Assembly: GCF_015207655.1 (NCBI RefSeq)
Contig: NZ_JADEWN010000016.1
Coordinates: 1 to 64,000, forward strand
Direction of reading: 5' to 3'
DNA length: 64,000 bases
Origin: Gloeocapsopsis crepidinum LEGE 06123
GTDB taxonomy: Bacteria > Cyanobacteriota > Cyanobacteriia > Cyanobacteriales > Chroococcidiopsidaceae
Shown piece by piece: positions 1-64,000 of the stretch. A program made the position numbers and the translations under genes. The notes under the pieces were generated by a model. That model had not been told where the DNA came from. It made no database searches and saw nothing but the letters and a program-made list of their open reading frames with translations. Every line of letters begins with the position of its first letter. The first letter of the stretch is position 1.

Positions 1-25
1 CCTCACCCCTGCTATACCTCTATTG

Positions 26-2179
26 CTACTTTGACCAAGTAAAGCGAAAAGTGGCTCCTTGACCTTCTTGAGACGCAAGATAGATGCGTCCTCCTTGACT
101 TTCTACAATTTTTTTGACAATCGCAAGACCAACCCCAGTGTTTTCGACTTTATCACGCGCTTCTAAGGTTTGAAAGATGCCAAACACTTTTTCGTGATAC
201 ACTGCTGCGATGCCTGGACCATCATCTGCTACTGTAAATTCGTAAAAATCTCCTCGATCTGTTGCAGAGATCGCGATATTGCCATCAAGTCGATCGTGAT
301 GTTTAATCGCATTACTGATGAGATTGCTGAACACTTGAAATAGTGGCATCTTTTGAGTACGCAGTGCGGGTAAATCCTTGGCGATCGCGATTGTAAATTC
401 TGGTGGTGGTGCAAGCATTATTAGCACTTCATTGAGTAAGTTTTTCACACTGACAAATTCAGTAGGTGTTGCTATGCGTCCTACACGGGAGTACTGCAAT
501 AAACCATCAATTAATGCTTCAAGTCGATGTACGCGCCCGCGTAACAACTCCATCTGACGCCGGTTTTCGGCACTGAGTTGCTCTGCAATATCATCCTCAA
601 TCCACTGCGACAGATTAGCGATCGCTCTTAAGGGTGCTTTCAAATCGTGGGAGGCGACATAAGCAAATTGATCCAACTCTTGGTTGCGCTTTTCTAAAGC
701 AGTATTTGTCGTTGCTAACATTTTTGTTAAATAAGTCAGTTCCTCGGCACGATGTCTCAGCGCTTCTTCATTAGATTTACGTTCAGTAATATCAATACAA
801 GAGCCTATGTATCCCGTGAAATCGCCACTCGGTGTAAAGCGCGGTACGCCAGTATCAACTAACCAGCGATACTCGCCATCTGCACGTTGAAAGCGATATT
901 CCATCTCAAAGCGCTGACGGGTTGCAAATGCTTTGAGGTAAATATTGAGGCAAGGTTCTTTGTCTTCAGGATGAACTCTTTGTACCCAGCCATCACCAAC
1001 TTCTTCCTCCATCTTCCGTCCTGTAAACTCTAGCCACGGTTGATTGAACCAATTACATTGCGTATCAGTTCCAGATACCCAAATCATGACTGGCGCATTG
1101 TCTGCCATACTCCGGAAGCGGGCTTCACTTTCTGTGAGGGCTTCCTCGAAGCGTTTGCGATCGTCAATGTCTGTTGCAGTTCCTACCCAAGACAAGATTT
1201 GTTCGTTAGTATCGCGTACAGGTAAAGCTCTTCCTAAGTGCCAGCGATAGACACCATCTTTACGCCGAAAACGATATTCAATTTCATAAAAGGTTCCAGT
1301 ACTGACAGCATGATGCCAACGATGGAGACACTCAGGTAAATCATCAGGATGAATAATTGCTTGCCACTGCGAACCTGTGTTTTGCTCAGGGGTCAATCCG
1401 GTATAGTCAAACCACCATTGATTGTAATAATCTATTGTGCCATCTGGTTGTGCTGTCCACACAATCAAAGGCATTGCATTTGCTAAATCACGGTAGCGTT
1501 TTTCACTTTTTTTGAGTTCTTCCTCCACCTGCTTGCGTTCGTGAATGTCCGCACAAATACCTACCCATTCGCGGATGGAGCCGTCTTCGGCAATAACTGG
1601 GACGCCCCGCGCCCAAAAATAACGATAGTTGCCATCAGCACCACGAATGCGATATTCAGTGTCGTAAAGCGTTTTGTGCTGTACTGCACTATTCCACGTT
1701 TGCGCAGTGCGATCGCGGTCTTCAGGATGCACTGCACTTATCCAACTCCAACCTTGAACTTCGGCAACAGTTTGACCTGTATACGCCCGCCAAGCTGGCA
1801 TATCGTCTACTTTACCTCCAGCATCAGTTGTCCAAACGATTTGTGATGTTGCAATAACTAACGAACGATATCGCTGTTCGCTTTCTTGCAAAGCTTTTAA
1901 GGGTTCTTCTAATCCATTCTCCTTGTCAACAGGAGTGCAACTGACTATCCAATCTTGAATTTGACCTGCTGCAATGACAGGTGTACCTTGTTCGCTGAAC
2001 CAGTGATAGTGACCATCCGCAGCTAGTAATCGGTATTTAATTTCGTATGGTTGCCCTTGTGCGATCGCAGAGGTACGTTGAGTTATCCGGTGTTGATCTT
2101 CTGGATGTAGTGCTTTAACAAAACCCCACAGCTGATCTTTTGCGCCTAACTTATCACTGTCTTCTTGTCGAGTATCCAT
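26..2179 (-). CDS. Multi-PAS (PAS/PAC) sensor histidine kinase
   Basis: 717 aa ORF; repeated 'HPEDxxR...YEIEYRxRxxDGxYRW' PAS_3/PAC units, then 'YVASHDLKAPLRAI' H-box and 'NLISNAIKH', 'DDGPGI', 'GVGLAIVKKI' ATPase motifs. Confidence 0.95.
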   Translation of the reverse strand: MDTRQEDSDKLGAKDQLWGFVKALHPEDQHRITQRTSAIAQGQPYEIKYRLLAADGHYHWFSEQGTPVIAAGQIQDWIVSCTPVDKENGLEEPLKALQESEQRYRSLVIATSQIVWTTDAGGKVDDMPAWRAYTGQTVAEVQGWSWISAVHPEDRDRTAQTWNSAVQHKTLYDTEYRIRGADGNYRYFWARGVPVIAEDGSIREWVGICADIHERKQVEEELKKSEKRYRDLANAMPLIVWTAQPDGTIDYYNQWWFDYTGLTPEQNTGSQWQAIIHPDDLPECLHRWHHAVSTGTFYEIEYRFRRKDGVYRWHLGRALPVRDTNEQILSWVGTATDIDDRKRFEEALTESEARFRSMADNAPVMIWVSGTDTQCNWFNQPWLEFTGRKMEEEVGDGWVQRVHPEDKEPCLNIYLKAFATRQRFEMEYRFQRADGEYRWLVDTGVPRFTPSGDFTGYIGSCIDITERKSNEEALRHRAEELTYLTKMLATTNTALEKRNQELDQFAYVASHDLKAPLRAIANLSQWIEDDIAEQLSAENRRQMELLRGRVHRLEALIDGLLQYSRVGRIATPTEFVSVKNLLNEVLIMLAPPPEFTIAIAKDLPALRTQKMPLFQVFSNLISNAIKHHDRLDGNIAISATDRGDFYEFTVADDGPGIAAVYHEKVFGIFQTLEARDKVENTGVGLAIVKKIVESQGGRIYLASQEGQGATFRFTWSK

Positions 2180-2777
2180 ATGTCATGTTGTTAATTTATG
2201 CAACAATATTTTGCGGTACTGGCATTTCTAAACCACTTTTTGGAGTCATGTTCTACTTTTATAAATAACGCTGCTGATACTCGCTGGCAGGTTGAGTGTG
2301 AAGCTCTAAGAAACTACTACATTTGGCATTAACAAAGTAGGATAGCGAACAATACAACATAGACGCCCGCTTGCTTCTCTTGAATACTGAAATCTGAGCC
2401 TCTCCAATTGATACAATAATCTCCACAACCCTTAGTCGCAAACATAAGAGCCTTATTAAAAATTAACTATGGCGAATTGAGATTATTCCACAAATTGAGC
2501 TAATGAATTGACGATGTTAGACAAGCCTCATGTGTTTGTGTACTTGTATGTATAGCTAGGAGTAACAAAGTATACATTTTTCTGGTTTTTTTGAGCAGAG
2601 ATTTTAAGCGATCGCTTATTGAGGAGACGTTTCAGAAAAACTAAAAAAATTTGCCATTAAATTGCTTTAGATTAGAGAAATCTCTACTTCTGTTAATGGG
2701 TGATCTTAACTAAACTAATCCTGTCAGATTAGTAAACTCGGTTTTAAATTTAAGAATTGTACAAGCGGTTATTGACA

Positions 2778-3500
2778 ATGAATAAAATTCGTGTTGCTTT
2801 AATTGAAGACCATGACCTCACCCGTGTAGGTATTCGTACAGCCCTGCAACAGCGGCAAGAGATTGAAGTGGTTGGGGAAGCTGCTAATGCTAGTGAAGGG
2901 TTGAAATTATTACAAATCAGCCATCCTGATATCGCAATTGTTGATATTGGCTTACCTGATAAAGATGGCATTGAACTGACACGGCAAATTAAAGCAAATC
3001 AAGACGGTGATGATGATAGCAACACCAAAGTATTGATTTTAACGTTACGCGATAACAAAGAAGCTGTGCTAGCAGCGTTTGCTGCGGGTGCTGACTCTTA
3101 CTGTATGAAGGATATTAGTTTTGACAACTTACTAGAAGCATTACGAGTGACACATGGTGGTAACTCTTGGATTGATCCTGCGATCGCACGGATTGTTCTC
3201 CAACAAGCCAAAGAAACTCCTGAAGCTATAGAGCCAGTCACTATAGATAGTAAAACAGTTGCAATTAATGCTGCTGATGCAGAATATGACCAAATGATTG
3301 CTGCTTACCCCCTCACAGAAAGAGAACTTGAGGTGTTACAACTGATTGTTGAAGGTTGCAGTAATGCAGTAATTGCAGAAAAGCTGTATATCACTGTAGG
3401 TACAGTGAAAACTCATGTACGCAATATCCTCAATAAGCTTTGTGCCGACGATCGTACTCAAGCTGCCGTTCGCGCATTACGTTCTGGTTTAGTAGGATAA
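2778..3500 (+). CDS. NarL/LuxR-family response regulator
   Basis: 'RVALIEDHDLTRVGIR' receiver with 'IVDIGLPDKDG' and C-terminal 'LTERELEVLQLIVEGCSNAVIAEKLYITVGTVKTHVRNIL' LuxR HTH. ORF opens at 2757; the ATG at 2778 (MNKIRVAL) is more likely. Confidence 0.93.
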   Translation: MNKIRVALIEDHDLTRVGIRTALQQRQEIEVVGEAANASEGLKLLQISHPDIAIVDIGLPDKDGIELTRQIKANQDGDDDSNTKVLILTLRDNKEAVLAAFAAGADSYCMKDISFDNLLEALRVTHGGNSWIDPAIARIVLQQAKETPEAIEPVTIDSKTVAINAADAEYDQMIAAYPLTERELEVLQLIVEGCSNAVIAEKLYITVGTVKTHVRNILNKLCADDRTQAAVRALRSGLVG

Positions 3501-3883
3501 TACGATTAGGACGATCAGCAGAGTTGTGTGGGCAGGCAAGACGCCTATCCCACATCTCCTATTAATTTTTTTTTAATCTAGTTAGATACAGTATGAGAGT
3601 TTAAAGTTTTCCTTTGCTTTTGCTAACTAGCTCTGTTTCTATCTCTCCGTATAGCTTTCTTAAGCTTTTAGGTCACTATTTATTAGAATAAGTTTTCTAT
3701 ATTACAGTGACTCTTTATTAATTATTATTATAACTTTTATTAAAAAGAGTTTATAAACACAAGTTTTTATTGAAAACTTGATCTTAATAGTTACACGGTA
3801 TGGTAAAAAACGTCTTTTCCATAAAAAGAAAAATTTGCTTTACCTGCGGTTGGTTGTAGATCGAGTTCATTAAAGCTTTTGTT

Positions 3884-4315
3884 ATGACACCATCAATTTC
3901 TTTAGCACCTCGTTATCGTCTGGATGATGAATTGCCTTGGTTAGTAGGAATTGACCCAGCACGGTACTACTGGATTACAGTCAATGGTGATGTAAATACA
4001 CCGGTTGCACTTCCAGGATTAATGGTGTCTCCGGTCAGTGAGTTGAAACAGACAATTCGCAGATTTCGTTCGTTGCAACCGCAACAGCAAATGCAAGTAG
4101 CGCGGACGGCTAGCAGCTTTACAATTCACTGTATTAACTCAAACTGCTATGCAGTAGAAGTTGATGGTGAAATACCTGTGTGGCATTTGTTTGACCAAGA
4201 AACCCTAGAAAGTTTATTAATGAGTGCCCATCCCGACTGGCAATGTGCAGAGCGAGATATCGATCTCGGACGTCAGATGCTCATGCGATCGCTCGAACAA
4301 TCACTTGTAGCTTAA
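3884..4315 (+). CDS. Hypothetical protein
   Basis: 143 aa ORF with normal codon usage and HIP1 near its 3' end; no family recognised. Confidence 0.7.
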   Translation: MTPSISLAPRYRLDDELPWLVGIDPARYYWITVNGDVNTPVALPGLMVSPVSELKQTIRRFRSLQPQQQMQVARTASSFTIHCINSNCYAVEVDGEIPVWHLFDQETLESLLMSAHPDWQCAERDIDLGRQMLMRSLEQSLVA

Positions 4316-4344
4316 GAATAAAAAAATGTGGGCTGATTATTTCA

Positions 4345-4800
4345 TCAACTTTGAGGGCGCTGCATATTGAGTAATTCTTGGGGTGAAGCAAGAAGTTTTA
4401 CTGTAGCTGCAAGAATTTCACGTTGTTGATTGAGTAAAAATATCCAAGAGACGTTAACACCACACCAAGAAGTTTGTACTTTTCCAGCAACTTGAACTTT
4501 AAATGCGTCGTCTTGTGGCTCAATGATGCCTTGAGTGGGTGCAAGACTCATGCCTTGTGCTTCTTGATGAAGGTAAGCAGCGATCGCCTCTTGCCCTACA
4601 ATAGGAGATTCAAAAGGTGCTTTGAGTGTTCCATCAACAGCAAACAATGCGGCTGTTTCATCAAACTTACTTGCGTTTAAAGTTTCAAAGTAATTTAATA
4701 TCGTTGGCTCAGTAATACCTTCAATCCGCATCGAGTGTTCAATAGAACCTTGGGTTGAAGAGGGAAATTTAGGGTTCATAAGCAGGCAGTCTAGGAGCAA
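4345..4800 (-). CDS. OCP C-terminal-domain homolog (CTDH), NTF2-like carotenoid-binding protein
   Basis: 'ILNYFETLNASKFDETAALFAVDGTLKAPFESPIVGQEAIAAYL...KVQTSWCGVNVSWIFLL' matches the OCP C-terminal NTF2 fold; the Cys in 'TSWCGV' is consistent with the CTDH cysteine. The start may lie internally (MRIEGITEP). Confidence 0.88.
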   Translation of the reverse strand: MLLDCLLMNPKFPSSTQGSIEHSMRIEGITEPTILNYFETLNASKFDETAALFAVDGTLKAPFESPIVGQEAIAAYLHQEAQGMSLAPTQGIIEPQDDAFKVQVAGKVQTSWCGVNVSWIFLLNQQREILAATVKLLASPQELLNMQRPQS

Positions 4801-4896
4801 GGTAATACAAAAAAGAACAGGATAGTAACCTGCTCTTTTAAAAGATTGTATTAGAGAACAGTAATGGAAAGGGAAGAAAATTAACGTTACATCAAG

Positions 4897-5460
4897 TTAG
4901 TCGGCTAAAGGATCGACCCCCATGTCAACTACTGTGTTACGAAGCACTGTAATTTGTTGACCAAAATCAAGACTCTTGATAGCCTCTAGAACTTCTGTTA
5001 CATCTGAGGAAGGTTGGTATCCAGGGGGCATCGGGATAACAATGCCTTGTTCCATCAGCACAGAAAGCTCGTACCAAAAAGCTAGCTTAGTATTTGTGCT
5101 CAAAACTCCGTAGCCACGGCTGATTGCAGTATTTCTATTGGCTGCCAAATCGCGCATGACCTGCAACTGCTCAGCATGGGACATTTTTTTGATCTGACTT
5201 AGTAGACCTTCAGCTAACTGCAAACGCGCAGCACCAGGGGCTGCAGGTGTGATTGAGCCTCCCATTTCAGTGTACGCGTACCAAAGCAGTGCTAGCTGAT
5301 CGTCCACACTGAGGCGCTTAAATAAAGCTACGGTGGCAGGCACGGCGTCAGCGAACTGAGTGCTGGAATCGAAGCGGTTAGAGAAAGTTGTTGAAGCTGA
5401 CTCTGTTGTGTATGTCATGTCTGCTCTAGAGATTCTTGACAAGAGTTGGTTCGTATGCAT
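4897..5460 (-). CDS. Helical carotenoid protein (OCP N-terminal-domain homolog, HCP)
   Basis: 'LALLWYAYTEMGGSITPAAPGAARLQLAEGLL...SLDFGQQITVLRNTVVDMG' OCP-N signature. ORF opens at 5568, but GGAGGAG lies just upstream of the ATG at 5460. Confidence 0.9.
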   Translation of the reverse strand: MHTNQLLSRISRADMTYTTESASTTFSNRFDSSTQFADAVPATVALFKRLSVDDQLALLWYAYTEMGGSITPAAPGAARLQLAEGLLSQIKKMSHAEQLQVMRDLAANRNTAISRGYGVLSTNTKLAFWYELSVLMEQGIVIPMPPGYQPSSDVTEVLEAIKSLDFGQQITVLRNTVVDMGVDPLAD

Positions 5461-5745
5461 GAATCTCTCCTCCTTGATTTCTAGTATGCAACGTTTCTTT
5501 ACAAATTGCAAATAAAATTTACCAATCAAACTATTAGGCAATGTTAAACAGACAAACAAAGCTTGCAATCTAGCACAAGGGAACTTATGAACTGGAAAAT
5601 ATTGGCTCTTTATTGATTAGCAAAATGAATCAATCTCCAATTTCTTTTCTCTTTCAGTCTCCCAGTCTCATTTGTAGCAACTTGCAAGCAAAACAGTATG
5701 AGATGATAGCGTGGATGTAAGGCTTTGATATAGGAGAAGGTTGAT

Positions 5746-6690
5746 ATAGATACGTCTTGGATCAAGCAGAAAGCCTTAGAGTTAGGATTTCATCGAGTCG
5801 GCATTGCCTCTGTTGACGATGACGCAACAGAGAGTCAACGTTTACAAGCATGGCTAGCACTTGGGTATCAAGCAGATATGGCATGGATGGCAAACCCTAA
5901 GCGACAAAATATCCAATTAGTTATGCCAGACGTGCGATCGCTAATTTGTGTTGCATTAAACTACTACACTCCACACCAGCGCCCTCTAGATCCTAAATAT
6001 GCCAAGCTATCCCGTTACGGCTGGGGTAGGGATTATCATAAAGTTTTACACAAAAAGCTAAAGTTGCTGAGTCATTGGTTAGAAGCACAAGTACAAGGAA
6101 TTCAAGTACGATACTATGCCGATACAGGTCCAGTACAAGATAAAGTCTGGGCACAGAAAGCAGGGATTGGTTGGATTGCCAAGAATGGCAATGTGATTAC
6201 ACGCGAATACGGTTCTTGGGTGTTTCTGGGCGAAATCTTGACCAACTTAAACTTAACTCCAGATCGCCCTCACACAGAACATTGCGGCAACTGCACCCGC
6301 TGTATTGATGCTTGTCCGACAGGTGCAATTACACAGCCGTTTGTTGTAGATGCAAATCGTTGTATCGCTTATCATACAATTGAGAATCGGAGTGAAAAAT
6401 TACCTGAGGCAGTAGCATCGCAACTCAACGGTTGGGTTGCAGGTTGTGATATCTGCCAAGACGTTTGCCCCTGGAATCAGCGTTTTGCTAAAGAAACAGA
6501 TGTAGCAGAATTTCAGCCTTATCCCTGGAATATTGCCCCTACATTAGCAGAACTTGCTGAGATTTCTGATACCGAGTGGAACAAGCAATTTCCAGCTTCA
6601 GCACTACGGCGTATTAAACCAGAAATGTTACGGCGAAACGCTAAAGCAAATCTGCAGGGCACAGCGAGAATGTCCACAAGCCAACAATAA
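5746..6690 (+). CDS. queG: Epoxyqueuosine reductase QueG; apparent non-ATG/GTG/TTG start
   Basis: 'EHCGNCTRCIDACPTGAI' and 'CDICQDVCPWNQRF' 4Fe-4S motifs. Homologous N-terminus (DTSWIKQKALELGFHRVGIASVDD) extends upstream of the tracked ATG at 5878 to an ATA at 5746 preceded by AGGAG. Confidence 0.92.
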   Translation: MDTSWIKQKALELGFHRVGIASVDDDATESQRLQAWLALGYQADMAWMANPKRQNIQLVMPDVRSLICVALNYYTPHQRPLDPKYAKLSRYGWGRDYHKVLHKKLKLLSHWLEAQVQGIQVRYYADTGPVQDKVWAQKAGIGWIAKNGNVITREYGSWVFLGEILTNLNLTPDRPHTEHCGNCTRCIDACPTGAITQPFVVDANRCIAYHTIENRSEKLPEAVASQLNGWVAGCDICQDVCPWNQRFAKETDVAEFQPYPWNIAPTLAELAEISDTEWNKQFPASALRRIKPEMLRRNAKANLQGTARMSTSQQ

Positions 6691-7395
6691 ATGCGCCCTA
6701 CAATGACAGCAAAAGTGATTATTTTTGATTTTGATGGTACATTAGCCAACACGATTGACGTTATTGTTGATATTACAAATCGTTTGGCATTGGAGTTTGG
6801 CTATAAACAAACAACTCAAGTCGAACTTGAACAACTAAAAAAATTGAGTTCCAGAGAAATTGTCAAGCACTCAGGAATATCAATTTTAAAGCTACCTTTT
6901 CTGATTAGAAAAGTTAGAGCAGAACTTAATAAGGAAATTAAGAACATTAGACCAATCTGTGAAATTACAGACATCTTGAGCGAGTTAAGTTCTATGGGAC
7001 ATCGATTGGGAATTATTACGTCTAATTCAAAAGAGAATATTGTAGAGTTTCTCGAAAAAAACGATTGGCAACACTTATTTGATTTTATTTACTCAGAAAC
7101 AACTCTTTTCGGTAAGAGCAAAGTAATTAATAATCTTATTAAACAGGAAGACCTTAACCGCGAACATATTGTTTATATAGGCGACGAGACAAGAGATATT
7201 GAAGCAGCGAGAAAGAGTAACATTAAGGCGATCGCCGTGGCTTGGGGATTTAATTCTCCAGATGTTTTAGCACAACAAAACCCAGATTTTTTAGTGCATC
7301 AACCACAAGAATTATTATCAGCAGTCATAGCCTTAAATTCTAGCGAGATTCAGTTAAATTCTGATTTGAGTAATCAAGGCACATTGAAGATATAG
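6691..7395 (+). CDS. HAD-family hydrolase (phosphoglycolate-phosphatase-like)
   Basis: 'VIIFDFDGTLANT', 'LGIITSNS', 'GKSKVINNL', 'IVYIGDETRDIEAARKSNIKAIAVAWGF' HAD motifs. Start could be 6703. Confidence 0.9.
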   Translation: MRPTMTAKVIIFDFDGTLANTIDVIVDITNRLALEFGYKQTTQVELEQLKKLSSREIVKHSGISILKLPFLIRKVRAELNKEIKNIRPICEITDILSELSSMGHRLGIITSNSKENIVEFLEKNDWQHLFDFIYSETTLFGKSKVINNLIKQEDLNREHIVYIGDETRDIEAARKSNIKAIAVAWGFNSPDVLAQQNPDFLVHQPQELLSAVIALNSSEIQLNSDLSNQGTLKI

Positions 7396-7442
7396 CTACA
7401 TTATTTCTTTTACATAAAGTAGCTCTCTTACACAAATATTGA

Positions 7443-7573
7443 AAAGCCCCCTTTCCCCTACGCTAGTTTCTACAACGGGAGAAACTAATCCTTTAAAAGT
7501 CTCCCTCTTAGTTCCCCTTAATTCTGGTGGGGATGACAAGGGAGAAGATCTGTTCGCGAGGTTAGGGGGCTTT
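7443..7573. repeat. Intergenic element bounded by inverted repeats (AAAGCCCCCT...AGGGGGCTTT)
   Basis: Perfect 10 bp terminal inverted repeat at 7443-7452 and 7564-7573, non-coding interior. Confidence 0.6.
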
Positions 7574-7667
7574 AATTCATGCAGGAAATCTGATTAATGC
7601 TCAACTACAGTCAGTTGAGCAAAAGATTATAAGCTGTGATATCGATATAGTTTGATAAAAAGATTCA

Positions 7668-8036
7668 CTATGAATTCCCAGCTTTACCCTTCTCCATAGC
7701 TTTCTTCATTAAATCGTCAGAAACTTCTGTTACAGGTTCAGCTACACTTTCTTGTGCCATCTGCTTGTAATCATCTGGATTACCTGTCGTTGCTTCAGTA
7801 TTAGTTTCTTCTTGTTGAGACACTTCAAATTGTGGTGCTGTTGCTTTTTGTGCAGCCTGTGCTCCTGCTTCTGTACGATCTACATCACTCACACTCATTT
7901 GCTGCGCAGCTGCGTAATCGGCATCAAAATCTATATTTGTTGCTTTCTCTTTGCCTGCAGCTATGTTTTCTGCTGCAAGTTGTGCTTCTTGAGTGGTTGC
8001 TTGCTCAGGGTTAGATTTGATTTCTTCGTCAGCCAT
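7668..8036 (-). CDS. Small acidic, Ala/Glu/Gln-rich, probably disordered protein
   Basis: 122 aa ORF of low complexity; preferred over the overlapping plus-strand Cys/Leu-rich ORF 7752..8117. Confidence 0.7.
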   Translation of the reverse strand: MADEEIKSNPEQATTQEAQLAAENIAAGKEKATNIDFDADYAAAQQMSVSDVDRTEAGAQAAQKATAPQFEVSQQEETNTEATTGNPDDYKQMAQESVAEPVTEVSDDLMKKAMEKGKAGNS

Positions 8037-8250
8037 AAGTGTCTCCTATGGAATTTTTTTATTTATGCTGCGATCGTATCAGAGGGCGACTACACTGCCA
8101 TAACCTCATTGAGATAGATCTTGCATCTCTGTTATAAGAAGTATTCGCAATTAATAACTCACAAAACTAAACTCTCTCTCTTGGAGGGCGAATTAAAGTT
8201 GCAAACTTTGATACTCCTGATAGCTAGAACGTTTTCTCTGGAGATAAGCT

Positions 8251-8781
8251 ATGACTTCTAGCCCAAATACCAATCAGCCCCAAGCATTGAGTGATGAAAC
8301 ACAAAAAGTTGTTCAAGCTTTCGATGGGTTAGAAACTGATGCAAAACTAGCTTGGTTTTACCTGGTTTATAAAAAAATGGGTAGTTCTATTACTCCCGCT
8401 GCGCCAGCCGCAACTGATCCAGAATTAGCACCAATGCTACTAGGAGACTACTATGAGTTATCGGATAATGAGCAACTTGCTGTTATGCGGCAAATTGTCA
8501 ACCGAGAGGAGTCAGAATATTCACGTGCTTACGGTGCATTAAAAGAAAACAATCAACTGATGGTTTGGTATGCTTGGGCACAAGCTATGGGCGATAGTGT
8601 AGTAGGAATGCCTAACGACTATCAACCAACGGAAGCTATTAACAGCTTGTTGTCGCAAATTGAAGGGCTTGATTTTGACGATCAAATTTCAATTTTCCGA
8701 ACAATTGCTAGCCAAATGGGTTACACCGACGTCAAACCAATTGAAACTCAAGCACAAACTGGAAAAACGTCAAGCCTTTAA
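8251..8781 (+). CDS. Second, divergent OCP N-terminal-domain protein (HCP paralog)
   Basis: 'KLAWFYLVYKKMGSSITPAAPAATDPELAPMLL...GLDFDDQISIFRTIASQMGY' aligns with HCP/OCP-N; about 2.8 kb from the first HCP, opposite strand. Confidence 0.87.
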   Translation: MTSSPNTNQPQALSDETQKVVQAFDGLETDAKLAWFYLVYKKMGSSITPAAPAATDPELAPMLLGDYYELSDNEQLAVMRQIVNREESEYSRAYGALKENNQLMVWYAWAQAMGDSVVGMPNDYQPTEAINSLLSQIEGLDFDDQISIFRTIASQMGYTDVKPIETQAQTGKTSSL

Positions 8782-8957
8782 ACTAGTGAGATTTAAGTCA
8801 CAACTAGTACTTGCGTTTGAGCTTAAGCCCGTGTCAGCGGGCTTAGCTTGTATTTAAAAACATATTGATTTGTACTGAATATGAAGTTTGTGGTTTGACT
8901 CTAGAAAAAACATTAGCCACTAGTAAATATGCGATTAAGATGAGCGACGAGTAATCA

Positions 8958-10070
8958 ATGATAATGACCGTGCAAGGTAAAACGCAATTTTGGATAACTC
9001 AAATTGCAGCTATTGAACAGATGTCAACTTCTGAATATAACCTATCCAACTTTTCTGGTTCACAAGGTTTTTTAGTTTTAATTGCAGGAGTATTACTAGC
9101 TTTTGCCTTTCAAATATTGCTAAGTAATTTCTTCATTGCTTTAGGAATTTCCTATTCAGACTCAACACCGTTAGATTCTGATGTTAACAATGACTCAAGC
9201 TTAGACAACAAGATAGATAAGATTGGCACGGTAGTTGGGCTGAGGACTTTAGGAACTATCAGCATTACACTATTCGCAGCTTGTTTTTTGGCAGTCAAAC
9301 TCAGCTTCACACACGATCAGTTCTTGGGAGTGATTCTTGGGCTGATTATTTGGGCAGCTTACTTATCGTTACTTATCTGGGTTAGTTCAACTACTGTCAG
9401 CTCTGTCATTGGTACACTTCTTAAAACAGCAACTTCGGGTTTGCAAGGTATTGTAGGAACAGCAGCAGTAGCTATTGGTGCTAAAAATGTTAGCGAGCAG
9501 CTTGTTTCCACAGCAGAAACTGCTGCTACTGTTATTAGACAAGAGTTGAGCTTAGCGGTAGATGCAATCAGTCGCCGCGAGGCAATCGACAACTATCTCA
9601 AAAAGTTACAGTTGCCAGAGGCAGATCGCGAAGAAATTCAAGAACAATTTGAAAGATTAGTTGCTGATCCAGCGATGAAATCTATTGCCAGAGAAAATCA
9701 TTTGCGACAAATGGGTCGTCAAACTTTTGTAGACTTAGTAAATAGCCGTACAGAATTCTCAAAACAATCTATTCATCAGGCTTTAGACACTTGGGAAGGT
9801 TTTTGGCAGCAAGCTTGGAGTCAGCAACAACCGCAAGGATTTCACAGTGGATTTTTAGATGAACTCAAGTCTTCGCAATTAGAATCAAAGCCTAGTCAAT
9901 TAACTCCTAAGCTAGAACAATTGATCGAAGCTACTCGCAAACAACAAGCCCAACAACAAGTAGAAGCGGCTCAAAAAGTTGCAAAAACTGCAGCTTGGTG
10001 GTTATTTGGCACAATATTTTTTTCTGCAGCTGCCTCAGCGATCGCCGGATCTCTAGCAGTTTTACACTAA
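8958..10070 (+). CDS. Hypothetical membrane protein
   Basis: 370 aa with several hydrophobic helices (GFLVLIAGVLLAFAFQILL; FLGVILGLIIWAAYLSLLIWV; WWLFGTIFFSAAASAIAGSLAV) around a soluble helical region. Confidence 0.75.
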   Translation: MIMTVQGKTQFWITQIAAIEQMSTSEYNLSNFSGSQGFLVLIAGVLLAFAFQILLSNFFIALGISYSDSTPLDSDVNNDSSLDNKIDKIGTVVGLRTLGTISITLFAACFLAVKLSFTHDQFLGVILGLIIWAAYLSLLIWVSSTTVSSVIGTLLKTATSGLQGIVGTAAVAIGAKNVSEQLVSTAETAATVIRQELSLAVDAISRREAIDNYLKKLQLPEADREEIQEQFERLVADPAMKSIARENHLRQMGRQTFVDLVNSRTEFSKQSIHQALDTWEGFWQQAWSQQQPQGFHSGFLDELKSSQLESKPSQLTPKLEQLIEATRKQQAQQQVEAAQKVAKTAAWWLFGTIFFSAAASAIAGSLAVLH

Positions 10071-10082
10071 CGCGATCGCTTG

Positions 10083-10154
10083 GCGACTAAAGTCGCGGTT
10101 AAACGAACGTAGACGTGAAACGGCCTCCCGCAGGGTAGTCCACCGACGTGGACT
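10083..10154. repeat. Palindromic intergenic element
   Basis: GCGACTAAAGTCGC at 10083-10096 and AGTCCACcgacGTGGACT at 10137-10154; resembles interspersed cyanobacterial intergenic repeats. Confidence 0.55.
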
Positions 10155-10196
10155 AATAACAGGGGTTAGAAAATAACCCTAAACTTGACTTCTTGT

Positions 10197-10970
10197 CTAG
10201 GATGTTGCCACTCTATTAATATCAGATGGAGTCAGATGGGAGTGAATAACTTGACCATCTTTAAACCAGACAATGCGTTGAGTTTTACGAGCTACATCAG
10301 GTTCATGCGTTACCATGACAATCGTGATCCCACTGGCATTAAGTTCGCCAAAAATTTCTAAGACTTCTTGAGTTGTTTTAGAGTCGAGTGCGCCTGTAGG
10401 TTCATCTGCAAGCAGTAGCACGGGTTGATTGACAATTGCTCTTGCGATCGCAACTCGTTGCTGTTGTCCACCAGAAAGCTGATTTGGTTGATTGTTCAGG
10501 CGATTTCCTAAGCCGACGCGTTGTAATGCTTCAGTAGCGCGATCGCGTCTTTCTGATGTCGAAATCCCTGCATAAACCATCGGCAGCATCACGTTTTCTA
10601 AGGCTGTTGATTGAGGGAGTAAGTGAAATTGTTGAAAGACAAATCCAATTTTGCGGTTGCGGATGTGCGCTAACTCGGTATCATTTAAATTTGCAACATC
10701 AACGCCATCTAAGTAGTAGTGACCTTTAGTTGGGCGATCGAGACAGCCGATGATATTCATTGCTGTCGATTTGCCAGAACCTGACGCACCCATGATCGCG
10801 CAATACTCACCTTGTTCTACGGTCAAACTAACATCTGCTAATGCTTGAACTTCAGTTTCTCCAGCACCATAGATTTTAAAGACATTTTCTAGGCGTACTA
10901 TCGTAGTTGCTACAGCATCGTCATCACGCTGGGCAATTCCTATAGGAGAGTGTGAGGAGTAGTGTTCCAT
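10197..10970 (-). CDS. MacB/LolD-type ABC transporter ATP-binding protein
   Basis: Walker A 'GASGSGKSTAMN', signature 'LSGGQQQRVAIARAI', Walker B 'LLLADEPTGALD'. Confidence 0.95.
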   Translation of the reverse strand: MEHYSSHSPIGIAQRDDDAVATTIVRLENVFKIYGAGETEVQALADVSLTVEQGEYCAIMGASGSGKSTAMNIIGCLDRPTKGHYYLDGVDVANLNDTELAHIRNRKIGFVFQQFHLLPQSTALENVMLPMVYAGISTSERRDRATEALQRVGLGNRLNNQPNQLSGGQQQRVAIARAIVNQPVLLLADEPTGALDSKTTQEVLEIFGELNASGITIVMVTHEPDVARKTQRIVWFKDGQVIHSHLTPSDINRVATS

Positions 10971-11067
10971 GCAGAGTACTTATCCTAAACGCTAAATTAA
11001 TGAGTTGAAATCTTCTCAAAATCAAAATTGGTAAAGCTGTTCTCTATTTCCTTGCCCCTTTTATTGC

Positions 11068-12120
11068 CTACGATCGCCAACGCAGAACTTGGGTTTTAAC
11101 TGGGTTGTTAAAAGGGCGTTCTTCGGCTGTAGCGCGGGCAAACTCAGCTTTTAACTGATAGTACCAACGTGCTTGAGTATCCGCATCGCGAATGAGTAGT
11201 AAAGTCGGATCGTATTTCAAGCCCTCTTGCTGCTTAATCACGACTTGACGATCTTGATCGAGAAAGGCACGGACAAAAGGTCTAATCAGTGGTTTAATTG
11301 CTGTAATCCAGGGTGTTGTCCAATAAAGCAGAGTTGTCACCTCTGTTTCGGTTTCCGATATGGGAGTAACTGCTGTTAGGTTACAGACATTATGGTGTGC
11401 TGTACTAACGTGTTCAATTCGTACACCAGGAAGACGAAACGAGATTTCAGTTTCTGGTGCGCCACCACCAATGAGTCGATAGCCCAGTGCGACATTAGGA
11501 ATTTGATGCCGCCGCATGGTAAAGCCATAAGGCGAAGGATCAAAAGCTTTGACTTCTTCAAATTGCGATCGCCCTGATTTCCACCACCAGGAACGATGGA
11601 CATACGGTAGATGCGCTGGGTCCATTAAACCAATAATGGCATGATCCACATAACAGGGGAAATGTAGTGTGACGACCATTTGATAGGATTTGTCACCAAA
11701 AAAAGGAACGACAGGAACTTCCATATTTGGTTCCTGCGGTGCATTTCGCTCATTGGATGTCATATAAATCCAAATGTTGCCCTGCACCTCCCGCACAGGA
11801 TACTGCTTAACTTGAAAGCGACTGAGATCGAGTGGATCGCCTTCAACTAAGGCGGGAATCTCAGTACAGCGTCCTGTTTGATCGAAACGCCAACCATGAT
11901 AACAACACTCAATTTCTTGTCCGTCGAACCGCCCACAGCTTAGCGGTACTGCACGATGAGGGCAGATGTTGCGTAGCGCAAACACTTTACCTTCACGGCT
12001 ACGTGCAAAAACCACTGGTTCACCTAGCAAAGTCTTTGCCACCATAGCTCCCCGTTTGAGTAAGCCTCCAGGTAAAGCGTAGTACCAAACATTGCGTAAG
12101 AAATCGTTTTTTGCCATCAC
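11068..12120 (-). CDS. Rieske (2Fe-2S) aromatic ring-hydroxylating / PaO-like oxygenase
   Basis: Rieske 'CPHRAVPLSCGRF...CCYHGWRFDQTG' and downstream 'DPAHLPYVHRSWWW' mononuclear-iron-like motif. Confidence 0.92.
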   Translation of the reverse strand: MMAKNDFLRNVWYYALPGGLLKRGAMVAKTLLGEPVVFARSREGKVFALRNICPHRAVPLSCGRFDGQEIECCYHGWRFDQTGRCTEIPALVEGDPLDLSRFQVKQYPVREVQGNIWIYMTSNERNAPQEPNMEVPVVPFFGDKSYQMVVTLHFPCYVDHAIIGLMDPAHLPYVHRSWWWKSGRSQFEEVKAFDPSPYGFTMRRHQIPNVALGYRLIGGGAPETEISFRLPGVRIEHVSTAHHNVCNLTAVTPISETETEVTTLLYWTTPWITAIKPLIRPFVRAFLDQDRQVVIKQQEGLKYDPTLLLIRDADTQARWYYQLKAEFARATAEERPFNNPVKTQVLRWRS

Positions 12121-12172
12121 AGGTTGAAGTAATTTACTAATCAGTGCTCATCCAGAATCTAGAATTGTATGG

Positions 12173-13390
12173 CTAGGCGCTTCTTAGGGCAACAATTGGA
12201 TCGAGTTGAGCAGCGCGACGGGCAGGAACTACACCAAAAATAATGCCAATACCACCAGAAACACCAACCGCAAGGGCGATCGCAATTGGTGAAACTCCAG
12301 CTTGAAACGGTGTAAAGGCTCCAATCAAAAGGACTCCACCAACTCCTAGGGCTGTACCGAGTAAGCCCCCAGCTGCCGAAAGAATCACAGCTTCAATCAA
12401 AAACTGAATTAAAACATCATCCTGAGTCGCACCAATTGCTTTACGCAGCCCGATTTCTTGCGTTCTTTCAGTGACAGACACGAGCATAATATTCATCACG
12501 CCAATACCACCTACTAACAAGGAAATACCAGCGATCGCCGCTAACATAATCGTCAAAGCACCTGTTACTGTTCCTGCAATCTCTAAAACGTCTTTTTGGC
12601 TTTCCACGCTAAAGTCATCTTCGCGCGTAATCTTGTGCCGTAACCGTAGCAAGTTTGTAATTTGAAACTGCGCTGCATCAACACTTGCTTCATTTTGTGC
12701 CGACACCGAAATAAAAGTTAAATTTACGCCATAAGGAGAATTTTTACCGATAATTCGGCTTGCCATTGTGGTAATGGGAATGTAAGCACTGTCGTCATAG
12801 TTTGTCCCTAAGACTGAGCCTTTCGCCTCCATCACACCGATGACTAAGAAACTAACATTTCTGATTCTGATCTGCTGACCAATTGGATCTTGATTTCCAA
12901 AGAGGCGTTCGGCTAAATCGACACCCAAGGTAACAACTTGGTTATTTCGCTTAACGTCAAGGTCGGTGATAAATCTACCACGCTCAGTATCAAAACTACG
13001 TACGATAGAAAAGTCTGGGTTTGTTCCCACCATCAAGCTGTATGTATTGCGGTTGCGGTAGGTGACGAGTTCGCGAGAGTGTAATTGCGGTGCAACTGCG
13101 GCGACTGTTGGGACCTGTGTGGCGATCGCTTCAGCGTCTTCTAAAACTAAAGTTCTTGGCAAATCAACAGTTGTCCGCTGCGCGTCACGGTTCCCTGGAA
13201 CGATAAACAATACATTAGTTCCTAGAGATTCAAACTGTCCTGAAACGAATCGCTGAGCGCCTTCACCGATACCCACCATTGCAATCACCGACGCGTTACC
13301 GATGATTATGCCTAGCATTGTGAGTGTACTGCGTAGCTTATTTGCTAGCAGCGTTTTTGATGCCATTTTGACGCTTTCTAAAATATCCAT
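12173..13390 (-). CDS. MacB-like ABC transporter permease (FtsX/MacB domains)
   Basis: 'KLRSTLTMLGIIIGNASVIAMVGIGEGAQ' N-terminus and 'GGIGVMNIMLVSVTERTQEIGLRKAIGAT'. Confidence 0.95.
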   Translation of the reverse strand: MDILESVKMASKTLLANKLRSTLTMLGIIIGNASVIAMVGIGEGAQRFVSGQFESLGTNVLFIVPGNRDAQRTTVDLPRTLVLEDAEAIATQVPTVAAVAPQLHSRELVTYRNRNTYSLMVGTNPDFSIVRSFDTERGRFITDLDVKRNNQVVTLGVDLAERLFGNQDPIGQQIRIRNVSFLVIGVMEAKGSVLGTNYDDSAYIPITTMASRIIGKNSPYGVNLTFISVSAQNEASVDAAQFQITNLLRLRHKITREDDFSVESQKDVLEIAGTVTGALTIMLAAIAGISLLVGGIGVMNIMLVSVTERTQEIGLRKAIGATQDDVLIQFLIEAVILSAAGGLLGTALGVGGVLLIGAFTPFQAGVSPIAIALAVGVSGGIGIIFGVVPARRAAQLDPIVALRSA

Positions 13391-13493
13391 TACTGATAAT
13401 TTGATAATTTTGAGTGTTGAGTTTAAGAGAGTCGTGAAGTGTTGAGTTATAAAAAGTCTTTTAATTCAAAATTCAAAACTCTTTCACTAGCCA

Positions 13494-14957
13494 CTATTCA
13501 CTCAACACTGATTCATCTTGTCTTTGTTGTTGCCTTTCTGGGAGGTCGATAAATACGCGATCGCCTTCGTCTAAACCGGATAAAACTTGCGTGCGATCTT
13601 GAAGGCTTGGTCCAATTGTTACCGGACGAAAGAGCGGCTGATTGTTTTGCCCTGGAACAAGGACACCAGTTTCACCACGTTCTGTGACAATCGCCACCGT
13701 AGGAACCATCAGGGCATCAGATAGTTGTTCGCCAAGAAAGGTGACATCTACATTCATCCCTGAACGTAACTCTTGCGTGCCAGTTTCCAAGGCAACTCTT
13801 ACTTGAAACGAAGTCACATTTTGTTCAACAACGGCTTCTGGAGCAATTAAACGAACGCGACCTTGAAAAACCTGCTCAGGGTAAGCATCAGCGATAATTT
13901 CCACCGGTTGCCCTTGCTTAATTTGTCCGACGTCTACTTCAGGAACTTGTGCCAAGATTTCTAAACCTCTGGCGATCGCAACAATCGATGTTGAGGTCGC
14001 TGATGCAGTGCTAGAAGCTGAGGTTGTTGGCGTGACAAAAGCTCCTTCGGTTGCGTATTTTTGGGTGACAATCCCATCAAATGGCGCGCGAATGATCGTG
14101 TCTTCTAGTTGTACTTGAATTGCTTGGACTTGACTAGCAGATGCAGCAACTGTGGCGCGGCGTTGGGCAATTTCTTCCGGACGCGAACCACTTTGAGCCT
14201 GTTGAAGGGCGGCGCGGGCTTCATTCACTGCGGCTTGACGCTGAGTGATTTCCTCAGAACGGCTACCACTTTGTAATTGTGCTAATCGCCTTTGGGCTTC
14301 TTGTAATGCAGCTTGCGCACTACGATCATCGGCGATCACCTCATCGAGACGATCTTGTGATATTGCTCCTTCTTGAGATAATACGCGATTGCGTTGAACT
14401 CGGCTACTTGTCAAACTAACCCTAGCTTGGGCTGCATCTACTTGAGCTTGGGCTTGGGCAATTTCTTCTGGACGATTTCCAGTACGCGCTTGGGCAAGTT
14501 GGGCTTCGGCTTGAGCTAGACGCGCTCTTGCTTGAGCAATTTCTTCAGGTCGGCTACCCGCAAGTGCTTGGTCGAGTTGGGCTTGAGATTGAGCTAAGTT
14601 AGCACGCGCTTGGGCAAGTTGAGCTTGAAGTTCGGCGTTATCCATCCGCGCAATAATTTGTCCTTGTTTAACTGAATCGCCTTGTTCAACACTCAACTCT
14701 GTAAGCCGCCCAGAGGTTTTGGGGCTGAGGTTCACACTCTGAAAAGGAACAACTTTACCGCTGGCAGTGATGCGTAATGTTACATTTTGTGATTCTACGG
14801 GTACAGTCAGTTCTGCAACATTAATTCTTGGTGTTGTTCGACTCATAACTGCATAAGTACCACCGCTGACCACAACACCAGTTGCTAATAGCCCCATTAG
14901 CCAGCGACGTGGATGCTTGACTTTGCCAATTAAGGGAATTTCCATGTATGTGGTCAT
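13494..14957 (-). CDS. HlyD/MacA-type periplasmic adaptor (efflux membrane fusion protein)
   Basis: N-terminal TM anchor, 'VEQGDSVKQGQIIARMDNAELQAQLAQA' biotinyl-lipoyl-like hairpin, long coiled coil, 'IIRAPFDGIVTQKYATEGAFV'. Confidence 0.94.
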   Translation of the reverse strand: MTTYMEIPLIGKVKHPRRWLMGLLATGVVVSGGTYAVMSRTTPRINVAELTVPVESQNVTLRITASGKVVPFQSVNLSPKTSGRLTELSVEQGDSVKQGQIIARMDNAELQAQLAQARANLAQSQAQLDQALAGSRPEEIAQARARLAQAEAQLAQARTGNRPEEIAQAQAQVDAAQARVSLTSSRVQRNRVLSQEGAISQDRLDEVIADDRSAQAALQEAQRRLAQLQSGSRSEEITQRQAAVNEARAALQQAQSGSRPEEIAQRRATVAASASQVQAIQVQLEDTIIRAPFDGIVTQKYATEGAFVTPTTSASSTASATSTSIVAIARGLEILAQVPEVDVGQIKQGQPVEIIADAYPEQVFQGRVRLIAPEAVVEQNVTSFQVRVALETGTQELRSGMNVDVTFLGEQLSDALMVPTVAIVTERGETGVLVPGQNNQPLFRPVTIGPSLQDRTQVLSGLDEGDRVFIDLPERQQQRQDESVLSE

Positions 14958-15184
14958 ATGAGTGGGCAGATTATGCCAAGTAATAAGAAGGTCATCTTCG
15001 TTAAGTTGTTGCGAGCGATCGCGCTGACAAGCTAAAAATTGATAATAAACTTAATCTTTCTTGATCTTAACGACTAGCAGCCGGCTCTAGACAATTTTTA
15101 AAGTAGTATTTCCCTCCCAATAACCGATTTAGTCACAGTTAAGATGAGGGTGCAGAGGAAACTGGGGGAGGCGAGGAGTTATGA

Positions 15185-15254
15185 GAATTCTTTTAATAAA
15201 TGAAATGCCTCCGGCACCTTTGTTCGCTTTCCAAAACTTAAAATTCAAAACTCA
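15185..15254 (-). repeat. Dispersed repeat (GAGTTTTGGAAAGCG family), reverse orientation
   Basis: ttttaataaatgaaatgcctccggcacctttgttcgctttccaaaac is the near reverse complement of the 31896 copy. Confidence 0.7.
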
Positions 15255-15348
15255 TCATTAGCTACTCGCTTTGTGTAATTAAAATTCTTGCTATTACCAG
15301 TGAGGCGGGTAAACTTGCTTAAGATATCCACATCAACAGCTATACAAG

Positions 15349-16407
15349 ATGAACACACTGATACCTGTGATTTTAGCTGGGGGTAAAGGAGAGCGATTTT
15401 GGCCCCTCAGTCGCAAACAACGTCCTAAACAGTTTTTAAGCTTGGACGGCAGCGGAAAAAGCTTGTTACAAGCAACTGCCGATCGACTTTTACCATTAGC
15501 AGGAGATTGGCAAAATCTCTGGGTGGTGACTTCTAGTCAACTTGTACAAGGTGTGCATGAACAGCTACCAGATTTGCCAACGCTAAATTTATTAGCAGAA
15601 CCTGAAGGACGTGATACAGCCGCAGCTGTGGCATGGAGTACACTAGAAGTTGCCAAGCGTTACGGAGAAGACGCAGTTATTGGCTTTTTTCCCGCCGATC
15701 CTTGGATTGACAACCAAGCCAACTTTCACAAAACGCTTTGTGCTGCGACATTATTAGCATCGTCAGAAAAGGCGATCGCAACTTTAGGTGTTAAGCCTAC
15801 CTATCCTGCGACAGGTTACGGTTACATTGAGCAAGGAGATTTGGCTGGTTCCTTTGGAGGTTTACCCGTCTACCGCATCAATCGGTTTACTGAAAAACCG
15901 GATCGCGAAACAGCCGAGTCTTTCTTAGTGACAAATCGTTTTAGCTGGAATAGCGGCATGTTTGTTTTTCGTGCTGGTGTTGTGCTAGAAGAACTACGGA
16001 CATACGCTCCAGAAATGATGCGATTACTAGAAACTGAAGGAGTATCGGCTTACGCACATTTACCAAAAATCAGTATTGATTACGCTTTGATGGAGAAAAC
16101 CCAAATTGCCTATGTTTTGCCCGTCGATTTTGGTTGGGATGATTTGGGAGATTGGAATGCAATTGAGCGATTACTCAAAAAAGACGCCCTGAACGTTGAG
16201 TTAGCCAATCACATTGGGTTAGATACTAAAGATACGCTGCTTTATGCCACGAGTGACGATGATGTGATTGTTACTATTGGATTAGAAGATGTCGTGGTGG
16301 TGCGCGATCGCAATGTCACTCTGATTGCGAGAAAAGATCGCACTCAAGACATTAAACAAGCACTCAAACTTTTGCAGGATAACCCCAAATTCACGGATCT
16401 GTTATAA
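15349..16407 (+). CDS. Mannose-1-phosphate guanylyltransferase (no C-terminal PMI domain)
   Basis: 'IPVILAGGKGERFWPLSRKQRPKQFL', 'FTEKPD', 'WNSGMFVFRA', 'VDFGWDDLGDW'. Confidence 0.94.
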   Translation: MNTLIPVILAGGKGERFWPLSRKQRPKQFLSLDGSGKSLLQATADRLLPLAGDWQNLWVVTSSQLVQGVHEQLPDLPTLNLLAEPEGRDTAAAVAWSTLEVAKRYGEDAVIGFFPADPWIDNQANFHKTLCAATLLASSEKAIATLGVKPTYPATGYGYIEQGDLAGSFGGLPVYRINRFTEKPDRETAESFLVTNRFSWNSGMFVFRAGVVLEELRTYAPEMMRLLETEGVSAYAHLPKISIDYALMEKTQIAYVLPVDFGWDDLGDWNAIERLLKKDALNVELANHIGLDTKDTLLYATSDDDVIVTIGLEDVVVVRDRNVTLIARKDRTQDIKQALKLLQDNPKFTDLL

Positions 16408-16434
16408 AACGTCTGCACTACCTTATAAAAAGCT

Positions 16435-18081
16435 GTGTTTCTAACTCAAACAACATCTCGGCAAAGAGAAATTCTGGAAGTTTTCCTGCGTAACGGCTGG
16501 GACTATATGCGACGGCTGTTGACTGGAGGAAAAACTGATGAACCCCAATTACCTACTCCTGCTGTTCTGCGAAACATCTTGGTCGATCTTGGACCTGTAT
16601 ACGTTAAGTTTGGGCAGTTACTAAGTACTCGCCCTGACTTGCTTCCTGCAGCTTACATTGATGAACTGTCAATGCTGCAAGATGATGTACCACCCGTTAA
16701 TTGGGCAGATATTGAAGTTGTCATTCGTCAGCAACTACCGCAGTCACTTGAATCTACCTTTACCACAATTGATCCGCGACCTGTTGCAGCAGGATCAATT
16801 GCTCAAACACACAAAGCTATCTTAATTGATGGGCGAGAAGTTGCAATTAAAGTTCAACGCCCTGGAATTGATGCGATTGTTGCACAAGATATCTCACTCA
16901 TTCGCGGTGTAGCCGACTTGGTATCGCGAACTGAGTTTGGGCAAATGTACGATATCGACTCTTTGGCTGAAGAATTTACCAAAGCGTTAGAGGCAGAGCT
17001 AGACTTTATTCGGGAAGCAAGTTTTACAGATCAATTACGGCGTAATCTTACTAATAGTCGCTGGTTTGATTCTTCGCAGTTAGTCGTAGCAGAAATCTAC
17101 TGGGACTTAACAACAGCCAAGTTGCTTGTTATGGAGTGGCTCGATGGAGTGCCAATTCTCTCAGGAGATTTTGGGAGCGCGCAAAATGGTCAAGATCCCT
17201 ATAAAAAACGAGCTGCTGTGACAAGCTTGTTGTTTCGTGCGTTCTTCCAGCAGGTTTATATTGATGGCTTCTTTCACGCTGACCCGCACCCAGGCAATCT
17301 ATTTTACCTCAGAGATGGTCGCGTTGCATTGCTCGATTGCGGCATGGTAGGACGTTTAGATCCGCGATCGCAGCAAATTTTGACGGAAATGTTACTAGCG
17401 ATCGTTGATTTAGACGCCCAAAGATGTGCGCAATTAACGTTGCAACTTGCTGATTCTGCCCAACCAGTGATTTTATCGCGTTTGGAGAATGATTATGACC
17501 GAATGCTACGCAAATATTACAATTTAAGCTTGTCACAAATTAACTTTAGTCAAGTATTTTATGAAGTATTACAAGTAGCACGTAACAACAAGATTCGTTT
17601 ACCAAGTAATTTGGGTTTATATGCAAAAACATTAGCAAATTTAGAGGGAGTTGCTCGTTTAGTTAACCCAGAAATTAATCTTTTAGATGAAATCAAACCA
17701 CTGATTACAGACTTGTTTCGACGTCAGTTATTCGGTGCTAATCCTGTGCAATCTTTGTTAAGAACTGCACTAGATTTGAAAAGTCTGTCGCTACAATCAC
17801 CTCGCCAAATTGAGTTACTTTTAGATCGAGTAACGTCAGAAACACTTCAGTGGAATTTATCAGTACGCGGTTTAGACAACATACGCCGTACAATGGACGA
17901 GGCAGCTAATCGTCTGTCATTCAGTATTTTAGTTGGCTCTTTAATTATTGGTGCAGCACTTATTTCCAATAATGCCCAAACTACTGAATTATCTTGGTTG
18001 AGTACTATTTTATTTGCTACTGCCAGTTTGTTGGGACTGTGGCTAGTTTTTAGTACAATTCGTTCAGGAAGGTTGAAGTAA
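16435..18081 (+). CDS. ABC1/AarF (UbiB-family) atypical kinase
   Basis: 'PVYVKFGQLLSTRPDLLP', 'AAGSIAQTHKA', 'VAIKVQRPGI', 'DGFFHADPHPGNLF', 'LLDCGMVGRL'; GTG start. Confidence 0.94.
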   Translation: MFLTQTTSRQREILEVFLRNGWDYMRRLLTGGKTDEPQLPTPAVLRNILVDLGPVYVKFGQLLSTRPDLLPAAYIDELSMLQDDVPPVNWADIEVVIRQQLPQSLESTFTTIDPRPVAAGSIAQTHKAILIDGREVAIKVQRPGIDAIVAQDISLIRGVADLVSRTEFGQMYDIDSLAEEFTKALEAELDFIREASFTDQLRRNLTNSRWFDSSQLVVAEIYWDLTTAKLLVMEWLDGVPILSGDFGSAQNGQDPYKKRAAVTSLLFRAFFQQVYIDGFFHADPHPGNLFYLRDGRVALLDCGMVGRLDPRSQQILTEMLLAIVDLDAQRCAQLTLQLADSAQPVILSRLENDYDRMLRKYYNLSLSQINFSQVFYEVLQVARNNKIRLPSNLGLYAKTLANLEGVARLVNPEINLLDEIKPLITDLFRRQLFGANPVQSLLRTALDLKSLSLQSPRQIELLLDRVTSETLQWNLSVRGLDNIRRTMDEAANRLSFSILVGSLIIGAALISNNAQTTELSWLSTILFATASLLGLWLVFSTIRSGRLK

Positions 18082-18085
18082 GTTA

Positions 18086-18841
18086 CTAATGAGTATGATC
18101 GAGAGCTTCCATCCAAATTCTGTCAAAAGAAGATAGTTTTTGAGTTTGCTCTTGTAACCAAGCTGTAAATAGTTCCTGTAATAACTTCCGGCGCATCATC
18201 TCGTCTAATTGTGCCGGAATTATCCTTTCTAATCGCACAATAAAAGACCATTCTCCTAATAATATAGGGCGCAATAGCTTTCCTGGTTGACTTGTTTTGA
18301 GTATTTTTGACAACTGTGGATGCAGTGTACCTAACTCTACTGGACCAACGATACCTCCAGTTTGTGCTTCTAGTCCTACAGAGAATTTCTTTGCTAATTC
18401 CGTAAATGATTGCTCTTTTTCATAAATTCGGAAATAAATCTCTTCAGCAATTCCTCCATCCTGAACTCTAATCAACGAACAAATGACTCGATCTAACTGT
18501 CCTTTACGCTGGAGAAAGTAAGTTTCTAATTTACTACCCCAAGTTAATTGTTTAAATTTTTCAATTTTGAGTTGGCGTGTTGCCATAGAGATTAATTGCC
18601 TTTGAGTTATACCATAATGCTCTAGCCAAGCTTGCTGTTTAGCAACGCTATCAAGGTGATGTTGCTGATAAAATTGCTGACAAGCACTCATAGTTTCCTC
18701 TGGAGTACAATCAATAGCGGCGATCGCCTGCTCAATAATCTTCTCACGCCACAATTGTGGCAATATTTGGCAACTCTTTACTAAAGACATGATTTCTTCA
18801 GCAGTGATGTCGGTTTCATTAGCGTGTAAAGTAGTTGTCAT
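18086..18841 (-). CDS. Parvulin-type peptidyl-prolyl isomerase (PpiC/SurA-like)
   Basis: C-terminal 'IYEKEQSFTELAKKFSVGLEAQTGGIVGPVELGTLHPQLSKIL' rotamase motif; helical N-terminal region; no obvious signal peptide. Confidence 0.82.
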   Translation of the reverse strand: MTTTLHANETDITAEEIMSLVKSCQILPQLWREKIIEQAIAAIDCTPEETMSACQQFYQQHHLDSVAKQQAWLEHYGITQRQLISMATRQLKIEKFKQLTWGSKLETYFLQRKGQLDRVICSLIRVQDGGIAEEIYFRIYEKEQSFTELAKKFSVGLEAQTGGIVGPVELGTLHPQLSKILKTSQPGKLLRPILLGEWSFIVRLERIIPAQLDEMMRRKLLQELFTAWLQEQTQKLSSFDRIWMEALDHTH

Positions 18842-18952
18842 CGCTACTAAATCTTCTTTGCTCTATTCGACAATAGAAAAATATCTCTACAGTTTGTATC
18901 AATGCAGCCAGTTGATAAACAGTTGACTGCATTAAATACTCTCACTGTCGTC

Positions 18953-19300
18953 TTAAACGAGGAAGGTGGACGTATCAACAGGAGATGGAGGTAAAGTTTG
19001 GTCGTACACCAGTGTATAAGTACCAGTACTTCCGATCGCATCAGCAACCCCAATGTAGTATGTCCCGCTAGTGGGTGCAGTAAATTGCAGCATAGGGTCA
19101 TAACCCAATGCCCAGCTGTCGTCTTGATAAGCTAATAAGTTACCAGCACTATCAAAGATGCCAACTACAGGATCTGCTAAAGTTCCACCAGCATTTGAGG
19201 CACCAAGTACTGATATTGTGTAATCCACTTCTCCAATAAACTCTACAGGAAAGAAATCCACTTCATCAGAGGTGCTAATACTATCTACAAAACTTGCCAT
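18953..19300 (-). CDS. Small PPC-like (pre-peptidase C-terminal) beta-sandwich protein
   Basis: 'DPVVGIFDSAGNLLAYQDDSW...YDPMLQFTAPTSGTYYIGVADAIGSTGTYTLVYDQ' matches the PPC domain pattern; no signal peptide seen. Confidence 0.8.
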   Translation of the reverse strand: MASFVDSISTSDEVDFFPVEFIGEVDYTISVLGASNAGGTLADPVVGIFDSAGNLLAYQDDSWALGYDPMLQFTAPTSGTYYIGVADAIGSTGTYTLVYDQTLPPSPVDTSTFLV

Positions 19301-20424
19301 GTCGTTTCTCCTGAAATAGGTGTTCTATGCGAGTATCCTATTGAAGCAACAACGGCAAAACTTTTCAGATTTAGATAATTAATTTAAATGACCTACTTTG
19401 GTCGAGTTCTTTGCACTTCTGTGCAATTAGCTTCTCTACTAGCATCGATGGCGTACAAGGTCAAATGACTCTGATGCTATCACTTGAGTCTTTCCTTTCA
19501 GAATGTTAGTTATACGAAATATGAAACATGGACAATTCAATAGTAAAAAACATACTCTTTCCGTAGCAAATTGATAATTTACTGATTCAATTTAAATTGA
19601 AAATTATAAATAGATGACTTCGCTAAAAATAAATCTCTTGCAGAAATCACAGATGCTCTTCAAATAAAGTCAAAGCTACTCAAAGGCAGTGCGCAGAAAC
19701 ACAATTTTGGTAAGAGTTTTATAGTAAGTTCATAAAGGTAGGTAGAGTTTATTTAGTTGCAAATTTATTTATGATGGCATTCATACAAGCTGTCTAATGT
19801 ACAAATGGGAAGTCTTAAATTTACTGGATAAAGTGATATCTAACTTAGCCCTAATTTTGATGATAAATCACACACAATCGCAAATTTAATGCTAATAGCG
19901 CTACCCTTCCATTTGGATAATTGAGTTAAAGACTATAGAATTGCTCCCAAAATGCAACCAATGGTCAAAATCAACGTGGTAATCTTTATTTTGGGTAATA
20001 AGAGTAGTCATATGCCTTTTAGTAGAGATAGTAACAAGCTTGTTAATGCTTAGGAAAAGGTAAGATAACTAAAGACAGCGATCGCGATGTAAGCAATATG
20101 ACTACAAGTTTGTTAAAAAAAGAAAATACAATTTTCACAAAAGTTACGGTTAGTCGTTTGGATGAGAGTTATTTCATTTGCCTGCAGTAACCAAGGTAAG
20201 CTGTAAACAACTTTCACGAAAAACAATTAACTATCTCTAGTATAGAGATGCTTTTTTTGATAAATTTTTAGTAAGTAAAAGTTAGCCCATATGTTTTTTT
20301 AAATAAAGATTTCATGAAGCAACTGCTAAATTTTTAAAGAAAGTTTAAAGTTTAAGCAAATCAATTAAGTTGCGTTAGTGTTCTTTTTTGGGGTTAGCAT
20401 CTCTGGCAAATGTAGGAAATTATA

Positions 20425-22239
20425 ATGGCTAAATTTGCACTACTTATTGGAGTTAGCCGCCACGGTACTGGCTTTAACACCTTACCTGGTGCAGTAAAAG
20501 ATGTCGAGGCAATGCAACGTGTTCTGCAAAACCCAGATTTAGGATTTGATGAAGTAGAAATTCTACAAAACCCTGAACCTCTGAGCATGCAAGCAGCACT
20601 TGAGGCTTTATTTCGAGATAAGGCGCGTCAAAGTGATGATTTAGTATTACTTTATTTTTCTGGCTACTGTATCAGAGACTACAGTAATAAATTATATTTT
20701 GCGACAAATAGTACTAGTAAAAATCCTCAAAGGGAACTTATTAAATCAACAGTAGTACCGGCTGGTTTTATTCAAGATGTTATGAATGACAGCCGAGCGA
20801 CGCAGCAAGTAGTTATTTTGGATTGTTGCTTTATTCAAGCTGCAGTGAATGTCGTTGCAGCACAGGCTCGTATCTCTGATGATGTTGCTAGGCAACTTGG
20901 AGGTAACAATAGAACTATTTTCTTATCTTCTGTAACTCAATCATTCTTTCAAAATAAAGGAAATGACCTTTCTACTTATACGCGTTACCTTGTTGAAGGT
21001 TTAGAAGGTGCGGCTGATTTAGATGGCGATCGCCAGATTGCAGTTGATGAGTTGCACGAATATGTCAGTCGCAAAGCAGAAGCAACTGCAGCTAATATAG
21101 AACCAGTAATTCTGAGTACACACAATAGCAGAATCTTACTTGTCCCTATATCAGAGATACACTCACGCCGCGAAGAACTACAAATACATCAAGCTAGTAG
21201 GGCAATCTTTGCACCAATACTCCAACATAGAAGCATCCGCCTGCTTTTAGGGGTTAGCTTGACAACGCTTGTCACTTTAGTGGGAGCAACCTATATTCTG
21301 CAACGACAACAATTGTTACAGTTGCCTTTTGGTGAATCTCTCGTTGCTGCACCCAGAGACTACAATCAAACTGCTCAAACACGCCTCGATCACTCCAAGA
21401 CTGTTTGGTCACTGGCGACAACTCAGGATGGTCAAACCCTCGTCAGCAGCAGCGGCGACACAACAATTAGAATTTGGCATTTGCCAAGTGGCAGACCATT
21501 GCGTACGTTATCTGGACATACTGCTGCAGTTTGGTCAGTTGCGATCGCTCCTGATGGTAAATCATTAGTGAGTGGTAGTGGCGATAAAACAATTAAAGTA
21601 TGGAACCTGGAAACAGGTGAACTGATCCGAACTATGAATGGATCGCAAGATACCGTTTGGGCAGTTTCAATTAGCCAAGATGGTAATACTCTATTGAGCG
21701 CTGATGGTAATAACACTATCAAAGTTTGGAATTTACAGTCTGGAGAGTTACTGCGAAGCTTTGCAGCAGAGACACCGCGGTTGAGAACAATTGCACTGAG
21801 TCCTGACGGACAAACCTTAGCGAGTGGCGGTCAAGGTCAAGACATTAACATTTGGGATGTTAATACAGGTAAACTAATTCGCACTCTGGCTGCACACAAA
21901 AGTAAGATTATTACTGTTGCCATTAGCCCTGATGGACAAACATTAATCAGTGGTAGTAATGACGAAACTGTTGAAGTTTGGAACATACACACAGGTAAAT
22001 TAGTACGAACTTTGCACGGACATACAGATCATGTAAACTCAGTAGCAATTAGCGCTGATGGTCAGTTTCTAGTCAGTGGTGCTGAAGATCGCGAAGTCAA
22101 ATTGTGGAGTTTGCGTACAGGTCAGTTATTACATACCTTTCAAGGACATCCTGAGGATGTTTACTCTGTGGCAATTAGCCCTGACGATCAAACGATAATT
22201 AGTGGCGACAAGGAAGGTCAAATTAAATTTTGGCGGTAG
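20425..22239 (+). CDS. Caspase-domain (peptidase C14-like) protein with C-terminal WD40 repeats
   Basis: 'KFALLIGVSRHGTGFNTLPGAVKDVEAMQRVL', 'DDLVLLYFSGYC', 'VVILDCCF'; a TM helix (RLLLGVSLTTLVTLVGATYIL); 7 WD40 blades. Confidence 0.92.
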   Translation: MAKFALLIGVSRHGTGFNTLPGAVKDVEAMQRVLQNPDLGFDEVEILQNPEPLSMQAALEALFRDKARQSDDLVLLYFSGYCIRDYSNKLYFATNSTSKNPQRELIKSTVVPAGFIQDVMNDSRATQQVVILDCCFIQAAVNVVAAQARISDDVARQLGGNNRTIFLSSVTQSFFQNKGNDLSTYTRYLVEGLEGAADLDGDRQIAVDELHEYVSRKAEATAANIEPVILSTHNSRILLVPISEIHSRREELQIHQASRAIFAPILQHRSIRLLLGVSLTTLVTLVGATYILQRQQLLQLPFGESLVAAPRDYNQTAQTRLDHSKTVWSLATTQDGQTLVSSSGDTTIRIWHLPSGRPLRTLSGHTAAVWSVAIAPDGKSLVSGSGDKTIKVWNLETGELIRTMNGSQDTVWAVSISQDGNTLLSADGNNTIKVWNLQSGELLRSFAAETPRLRTIALSPDGQTLASGGQGQDINIWDVNTGKLIRTLAAHKSKIITVAISPDGQTLISGSNDETVEVWNIHTGKLVRTLHGHTDHVNSVAISADGQFLVSGAEDREVKLWSLRTGQLLHTFQGHPEDVYSVAISPDDQTIISGDKEGQIKFWR

Positions 22240-22338
22240 TTTGATCCCTAACTTTTCGGCAGCGGGACACCTATGCCACACAAGAGTACACACTGATTTT
22301 TGGAGATTTTCGCTACAATCTAGTGCTGGAACTTATAA

Positions 22339-23079
22339 ATGCTAGGAGAAGTTAGATTGCCTACATTGGGAGTCAATATCGATCATATTGCAACAATTAG
22401 ACAAGCACGACGAACTGTAGAACCCGATCCTGTCGCAGCAGCAGTCCTTGCCGAATTGGGAGGCGCTGACGGGATTACTGTACATTTACGCGAAGATAGA
22501 CGACATATTCAACAAAGAGATGTGCAGTTGTTGCGGCAAACTGTACGAACGCACTTAAATTTAGAAATGGCAGCTACTGATGAAATGGTGGCGATCGCAC
22601 TTGATATTAAACCGGATTACGTGACTCTTGTTCCCGAAAAACGCGAGGAAGTTACAACTGAAGGTGGATTAGATATTGTTGGTCAACTCGAACGTATGAA
22701 CGAGGTCGTAGACAAGTTACAGTCTGCCGATATTCCTGTTAGTTTGTTTATTGATGCTGATCGCGCACAAATTGAAGCATCTGTCAAGACTAAAGCTCAA
22801 TTTATTGAGTTACATACTGGGCGTTATGCAGAAGCCCACAACGAAGCAAATAGACAACAAGAACTTACAGTCCTTTCTCAAGGTGCCGAACAAGCGATCG
22901 CATCGGGGTTACGCGTCAATGCTGGACATGGATTGACGTATTGGAACGTCTATGCCGTGGCTTGTATTTCAGGTATGGAAGAACTCAATATTGGTCATAC
23001 AATTGTTAGTCGAGCAGCTTTAGTTGGTTTAGAACGTGCTGTTCGTGAGATGAAACAAGCAATTCGTGGAGAGTTATAA
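22339..23079 (+). CDS. pdxJ: Pyridoxine 5'-phosphate synthase
   Basis: '[48 protein letters not shown]', '[15 protein letters not shown]'. Confidence 0.97.
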
Positions 23080-23151
23080 AGTTCTCCTTAAATCAGTAAA
23101 TGAAAGGTGAGATAATAACTACTCCCTGCGTCCTATTTTCTAGTCTCCAAT

Positions 23152-23484
23152 ATGCAAACTTACTACTACGTTCTGGCAAGTCAGCGCTTTCTCGTAGAAG
23201 AAGAACCATTGGATGAGGTTCTCAGAGAACGCACGCGCAATTATCACGAACAAGAAAAAGAAATCGATTTCTGGTTAGTCCTGCAGCCAGCCTTTTTAGA
23301 AGCACCTGAAATGGCACAAATCAAAGCTAAATGTCCTCAACCTGCTGCAGCGGTGATTTCTACGAGTTCTCAATTTATTACTTGGCTGAAATTACGATTA
23401 GAGTACGTCATCACAGGAGAATTTCAAGCACCGTCACAGACAATTCCTAATCCCTTAGCTTCGCTGGCGTCAATGTCGTCATAA
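23152..23484 (+). CDS. MgPME-cyclase complex family protein
   Basis: 'TYYYVLASQRFLVEEEPLDEVLRERTRNYHEQEKEIDFWLV...ITWLKLRLEYV' resembles the conserved cyanobacterial family. Confidence 0.75.
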   Translation: MQTYYYVLASQRFLVEEEPLDEVLRERTRNYHEQEKEIDFWLVLQPAFLEAPEMAQIKAKCPQPAAAVISTSSQFITWLKLRLEYVITGEFQAPSQTIPNPLASLASMSS

Positions 23485-23485
23485 A

Positions 23486-24133
23486 ATGAAAAGCAATATC
23501 AGTGAGGAGGCTATGTACCAACGTGGAGCGATGCCACTACTCGGCTTAATTGTACTCTCTGCTGTCCGTTGGGTTATGAGTATGAATGTGGCAGTGGCTC
23601 AATCAACTCCTCCTGATTGCCAGCCACCAAGAACGGGCGAATATCTTGTATTAGTGCGATCGCCAACGCCAGCAGCACAAGAAAAACTACGTCGTGCTTT
23701 GCCACCTAATACTAATACTATCGTTTGCCGCTATCTCAACGAGACAGTAACGCGCACTGGCACTTTTACACAATTAGACAATGCCAACTCGCAAGTACAA
23801 TCGATTCGCTCCTTAGGGGTAGCAGCCTTTGTTGTCCGTCCTAGTACAAACCCACAAGCATCAACACTAGCAGATCCCCAGCCTTTAGGTGCAGGATATG
23901 CGGTGTTAGTTGAATATTTCAACCGTCCCGAAACTGCAGCACAGGTACAGCAATTTTTAGGGACTGACGTCGGTTTAACTTCATATGTCCAGCGCCCTTA
24001 CTTACTCGCACTACATACAAGCGATCAAAACAAAGCGACTGAAACGTTAAAAAGACTCAGCGATCAGGGCTTTTATGCTTTGTTAGTCAATAGTCGCCAA
24101 GTTACCCTCATCCGCCCCAAAGCTTCACCGTAA
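23486..24133 (+). CDS. Hypothetical secreted protein
   Basis: 215 aa with signal-like N-terminus (LLGLIVLSAVRWVMSMNVAVAQS); weakly SPOR-like repeated halves. Confidence 0.7.
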   Translation: MKSNISEEAMYQRGAMPLLGLIVLSAVRWVMSMNVAVAQSTPPDCQPPRTGEYLVLVRSPTPAAQEKLRRALPPNTNTIVCRYLNETVTRTGTFTQLDNANSQVQSIRSLGVAAFVVRPSTNPQASTLADPQPLGAGYAVLVEYFNRPETAAQVQQFLGTDVGLTSYVQRPYLLALHTSDQNKATETLKRLSDQGFYALLVNSRQVTLIRPKASP

Positions 24134-24170
24134 AATTTTACTTTCAATTAGAGAGTACTATTAATAATTC

Positions 24171-24201
24171 CCTCGCTCCTCACTCCTCACTCCTCGCCCC
24201 T
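24171..24201. repeat. Heptanucleotide short tandem repeat (CTCCTCR)n
   Basis: ccctcg-ctcctca-ctcctca-ctcctcg-cccc, immediately before the stop of the minus-strand PAP2 gene. Confidence 0.7.
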
Positions 24202-24202
24202 A

Positions 24203-24658
24203 CTAATATGCCGGACTTGCTAACCAAGAAATTGTTACGCCGAGAACTGATCCAACAATCACTTGAAAAGGTGTATGTCCAAGTAATTCTTTGAGTCGGT
24301 CTTCATTAAATTCTTTGTGTTCGTGGAATAGTTCGTCAATCATTTGATTCAAAATGCGTGCTTGTTTACCTGCCGCTTGACGAACTCCAGCAGCATCGTA
24401 CATCACGATAATGGCAAAAATGGTAGCGATCGCAAACTCACTACTTGCCCACCCAGAAGTTTGACCAATACCTGTAGCTAAGGCTGTAACGAGTGCTGAA
24501 TGTGCGCTAGGCATTCCGCCAGTTGTGACAAGAACGCGCATATCAAACTTGTGATTTTTGATTAATTCTATGACGAGCTTTGATGCTTGAGCGATGAGAC
24601 AAGCTATTACAGCAACCAGCATTACACTGTTGTCTAGAATGTCGCCAAAGTCCTGCAT
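24203..24658 (-). CDS. Divergent PAP2 family protein
   Basis: 'GGMPSAHSALVTALATGIGQTSGW', 'YDAAGVRQAAGKQA', 'LKELLGHTPFQVIVGSVLG'. Confidence 0.92.
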   Translation of the reverse strand: MQDFGDILDNSVMLVAVIACLIAQASKLVIELIKNHKFDMRVLVTTGGMPSAHSALVTALATGIGQTSGWASSEFAIATIFAIIVMYDAAGVRQAAGKQARILNQMIDELFHEHKEFNEDRLKELLGHTPFQVIVGSVLGVTISWLASPAY

Positions 24659-24702
24659 GGTGTTTTGATGTCGGTTAAAAGATAGGCTGATAGCTGATAG
24701 CT

Positions 24703-25629
24703 TTAGTGCGTGCGGCTAGTGATAAATTTGGCGATCGCTTGTAGCGGAAGTGCTCTTTCTCCAAAAGAATCAAGTTCCGCAATTGCCGCTTGAATCAGTT
24801 GTTGTGCTTGACGCTGAGATTCCTCCAAGCCCCAAATACTCGGATAAGTTGCTTTTTGTGCTTGTAAATCTTTACCAGCAGTTTTACCGAGTTCTTCTTG
24901 AGTCGCAGTAATATCCAAAATATCATCAACAATCTGAAATGCTAACCCAATATTTTGTGCATAGCGCGTTAACCGTTGCAAATCTGCTTCTGGCGCACCC
25001 GCTAAAATCGCCCCACAAACAACACAAGCTTCTAACAAAGCTGCAGTTTTGTGATTGTGAATAAAGTTTAGCGTGTCAATTGAGACATCTGCTTTGCCTT
25101 CTGATTCTAGATCGACAACCTGACCGCCAACTAGACCTGCAGCACCAACAGCACGTCCTAGGCGACTAATCACTTGTAAAACTTGCTGTGCTGGCACATT
25201 TTCTGTCCTAGCCGCAACGTACTCAAATGCGTAGGCTAATAAACCATCTCCTGCCAGAATTGCAATGTCCTCTCCATAAACTTTGTGATTTGTCAACCTC
25301 CCGCGTCGATAATCATCATTATCCATTGCTGGCAGATCGTCGTGGATTAATGACATCGTGTGAATCATCTCCACAGCACAAGCTGTTGGTGTTGCCATTT
25401 CTGCTGTACCTCCAGTAAGTTCGCAGGTTGCAAGACACAGAATTGGACGTAGCCGTTTACCGCCAGCTAATAGTGAGTAGCGCATTGCCTCATAAATCTT
25501 CTCTGGATAAGTGACTGGCAGGGCACGATCAAGCGCTGCTTCAACTTGAGATTGCCGCTGTTGTAAATAAGCTGGTAGGTCAAATGGTACTTTTTCTTGA
25601 GGCGTTTGTAGGTTATCCGTTACTACCAT
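24703..25629 (-). CDS. crtE: Geranylgeranyl/farnesyl diphosphate synthase
   Basis: '[12 protein letters not shown]', first Asp-rich '[14 protein letters not shown]', second 'FQIVDDILD'. Confidence 0.95.
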
Positions 25630-25829
25630 TCCTGAGTTCCTTCAGCTGCTGTGGTATCCGTAACAATTTTACGGGGCTTTGGGAAGTTTATGAATGACAA
25701 ATTCAGCATTTGTCATATCATCTCTGTTCAAATAACTAAGCTATCGGCAATACTGCTAGTGGTTAGTCGATAGTCACTAATCACTAGTCACCGCTTTAAT
25801 CATCGGTAACTAGCTAAATTTGATGTTGT

Positions 25830-26711
25830 TCACTGATGGCGTTGCAGATAACTTGTAACCGTATTTTGTAATAACATCGCTACAGTCATTGGGCCAATTC
25901 CCCCAGGAACAGGAGTAATATACTCTGCCACATTCTGCACGGCATCGAAGTCTACATCGCCTACCAAGCGGCTACTACCACTTCCATCAGTAACGCGATT
26001 AATTCCTACATCGACAACAACCGCCCCAGGTTTTACCATATCCACTGTAATTAGTCCAGGACGACCAACAGCACCGATTAAAATATCCGCAGACCGCGTT
26101 ATTGCACCTAAATTTTGCGATCGGGAATGAGCGATTGTCACTGTAGCATCTTCTGCGAGTAGCATCAAAGCTAAAGGCTTCCCAACTAAAATACTACGCC
26201 CAACAACAACAGCTTGCTTACCTTTTAGCGGAATTTGATATTCTTGCAACAACCGCATCACTCCTGCTGGAGTACAGCTACGTAAACCTTGTTCTCCTCG
26301 CACAAGTTTTCCTAAGTTAGTGGGATGCAGTCCATCTGCATCTTTGTCAGGATCGATTTGGAGTAGCAGCGCAACTGCATCTAAGTGTCCTGGCAAAGGT
26401 AACTGCACTAAAATGCCGTCAACTCGTTCATCTTGATTAAGACGGTGAATTGTCTGTTCTAATTCTGCCTGCGTCACTTCAATTTCAAAATGCTGCCCAA
26501 ACGAAGCAATTCCTACATTAGTGCAAGCGCGTTCTTTGTTACGAACATATGCAGCACTCGCAGGATTATCTCCTACCATCAATACTGCTAAGCCAGGTGG
26601 ACGATTAAATTGATTTTGAGTTTGAATTTGTTCTTTGAGTTCGCTTTGAAGACGTTGCGCCAAAGCTTTACCATTCAACAATTGTGCTTGCTTCATAACC
26701 ATTCTTGGCAC
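25830..26711 (-). CDS. folD: Bifunctional methylenetetrahydrofolate dehydrogenase/cyclohydrolase
   Basis: '[15 protein letters not shown]', '[18 protein letters not shown]', '[14 protein letters not shown]'. Confidence 0.97.
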
Positions 26712-26833
26712 CTTCCTTTAGCAAAGCTACATTGAGTAACCTTGTACTCGCATCAAAAGTATTATGGCAATGGTCAACACGGTTAGGATCTTCAAGATGC
26801 TCAAAGCCATTTCCAAATCTCGCTTTTAACCCT

Positions 26834-26868
26834 GAACCAAAGGTCTGAGAAAAGCGCGTCCTCTGACC
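26834..26868 (+). repeat. Dispersed repeat, copy 1 (GAACCAAAGGTCTGAGAAAAGCGCGTCCTCTGACC)
   Basis: Near-identical 35 bp copy at 32008-32042. Confidence 0.75.
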
Positions 26869-26969
26869 CCTGACCCTGCCATACGTCTAATCGAAACTAA
26901 TTTTTTCTAACAATACTGGGCGATCGCAATTTCTCCGCATACGATTGAAATCTACTTACTTCATTAGTT

Positions 26970-27410
26970 GTGATGGTGCCAATGACTATGCAATTTCTTC
27001 GTCAGGCGATCGCGCCACAACTGAAACCTCTATACATTCTACCTTCTCTCTTGCTGACTGGTCTACTTGGCTGTAGCGGTGTACCTTCTGCACTCAACAG
27101 CATTAATGTAGGTTTTGGAGTTGATGTTTCTCAAATTGGTGATATTGAACCAACGCGCGATCAAGACAAAACAATCTATGTTCAGGGTAAAGTTGCGGCG
27201 CTGGTTCCTTTAGTCGATTGGTTGGCTTACCAAGTTCAAGACTCTAGTGGCACAATTTGGGTGTTAACTAATCAACGGAACATTCAACTTGCAGATCGAG
27301 TTTTAATTGAAGGAAAGCTACGCTATCACAGTATTCCTGTTGCAGAACAAGATTTTGGTGAGGCTTATGTCGAAGAACACCGCCAACTTGAACGTATTCC
27401 TTCCCAGTAA
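26970..27410 (+). CDS. Hypothetical lipoprotein (OB-fold-like)
   Basis: Signal peptide with 'LLTGLLGCSG' lipobox; 'IYVQGKVAALVPLVDWLAYQVQDSSGTIWVLT' OB-like strand pattern. Confidence 0.78.
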   Translation: MMVPMTMQFLRQAIAPQLKPLYILPSLLLTGLLGCSGVPSALNSINVGFGVDVSQIGDIEPTRDQDKTIYVQGKVAALVPLVDWLAYQVQDSSGTIWVLTNQRNIQLADRVLIEGKLRYHSIPVAEQDFGEAYVEEHRQLERIPSQ

Positions 27411-27418
27411 ACTAACGT

Positions 27419-27856
27419 ATGAACGATCAGAAAATTCATGTTGCGATCGCTGTTCTCTATCGCCAGAATCAATTTCTCATGCAATTACGCGATAATATTC
27501 CTGGAATTCTTTATCCAGGTCATTGGGGTTTATTTGGCGGACACATTGAATCTGGAGAAGTCCCCGAAGTTGCAATAATACGAGAACTACAAGAGGAAAT
27601 CAACTACACTCCACCAGCGATCCTAAACTTTAGCTGCTATTACGATGAAAAAGTTGTACGTCATGTTTATCACGCACCATTAACTGTAGAACTCGATCAA
27701 CTTGTTCTCAATGAGGGATGGGATATGGGTTTGCTAACACCTCAACAAGTTTTACAAGGTGAATGTTATTCTGCAAAAGCTGGCGAATATAAGCCTTTAG
27801 GCGCTCCTCATCAAAAAATCTTGCTAGACTTTATTAAGCTTAAGCCTTATTCGTAA
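27419..27856 (+). CDS. NUDIX hydrolase
   Basis: 'GHWGLFGGHIESGEVPEVAIIRELQEEINY' Nudix box. Confidence 0.93.
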   Translation: MNDQKIHVAIAVLYRQNQFLMQLRDNIPGILYPGHWGLFGGHIESGEVPEVAIIRELQEEINYTPPAILNFSCYYDEKVVRHVYHAPLTVELDQLVLNEGWDMGLLTPQQVLQGECYSAKAGEYKPLGAPHQKILLDFIKLKPYS

Positions 27857-28706
27857 GCAATACTCCTACCACTACTAAAGCACCCCCCATTAACAAGCTA
27901 AGAGTGATTTCTTCTTGTAATAGAACTGCTGCTAGCAAAATTGCTGATACGGGTACTAAATTGATAAAAATTGCAGCTTTAGCAGGTCCAATCGCTTTTA
28001 CGCCTTCAGAATACCAAATAAAGCCAAGCGCAGAACTTAAAAATCCTAAATATAAAATAACTAACCAAGTTGCCAAATCAATCTGAATCAATTCTTGAAG
28101 AAACCCCTCTATTGCAGCTGGAATAAATAAGGCAACTGTACCAATAAGACAAGCATAAGTTGTTGCGACTAAAGGAGAAAGCTGCTGCATCGCAATTTTA
28201 CCAATTAGCGTATAAGCAACCCAGCTAAATACGCATCCAAAAAGAAAAAAGTCTCCCAAACTTAAATTATTATCTAAAGTATCTAGCATTCCTCTACTAA
28301 TTGCTAGAGCTGCTCCTAACAGAGAAGTAATAATTCCTATTGTTTTTAAAGTAGTAAGTTTCTCTTTAAAAAACAAGACAGAACCAAGCGCAATAAAGGT
28401 AGGATTTAAGGCAACAATTAATGCAGCACGACTAGCTGCAATAGTTTGTAAGCCAAAAAAAAAGAATGCATTATATGCAAAAACTCCTGTCATTCCCAGT
28501 AGAAAAACTTGCAAAAGTTGCTTCTTTTGAAGTTGAGGTAGGTGTCCCTCTATTTTTAATGTGAGTAGTAGCAGACAAATTGAGGAAACAGCAAAACGAC
28601 AAAATGCTGCTGAGAAAGGTTCTAAACTTTGTACTACTAGCCTTCCTGCAATAAATGTACTGCCCCAAACTACCGCAGTTAGTACCAGTTTGATATAAAC
28701 TATCAA
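27840..28706 (-). CDS. EamA/DMT-superfamily transporter
   Basis: About 10 TM helices, 'VWGSTFIAGRLVVQSLEPFSAAFCRF', 'LGFIWYSEGVKAIGPAKAAIFINLVPV'; 3' ends overlap the convergent NUDIX gene by 17 bp. Confidence 0.93.
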   Translation of the reverse strand: MIVYIKLVLTAVVWGSTFIAGRLVVQSLEPFSAAFCRFAVSSICLLLLTLKIEGHLPQLQKKQLLQVFLLGMTGVFAYNAFFFFGLQTIAASRAALIVALNPTFIALGSVLFFKEKLTTLKTIGIITSLLGAALAISRGMLDTLDNNLSLGDFFLFGCVFSWVAYTLIGKIAMQQLSPLVATTYACLIGTVALFIPAAIEGFLQELIQIDLATWLVILYLGFLSSALGFIWYSEGVKAIGPAKAAIFINLVPVSAILLAAVLLQEEITLSLLMGGALVVVGVLLTNKA

Positions 28707-29228
28707 TATTAAAACCCAAATATTAGCATTTGTTTTCTATTGTCTCATATATTTAAATATCAAGCACAGCAGTATTTTTACCTAAAAAAAGTTCTTGTGA
28801 TTTTTAACTTTTATTAGAATCAAATGCTAAATTGAATAATTGGAATTAGCTATAAGTAAGTGAAAATAAACATAGCTTAAAAGCTGTTAAAGAGGAAATT
28901 GATAATAGTTGATTAGCTAGCTATTAATCACGAATTAGTATAAAAAATGTGAAGAATTATCATGCCCACTTACTCAAATACCAAAAATGAGGTGGATATT
29001 TTGCTTGATTGTACTTAATTCAACAAAGTTTTTAAAAACTCAATGCGGTTTTAATATTTATATATAAATAAGAACTAAATAAGATAGTATAATATGTTCG
29101 AGTATTAATAAAATTTTCTAACTAAAAACTGAATGTGCAGATACTGTCCTAAGCTAGGATAGCTATCAGTGAACTGATTAACTACCTGTATTAAATTAAA
29201 CGAAGACCAAGGCACACAACTGATTGCG

Positions 29229-31838
29229 ATGAACACCTCCTCCTCTGCATCTACTTCCGTGGAATTTAATGGTAAGCCGATGCTGCGTAACGCTGACTAT
29301 CGGAAATTGGATATTACCAAACTTTCACCAATGTACCAGCACTTTGTAAAAGTGAAAGAACAGTATCCAAATACAATACTACTGTATCGATGTGGAGATT
29401 TTTTTGAAACCTTTTTTCTTGATGCGCTGACGGTTTCGCAGGAATTAGAACTTGTCCTGACGAGTAAAGAAGGAGGAAAGGAAATCGGGCGAGTGCCAAT
29501 GACAGGAGTGCCGCATCATGCACTAGAGCGGTATTGTGCAATGTTAGTTGAGAAGGGCTATGCGATCGCAATTTGCGACCAAGTTGAAGATGCAGAAGTT
29601 GCCGCAGCCCAACATCGTCAAGTGCGTCGAGAAGTCACGCGGGTACTTACTCCAGGAACACTTTTAGATGACGGAATGCTGCAAGCACGGTGCAACAACT
29701 TTTTAGCAGCAGTTGTCATTGCAGGCAGTCATTGGGGATTAGCCTATGCAGATATTTCTACAGGGGAATTCTTAACAACACAAGAAAGTAACTTAGAGCA
29801 GCTAACGCAAGAATTAATGCGGCTACAACCTTCAGAGGTGCTAGTGCCTACTAATGCTCCAGATTTAGGAAGTTTACTACGTCCTGGAGAAACTTCTGAA
29901 CATTTGCCATCTTGTTTGCCAACTTCATTTTGCTATGCGCTGCGATCGCACACTCCATTTACTCCAGCAGAAGCGCGACAGCGTTTAGTCCAAAAATTTC
30001 GAGTGCGATCGCTTGAGGGCTTGGGTTGCGAACATCTTCCTCTAGCAGTGAGGGCTGCTGGTGGTTTATTACAATATCTAGAAGAAACGCAAAAAGAAAA
30101 TCCAATTGCGCTACAAACCTTACGCACCTATACAATTACTGATTACTTAATATTAGATCACCAAAGTCGGCGAAATTTAGAAATAACGCAAACAGTCCGT
30201 GATGGTACGTTTCATGGTTCATTACTATGGGCATTAGACCGCACTAGCACAGCGATGGGTGGACGAACCTTGCGTCGCTGGTTTTTGCAGCCACTTATAG
30301 ATATTAAGGGGATTCGTGCCCGACAAGATACGATTCAAGAATTAATCGAAGATAGTTCGCTGCGTCAGGATTTACGTGCCTGTTTGCGACAAATTTACGA
30401 TCTAGAAAGATTAACAGGTCGTGCAGGTTCTGGTAGTGCAAATGCTAGAGATCTTGTTGCTTTAGCAGATTCGCTGGCAAGACTGCCTGAGATTGCTCGT
30501 CTTGTAGAAACGGCAAAATCGCCATATCTACGGGCTTTACAAAAAGTCCCATCGATACTGCAAGAATTAGGTGTCAAACTTCGCAACCATCTTGTTGAGT
30601 CACCGCCGATTTTACTTTCTGAAGGCGGCTTAATTCGCCCTGGCGTCGATTCACAACTTGATGAGAGACGCACCACCGTAGAAGCAGATCAGCAATGGAT
30701 TGCGAATTTAGAAATAGAGGAACGCGCTAAGACAGAAATTCCCACATTGAAGGTAGGTTACAACAAAACCTTTGGTTATTACATCAGTATTTCTCGCAGC
30801 AAAGCCGATCAAGTTCCCAAGCATTACATCCGCAAGCAAACACTAACGAATGAAGAACGATATATCACTCCTGAGTTGAAAGAACGCGAAAGTCGCATCC
30901 TTAGTGCTAGAGACGATTTGAATCGCTTAGAGTATGAAGTGTTTACGCAATTGCGTGGTGAAGTTGCCGAACACGCTGAATTGATTCGCAATATTTCGCG
31001 TGCTGTAGCAGCGGCAGATGTATTGTGTGGTTTAGCTGAAGTAGCAGTTTATCAAGGCTACTGCCGACCAGAAATGGTGGAAGGGCGAGAAATTATTATC
31101 AAAGATGGGCGTCACCCTGTTGTCGAACAGTCTTTACCTGCAGGCTTTTTCGTTCCCAATTCTGCCTGTTTAGGTAATACACCATCAAACCAATTTCCCG
31201 ATCTCATTATTCTCACAGGTCCGAATGCAAGTGGCAAAAGTTGCTATCTGCGTCAAGTAGGATTGATACAGTTAATGGCACAGGTGGGTAGTTTTGTTCC
31301 AGCCAATTCTGCACGATTGGGGATTTGCGATCGCATTTTTACGCGGGTCGGTGCAGTAGATGACTTAGCAACAGGTCAATCAACTTTTATGGTTGAAATG
31401 AATGAAACAGCCAATATTCTCAATCATGCTACTTCGCGATCGCTCGTGTTGCTAGATGAAATTGGCAGAGGAACTGCAACATTTGATGGTCTTTCAATTG
31501 CGTGGGCAGTAGCTGAATACTTAGCCTCAGAGATTCAAGCGCGGACGATCTTTGCAACACACTACCACGAGTTGAATGAACTCGCTTCAATTTTGCCGAA
31601 CGTTGCTAATTATCAAGTCACTGTGAAAGAACTACCCGATCAAATCATCTTTTTACATCAAGTACAACCAGGAGGCGCAGATAAATCTTATGGCATTGAG
31701 GCAGGACGTTTGGCAGGATTGCCACCAGTGGTGATTCAACGCGCCAAACAGGTCATGGGACAAATTGAAAAGCATAGTAAAATTGCTGTCGGACTGCGTG
31801 AGGGTGTAGATGTCAAACAAGCGTTAAAGGCAAACTAA
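29229..31838 (+). CDS. mutS: DNA mismatch repair protein MutS
   Basis: '[30 protein letters not shown]', '[23 protein letters not shown]', '[21 protein letters not shown]', 'FATHYHEL'. Confidence 0.98.
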
Positions 31839-31895
31839 CTTTTGATGCGCATTTTATGCCAACGATCAATATGGTTAGGACGTTATTAAAGTCTT

Positions 31896-31970
31896 GAGTT
31901 TTGGAAAGCGAACAAAGATACCGGAGGCATTTATTAAAAGAAGTGTCTTAACTCAACACTCAACACTTAT
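31896..31970 (+). repeat. Dispersed repeat (GAGTTTTGGAAAGCG...GAGGCATTTATT), copy in + orientation
   Basis: Related copies at about 15185-15254 (reverse) and 43310-43376 (+). Confidence 0.7.
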
Positions 31971-31973
31971 AAT

Positions 31974-32753
31974 TCATAACTCATAACTCTCCGTTCCCCT
32001 AATTTGTGAACCGTAGGTCTGAGAAAAGCGTGTCCTCTGACCTCTGACTTCTGACTTCTGACCCCTGCTATAAGTATCTGACTTACCTGGTATTAAAACG
32101 TTTCCTGCTTGATCGCTGATGCCAGCTTTTGCAACTCCATGAACCAGAATCTTACCGCCACTAATTGTTTTAGTATATTGCTCGTGGTGATGACCGTGGA
32201 ACACAGCTTTTACTCCTAGTGCCTCAGCAAGTTCGTCAAGTTCTTTAAAGCCGTAGCAATGGCATGAAGGCGCTTCATGAGTCACTAAAATATCTGCTTG
32301 TTGATTTGATAGCGCTTTGTAGTGTTGCCAAAAAATGCTGGCATGATGTTTGCGAGGAATACCACCCCGCCAGCGTTCGCCTTTACCACAAATTGATAGT
32401 AAGTGATGATGGCTAGGAAATCTCGGGGCAGCAGGAGGACGCCAGATTTTGGCACGAAATACACCGCCTAATCCAGCAACTCGCTGACCAGCAATTTTAA
32501 CAACACGACCGTGTAAATTACGATGCGCTAGCTGCGATGAAAACAAATGGTCGTACCAACAATCTTGATCTGCGTCGTGGTTACCGTGAATGAACCAAAC
32601 TTCGGTTTTATCCAAAATGGCAGCTAGTTCTTCCTCTAGCGATCGCGCTAAGTCAAAATCGCCTAGCAAAATAACTGCTTGCGGAGAATATGTTTTTACT
32701 GCCCGAAGCACGGGTCTGAAATCACCATGCGGATCTCCACCGAATAAAATCAT
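31974..32753 (-). CDS. Metallophosphoesterase
   Basis: 'ILFGGDPHGDF', 'VILLGDFD', 'VWFIHGNHDAD', 'FHGHHHEQY'. The C-terminal ~25 aa are encoded by repeat sequence. Confidence 0.92.
   Translation of the reverse strand: MILFGGDPHGDFRPVLRAVKTYSPQAVILLGDFDLARSLEEELAAILDKTEVWFIHGNHDADQDCWYDHLFSSQLAHRNLHGRVVKIAGQRVAGLGGVFRAKIWRPPAAPRFPSHHHLLSICGKGERWRGGIPRKHHASIFWQHYKALSNQQADILVTHEAPSCHCYGFKELDELAEALGVKAVFHGHHHEQYTKTISGGKILVHGVAKAGISDQAGNVLIPGKSDTYSRGQKSEVRGQRTRFSQTYGSQIRGTESYEL
32008..32062 (+). repeat. Dispersed 35 bp repeat copy 2 plus heptamer array (YTCTGAC)x4
   Basis: GAACCGTAGGTCTGAGAAAAGCGTGTCCTCTGACC, then ctctgac-ctctgac-ttctgac-ttctgac (32035-32062). Confidence 0.75.
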
Positions 32754-32937
32754 TAATTAAGTTGAAAATGCAACTCTTTATGATAATAAGGATCGCATAT
32801 CTAGAACCTATGTTCCTTACCCAAAAGACGGATCGACACTGAAACACAACTATCGATAGGAAAGAAATCAAGCAGTTGCTTTGCATTTGAAAAGGCAACA
32901 AATTGAAAATTGAGCCTTTCTCCTCAATGTTTTTCTT

Positions 32938-32972
32938 CCCCTCACTCCTTACCCCTCACCCCTCGCCCCTTC
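32938..32972. repeat. Heptanucleotide short tandem repeat (CCCCTCA)n
   Basis: ccctca-ctcctta-cccctca-cccctcg-cccct in an intergenic region. Confidence 0.7.
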
Positions 32973-33050
32973 TTTCGTAACTATTCTTAATACACTACGG
33001 CATAAAGCATTACACTTCATTGCAAAGTGAAAGATAATGTGAGATAGCGC

Positions 33051-33311
33051 GTGATAATTGCGGATGTGGATGAACCCGCACAGAATTTAGGAAAGGAGAA
33101 CCCCGTGGCAATGCAATCAAAGGAGCTAAAACAAAATTCGGTGCATGAAGATTTCAGTGAGTATGTAGCTCATCTTCAACTTCATATGACTTTACAAGCT
33201 CGGAATTTAGTTCCCACCCTCAAGCCAAAGGTAATTGATAGCCGCGAACAGTTACTCCATCAAACTCAAGCAACTGTTGAAAAGTTGATTTCTCGCCAGA
33301 GAATATTCTAG
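33051..33311 (+). CDS. Small hypothetical protein
   Basis: 86 aa ORF, followed by a terminator; start may be the GTG/ATG near 33105-33111 after AAAGGAG. Confidence 0.6.
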   Translation: MIIADVDEPAQNLGKENPVAMQSKELKQNSVHEDFSEYVAHLQLHMTLQARNLVPTLKPKVIDSREQLLHQTQATVEKLISRQRIF

Positions 33312-33383
33312 ATAGTACTGCGCTGCTGTCTAACACGAAAAGCAACCAGTTTCTAAAGATTATCAAATAAACATAATTCAGAA

Positions 33384-33420
33384 ACCTTGAAGCACGCAGA
33401 ACGCGCATCAAGGTTTTTAT
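33384..33420 (+). terminator. Rho-independent terminator
   Basis: ACCTTGA...TCAAGGT stem (33384-33390 / 33408-33414) followed by a T-rich tract. Confidence 0.7.
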
Positions 33421-33604
33421 TTAGGCTGAGAACTAATAAATTTTTGTGGCGGATAACTAGCAAAAATGTCTTAGAAAGCAGACATAGCAGGCATTTTGCT
33501 GTTTTCTGTTTGTATGGTTAAGAAATCCGTACTTAAGCTGAACAGCGATCGCTGAGCTTTTGCCGTTAAGATAATGGCAGCGAAACCTTTTAATTTCAGG
33601 CTGA

Positions 33605-34903
33605 ATGGCGGCCCGATCTAACATGACTTCCATGCCTCCCCAAAACCAAAGCCTAGTCATTAGACCAGTTCAATACCGAGACCTTGAGGGCATTGAACGG
33701 CTTAGTGCCGAGTCATTCGAGGTGGATCAATCAAGTCCTGCCGAAACGCCAGGGCGATCGCATCTAAGCTTACTGCGCCGCTGGTTTGGGTTAATCAAGT
33801 GTTTGAGCATCTTTCCCAATCCGCTACAGTACCGTTTCTGCATTTACGTAGCTGAGCAATACCGTCAGGTTCAAGGGATGATTCAAGTCACCCCTTTTAA
33901 TCGTACCCGCAGTACTTGGAAAGTTCAGCAAGTCGCGGTAGACACCAAAGCTCACACCCAAGGAATTGGTTCCCAACTTTTGCGTCACTGTTTTGAAGCG
34001 ATCGGTGAAGCTCGCACGTGGTTATTAGAAGTCAATATTAATAATAAAGATGCCTTGGCTCTCTATCGCCAAAATGGTTTCCAAACTTTGGCACAGTTGA
34101 CTTATTGGAAAATTAAGCCGAGCTTATTACAAGAATTAGCTGCTAGAGAACCAGATTTGCCAAACTTGCTGCCTGTCAGCAATGCTGATGCTCAGTTGCT
34201 CTACCAGTTAGATACTGCCTCAATGCCGCCTCTGGTTCGCCAAGTCTTTGACCGCGAAATTCATGATTTTAAGACTAGTCTTCTTGGTGCACTGATTGAA
34301 GGACTAAGACAATGGCGGAGTAGAACTGAAGTCGTCAGCGGCTATGTATTTGAACCACAGCGCAAAGCAGCAATTGGTTACTTTCAGCTGAAAATATGCC
34401 GTAAAAGCCAAAAACCACACGTTGCAACATTAACAGTACACCCTGCCTATACTTGGCTTTATCCTGAGCTACTATCTCAACTTGCACGAATCGTTCAAGA
34501 TTTACCACCACAATCTTTGCAACTAGCTTCTGCTGATTATCAACCAGAACGAGAGGAATACTTAGAGCAAATAGGTGCTGAGCGTGTAGAACATACACTT
34601 ATGATGTCGCGCTCAGTTTGGCACAAAATCCGCGAGTCTAAGTTTGCATCTTTAGAAGGCTTACAATGGCCTGAAGTGCTTCAAGGTCTGCAACCAGCAC
34701 GTAAACCTGTCCCAGGTGGTATGTCTTGGATACCACAAACTTCGTCTGCCCGCTCAAAGATAAAAATGAACTCGCAATACCAATTTGTGAATAAAGTAAG
34801 TTCTTCATCAGAATCATTACATCCGAGTAGTAGCACTGAAGAACATTCCTTGCAACAACATCACCTTGACAACGAAGGAGAAACAAAAAACACGAATGTC
34901 TAA
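33605..34903 (+). CDS. GNAT-family N-acetyltransferase
   Basis: 'LVIRPVQYRDLEGIERLSAESF', 'QQVAVDTKAHTQGIGSQLLRHCFEAI', 'LEVNINNKDALALYRQNGFQ'. Confidence 0.9.
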   Translation: MAARSNMTSMPPQNQSLVIRPVQYRDLEGIERLSAESFEVDQSSPAETPGRSHLSLLRRWFGLIKCLSIFPNPLQYRFCIYVAEQYRQVQGMIQVTPFNRTRSTWKVQQVAVDTKAHTQGIGSQLLRHCFEAIGEARTWLLEVNINNKDALALYRQNGFQTLAQLTYWKIKPSLLQELAAREPDLPNLLPVSNADAQLLYQLDTASMPPLVRQVFDREIHDFKTSLLGALIEGLRQWRSRTEVVSGYVFEPQRKAAIGYFQLKICRKSQKPHVATLTVHPAYTWLYPELLSQLARIVQDLPPQSLQLASADYQPEREEYLEQIGAERVEHTLMMSRSVWHKIRESKFASLEGLQWPEVLQGLQPARKPVPGGMSWIPQTSSARSKIKMNSQYQFVNKVSSSSESLHPSSSTEEHSLQQHHLDNEGETKNTNV

Positions 34904-35441
34904 AGCTACTCAGCAGCAAGCCACTGACACTCACGAAAATCCCAACAGTGTTGTTGTGAGTTCGCAACCGAAAAAGCAATCTTTTATTTCAGCTTTAGGC
35001 TTAGATATTGGTCGTAAGCGAATTGGTGTTGCTGGATGTGATGGCACAGGTTTGATTGCCTCAGGATTGACAACAATTGAGCGCAAATCTTTTGAGTTGG
35101 ATCTAGCACAACTCAAAAGATTTGCCAAAGAGCGTCATGTTCAAATATTGGTTGTTGGTTTACCATATTCTATGGATGGCTCTTTAGGTAAGCAAGCTCA
35201 AGAAATTCAAAAATTAGCGACGAGGTACGCTCAAGCTTTACAGTTGTCGCTAGAATATGTAGACGAACGACTCACTTCATTTCAAGCTGAGCAGCTACTG
35301 CACTCACAAAATATTTCGCCATCTCGGAACAAAGGACTTATTGATCGTAAAGCCGCTGCTTTGATACTGCAGCAATGGTTAGACGAACGTCGTGCTTCTT
35401 TAACAGCACAGAGAAAGTCTGAAAAGAAATTACCTTTTTAA
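34896..35441 (+). CDS. ruvX: Putative Holliday-junction resolvase RuvX (YqgF)
   Basis: 'ALGLDIGRKRIGVAGCDGTGLIASGL', 'ILVVGLPYSMDGSLGKQAQEIQ', 'YVDERLTSFQAEQLL'. ATG at 34896 overlaps the GNAT 3' end. Confidence 0.94.
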   Translation: MSKATQQQATDTHENPNSVVVSSQPKKQSFISALGLDIGRKRIGVAGCDGTGLIASGLTTIERKSFELDLAQLKRFAKERHVQILVVGLPYSMDGSLGKQAQEIQKLATRYAQALQLSLEYVDERLTSFQAEQLLHSQNISPSRNKGLIDRKAAALILQQWLDERRASLTAQRKSEKKLPF

Positions 35442-35629
35442 TTTTGTTTGATTCTGTTTGGAAAAAAGCCTGTAAATCTAGTAGTTGGTTGAGTGCACTA
35501 GCGTGATATTCTGAAAGCTAACCAACAGTGCCTAGAAAAAAGTTGCATTAGCAGGTTTTGTCTAGTATAGGTAAACTAATTTACCGACGATTTTCTTGTT
35601 AGATAAGTTGACGGTTCTTACTATCGACT

Positions 35630-36202
35630 ATGTTTCCATCCGAATTTTCTGAAGATAATGAGCAATCCCCTGCTAGCTCCGTCACGCTGACGGATGATAC
35701 AGGGCGTGAATTGAATTGTTATGTAGAGCGATCGCTTTATGTAGATAGTCAAGAATATCTATTACTGATCCCTGTAGATTCCGCAGTAGAAATTTTTGCT
35801 TGGCAGGGTGATGGCGATGAAGAAGAAGCTGTTCCTGTTGAAGATGAAGAAACTATTGAGAGCATCTTTAGCACAGCAGAAGCTGTCCTTGCTGAGCAGA
35901 ATTTAGTTCTGAAGCACAGTGCTTTTGCCTTGACAGTTGCTGGCGAGTTACCGCCTGTTGAAGAAACTGAGCTATTTACGCTGGAAATCGAAGAAAACGG
36001 AACAGAGTTAGAACCTGAACAATTGCAGCTATTAGCAAGTTTTTATCATGAAGAACAAGAGTACGCGATTTATACTCCTCTAGATCCGTTGCTGTTCTTC
36101 GCGAAAGCAAATGGTTCTGGTAAGCCAGAGTTGCTTTCTCCGGAAGAATTTCGTAAAGTACAACCACAGTTAGAAGAACAGCTATTTGACGAAATGGAAT
36201 AG
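35630..36202 (+). CDS. DUF3727/DUF1292-like protein
   Basis: 'SVTLTDDTGRELNCYVERSLYVDSQEYLLLIPVDSAVEIFAW', acidic; located between ruvX and mltG. Confidence 0.8.
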   Translation: MFPSEFSEDNEQSPASSVTLTDDTGRELNCYVERSLYVDSQEYLLLIPVDSAVEIFAWQGDGDEEEAVPVEDEETIESIFSTAEAVLAEQNLVLKHSAFALTVAGELPPVEETELFTLEIEENGTELEPEQLQLLASFYHEEQEYAIYTPLDPLLFFAKANGSGKPELLSPEEFRKVQPQLEEQLFDEME

Positions 36203-36272
36203 TGCATAGTTGACACGTAGGCACATAGCAAACGTTTTAAGCTGTTCGTAGCTACCAGCTCAATTAGCAAAG

Positions 36273-37355
36273 ATGGTGCAAAGAATATTCAAGTGGTCGC
36301 TTATTTTAGGTCTGCCAGTAGCATTAGGATTGAGCCTGTTGGCTGGCAAAAATTGGTGGAACTCTGTAAGTTCACCACCGCAGCTGATAGAAGCATCTGC
36401 TGTACCCGAAATAGCTGAAGCTAGGGTAGTACAGTTTCGCATTCCTCAAGGTACACCAACCCAGCAAATTGGACGCGATCTTGAAGCAGCAGGGTTAATT
36501 CGTTCAGCAAGGGCATGGGATTTATGGGCACGGTGGCTAAGATGGCAAAATCCCGATGGTGGATTTAAAGCAGGCACATATGCACTGTCATCAACGCAGC
36601 CATTAACAGCGATCGCAGAGAAAATTTGGCAAGGTAGAGTTGTCGAGCTAAGCTTTACAATTCCGGAAGGTTGGTCGATACAGCAGATGGCAACTTACTT
36701 TGAAACGCAGGGCTTCTTTCCTGCGGCAGATTTTATTGCGGTAGCTAGTACTGTTGACCGAAGTAAATACTCTTGGCTTCCTGCAGACTTACCTCATCTC
36801 GAAGGCTTTTTATACCCAGATACCTATAAACTAAATGGCGATCAAGTTACGCCGCAAGCAGTAGTTGATCAGATGCTGCAACGATTTGAGCAATTAGCAC
36901 TGCCAGTGTATGAGCAACACCGCAATCAAACACAGTTTGATATCCGCGAATGGGTTACTCTAGCAAGTATTGTTGAAAAAGAAGCCGTTGTAGCTGACGA
37001 ACGTCAACGCATTGCTGGAGTTTTTGTCCGGAGATTAGAAGAAGGACTGTCTTTAGGAGCAGATCCCACAGTAGAGTATGGTTTGGGTATCCGGCAAACT
37101 GCCGATCAACCTTTGACCCTTGCTCAAGTCAATACGCCTTCTCCTTACAATACATATATCAATGCAGGGCTACCACCAACTCCGATCGCTAGTCCTGGAA
37201 TTGCCAGTTTGCAAGCAACACTTGCTCCTGAAGAAACTCCTTATCTTTATTTTGTTGCTCGCTATGATGGCACTCATGTCTTTAGCCGCACTTTATCGGA
37301 ACACGAAGCAGCACAAGCAGCAATTCGCAGGCAACAGCAATCAAGAAGTCAATAA
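36273..37355 (+). CDS. mltG: Endolytic murein transglycosylase MltG (YceG-like)
   Basis: 'FTIPEGWSIQQMATYFE', 'LEGFLYPDTYKL', 'VTLASIVEKEAVVADERQRIAGVFVRRLEEGLSLGADPTVEYGLG', 'SPYNTYINAGLPPTPIASPG'. Confidence 0.96.
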   Translation: MVQRIFKWSLILGLPVALGLSLLAGKNWWNSVSSPPQLIEASAVPEIAEARVVQFRIPQGTPTQQIGRDLEAAGLIRSARAWDLWARWLRWQNPDGGFKAGTYALSSTQPLTAIAEKIWQGRVVELSFTIPEGWSIQQMATYFETQGFFPAADFIAVASTVDRSKYSWLPADLPHLEGFLYPDTYKLNGDQVTPQAVVDQMLQRFEQLALPVYEQHRNQTQFDIREWVTLASIVEKEAVVADERQRIAGVFVRRLEEGLSLGADPTVEYGLGIRQTADQPLTLAQVNTPSPYNTYINAGLPPTPIASPGIASLQATLAPEETPYLYFVARYDGTHVFSRTLSEHEAAQAAIRRQQQSRSQ

Positions 37356-37462
37356 TGCGCAAAATCAAGGGAAGATGGCTAAAAAAGATACTTTGCTTAC
37401 TGTAGCTGATTATTTTCTAAAGAAAGTATACTTGACTTCTTTATCTTCACCTTGAGCAGAAT

Positions 37463-37999
37463 ATGGATTGGAACAAACTATTACAGCCAGATCTCATTCT
37501 TGAAGGTTCTGTTCTGTGTTTAACACCTGATGTTCTGCAGCAGCATCAAATCAAAGGGCTAGTGTTAGACGTTGATGACACTCTTGTGCCTTTTAAAGTA
37601 ACGGAAGCATCTCCAGATTTGCAGCACTGGGTTACACAAACTAGAGAAGTTGCCCAAATGTGGTTAGTTAGCAACAACACTAGTAATACGCGCATTGGTA
37701 GTATTGCTCGTTCTTTGGATCTTCCTTATATCTATGGTGCAGTGAAACCTTCTCGCCGCAAATTAAGGCAGGCGCTAGCTGCTATGAATTTACCTGTTGA
37801 GCATGTTGCTATGGTGGGCGATCGCTTATTTACTGATGTGTTGGCAGGAAATCGCTTGGGAATGTTTACGATTTTAGTAGAACCATTTGTGACTCCTGGT
37901 GAAGCCGTTCGTTCTCATCCAATACGTAACTTTGAAGTATTGCTGTCACAGTTTATTGGCATGTCACTACCAACCAAAAAACAGCCGGTGAAAAAATAA
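37463..37999 (+). CDS. YqeG family HAD-IIIA phosphatase
   Basis: 'IKGLVLDVDDTLVPF', 'LVSNNTSNTRI', 'KPSRRKLRQAL', 'HVAMVGDRLFTDVLAGNRLGMFTILV'. Confidence 0.94.
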   Translation: MDWNKLLQPDLILEGSVLCLTPDVLQQHQIKGLVLDVDDTLVPFKVTEASPDLQHWVTQTREVAQMWLVSNNTSNTRIGSIARSLDLPYIYGAVKPSRRKLRQALAAMNLPVEHVAMVGDRLFTDVLAGNRLGMFTILVEPFVTPGEAVRSHPIRNFEVLLSQFIGMSLPTKKQPVKK

Positions 38000-38217
38000 G
38001 CTGCTTTCAAAAGAACAATCTTAAGAAAAAATTAAATTTCTGCAGTTAGCTGTCAATATCTGAAAATCTAGAAGATAGTTCAAAACGGGTCAGCCCCATA
38101 AAGACCTTGCCATAATACATATCTATATAATTATGTGGAGCGTCAGCCTTCAATGATATGAAGTTCTGGCGCTTTACAATTTATAATTAAAATACTCGAT
38201 CGAGCCTCTCTTCCTGA

Positions 38218-39321
38218 ATGCCACAAACATTGGTTGTCAAAATTGGCACTTCAAGTCTGACACAACCTGAAACAGGTCAACTAGCGCTTTCCACGATCGC
38301 TATGTTGGCAGAAGTTTTAACTCAATTGCGACGGCAAGGTCACAAAGTTGTTTTGGTATCATCTGGAGCAGTAGGAGTAGGTTGTGCGCGATTAGGTTTA
38401 GTCGAACGTCCACGAGCGATCGCAACAAGACAAGCAGTCGCCGCAGTTGGGCAAGGACGTTTAATCCGCGTATACGATGACTTATTTACAACTCTACAAC
38501 AACCAATAGCGCAGGTGCTATTAACCCGTAGTGACCTAATGGAACGGAGTCGCTATCTTAATGCCTATAACACTTTTCAGGAACTGCTGAGTTTAGGAGT
38601 CATTCCTATCGTTAACGAAAATGACACAGTTGCTGTCGAAGAACTCAAGTTTGGCGATAATGATACGCTGTCTGCGTTAGTTGGAAGTTTAATTGAAGCA
38701 GATTGGCTATTTTTACTAACAGATGTCGATCGGCTATATTCTGCCGACCCGCGTTTTGTACCAGACGCTAAACCAATTATTCTGGTTGAAAATATTACAC
38801 AGTTAGCTCATCTACAAGTAGGCGATCGCGGTTCGCAATGGGGCACAGGTGGTATGCTTACTAAAGTCTCAGCTGCAAGGATTGCTACTGCTGCGGGTGT
38901 TCGTACTGCAATTACTGATGGCAGATCTCCTCATAACATCAAACGAATTTTGCAAGGCGAACCGCTAGGGACACAATTTGAACCACAACTTCAACCAACG
39001 AATGCCCGCAAGCGCTGGATCGCCTATGGTTTAATTCCTTCTGGTAAGCTTTACCTAGATTCAGGCGCTCTTACAGCAATTTGTCAAGGTGGAAAGTCTT
39101 TACTAGCGGCAGGAATAAGTGCCGTTGAGGGAGAATTTGATAGCCAAGAAGCAGTGCAGCTATGCGATCAGTATGGTAATGAAGTTGCTAGAGGCGTTGT
39201 TAATTATAGTAGCAATGAACTCCAGCAAATCCGTGGGCGACACTCTAGAGAAATTGCCACAATTTTAGGATATGAAGGTGCAGAAACTGTGATCCATCGT
39301 GATAATCTTGTACTTATTTAG
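38218..39321 (+). CDS. proB: Glutamate 5-kinase (AAK and PUA domains)
   Basis: '[11 protein letters not shown]', '[18 protein letters not shown]', '[24 protein letters not shown]', C-terminal PUA '[17 protein letters not shown]'. Confidence 0.97.
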
Positions 39322-39467
39322 ATTCTAAAATGAATATACTTCTTGCAAAAGTACTTAAACTGTCCTGTTGACCCCTTCACTTCATTCGAGGGTGAACTCC
39401 GCGAAACATCTTTTAAGATTCTGCACTTCACTGCATTTCGTTGGGAATGACATCACCGCTTTTCGAC

Positions 39468-40520
39468 TTATGCAAGAGGTTTAATGAATTGCGTGTTTAA
39501 AATTCGTTCAGGCGCAACAATCGCAAAACGCACGTTTAACCCTTTCATTGCTGAACTTATGTATGATAATAATGCGTAAATAAAGACAATAATACCAAGC
39601 ATTTCTAAAAATTCTTCAATACCTGCTATCATCGCATAGACCATACTTTGTTCGCCGTGAAGATCTGCATAGTATCCACCAACGGCTTCTACACCAAGTG
39701 CACCACTTATAAATATTGTGCCTGCTAACAAAATTAGTTGACGAGTCTTGCTTGGTAAATTTCTGAGAAACCGTCTAAAGACCAATAAGCACAGTAAGAC
39801 AAATATAGCGCCAGGAATTATCCAAGTATAATAAAGCAAACCGCCAGTATTGAGTTTAGAACGCAAAGGCTCTACTGTTCGCTCGTGAAGACTAATAATC
39901 TCATCAGTAGCAAGATAAAGAAAAATTATCGATAGTGCCATCCAGTAACGAACGAAGCGATCGCCTCTTACTTGCTTAGCATAAGCAATGATTGCTAATA
40001 AAATTGAACTAGTTAACAGTAGACTCGTTGCATAAAGTGTTGGAATATTGAATTCTCGATTTAAGTTAAAAAGTTCGGCAAGAAAATCTCTAGAAAAGTA
40101 ATCAGGTAGAAAGTACTCAGTAAATTGCCCTAATAAATGAGCACATAGAAGGGCAACTGCAATATAAAGGAGTATCCGAAAGGTTTTTTGAGGAAGAACA
40201 GAAATTTCTAATACTTGATGTGGTACATATACCTGTTTTTGTGCGTCTATTTGTTGTGGAATTTGATGATTTTGAATTACATCAAAGTTTTTCTGAGAAT
40301 TACGCTCTGGTAAAACAACTTTTTCAACTAGGTACTCAAGCGTTTGCCGTTTAACCCAACCTTGATTTACTAAGATTTCTCCTATGCGCTTTTTTTCTGA
40401 CTGCTGAGCCACAAGTGCTGCTTGCAATTGCTCTGAATTGATAAAACCGGCTTCAATGAGATATCTTCCCAGCAGTTTCTGCTGCTCGCTATTTTTCTTA
40501 ACCCTGCTCACTATTAGCAA
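39468..40520 (-). CDS. Integral membrane protein with N-terminal MshEN/GspE-N-like domain
   Basis: 'LLGRYLIEAGFINSEQLQAALVAQQSEKKRIGEILVNQGWVKRQTLEYLVEKV' GspE-N pattern, then multiple TM helices. Confidence 0.82.
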   Translation of the reverse strand: MLIVSRVKKNSEQQKLLGRYLIEAGFINSEQLQAALVAQQSEKKRIGEILVNQGWVKRQTLEYLVEKVVLPERNSQKNFDVIQNHQIPQQIDAQKQVYVPHQVLEISVLPQKTFRILLYIAVALLCAHLLGQFTEYFLPDYFSRDFLAELFNLNREFNIPTLYATSLLLTSSILLAIIAYAKQVRGDRFVRYWMALSIIFLYLATDEIISLHERTVEPLRSKLNTGGLLYYTWIIPGAIFVLLCLLVFRRFLRNLPSKTRQLILLAGTIFISGALGVEAVGGYYADLHGEQSMVYAMIAGIEEFLEMLGIIVFIYALLSYISSAMKGLNVRFAIVAPERILNTQFIKPLA

Positions 40521-41225
40521 TTCCTCATCCTAATGATTACGTTGCCACTGACTGTTACATGGCAACGCATTCTCTTTATCAAGAGCCTTTATAATATCAT
40601 TGGCTTAAGCTTTGGTTAAGAGTAGTTTAAGAAAAATTGTTCAAAGCAGGCTAAAAATAATATTTACTTAAAGATTGATGCACCTCGGCTCTTAAGTGTT
40701 ACTTTAGGTGAGAAAATATTGCTACTTGAGTAGATAGCCAACCTCAGCAAGTCATTTATCTACTTGAAACGATTCTGTAAGTAGCATTCCATAATCCAAC
40801 AGCTTTCCAACATTTCTACTCTATATACGTACTGAAATCGTCGTGGATTTAATATCAATTCAGTAGTAGAATCGAATAAAGGTTGGTTTAAATATTGCAA
40901 AATTGGAAATTTTGTAATTGTATACTTTAAATTCATAGCTAATTTTTTTTGGATGTATATGACAATAAGCAAATTTTATTGAGAATAAAGAACTCAAATA
41001 CAATTTGCTGCTGATTCAACAGTGCCATAACTCCAAATTATTTTTCCTGGTGAAGATTACTGAATATTAAAATGATTTTGAGCTTACATCTGTAATTTTG
41101 CGGTTGTAGATAAGCTTGAGTTGTGTTTTAAATAATTAGTTGAATAATAAAAATCAAAACTTTGCTGCTCTGGTAAGAAGTATCTTGAGAAAATAGGTGT
41201 AAGTCGTCAGTACAATTACTTTCTA

Positions 41226-41813
41226 CTAACGAAGTGCTACTTTTAAAAAAAAGCGAATATTGTCAAAACCTCGGTGTAAGCGGGCAGGCTGTTTGTATAG
41301 GCGTTCCATCAAAAGAACACCTTCAATCATCGCGAGTAGTTGTTCTGCTAGTTCATTAGGGTTAATATTTGGTTGGAGTTGAGTTTGTCCTGCTTGTAGC
41401 AATTGTGCGATCGCATTTTGCCATTCATCAAAAACCTGCACCAAATGTTCTTGAAAAGAGCTATCGTGTGCTACTAAATCTACGATCAAATTACCCAAGA
41501 GACAGCCTGCACAATTAGGATCGGTAAGATGCTTTTCTTCTAAGCGATCAATCATCCAAAAGAGGTTAGCGATCGGATCTTCAGAAGCATTCATTGCAGG
41601 GATGAGGATAGCAGCTTTAAGCTCATTCCATTTAAAGTCAATAAGCGCGTGAGCAAGTTCGTCTTTTGACTCAAAGTAGTTATAGAAACTACCAGAAGAC
41701 ACCTGACTTACTGCAAAAAGTTCCTTCAGTCCAGTTGATTGAATACCTTGGCGATGAATCAGTTCTCCCACGGAGGACAGTATGTCCTCACGAGTACGCT
41801 TGAGATTGACCAT
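41226..41813 (-). CDS. TetR/AcrR family regulator
   Basis: 'TREDILSSVGELIHRQGIQSTGLKELFAVSQVSSGSFYNYFESKDELAHALI' HTH; C-terminal 'CAGCLLGNLIVD'. Confidence 0.94.
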   Translation of the reverse strand: MVNLKRTREDILSSVGELIHRQGIQSTGLKELFAVSQVSSGSFYNYFESKDELAHALIDFKWNELKAAILIPAMNASEDPIANLFWMIDRLEEKHLTDPNCAGCLLGNLIVDLVAHDSSFQEHLVQVFDEWQNAIAQLLQAGQTQLQPNINPNELAEQLLAMIEGVLLMERLYKQPARLHRGFDNIRFFLKVALR

Positions 41814-41878
41814 AAATGTAAGTAGCCGCTATTCCACCATTTTCTATCTTATTTCTGTTATTTCTGTTACAGCAAATG

Positions 41879-42325
41879 TCACCACTTCTTATAAGGCAAA
41901 AATTTGCCATTCATAATCACTTTGACGCGATCGCCTTTGGGGTCTTCTTCTTTTTCCACCTCTAGCGTAAAATCAATAGCACTCATAATGCCATCACCAA
42001 ACTTTTCATGCACTACCTCTTTGATAGGCATTCCATAAACTTGCATAATTTCGTAGAAGCGATAAACCAGCGGATCAGTAGGTACGACTGGACCTAATCC
42101 CTTTGCTGGACAAGCTGTAAGTTCTGGCAATAAATCTTGACTGAGATTTAAGGCGTGTAGGATTTTACTTGCTTCATCTTCCGAAGCGCTAGCTTGACGG
42201 TAAAGCACTGTAGCAATCCAGACTTCGTCACGTCCAACAGCTTTTTCAAGATCGGCAAAGCTGATGCCTTTTGCTTGCTTTGCAGCTAGTAGTTTTTTGG
42301 TAATTTCAGGAATCTCAACTGACAT
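41879..42325 (-). CDS. cynS: Cyanate hydratase (cyanase)
   Basis: '[42 protein letters not shown]', '[36 protein letters not shown]'. Confidence 0.97.
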
Positions 42326-42345
42326 TACTTACTCCTTGCATTTTA

Positions 42346-43227
42346 TTAAGGTTTAACTTTGATGCGTGCTTCCTCCACAGCACGAGTTTCCTGGGATAAG
42401 TGCATTTCTAACTCAGCTTTTAGCTCGTGGTAGGCTGGGTATTGATCTAAGGATTCACGCCTGCGCGGTCGTGGAAAAGGAATATCTAAAACTTCAGCAA
42501 TTCGTGCCGCAGGACCTCTTGTCATCATGACAATCTTGTCAGAGAGTAACAATGCTTCTTCGATACTATGAGTGATGAGAATAACGGTTTGTCGCTGTTG
42601 TTCCCAAATTCGAGCAACTTCGTCTTGCAGAAAACCACGAGTGAGTGCATCTAAGGCGCCAAACGGTTCGTCCATGAGCAAGATTTTGGGGTTAATAGCC
42701 AATGCACGAGCAATGCCTACCCTTTGTTTCATTCCTCCTGATAGTTCGTGAGGATGCTTACGTTCAGCACCGCGTAGCCCTACTAAATCAATGTACTCGC
42801 GGGCAATGTTTTTCTGTTCAACAATAGTCATGTGTGGATACACTGTCTCAATTGCAAAGCGAATATTCTCAAAAACAGTCATCCACGGCATTAATGCGTA
42901 GTTTTGAAATACAACTCCGCGATCGGGACCAGGTTTAGAAATTTCAACTTCATTGAGTTTGATTGAACCGCGAGTTGGTGGGGTAAGTCCAGCGATAATA
43001 TTTAGTAGAGTCGATTTGCCACAGCCGGATGGACCAATAATTGACACAAAAGTGTTAGCTTCAACTTCTAGGTTGATGTCTGCAAGCGCTACAAAATCTG
43101 GTGAAGTCTGTCGTAGTAACTTGTCTTGCCAACTTTGCCGCCCAGGATAAATTTTGAAGACATGATTCAATGCAAGTTGAGCAGAAGTAGAGCTAATGTC
43201 AACAGGATCAACGTGTGAAGAAATCAT
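42346..43227 (-). CDS. NrtD/CynD-type ABC transporter ATP-binding protein
   Basis: '[19 protein letters not shown]', '[15 protein letters not shown]', '[11 protein letters not shown]'; adjacent to cynS. Confidence 0.94.
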
Positions 43228-43309
43228 AGTACGTCAATTGACTTAATTAAAAATTGCAGAGTTAAGGCTACCCAAGCAAAGTTTTAAGTTTTGAATTCTA
43301 AAGAATTTT

Positions 43310-43376
43310 GAGTTTTGGAAAGCGTAGCATGCACAGAGGCATTTATTTTTAATTTTCTTAACTCATAACTCAACAC
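43310..43376 (+). repeat. Dispersed repeat (GAGTTTTGGAAAGCG family), copy inside the cyn cluster
   Basis: gagttttggaaagcgtagcatgcacagaggcatttatttt, same flanks as 31896 with a divergent centre. Confidence 0.65.
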
Positions 43377-43455
43377 TCTTTACGAGTAACTCATAACTCT
43401 AAATTGGTGGACTTTGTTTGTGTAGCAGCGAATTCATCCGCACTCGCATTCATGG

Positions 43456-44298
43456 TTATCGTTGTCCAAAAGAAACCCAAGTTTGTAGTAATCCAAATAG
43501 CCGATCTAGCAGTAACCCAACTAGTCCAATGACAATAATCGCGGTGAGGATGCTAGTAATTTCTAAGTTGTTCCACTCGTTCCAAATAAAGTAGCCTACT
43601 CCAGTTCCGCCAACCAAAATTTCTGCTGCTACGATAACTAACCAAGCAATTCCAATACTGATGCGTAATCCAGCAACAATACTAGGTGCAGCCGCAGGGA
43701 GAATGACTTTCCAAATCGTTCGCCAGCGCGAAGCGCCCAAGGTACGCGCTACATTAAGTACCGCAGGATCGACATTGCTCACTCCAAATTTAGTATTAAT
43801 CAGAGTAGGCCAAAGGCTAGTAATCGCGATGACGAATAAAGCAGTGTTTTCTGAGTCTTTGAGTAAGCCAAGTCCTAATGGCAGCCATGCAAGAGGAGAG
43901 ACTGGTTTGAGAACTTGAATGTAGGGATCTACAGCCTTAGAAATAACGTCAGATAGTCCGATTAAAATACCCAAAGGAATCGCGATCGCAGAACCAATTA
44001 AAAATCCTGTCACAACCCTTCTCAAACTTGCCAGGACGTGCCAGCCAATGCCTTTATCATTGGGACCGTAGTCGAAGAATGGATCAGAAACCCAACCCCA
44101 AAACGCTTGTAATGTTCTACTCGCAGATGGCACTAGTTGAGAAAAGACATTTAACTGAACTCCTAATTCCCAAGCGCCCAGAAACACAATCAACACAACC
44201 AAGAACAAAGCCAATGCTTGTAAGTTGCTGTTCCAGATGGGTACGAGTTTACGGCGTTGTGGTAGTGAATTAGCCATGAATCTAACAAATGGCATCAA
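43456..44298 (-). CDS. NrtB/CynB-type ABC transporter permease
   Basis: 'PLGILIGLSDVISKAVDPYIQVLKPVSPLAWLPLGLGLL', 'VARTLGASRWRTIWKVILPAAAPSIVAGLRISIGIAWLVIVAAE'. Confidence 0.94.
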   Translation of the reverse strand: MMPFVRFMANSLPQRRKLVPIWNSNLQALALFLVVLIVFLGAWELGVQLNVFSQLVPSASRTLQAFWGWVSDPFFDYGPNDKGIGWHVLASLRRVVTGFLIGSAIAIPLGILIGLSDVISKAVDPYIQVLKPVSPLAWLPLGLGLLKDSENTALFVIAITSLWPTLINTKFGVSNVDPAVLNVARTLGASRWRTIWKVILPAAAPSIVAGLRISIGIAWLVIVAAEILVGGTGVGYFIWNEWNNLEITSILTAIIVIGLVGLLLDRLFGLLQTWVSFGQR

Positions 44299-44300
44299 GC

Positions 44301-45893
44301 TTAAACGTTGAATTTTTGATTTTGTTGTTCTAAATAAGCAGCAGGATTTGCTGGATCAAAAGTGTCAAACTTCAGATTTTCTACTCTGGTTTCTTCATTC
44401 GGAGGATTTTGCCCTAATTCTTGGGCAAGTTCTCTTGCTAAATCAGTCATGTAAATCTGTTCGGCAATCTGAGGATAGTCGGCTTTCTCAGTTGGCATCA
44501 AATCCCAGCGCACTAACTGCGAGGAGATCCACTTAGCAAAGCTTTTCCAAGGATAAGGATCAAACCCAACGCGATCCGGCACATTTAACGTATTTCCCAA
44601 TCCATCTTCAAAGTTACCTGTCATCACTGCTTGCAACACAGGTTCGGGCTGGTTGAGGTAGCGACGTTCTGATAAGACTTTGGCAATTTCTGTACGATTT
44701 TCAGCAGCGTTGGCGTGTGCAGCACCATCAATAATTGCTTTGTTGACTGCACGGAAGGTGTTAGGATGCGCATCAATCCACTGTTGGCTAGCAGCAAAAG
44801 CACAACAAGGATGACCATCCCACAGATCTTTTGTCAACATATGGATGTAACCAATGCCTTCAAATACTGCACGTTGACCGAAGTTATCAGGCATCAGAAA
44901 AGCATCAATCTGCCCTGCTGACATTTGGGCAACGGAGTCTGGTGGTGGCACAATCTGGATAGCAACATCGGTGTCTGGATTCAAGCCTCCAGAAGCTAAA
45001 TAATAGCGTAATAGTAGGTTGTGCATGGAATAGGGAAAAGGAACTGCAATTGTCATTCCCTTAAAGTCCGCAGGACCTTGAATTTTGTCTCGGTGTTTAA
45101 GAGCAACAGCAATCGACTGTCCATTAATGTTTTCGATGCTTGCAAGTTGAATTGGGAAAGTTGTCGAACCTAAACCCAGCGTCACGGCGATTGGCATGGG
45201 TGAAAGCATATGATAAGCATCAAGTTCACCTGCGATCGCTGACTCTCTTACTGCTGCCCAGTTAGGCATTTTCCGCAAGGTTACGTTTAAGCCATGCTTT
45301 TGATAAAAGCCTAAGGGTTCTGAAATGACAATCGGAGTTGCACAGGCAATTGGAATAAAACCAATATTTAAATCTGTTTTTTCTAAGTTTCCAGGAGTGC
45401 TTGCTTCTGGTGACGATTGTGAAGTATTAATATTATTCTCGCCCGCACAGCTTGCTAGCGTTACAATCGCTGCTGTTGCTGCCACTTTGATTAAAAAATC
45501 TCTGCGCCGAAATTTACTCGCCCGCAAAGTATCATTAAAAAAAACTGTCGCATGAGAACCAAATGCAGCTGCGAATGCTTCTTCTAATCCTCCTGCTTGT
45601 TTGATCAGCTCGTTACATATTTGCTGCTGTTTTGGTTCAGCTTTAGCAAGTATTTGCTGCACTAAAGCTTGTCTGAATTCTGCATAAATATTTTTTTCGG
45701 CTAGCTTTAACGTTTCAGGTTTGTATTGCCCCATTGCAATTAGATCAGCAACTAAATCTACTGGATCTTGAGGCATTCCTTCCATAAATCTCCAATGTTC
45801 TTCTGATGTATGAAAGCCACCACAAGAGCATCTTGACATGAAGCTATTTAAATTATAAGTCTTTCTAATTTTAGTATTGAGAAAAGCTACCAT
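44301..45893 (-). CDS. NrtA/CynA-type substrate-binding protein with extra N-terminal domain
   Basis: 'LNIGFIPIACATPIVISEPLGFYQKHGL' SBP core; internal Tat-like 'RRRDFLIKVAATAAIVTLASC' signal/lipobox after a ~130 aa N-terminal extension with 'CSCGGFHTSEEH'. Confidence 0.9.
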   Translation of the reverse strand: MVAFLNTKIRKTYNLNSFMSRCSCGGFHTSEEHWRFMEGMPQDPVDLVADLIAMGQYKPETLKLAEKNIYAEFRQALVQQILAKAEPKQQQICNELIKQAGGLEEAFAAAFGSHATVFFNDTLRASKFRRRDFLIKVAATAAIVTLASCAGENNINTSQSSPEASTPGNLEKTDLNIGFIPIACATPIVISEPLGFYQKHGLNVTLRKMPNWAAVRESAIAGELDAYHMLSPMPIAVTLGLGSTTFPIQLASIENINGQSIAVALKHRDKIQGPADFKGMTIAVPFPYSMHNLLLRYYLASGGLNPDTDVAIQIVPPPDSVAQMSAGQIDAFLMPDNFGQRAVFEGIGYIHMLTKDLWDGHPCCAFAASQQWIDAHPNTFRAVNKAIIDGAAHANAAENRTEIAKVLSERRYLNQPEPVLQAVMTGNFEDGLGNTLNVPDRVGFDPYPWKSFAKWISSQLVRWDLMPTEKADYPQIAEQIYMTDLARELAQELGQNPPNEETRVENLKFDTFDPANPAAYLEQQNQKFNV

Positions 45894-46001
45894 GATTTAT
45901 TTTTATTTAGTTATTTTTTTATGTTGCTTTCTGTCGAAGTCTTGAATACGTAAACTTCTCTATCTTCAAATATTTTTGAAACAATGACTCTATTCAATTG
46001 A

Positions 46002-47255
46002 TTAAACAGCAGTATCTTTCATTTGAGACAAAACTTTTCTTAGATGCTTTAATGCAGGAGTTACCATTGCTACAAAATAAGCTTCTCGCAGCTTTCTAGA
46101 AACGGTGCTACCTTCTAAATAAGCTTTAGCACCTAAATGTAACATTGCAGATTGCGCAGCACGTAAAGCAAGTTCTGAGGCTGTTGCACGAGCTTGGACA
46201 ACTTTTTTAAAGAAATCATTTCGGATAGATTCAGGTGACTGTATCTCTGTTGCCAAGATATAAGTATGTAAGCGTAGAGATTCAAGTTCATTTTCTAAAT
46301 TTTCTACGCAATCATCAAGAAAACAATTGACATGAGCTAGACGTTTATTTGCTTCTTGCATCAACTCAATACAGCTGGAGACTAATCCTAAACCCATTCC
46401 TACCTGAGTTAAAACGAAACCAGCTCTAATTTGTTCAACATACTCTTCACAAGGTGCTGCTAAAACAAATGTATTAGGTACAAAAACATCTTTGAAAATA
46501 CAGGCGTAAGTATTGCTACCTTCTAAGGCAATAAAATGAGAATTGCAACGTAAAGTTAATCCTGGGAAACTGTCAGTAACAATTGCCATTAAGTAGTCAT
46601 TGGAATTAATTATTTGAGCTGCGATCGCAAAGTAATGCTCTGAACCAATATTGGATACCCAGGGTAAAGTACCATTGAGTATATATCCACCTTTCTTACG
46701 TTGCGCAACTAAAGCAATTTTCTCAATTCCAGCAAAATGCTTCATTGGGTTAGATAACCCTGTACCTGCTATGATTTGTGCGCTTGCTACTTTGGGTAAA
46801 ACGTTTCTTAGCAAGTATTCATTATCACTATTTTGTAGATACCACGTACAGGCAAACTGACACCAAGTAATAAACCCTGTGTTTAGGCATTCTTGAGAAA
46901 TTGCCTCAATCATCTGTACCGGAAATTTTAGCCCTTGATGTCCAGCACCACCGTATTGTTTGGGAACACTTTGCCCAAATCCACCAATCGCACCAAGGTT
47001 TTGTAAAAACGCTTTTGGATATTCACCTTTCTCATCAATATCTTTGACTCTAGGCTTTAATTCTAAGTTAATGAGATTTTGAAGATTTTGAGCGATCGCA
47101 TCACTATTTGAGTCTGGTAATGGCGTATTTTCAACTAGCAGATCTTGAACCGTATGAATATGGGAATGCATCGCAAATTCTCTTTCAAGTTGATTACAAA
47201 ATATAGGCTCAACCCCAATATTTATTTTGTTGCTACTCATAGGATTGAGCCTCAT
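46002..47255 (-). CDS. Acyl-CoA dehydrogenase-fold flavoprotein (ACAD or DszC/SfnB-like)
   Basis: 'GGFGQSVPKQYGGAG', 'AGTGLSNP', 'GGYILNGTLPWVSN', 'RATASELALRAAQSAMLHLGAKAYLEGSTVSRKLREAYFVAMVTP'. Confidence 0.88.
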   Translation of the reverse strand: MRLNPMSSNKINIGVEPIFCNQLEREFAMHSHIHTVQDLLVENTPLPDSNSDAIAQNLQNLINLELKPRVKDIDEKGEYPKAFLQNLGAIGGFGQSVPKQYGGAGHQGLKFPVQMIEAISQECLNTGFITWCQFACTWYLQNSDNEYLLRNVLPKVASAQIIAGTGLSNPMKHFAGIEKIALVAQRKKGGYILNGTLPWVSNIGSEHYFAIAAQIINSNDYLMAIVTDSFPGLTLRCNSHFIALEGSNTYACIFKDVFVPNTFVLAAPCEEYVEQIRAGFVLTQVGMGLGLVSSCIELMQEANKRLAHVNCFLDDCVENLENELESLRLHTYILATEIQSPESIRNDFFKKVVQARATASELALRAAQSAMLHLGAKAYLEGSTVSRKLREAYFVAMVTPALKHLRKVLSQMKDTAV

Positions 47256-47276
47256 GCGACTAATCAGATAAAATAT

Positions 47277-47819
47277 CTACGCCAGAGTAACTTCCATATT
47301 GACAGGAAGCCTTAGTGTATTAGCAACTGGCGACCAAACATTAGCATGGGCAACAAGTTCCTCTAACTCTTCACGACTAGCATCACCGTCTAGTTCAACT
47401 TTGACTCGAACATCTGTAAATCCCAACCGCTTGTCTGACAAGTCACCAATTCCCCAAACACCTGTAATATTGATATCTCCCTCAAGTTCCAATTCCAACT
47501 TTGTCAAGGTAATACCACGCATGGCTGCATTAGCATGAATCCCAACCGATAGACAGGAACCTAGGCAAGCTAGTACGGCTTCAGAAGGATTGGGTGCTGT
47601 GTCTTGTCCTAATAAAGTTGGTGGTTCGTCAATAACGTGTGCAGGTAAATCGCGTACGTAAGTTAGATTGCGAAACTGTCCTTCGCAAACTGTCTTGACC
47701 TTGAGGGACTTAACAACATCTGGGTTTGCTTTGGCACTAGTGGCGAGTTTTTCTAAGCCCTCTTTACTGATTGGACGTAGTGGGGATTTAAGTTGTGTTG
47801 TCAGTGTAGTTTCAGCCAT
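47277..47819 (-). CDS. OsmC family protein
   Basis: 'NPSEAVLACLGSCLSVGIHANAAMRGITLTKLELELEGDIN...GFTDVRVKVELDGDASREELEELVAHANVWSPVANTL'. Confidence 0.93.
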   Translation of the reverse strand: MAETTLTTQLKSPLRPISKEGLEKLATSAKANPDVVKSLKVKTVCEGQFRNLTYVRDLPAHVIDEPPTLLGQDTAPNPSEAVLACLGSCLSVGIHANAAMRGITLTKLELELEGDINITGVWGIGDLSDKRLGFTDVRVKVELDGDASREELEELVAHANVWSPVANTLRLPVNMEVTLA

Positions 47820-47827
47820 TTTCTTAA

Positions 47828-47841
47828 ATAGAATGTTCTAT
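47828..47841. promoter_or_regulatory. Candidate regulator operator upstream of osmC-like gene (ATAGAATGTTCTAT)
   Basis: Near-perfect 14 bp palindrome 9 nt from the OsmC start; same core as 49024-49034. Confidence 0.5.
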
Positions 47842-47982
47842 CTAATTCAATCAGTAGTAACTGTAAAAAACAGTAAATTGTGTTACGCTATGCAAGTTTT
47901 CGCAGCATAGTAAATCCGCATTTACTTCACGATGATACATAGAGAGGTTTACTATTAGCTTTCTTACAGTACTCTTTAGTCG

Positions 47983-48855
47983 TTAAACTGATGCAGGAAT
48001 CTTGCGATCGCTGGGTTCTCCTATCTCAATTGGTAATGATGCATCGCGCGACCATTCATTCCAAGAGGCAAAATAATTGCGCACATCCTTGATTCCAGCT
48101 TCCTTTAGTGCAATGAGTGTATTAGAAGCTCGCGAACCTTTAAAGCAATAAATGTATACTGTGGAATCAGGTGTAATACCAACCTCTTGACACATTGCCA
48201 TAATTTCATCGGTAGAGCGAAACATGGGTATTTCAGAATTTAGTTCCATCATCTGATACCACTCGATCCAAACTGCCCCAGGGATTCTACCTTTACGCGG
48301 ACAAAAATCTACACCATACGGGGAAGAACTTTCTCCTCGCCATTCATCGGCATCTCTGACATCAAGTTTAATAATTGCTGGATTGTCTAGTACTTGCAGC
48401 ATTTGTGCAGTAGTTACCATCATTGAAGAATCAATACTAACTGTGAAAACTTTGTTTTCAATTACAGGAACTTCTGTTGTAGTTGGTAAACCTGCTGCCA
48501 GCCAAGCTTGATAACCACCATGTAACACAGAGACAGAAGGACAGCCAAAGTACTTTAGTAAAAAATAACCGCGACAAGATTGCCCGTATCCAGTATTCAA
48601 GGCATCTTCGTATATGACAATGCGTTCTGTACCACAGATTCCTACTGCACTCAGAAGTTCTACAAATTGCGATCGCAACTCAGCTAATCCTTCAGGTGTA
48701 GAAGTTGCTAGGTAAGTAAACATCTCTCGTAGATTAACTGCACCAGGAATGTGAGAAACAGCATACTCTTCAGCTACGCGAGTGTCTATCACGACAACAG
48801 ATTCTTGTGAAAGACTTGCAAGTTCTGAAGGAGAAATCAGAGGTTTAACTTCCAT
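47983..48855 (-). CDS. Two-domain sulfurtransferase (rhodanese, thiosulfate type)
   Basis: Two rhodanese domains ('VVVIDTRVAEEYAVSHIPGAVNL', 'IKLDVRDADEWRG...GRIPGAVWIEW'); active-site loop 'CFKGSR'. Confidence 0.94.
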   Translation of the reverse strand: MEVKPLISPSELASLSQESVVVIDTRVAEEYAVSHIPGAVNLREMFTYLATSTPEGLAELRSQFVELLSAVGICGTERIVIYEDALNTGYGQSCRGYFLLKYFGCPSVSVLHGGYQAWLAAGLPTTTEVPVIENKVFTVSIDSSMMVTTAQMLQVLDNPAIIKLDVRDADEWRGESSSPYGVDFCPRKGRIPGAVWIEWYQMMELNSEIPMFRSTDEIMAMCQEVGITPDSTVYIYCFKGSRASNTLIALKEAGIKDVRNYFASWNEWSRDASLPIEIGEPSDRKIPASV

Positions 48856-49002
48856 AAAATCTATCTAAGTTGGTGAATTAGCCCTAGCAAAGTTGATTCG
48901 CTAGAACGACTGTGCAAGTAAAGCAGTTTTCTCAGCTATACAAGAATAGAAACACTCTTGCTGCGGAAAACATAGCTGGAATAAAAAGCTCTAAATTTCG
49001 GT

Positions 49003-49052
49003 GTTCTACTTCAAGCTATTATGTAGAACGTTCTGTTTAATTAATAGAACAG
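49003..49052. promoter_or_regulatory. Cluster of GTTCT/AGAAC half-sites upstream of the rhodanese gene
   Basis: GTTCTAC (49003), GTAGAAC (49023), overlapping AGAACGTTCT (49025-49034), AGAAC (49046). Confidence 0.5.
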
Positions 49053-49130
49053 TTGATTGTGAGAGACGGTGTCTTTTACTACTAATTAAGGCAATTGTCT
49101 TTAAATGCTCACATACAACATTAGACAGCA

Positions 49131-49167
49131 AAAAAGCCTGCCTTTTTCACGAAAAGACAGACTTCTA
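49131..49167 (-). terminator. Probable terminator of ssrA
   Basis: On the minus strand AAGTCTGTCTTTTcgtgAAAAAGGCAGGCTTTTTTG: stem with G-U pairs then T6. Confidence 0.65.
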
Positions 49168-49181
49168 AGCAATTAGAGTAA

Positions 49182-49567
49182 TGGAGCTGGGCAGGATCGA
49201 ACTGCCGTCCGTAATGGGTATTAACCCCCCGTTCATTCACAGGCTTAGCCTTTCTAATCCTCAAGGCGGGAACCACCCATTATCCCGAGTGGTAGGATGC
49301 AGTGGTTAAGTCTTAGCTAGCAAGTAACCAGAGAAACCTCACTAGAGCATCCGTTGGGGTTGGTCTATAGCCCTTAACGGAGTCAGACTACAGACGCTCG
49401 AATCTTTAAGAGATTGTTATGCAGCTACTAGAGCTTGCTTACGAGCAAAAGGAACGATGTTGTTCGCAGTTACATTTTTTTCGAGTCCGGTATTAACGAG
49501 AGAAGACTCGCTCTCGACCTGTATCACAGAGCAGCGTTCGCCAACACGTCGAAACCATTACAGCCCC
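49182..49567 (-). ncRNA. ssrA: tmRNA (one-piece)
   Basis: 5' GGGGCTGTAATGGTTTCGACG and 3' GACGGCAGTTCGATCCTGCCCAGCTCCA pair as the tRNA-like acceptor/T arm; tag ORF GCGAACAACATCGTTCCTTTTGCTCGTAAGCAAGCTCTAGTAGCTGCATAA = ANNIVPFARKQALVAA*. Confidence 0.97.
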
Positions 49568-49673
49568 ATGCATTTATACTCCCATTATAGTCAGCTATAT
49601 GGGAATTGACAAGTGATGAGAGGTCAGGAGAACACCCTAGAGAAATTTCTTGCAGCTATCCTCTGCCTTTTTT

Positions 49674-50618
49674 TTATCCCAGCGCTTGAGCACCGCCAAC
49701 CACTTCAAGAATTTCTTGGGTAATTGCAGCTTGCCGTGCTTTATTGTAAGACAGCGTGAGAGTGTCAATTAATTCGCTAGCATTATCGCTGGCATTATTC
49801 ATTGCTGTCATTCTTGCTGCAAGTTCGCTGGCTGCTGATTCTTGCAGTGCGCGCAAAAGTTGGTTGTTCAGGTATAGAGGCAATAGTGCATCTAGAATTT
49901 GGACGGGATCTTGCTCAAAGAGCATATCTCGTGGAAAACTGCGGACAGTAGTACTTACTTTTTGACGTTCAACTTCAAATTCGCCACCGCGAGTAGTTAA
50001 ACGAAAAATTTCATCATCAGCATCTAGACCTTGAGCGTCAAGCGGTAGTAAGGTCTGCACAACTGGTCTAGAACTTACTAATGAAACAAATTTAGTATAA
50101 ACTAGCTCAATTCGGTCTACACTTTCTGATAAAAATAGAGAAAGAAGTTCATCAGCTATGCTAGAAGCTTCAGCGGCAGTAGGAATTTGCTCTAAGCCTG
50201 TATAGGTAGCGTCAATTGGTTGGTCGCGACGTTGAAAGTACTGATTAGCTTTACGTCCTACTAAAACGTATTTGTAGTCTAGACCTTCAGCTTTCAACTC
50301 TTTCGCACGATTTTCTGCACGGCGGATAACATTAGTATTGTAAGAACCGCATAAACCGCGATCGCCTGAGATAACTAACAGCCCTACTGATTGAACTTCC
50401 CGCTTTTTCAGTAAAGGTAAATCGACATCTTCAAACTGCAATCGACCTTGTAGGTTATAGAGTACTTGTGCCAAGCGATCTGCAAAAGGACGAGTTGCCG
50501 TTACTTGTTCTTGGGCACGGCGTACGCGTGCCGCAGCCACTAGACGCATGGCTTCAGTAATTTTTTGAGTGTTCTTGACCGACTGGATGCGATCGCGAAT
50601 TGCTTTTAAGTTAGCCAT
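49674..50618 (-). CDS. atpG: ATP synthase gamma subunit
   Basis: '[36 protein letters not shown]', '[18 protein letters not shown]', '[19 protein letters not shown]'. Confidence 0.98.
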
Positions 50619-50689
50619 AGTTTTCTCAACTGTCAGTTATTAGCGATCAGTAGCAACTAGAGCATTACTGATCGCGGATCAAGAACAAG

Positions 50690-52207
50690 TTAGGCAGTTG
50701 CCAAGAATGTTTGCTTGTATTCTGTAAGTGCTTCTTTCAGCAGCTTTTCTGCATCATCAGTTAACTGCTTTTCTTTTTGGACGATTTCACCAAACTGTGG
50801 CTTGCCCGTTTTCAAGTAGTCGCGCAGACCTTTTGTAAAAGTTGTTACTTTATCTGCAGAGATATCATCTAGATAGCCATTAATTCCGGCATATAACAAA
50901 GCAACTTGCTCGTAGACTGCTAGTGGTGAATACTGCGGTTGCTTCAACAATTCGCGCAAGCGCTCGCCACGGGCTAACTGGTCTTGTGTTGCCTTATCCA
51001 AGTCAGAGGCAAACTGTGCGAAAGCTTGTAAGTCGTCAAACTGTGCTAGTTCTAGCTTTAGTTTACCAGCAACTTTTTTCATTGCCTTAGTTTGAGCAGC
51101 AGAGCCTACGCGCGATACAGAAATTCCAGGGTTGATTGCTGGGCGAATACCAGAGTTAAACAAGTCAGCAGACAAGAAAATTTGTCCGTCTGTAATTGAG
51201 ATAACGTTTGTGGGGATGTATGCTGATACGTCGCCTGCTTGGGTTTCAATAATGGGTAGTGCTGTCATACTACCTCCGCCTAGATCGTCACTTAGTTTCG
51301 CTGCTCTTTCGAGTAACCGCGAGTGGAGATAAAAGACATCTCCTGGATAAGCTTCCCGACCTGGTGGACGACGCAGTAATAATGACATTTGACGATAAGC
51401 CTGAGCTTGCTTGGAAAGATCGTCGTAGATGACTAGTGTGGCTCTACCTTTATACATGAAGTACTCAGCCACACTCGCACCAACATAAGGAGCTAGCCAC
51501 TGCAGCGGGGCTGGATCGTTGGCATTTGCTGCAACGACGACAGTGTAATCCATTGCGCCTCTTTCTTGTAGCACGTTGACGACATTCGCTACAGTCGAAG
51601 CTTTCTGACCAATGGCAACATACACGCAAACAACGTCGCCGCCTTTCTGGTTAAGAATTGTGTCTACAGCAATCGCGGTTTTTCCTGTTTGGCGATCGCC
51701 GATGATTAGTTCGCGCTGTCCTCTACCAATGGGAATCATGGCATCAATTGCAGTAATTCCTGTTTGCATTGGTTCATAGACTGAGCGGCGTTCCACAATT
51801 CCTGGTGCAGGAGATTCAATCAGGCGGCTTTCAGAGGTTTGAATATCTCCCTTACCATCAATAGGACGACCTAAAGCATCAATGACGCGCCCAATCATGG
51901 CTTCTCCTACTGGTACCTGAGCGATTTTCCCAGTTGCGGTTACGGAGCTACCTTCTTGAATTTCGCGACCTTCTCCAATAAGTACTGCACCTACGTTATC
52001 TTCTTCTAGGTTCAGTGCAACGCCAACAGTACCATCTTCAAATTCTAATAGTTCACTTGCCATGGCTTTTTCTAAGCCATAAATCCGAGCAATACCGTCT
52101 CCTACTTGCAGTACAGTACCAACGTTAGCTACTTTAACTTCTTGGTCATACTGCTCAATTTGCTGTTGAATTATGCTGCTGATTTCGTCAGGTCTAATGC
52201 TGATCAT
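50690..52207 (-). CDS. atpA: ATP synthase alpha subunit
   Basis: '[16 protein letters not shown]', '[15 protein letters not shown]', '[26 protein letters not shown]'. Confidence 0.99.
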
Positions 52208-52330
52208 TTTGGGTGTTAGGTGTTGAGGAATTAAAGGTTATGAGTATGATTTAGGAGTTGCGGGTTAGGAGTCACAAAGTGCCATTGCGAATTTTTCTAG
52301 CTTCTGCTCCTAGTTCCTCACCCCTTATAT

Positions 52331-52882
52331 TTATGTATTACCGCTAAGGCGTAAAGAAAGGCGGCGTAGTTGACCGCGGATACTTGCATCAAAGACTTGA
52401 GAGCCTACTTTAATGATGACACCGCCGATCAAATCAGGATCAATTTTGGTGTTTAATTCAACTTCTCTTGCACTTGTCATCGCGATCACTTTCTCACGAA
52501 CAGCTTGTTGCTGTTCATCTGTAAGATCTACGGCAGAAATCACTTCTGCTAAAACTGTTTGATTTAACTGACGTAGAATCGCGAGAAACTGCCGACAAAT
52601 TTCTTCTAGCAAAAGAATCCTGCGGCGATCTACTAGTAACATGAGGAAGTTTCTCAGATACGGATTAACTTCACCAGCTACGCGCTGTAGCACAGCTTTT
52701 TTGTCCTCAACGCTAACAAATGGATTGGCGAGGAAATCACGCAGTTGCTCAGAATTCTCTAAAATATCAAGTAGAGCACGGATATCTCCACCAAACTGCT
52801 CGGTTAAATTGTTGTTACGCGCTACTGACATCAACGCTTGAGCATACGGTTCAACAATTTGGGTTGCGGCACCACCTTTCAT
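52331..52882 (-). CDS. atpH: ATP synthase delta subunit
   Basis: '[29 protein letters not shown]', '[32 protein letters not shown]'; 4 bp overlap with atpF. Confidence 0.97.
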
Positions 52883-53436
52883 GAACGACCTCCCAACAGC
52901 GCGATACTGCGGTCAATAAGTTTTTGCTGCGTATCACTGTCTACGCCAGTTTGCAACTGAGATTCAACTTTTTCTAGCGCCATCGCGACGACCCGCTGAC
53001 GCAACTGGGTGATCGCGCGATCGCGTTCTGCATTCAAGTCTTGACTTGCATTTTCTTTCATGCGTTCAATATCAGTTGCCGCCGTTGCGAGAATTTTTTC
53101 TCTGGCGACTTTGGCATTTTCTTGGGCATTATTGCGGATTTTTTCAGCTTCCGCTTGTGCTTGAGCCAGCTTCTGTTGTTGTTCTTCTAGTGCCGCTTTT
53201 GCATCGGTTGCGCGCTTTTGTGCATTAACAATTGCTGTTTCGATACGTTCGCGGCGATCGCTGAGAGTTTTTCCGACAACTTTACGCCCGAAGAAAAACA
53301 GCACGCCAATAATAATGACAAGGTTAATCAGGTTTGTTTCTAAAATGTCAAAATTCAACCCAAAACCGTGATTTCCCTCTGCCAATTCAGCATTCACAGC
53401 GCTGGCTTCTGCCATCAACAATAAAAAAGTTTCCAT
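52879..53436 (-). CDS. atpF: ATP synthase b subunit
   Basis: '[44 protein letters not shown]' and long amphipathic helix. ORF opens at 53451. Confidence 0.96.
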
Positions 53437-53541
53437 TGTACCCGTCCACATCTGCGCTGCTTGAGTTCGTCTTGTGAATGATTGCCTTTCCCAGTTTCGG
53501 CATTAAGCTTCTACTCTAGTTTTTTGTCATTTGAACTACAA

Positions 53542-54033
53542 CTAGCGTTGACCGACAAGCTGTGTCCCTAGCAGTTTTTCCATAATTTGCTGGCTGAGGG
53601 TATCAACTTGTTGTTCTAATGATGCTAAAGCTTCTTGCTTTTGTTGTTCAATCTCTTGCGCTGCTTGTTCTCGCTGAGCTTGTGCTTCTTTAACTGCTGC
53701 GGCAATTTTTTCTGCGGCAACTTTTTCAGCTTCTGCTTGAGCATCAGCGACAATTTGTTGCGACTGTCGGCGTGCTGTAGCGAGTTCTTGCTCGTATTGA
53801 GATGCTAGTTGCTCTGTTTTCGACAAGCGTTCCCGTGCATCCAATTGATTTTTACGGATGAATTCATCCCTCTCATCAATTGCTTTACTCAGTGGCTTGT
53901 AAAAAGTAGCGTTCAGAATCAAAACCAAAAATAGAAACTGTATAGCCATCAAAGGCAGGGTGGCGTCAATATCAAATAGCCCGCCTTCTTTACCTGCTGT
54001 TTCTGCTGCGAGTAAGATTATTGAATGTGTCAT
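53542..54033 (-). CDS. atpG2: ATP synthase b' subunit
   Basis: '[46 protein letters not shown]'; preferred start [11 protein letters not shown]. Confidence 0.95.
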
Positions 54034-54159
54034 AGTCTCATACCCCTTTGATGTCATTCTAAGGGGCTATGTAGGTTGAGCAGAAGTTAAATTAGTTTAT
54101 ATCGTGGCAATGTAGAGACACTTTACAAAAAGCGCCTCTACACTTTAAAACACGAGCAA

Positions 54160-54408
<249 letters not shown>

Positions 54409-54522
54409 TTATCTTCCTTACTTGACAAAACTGAAATTACAAATTTATTTGAACTAACTCGCGTGAGTTGCGTATGAGGTAATGGGTGTACAGGTACTTC
54501 CCTATTCCATATTCTCTCCGTT

Positions 54523-55284
54523 TTATGCATGTTCCCCATGTTCTTCGCCATGCCCATGATCTTCCATCGCTTCGCCGATGTAAGCTGCGGCGAGTGTAGC
54601 AAAGATCAGTGCTTGAATTGCACTTGTAAACAGACCTAAAGCCATCACTGGCAAGGGAACAAATAATGGTACTAGTAATACCAACACACCCACTACTAGT
54701 TCATCAGCGAGAATGTTACCAAATAATCGAAAGCTCAGGGAGAGGGGCTTAGTAAAATCTTCGATAATTTTAAAAGGCAGCATAAAAGGTACAGGCTGCA
54801 CGTAATTACCAAAGTACCCTAAGCCCTTTTTACTGAAACCGGCATAAAAATATGCTAATGATGTCAGCAAAGCCAGCGCCACAGTGGTATTTATGTCGCT
54901 AGTAGGAGCTGCAAGTTCGCCTTCTGGTAAATGAATAAGCCTAAAAGGAACGAGTGCCCCTGACCAATTTGACACAAATATGAACAAGAATAAAGTGCCA
55001 ACAAAAGGCACCCACGGGCGGTATTCCTTCTCCCCTATCTGATTTTTTGCCAAATCTCTGATGAATTCTAGGGCATACTCCATGAAGTTCTGTAGCCCAC
55101 GGGGAATTCGGTTGATATTTCTGGTAGCAGCAATTGACACAATGACTAGCAAGGTAATCACGAACCATGATGTCAAAAAAACTTGACCATGAACTTTGAG
55201 ATTACCAATCTGCCAATAGAGATGTTTGCCTACTTCTAATTCGGCAAGGTGAGCAAAGTTGGTGATGCGCAAAATATTCAGCAT
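54523..55284 (-). CDS. atpB: ATP synthase a subunit
   Basis: '[27 protein letters not shown]', '[27 protein letters not shown]', '[18 protein letters not shown]'. Probable start MLNILR at 55284. Confidence 0.98.
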
Positions 55285-55325
55285 TTTCCCTTCAACTGGA
55301 TTCCCCAAGTGAGAATAAAACTCTT

Positions 55326-55823
55326 CTAGGATTGCCCGACTTTGTGAGAGTCAGAGACAAATGCCGTCCGCAGTACGTAGATGATGAGCGAAGCTTTATA
55401 GGTGAGAAAGCCCAGAAATATAGGCAGTATTTGCAGTTGATTCCATCGACTTGCGAGTAGAATTAACCCAATTAATAAAGCTAACCGAGTTTTGCTCAGT
55501 TGTCTTTTTTCTCCACCTAGTCGCTCAACATCTTTTGCTAACATCCTCAAGTAAACCACACCTGTGCATGCCCCGATCAGGTAGTTCAGAGCAATATTAA
55601 GTGAATAGAACATCCAGACAAAGACAAAGATCATCCCTGTCAATGTGAGAGTCCAAAATAACAACTCTTGAGCAAGCTGATAGAAATCTTGCATTGAGCT
55701 GCCTGGCTTTGACGAAGCAAAACCAGTGGGAGAAATATCTCCCTGGAGAGGTGCGGGTTCTGAGGAGTTGTTTGCCAAGTTCACGGGAAACGCAAACCAG
55801 TACGGTTGATTAACTTGACTCAT
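55326..55823 (-). CDS. atpI: ATP synthase subunit I
   Basis: Small TM protein upstream of atpB; '[44 protein letters not shown]'. Confidence 0.88.
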
Positions 55824-55874
55824 ATGAGCCAGTTGAAATCATAACATGTTGTGGTAACAATACTTAAAAAACAA

Positions 55875-57056
55875 TTAACTCGGACTTAGAATAATTAGTC
55901 CAGATTTCAGGAGCGATCGCACTTCAGCTAAATCTAGCTTCACTTGAGACAAAATTTCACTTACGCTTTGTTGCAAGTTGTCATCACAAGCTTGCAGAAA
56001 TTCAAATTCTGCTTCGGATAAATTGACAATTTGGTAGTCGTAGTTGAATAAACAACGACTTGCCCATCCTTCTATGCATGGATGACGTTCGGGAATCGCC
56101 GCAAGCACTGTCTCGTCAGCTGACCAGTCGGCTTTAGGTAAGGGAGGGCGTCCGAGGAAAAATTCATAATGCGTAGCGCCTGCGGGGTCTAGCAGTTCAA
56201 TTAAACGATACAACGCGCGATCGCTCAAACCTTGTGCGCGTTGCATCAACGTTGGGTCTTTTCCCAAAAGGCGCTCTAATTGCCAGAAACTCGGATTGGA
56301 AAAGCCTAAAAAAGCTAAACCCGAAGCATCAATCAGTTCAAAGAGTGTCTCGATATTGTAGTCAATCTCTTGAGGATGAACGTACATATCTGCAAAATTT
56401 GCGTCCCGCTGATTTTCTAACGACCAGCGTTCTTTTTCGCGTTTGACAAGGCGATTATCATCCGGCAGGGCAGCAAAAATTTTTCGTCCGATTTGGACAC
56501 CATCTTGATAATTTGCACTTTGTTGAAGAAGAGCGATCGCTTTTTGCATCAATTGAATTTCCCAACGTCCCAGTTCTCCGTAAACAAAGACGTGCAGTAA
56601 TCCACCAGGGGCAAGTTTAGCGGCTAAAGCTTGGATTCCTTTGATGGGGTCTGCGAGATGGTGGAGTACACCAACACAGTTAATCAAATCAAATTCACCC
56701 GGTACTTGTGCGACATCATACAAGCTGAGGTGATGAAATTTGACCTGATCAGCACCAGAACGTTGAGTGCGATCGCGCGCTATTGCTAATGCCCCTGCAC
56801 TTAAGTCAATTCCGACGACAGTAGCCTGCGGGTTGAGGTGTACAAGATACTCTGTTCCTACTCCTGTCCCACATCCTGCATCGAGAATACGGACATCTTG
56901 CTTGTCAGGTTTTTGACCCGTACAAAAGTTATAAGCAGCCGTCCAATTCCAGCGCCAGTTGTAACCAGGAGGTGGGCTATCTAAAAGTGGTTCTGGAGGA
57001 AACGGATATGTATCATATAACCGCTGTACGGCAGAACTAATATCTTGAGCTTCCAT
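55875..57056 (-). CDS. SAM-dependent class I methyltransferase
   Basis: 'VRILDAGCGTGVGTEYLVHLNPQATVVGIDLSAGALAIA', 'FDLINCVGVLHHLADPIKGI'. Confidence 0.93.
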   Translation of the reverse strand: MEAQDISSAVQRLYDTYPFPPEPLLDSPPPGYNWRWNWTAAYNFCTGQKPDKQDVRILDAGCGTGVGTEYLVHLNPQATVVGIDLSAGALAIARDRTQRSGADQVKFHHLSLYDVAQVPGEFDLINCVGVLHHLADPIKGIQALAAKLAPGGLLHVFVYGELGRWEIQLMQKAIALLQQSANYQDGVQIGRKIFAALPDDNRLVKREKERWSLENQRDANFADMYVHPQEIDYNIETLFELIDASGLAFLGFSNPSFWQLERLLGKDPTLMQRAQGLSDRALYRLIELLDPAGATHYEFFLGRPPLPKADWSADETVLAAIPERHPCIEGWASRCLFNYDYQIVNLSEAEFEFLQACDDNLQQSVSEILSQVKLDLAEVRSLLKSGLIILSPS

Positions 57057-57519
57057 ACGCTAAAAGTAACAAAACTTATCTTTTTTCTCAGGCGTTCTGC
57101 CTATATCCACTATGATCTCCTACGTAACCTCTATAAAGTTACGTATAAATCTAAAGCAATAGTCAACTCTCTGCCTGCCTTGGTAGGTATGAGACTGAAT
57201 AAACAATTACAGTTTGTTAAGTAAATAGTTGACTGCGAAAATCTCCTTCATCCTTTACCATAGGGCACACTTGACCGTTATAGCAGCGAATCGAGTGGCA
57301 ACTGGCTTGATAGAAGTCAGGATAGGTTGGGAAGGCAACAGGAGAAGCAATTCAAGTTTCAGCTTCGTTCTTGGCTGTTCAACAATAAAAAACGAACATC
57401 ATAAGTTCTGTGGGACAGTAGTACCACTCCTGCTTGACTTTCTTTACCAAAAATATTTTGGGTGGAAGATCTAGTGGGAAAATAGTAAGCAACAGAAACT
57501 AGTACTCTAGTCAGATTGA

Positions 57520-60948
<3,429 letters not shown>

Positions 60949-61471
60949 AGTCTAAGCTTCATTTAGTCTGAGTAGGCTACTAGTATCCTCTGACCAGTCA
61001 AGACAAAATGACTGGTTAGAGCTTCTTGTCTGTCAGAAAACTGAAAAGTAATGTTAAAAACTGTTAACAGGTGACTCAGAAGATGAACTAAATGCCGCAA
61101 AATATTTGCGGAAGGTAACTGTATCTGCAAGCTTAATGTATCTCTAGTTACGCAGGTAGCTGGTAAATGTCTAGACGAAAGCAGTGAATTAGCTGGCAAG
61201 TCAAAGCAAAAAGCTTAAGCATAGATACAGCTAGCCAAGGTAATACTACTGTTATAAAAAACACCTTGGAAAAACTGGGAACTCTCCCCAAATGGAGTGC
61301 GCAAGTAGCGGAATTCCGCGCAGTGGCATCCAGAAAGTTGAGTAAATTTCTACTAGCAATACCCAGCACTTGAGTTACTCAAGGTGTGTGCTAGCAGTCT
61401 CGAATTACTGTCAAAGTAAGTACGGGAAACTAAATAAACCTGGTTTCATTAATTTTTGGAGGAATCGGTTA

Positions 61472-61957
61472 ATGAGTATCGTCACGAAATCGATCGTGAA
61501 TGCGGATGCCGAAGCTCGCTACCTCAGCCCTGGTGAGCTCGATCGGATCAAGAGCTTTGTTACTAGTGGTGAGCGCCGTTTACGGATTGCTCAGACCCTA
61601 ACAGACAACCGCGAGCGTATTGTTAAGCAAGCCGGCGATCAATTATTCCAAAAGCGTCCTGATGTTGTTTCCCCTGGTGGAAACGCCTATGGTCAGGAAA
61701 TGACTGCAACTTGCTTGCGCGATATGGATTATTACTTACGTTTGATCACCTACGGAGTTGTCGCTGGTGATGTTACACCAATTGAAGAAATTGGTGTTGT
61801 TGGCGTCCGCGAAATGTATAAGTCACTCGGCACTCCGATTGAAGCAGTTGCTGAAAGTGTCCGAGCAATGAAGAATGTTGCTACCTCGATGATGTCTTCG
61901 GAAGATGCTTCTGAAGCTGGCTCTTACTTTGACTATCTAGTCGGTGCTATGCAGTAG
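61472..61957 (+). CDS. apcA: Allophycocyanin alpha subunit
   Basis: '[44 protein letters not shown]...[47 protein letters not shown]'; GGAGG before the ATG at 61472. Confidence 0.99.
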
Positions 61958-62020
61958 GGTGTGAGAACCTACTTCTCAAACTAACAATTGCAACACGGTG
62001 GGAAATAAGGAATTAAAACC

Positions 62021-62506
62021 ATGCAAGACGCGATTACATCAGTAATTAATGCTTCAGACGTACAAGGTAAGTACCTTGACAACTCCGCTATGGAGAAGCT
62101 AAAAGGCTACTTCCAAACAGGCGAACTACGAGTGCGTGCTGCTACAACAATCAGTGCTAATGCAGCAGCAATTGTTAAAGAAGCAGTAGCAAAGTCTCTA
62201 CTTTACTCTGATATCACTCGCCCAGGCGGCAACATGTATACGACTCGCCGCTATGCTGCTTGCATCCGCGACCTTGACTACTACTTGCGCTACTCGACTT
62301 ATGCCATGTTAGCGGGAGATCCTTCTATCCTTGATGAGCGCGTACTTAACGGTCTTAAAGAAACATACAATTCTTTGGGTGTTCCTATCGGCGCAACAGT
62401 ACAAGCTATCCAAGCAATGAAAGAAGTAACTGCTAGTTTAGTAGGTCCTGATGCTGGTAAGGAAATGGGTGTTTACTTTGACTATATCTGCTCTGGCTTG
62501 AGCTAA
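62021..62506 (+). CDS. apcB: Allophycocyanin beta subunit
   Basis: '[41 protein letters not shown]...[47 protein letters not shown]'. Confidence 0.99.
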
Positions 62507-62606
62507 GCTTTGTTCCTCTTGATAACAGAGAATAGCTAAAGCTTCAAGGTAATTCTCCTTAAATTAAGGTCTGGAAGTTGATCGTGAGTGTTCAGACATG
62601 TTACCG

Positions 62607-62637
62607 CTTATTCAAAGCCTCAATGTGAGGCAATAAG
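62607..62637 (+). other. Stem-loop in the apcB-apcC intergenic region
   Basis: CTTATTcaaaGCCTCaatgtGAGGCAATAAG: two-part perfect stem with a 4 nt bulge and no downstream U-tract. Confidence 0.6.
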
Positions 62638-62821
62638 TGTTAAGAGGTTTGGCATTGACGCTTTACTTCCAGCCTTTGAGCAATTAACTGAAATTGTTCG
62701 CTTATTAAAGAATTGTGTAAGCAAAGCATGAGAAAATAGGGTAGCAGTGGTATTTTGTTGCCCTCAAATCAATTGAAATCAAAAATTTTTCTAATTCAAT
62801 AATCCAGGAGAGAGTTAACCA

Positions 62822-63025
62822 ATGCGGATGTTTAAGGTTACTGCCTGTGTTCCTAGTCAAACACGGATTAGAACACAGCGGGAGTTGCAAAACACCTACT
62901 TCACTAAGCTCGTTCCTTACGACAACTGGTTTCGGGAACAGCAACGGATCATGAAAATGGGTGGCAAGATTGTTAAGGTGGAACTGGCTACAGGAAAACC
63001 TGGAATGAATACAGGGCTGCTGTAA
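62822..63025 (+). CDS. apcC: Phycobilisome small core linker L-C7.8
   Basis: 'MRMFKVTACVPSQTRIRTQRELQNTYFTKLVPYDNWFREQQRIMKMGGKIVKVELATGKPGMNTGLL'. Confidence 0.98.
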   Translation: MRMFKVTACVPSQTRIRTQRELQNTYFTKLVPYDNWFREQQRIMKMGGKIVKVELATGKPGMNTGLL

Positions 63026-63052
63026 TTAATTTTTAAATTTATAATCAGTGTT

Positions 63053-63078
63053 AAGAGGTCTTAAAAGACCTCTTTATT
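63053..63078 (+). terminator. Terminator of the apc operon
   Basis: AAGAGGTCTT aa AAGACCTCTT perfect 10 bp stem followed by TTATTTG. Confidence 0.8.
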
Positions 63079-63195
63079 TGTATCTGTAGCAAGTTAACAA
63101 TTCTTATAAAAACTTTTGACGTGGTATTGAATAATGCGATCGCATTATTCAAATAACCGCTATACTCCTAATGTTATAAATTCGACTTAATTGCC

Positions 63196-64000
63196 GTGCA
63201 GATCCGTCAACTCATTCCTTTCTTTGACAAATCTGTGGCTGGATGGGTCAACGAAGCCCGTCTATTGCGCTGGCTAACTTTACTGTGGTTATTCATGGGG
63301 TTAGTCATTCTGTTTTCTGCGTCCTATCCAGTCGCTGATATAAAGTATGGAGATGGGCTGTATTTCCTCAAGCGCCAACTAATAGGGGCAGCTATTGGTT
63401 TGGTAGCATTTAACTTTCTTGTCCATTCACCTTTACGTTCAGTTTTGAATATCGCGCATTGGGGTGTATTAGTTCTTTTAGGATTAATTTTTATGACACT
63501 TATTCCAGGCGTGGGAGTAGAGATTGAGGGGGCTAGACGTTGGTTATCTGTTATGGGGATTTTGATTCAACCTTCTGAGTTAATCAAGCCGTTTCTAATC
63601 TTACAAAGTGCCCGTGTTTTTGGGCAATGGCATAGAATTCGCTGGAATGCCCGCTTATTTTGGCTAATAGTTTTTGCGCTGATGTTGGCAGGAATTCTCC
63701 GCCAGCCAAATTTAAGTACAACAGCGCTTTGTGGAATGGCACTTTGGTTAGTAGCACTTGCAGCAGGTTTACCTTATTTTCAGTTAATAGGAACCGCTTT
63801 ACTCGGTATATTAGTAGCTGTAACAAGCATTAGCTTAAATCCTTATCAACTTGTGCGAGTCATTTCCTTTCGCAATCCTTGGATAGATCCGGCAAAGAGT
63901 GGCTATCAGTTGGTTCAAAGTCTGCTTGCAGTTGGTTCTGGTGGAACTTGGGGTGCTGGATTTGGACTGTCGCAACAAAAATTGTTTTATTTGCCAATTC
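63196..64000 (+). CDS. ftsW: FtsW/RodA-family cell-cycle protein, truncated at window edge
   Basis: Not in the ORF track because it runs off the window. GTG start; '...LVILFSASYPVADIKYGDGLYFLKRQL', 'GVEIEGARRWLSVMGILIQPSELIKPFLIL', 'SGGTWGAGFGLSQQKLFYLPI'. Confidence 0.9.
   Translation, partial: MQIRQLIPFFDKSVAGWVNEARLLRWLTLLWLFMGLVILFSASYPVADIKYGDGLYFLKRQLIGAAIGLVAFNFLVHSPLRSVLNIAHWGVLVLLGLIFMTLIPGVGVEIEGARRWLSVMGILIQPSELIKPFLILQSARVFGQWHRIRWNARLFWLIVFALMLAGILRQPNLSTTALCGMALWLVALAAGLPYFQLIGTALLGILVAVTSISLNPYQLVRVISFRNPWIDPAKSGYQLVQSLLAVGSGGTWGAGFGLSQQKLFYLPI

Follow-up and report, generated by a model that had tools for sequence, protein, structure and literature searches.

The queG gene of Gloeocapsopsis crepidinum LEGE 06123 raises the question of where translation begins in a frame that lacks a start codon at the expected place. 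In the 64,000 nucleotide stretch of DNA that we analyzed (the window), the queG frame follows an in-frame TAG at 5731-5733 and contains no ATG, GTG or TTG from there to 5877; the first in-frame ATG is at 5878, which is where the ORF caller puts the start of a 270-residue protein (Met5878). After the TAG, the frame translates to EKVDIDTSWIKQKALELGFHRVGIASVDDD... and thus encodes a normal QueG amino terminus. An AGGAG Shine-Dalgarno (SD) sequence at 5732-5736 on the forward strand overlaps the TAG, and is located three bases before a GTT at 5740 and nine bases before an ATA at 5746-5748. A reading made from the sequence alone (the sequence-only reading) had given the coordinates of the TAG, the AGGAG, the ATA and the ATG, the missing start codons, the upstream QueG amino terminus and the nine-nucleotide spacing correctly, and had offered three explanations: initiation at the non-canonical AUA, a mutation of ATG to ATA, or a sequencing error.

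The gene can be assigned to the epoxyqueuosine reductase (QueG) family by a profile match above the curated TIGR00276 cut-off together with the QueG_DUF1730 and paired 4Fe-4S domains. It spans 5746-6690 on the forward strand, or 314 codons if 5746 is the start. The match to TIGR00276 (327.7 bits, cut-off 200) covers model positions 1-302 of 337, the profile beginning at the residue encoded by codon 5761; the Pfam matches are PF08331 (QueG_DUF1730; 85.4 bits) and PF13484 (double 4Fe-4S; 78.5 bits), and the product resembles the solved QueG structures 5d08 and 5d6s. No second copy of queG was found in the genome, where the gene is single-copy, and no near relative was found in the plasmid and viral collections searched with it. 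Since QueA and Tgt are present in the genome and QueH, the unrelated alternative to QueG, was not found there, queuosine formation should depend on queG. A HAD-type hydrolase (phosphoglycolate phosphatase-like; 6691-7395), which is probably co-transcribed with queG, begins straight after the queG stop (TAA ATG), and its start adjoins queG in both other genomes of the genus as well.

The locus was compared across three genomes of the genus, namely the window genome (G000), G001 (QueG one residue different) and G002 (94%), and three genomes from another genus of the same family (G004, G014 and G010). The window genome reads TAG GAG AAG GTT GAT ATA GAT ACG TCT TGG ATC; G001 reads TAG GAG AAG GTT GAT ATC GAT ACG TCT TGG ATC; and G002 reads TGG GAG AAG ATT GAT ATC GAT ACG TCT TGG ATC. 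The three genomes of the other genus read AGG ATG AGT ATC GAT ACG (or ACA) ACT. Because the codons of the congeners and of the other genus can be aligned in this way, the ancestral queG ATG, as judged from the alignment, is the codon that corresponds to GTT at 5740-5742 (ATT in G002, ATG in G004, G014 and G010). By the same alignment, the ATA at 5746 is a synonymous form of isoleucine codon 3, which is ATA in the window genome only and ATC in G001, G002 and the other genus. The proposal of the sequence-only reading that an ATG had mutated to ATA at 5746 is therefore contradicted, as the ancestral ATG lies two codons upstream and 5746 was ancestrally ATC.

A canonical queG start is missing in all three genomes of the genus and is present in frame in all of about 105 queG loci from other cyanobacteria and from more remote bacteria, a start being counted when it lies no more than 40 codons before the conserved KQKALELG segment; one of these loci (L090) is masked in the start region and uninformative. 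Across the loci compared, the loss of the canonical start is thus specific to the genus and common to all three of its genomes examined. In G002, where TGG replaces the in-frame TAG at 5731, the reading frame continues upstream for some codons and reaches its stop without a canonical start. The queG gene of G002 also ends several codons earlier, a TAG replacing the CAG (Gln) of ...KANLQGTAR at the equivalent of 6655-6657 in the window.

Codons 5749-5877 (forward strand), which translation from Met5878 would omit, are under purifying selection within the genus. Between G000 and G002 these codons show 10 synonymous and 4 nonsynonymous changes, with a dN/dS of 0.09 vs 0.13 for the rest of the gene, and between the closest pair (G000 and G001) they show 3 synonymous changes and no nonsynonymous change. 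Under neutrality, with equal rates and equal mutability assumed at all sites, nonsynonymous changes would be this few with a probability of 0.01 for G000-G001 and 1.5e-4 for G000-G002. In view of this selection, the codons ahead of Met5878 are very probably translated, and, since GTT occupies the old start in both G000 and G001, they stayed under selection after the ATG was lost. As the genomes of the genus do not differ at codons 5749-5763, the selection test alone cannot tell where between 5746 and 5761 the start lies.

Such a pattern is exceptional in the window. When the window was scanned against the syntenic region of G002, queG was the only one of about 55 likely genes to display a long coding signature ahead of the first canonical start, extending over 48 codons with 11 synonymous to 5 nonsynonymous changes. 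The sole other long candidate flagged, an ORF of 80 codons at 63324-63566 on the reverse strand, has no canonical start near its beginning and is apparently conserved relative to G002; it was rejected as antisense to a frame running off the window end, which we labeled RodA/FtsW-like by eye from its translation. The infC gene, considered as a further case of a non-canonical start in the same genome, was likewise rejected, as it starts with GTG.

The upstream region contains a probable extended -10 promoter element, TGnTAGCGT (5704-5712, forward strand), which lies equally far from the queG start in six genomes (three of the genus and three of the other genus). A sigma-70 scan of the region in which a -35 element was required found no promoter. 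The conserved TGnTAGCGT pattern suggests that transcription probably starts near 5718-5720, and therefore that the mRNA would have a leader of less than 30 bases. Canonical start codons further upstream cannot serve queG: near 5698, 5711 and 5715 they either lie in another frame or run straight into a stop, and the TAG at 5731 separates an in-frame TTG at 5725 from the gene. No riboswitch or known RNA was found upstream of queG, the only match being a weak one to SCARNA7 far below threshold. A hairpin predicted over the start in G000 (z -1.65) and G001 (z -2.22) was set aside as not conserved, since neither G002 nor the other genus has it. With an assumed anti-SD tail, not read from the genome, the predicted energy of the GGAG duplex is -7.3 kcal/mol in each of the three genus genomes; in the other genus, which keeps the ATG, the best SD pairing on the same assumption is -5.0 to -6.3 kcal/mol and abuts the ATG.

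The best explanation of the queG start, and one that we hold with moderate confidence, is near-cognate initiation at the AUH codon 5746-5748 (forward strand). The locus has no in-frame canonical start where its homologues begin, its codons ahead of the first canonical start are constrained as coding sequence, and an AUH codon (ATA, ATC and ATC in G000, G001 and G002) is kept at a usable SD distance. No other codon is AUH in all three genomes and also lies at a plausible distance from the SD, and the difference between G000 and G001 at 5746 remains within AUH, so one codon serving all three species would be the most economical account. In the proposed sequence of events, the ancestor of the genus would have lost the queG ATG as ATG AGT ATC changed to ATT/GTT GAT ATC, and initiation would have shifted two codons downstream to the isoleucine codon AUC (AUA in the species of the window). 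There, the near-cognate AUH may accept fMet-tRNA, aided by the GGAG nine bases before it. Translation would yield M-DTSWIKQKALELGF..., a full-length QueG with an amino terminus two residues shorter than in the relatives that keep the ATG, and it would probably be made at a reduced rate. The non-canonical start at AUA proposed by the sequence-only reading thus remains the best-supported explanation, although the class has to be widened from AUA to AUH, since both congeners have AUC. Two observations weigh against 5746: the ATA/ATC is also the conserved isoleucine codon 3 of the relatives' protein, such that its conservation is not specific to initiation, and an SD spacing of nine bases is on the long side.

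Initiation at another non-canonical codon nearby, either the old start at 5740 (GUU; AUU in G002), ACG 5752 or AUC 5761, is unlikely. The position of 5740 is where QueG of the relatives starts, but GUU is just three bases from GGAG and is not known to serve as an initiation codon. All three genomes of the genus share ACG 5752 and AUC 5761, and the TIGR00276 profile begins at the residue of AUC 5761; yet the two codons are 15 and 24 bases from GGAG, which is too far. We consider it quite improbable that queG starts at Met5878 or is decaying, even though Met5878 is the ORF caller's choice, because the codons upstream of it are under selection as strong as that on the rest of the gene, the remainder of the frame is intact, and the genome has a single QueG and no QueH that we could find. 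The comparison with close relatives that the sequence-only reading had called for points the same way, as none of them begins QueG at the equivalent of Met5878 and their starts lie near 5740. The thermophilus QueG (PMC4646009) is a further argument against this start or decay.

A UUG in the +1 frame (5741-5743, forward strand), shared by the three genus genomes, has a good SD four bases upstream and could in principle initiate ribosomes that then slip -1 into the queG frame. This is very improbable: in the window genome the UUG frame meets a stop after just two codons (TTG ATA TAG) and is unusable for queG without a frameshift, and neither a slippery sequence nor a conserved stimulatory structure was seen, G002 lacking the hairpin that is predicted for the other two genomes. 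In both congeners the UUG frame stays open for 12 codons. The combination that marks programmed frameshifting (an overlapping upstream start, a slippery site and a stimulatory structure) was not found. Decidedly improbable as well is a more unusual pair of possibilities, that a weak near-cognate start has become fixed in the genus and serves as a control point, with queuosine tuned via initiation stringency (for example, the level of IF3), or that it uses an undescribed start-proximal frameshift from UUG 5741. A sequencing or assembly error concealing a canonical start, for which one base would be enough in a single genome, is hardly credible here. Three separate assemblies, from different species, all lack a canonical start and share the derived codons at 5740-5745, and an error in one assembly, as suggested for 5746 by the sequence-only reading, is therefore no explanation.

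Near-cognate initiation at 5746, if correct, bears on other genes as well. That the queG start has been kept through the divergence of three species, while the codons ahead of the first canonical start remained under selection, suggests that starts of this kind can persist stably in a housekeeping enzyme, and the case suggests that gene finders truncate such proteins (here by 44 residues). The genus and its relatives that keep the ATG would also provide a clean comparative test of compensatory SD strengthening. Weaker start codons are reported to accompany stronger Shine-Dalgarno sequences (PMC5622118). ATG starts are strongly conserved, and their replacement by near-cognate codons is very rare. 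In the comparative study just cited, which covered annotated starts only in 36 genome triplets, one of 61,358 ancestral AUG starts had changed to AUU and none was listed as having changed to AUA or AUC.

Near-cognate starts have been described in several other bacteria. In Listeria monocytogenes, changes of the rsbW start to ATA or ATT lower translation without abolishing it, in the order ATG > ATA > ATT (PMC13068326). As in queG, a non-canonical start replaces ATG; however, the rsbW changes are laboratory-selected mutations, whereas the queG state is genus-wide and fixed. The classical AUU starts of Escherichia coli infC and pcnB (cited in PMC9845219 and PMC13009471) resemble queG in having a near-cognate AUH where AUG is expected. 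In infC, the AUU is used for IF3 autoregulation, a kind of control known for infC rather than for queG. The closest parallels in codon and context are the natural AUA and AUU starts of Staphylococcus aureus, which have strong SDs and about 10-30% of AUG activity, and include infC, ccpN and citZ (AUA) and cvfC1 (AUU) (PMC13009471). Like queG, these genes combine an AUH codon with a strong SD, and in cvfC1 and ccpN the non-canonical start is conserved across relatives. Initiation profiling and reporters located the S. aureus starts, several of which belong to regulators, whereas queG encodes a tRNA-modification enzyme in a cyanobacterium and its start is proposed from sequence comparison; in addition, its codon is not fixed (AUA or AUC), unlike in the S. 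aureus cases. Thus, queG probably adds a genus-wide cyanobacterial example from tRNA modification to the rare, already known class of near-cognate starts.
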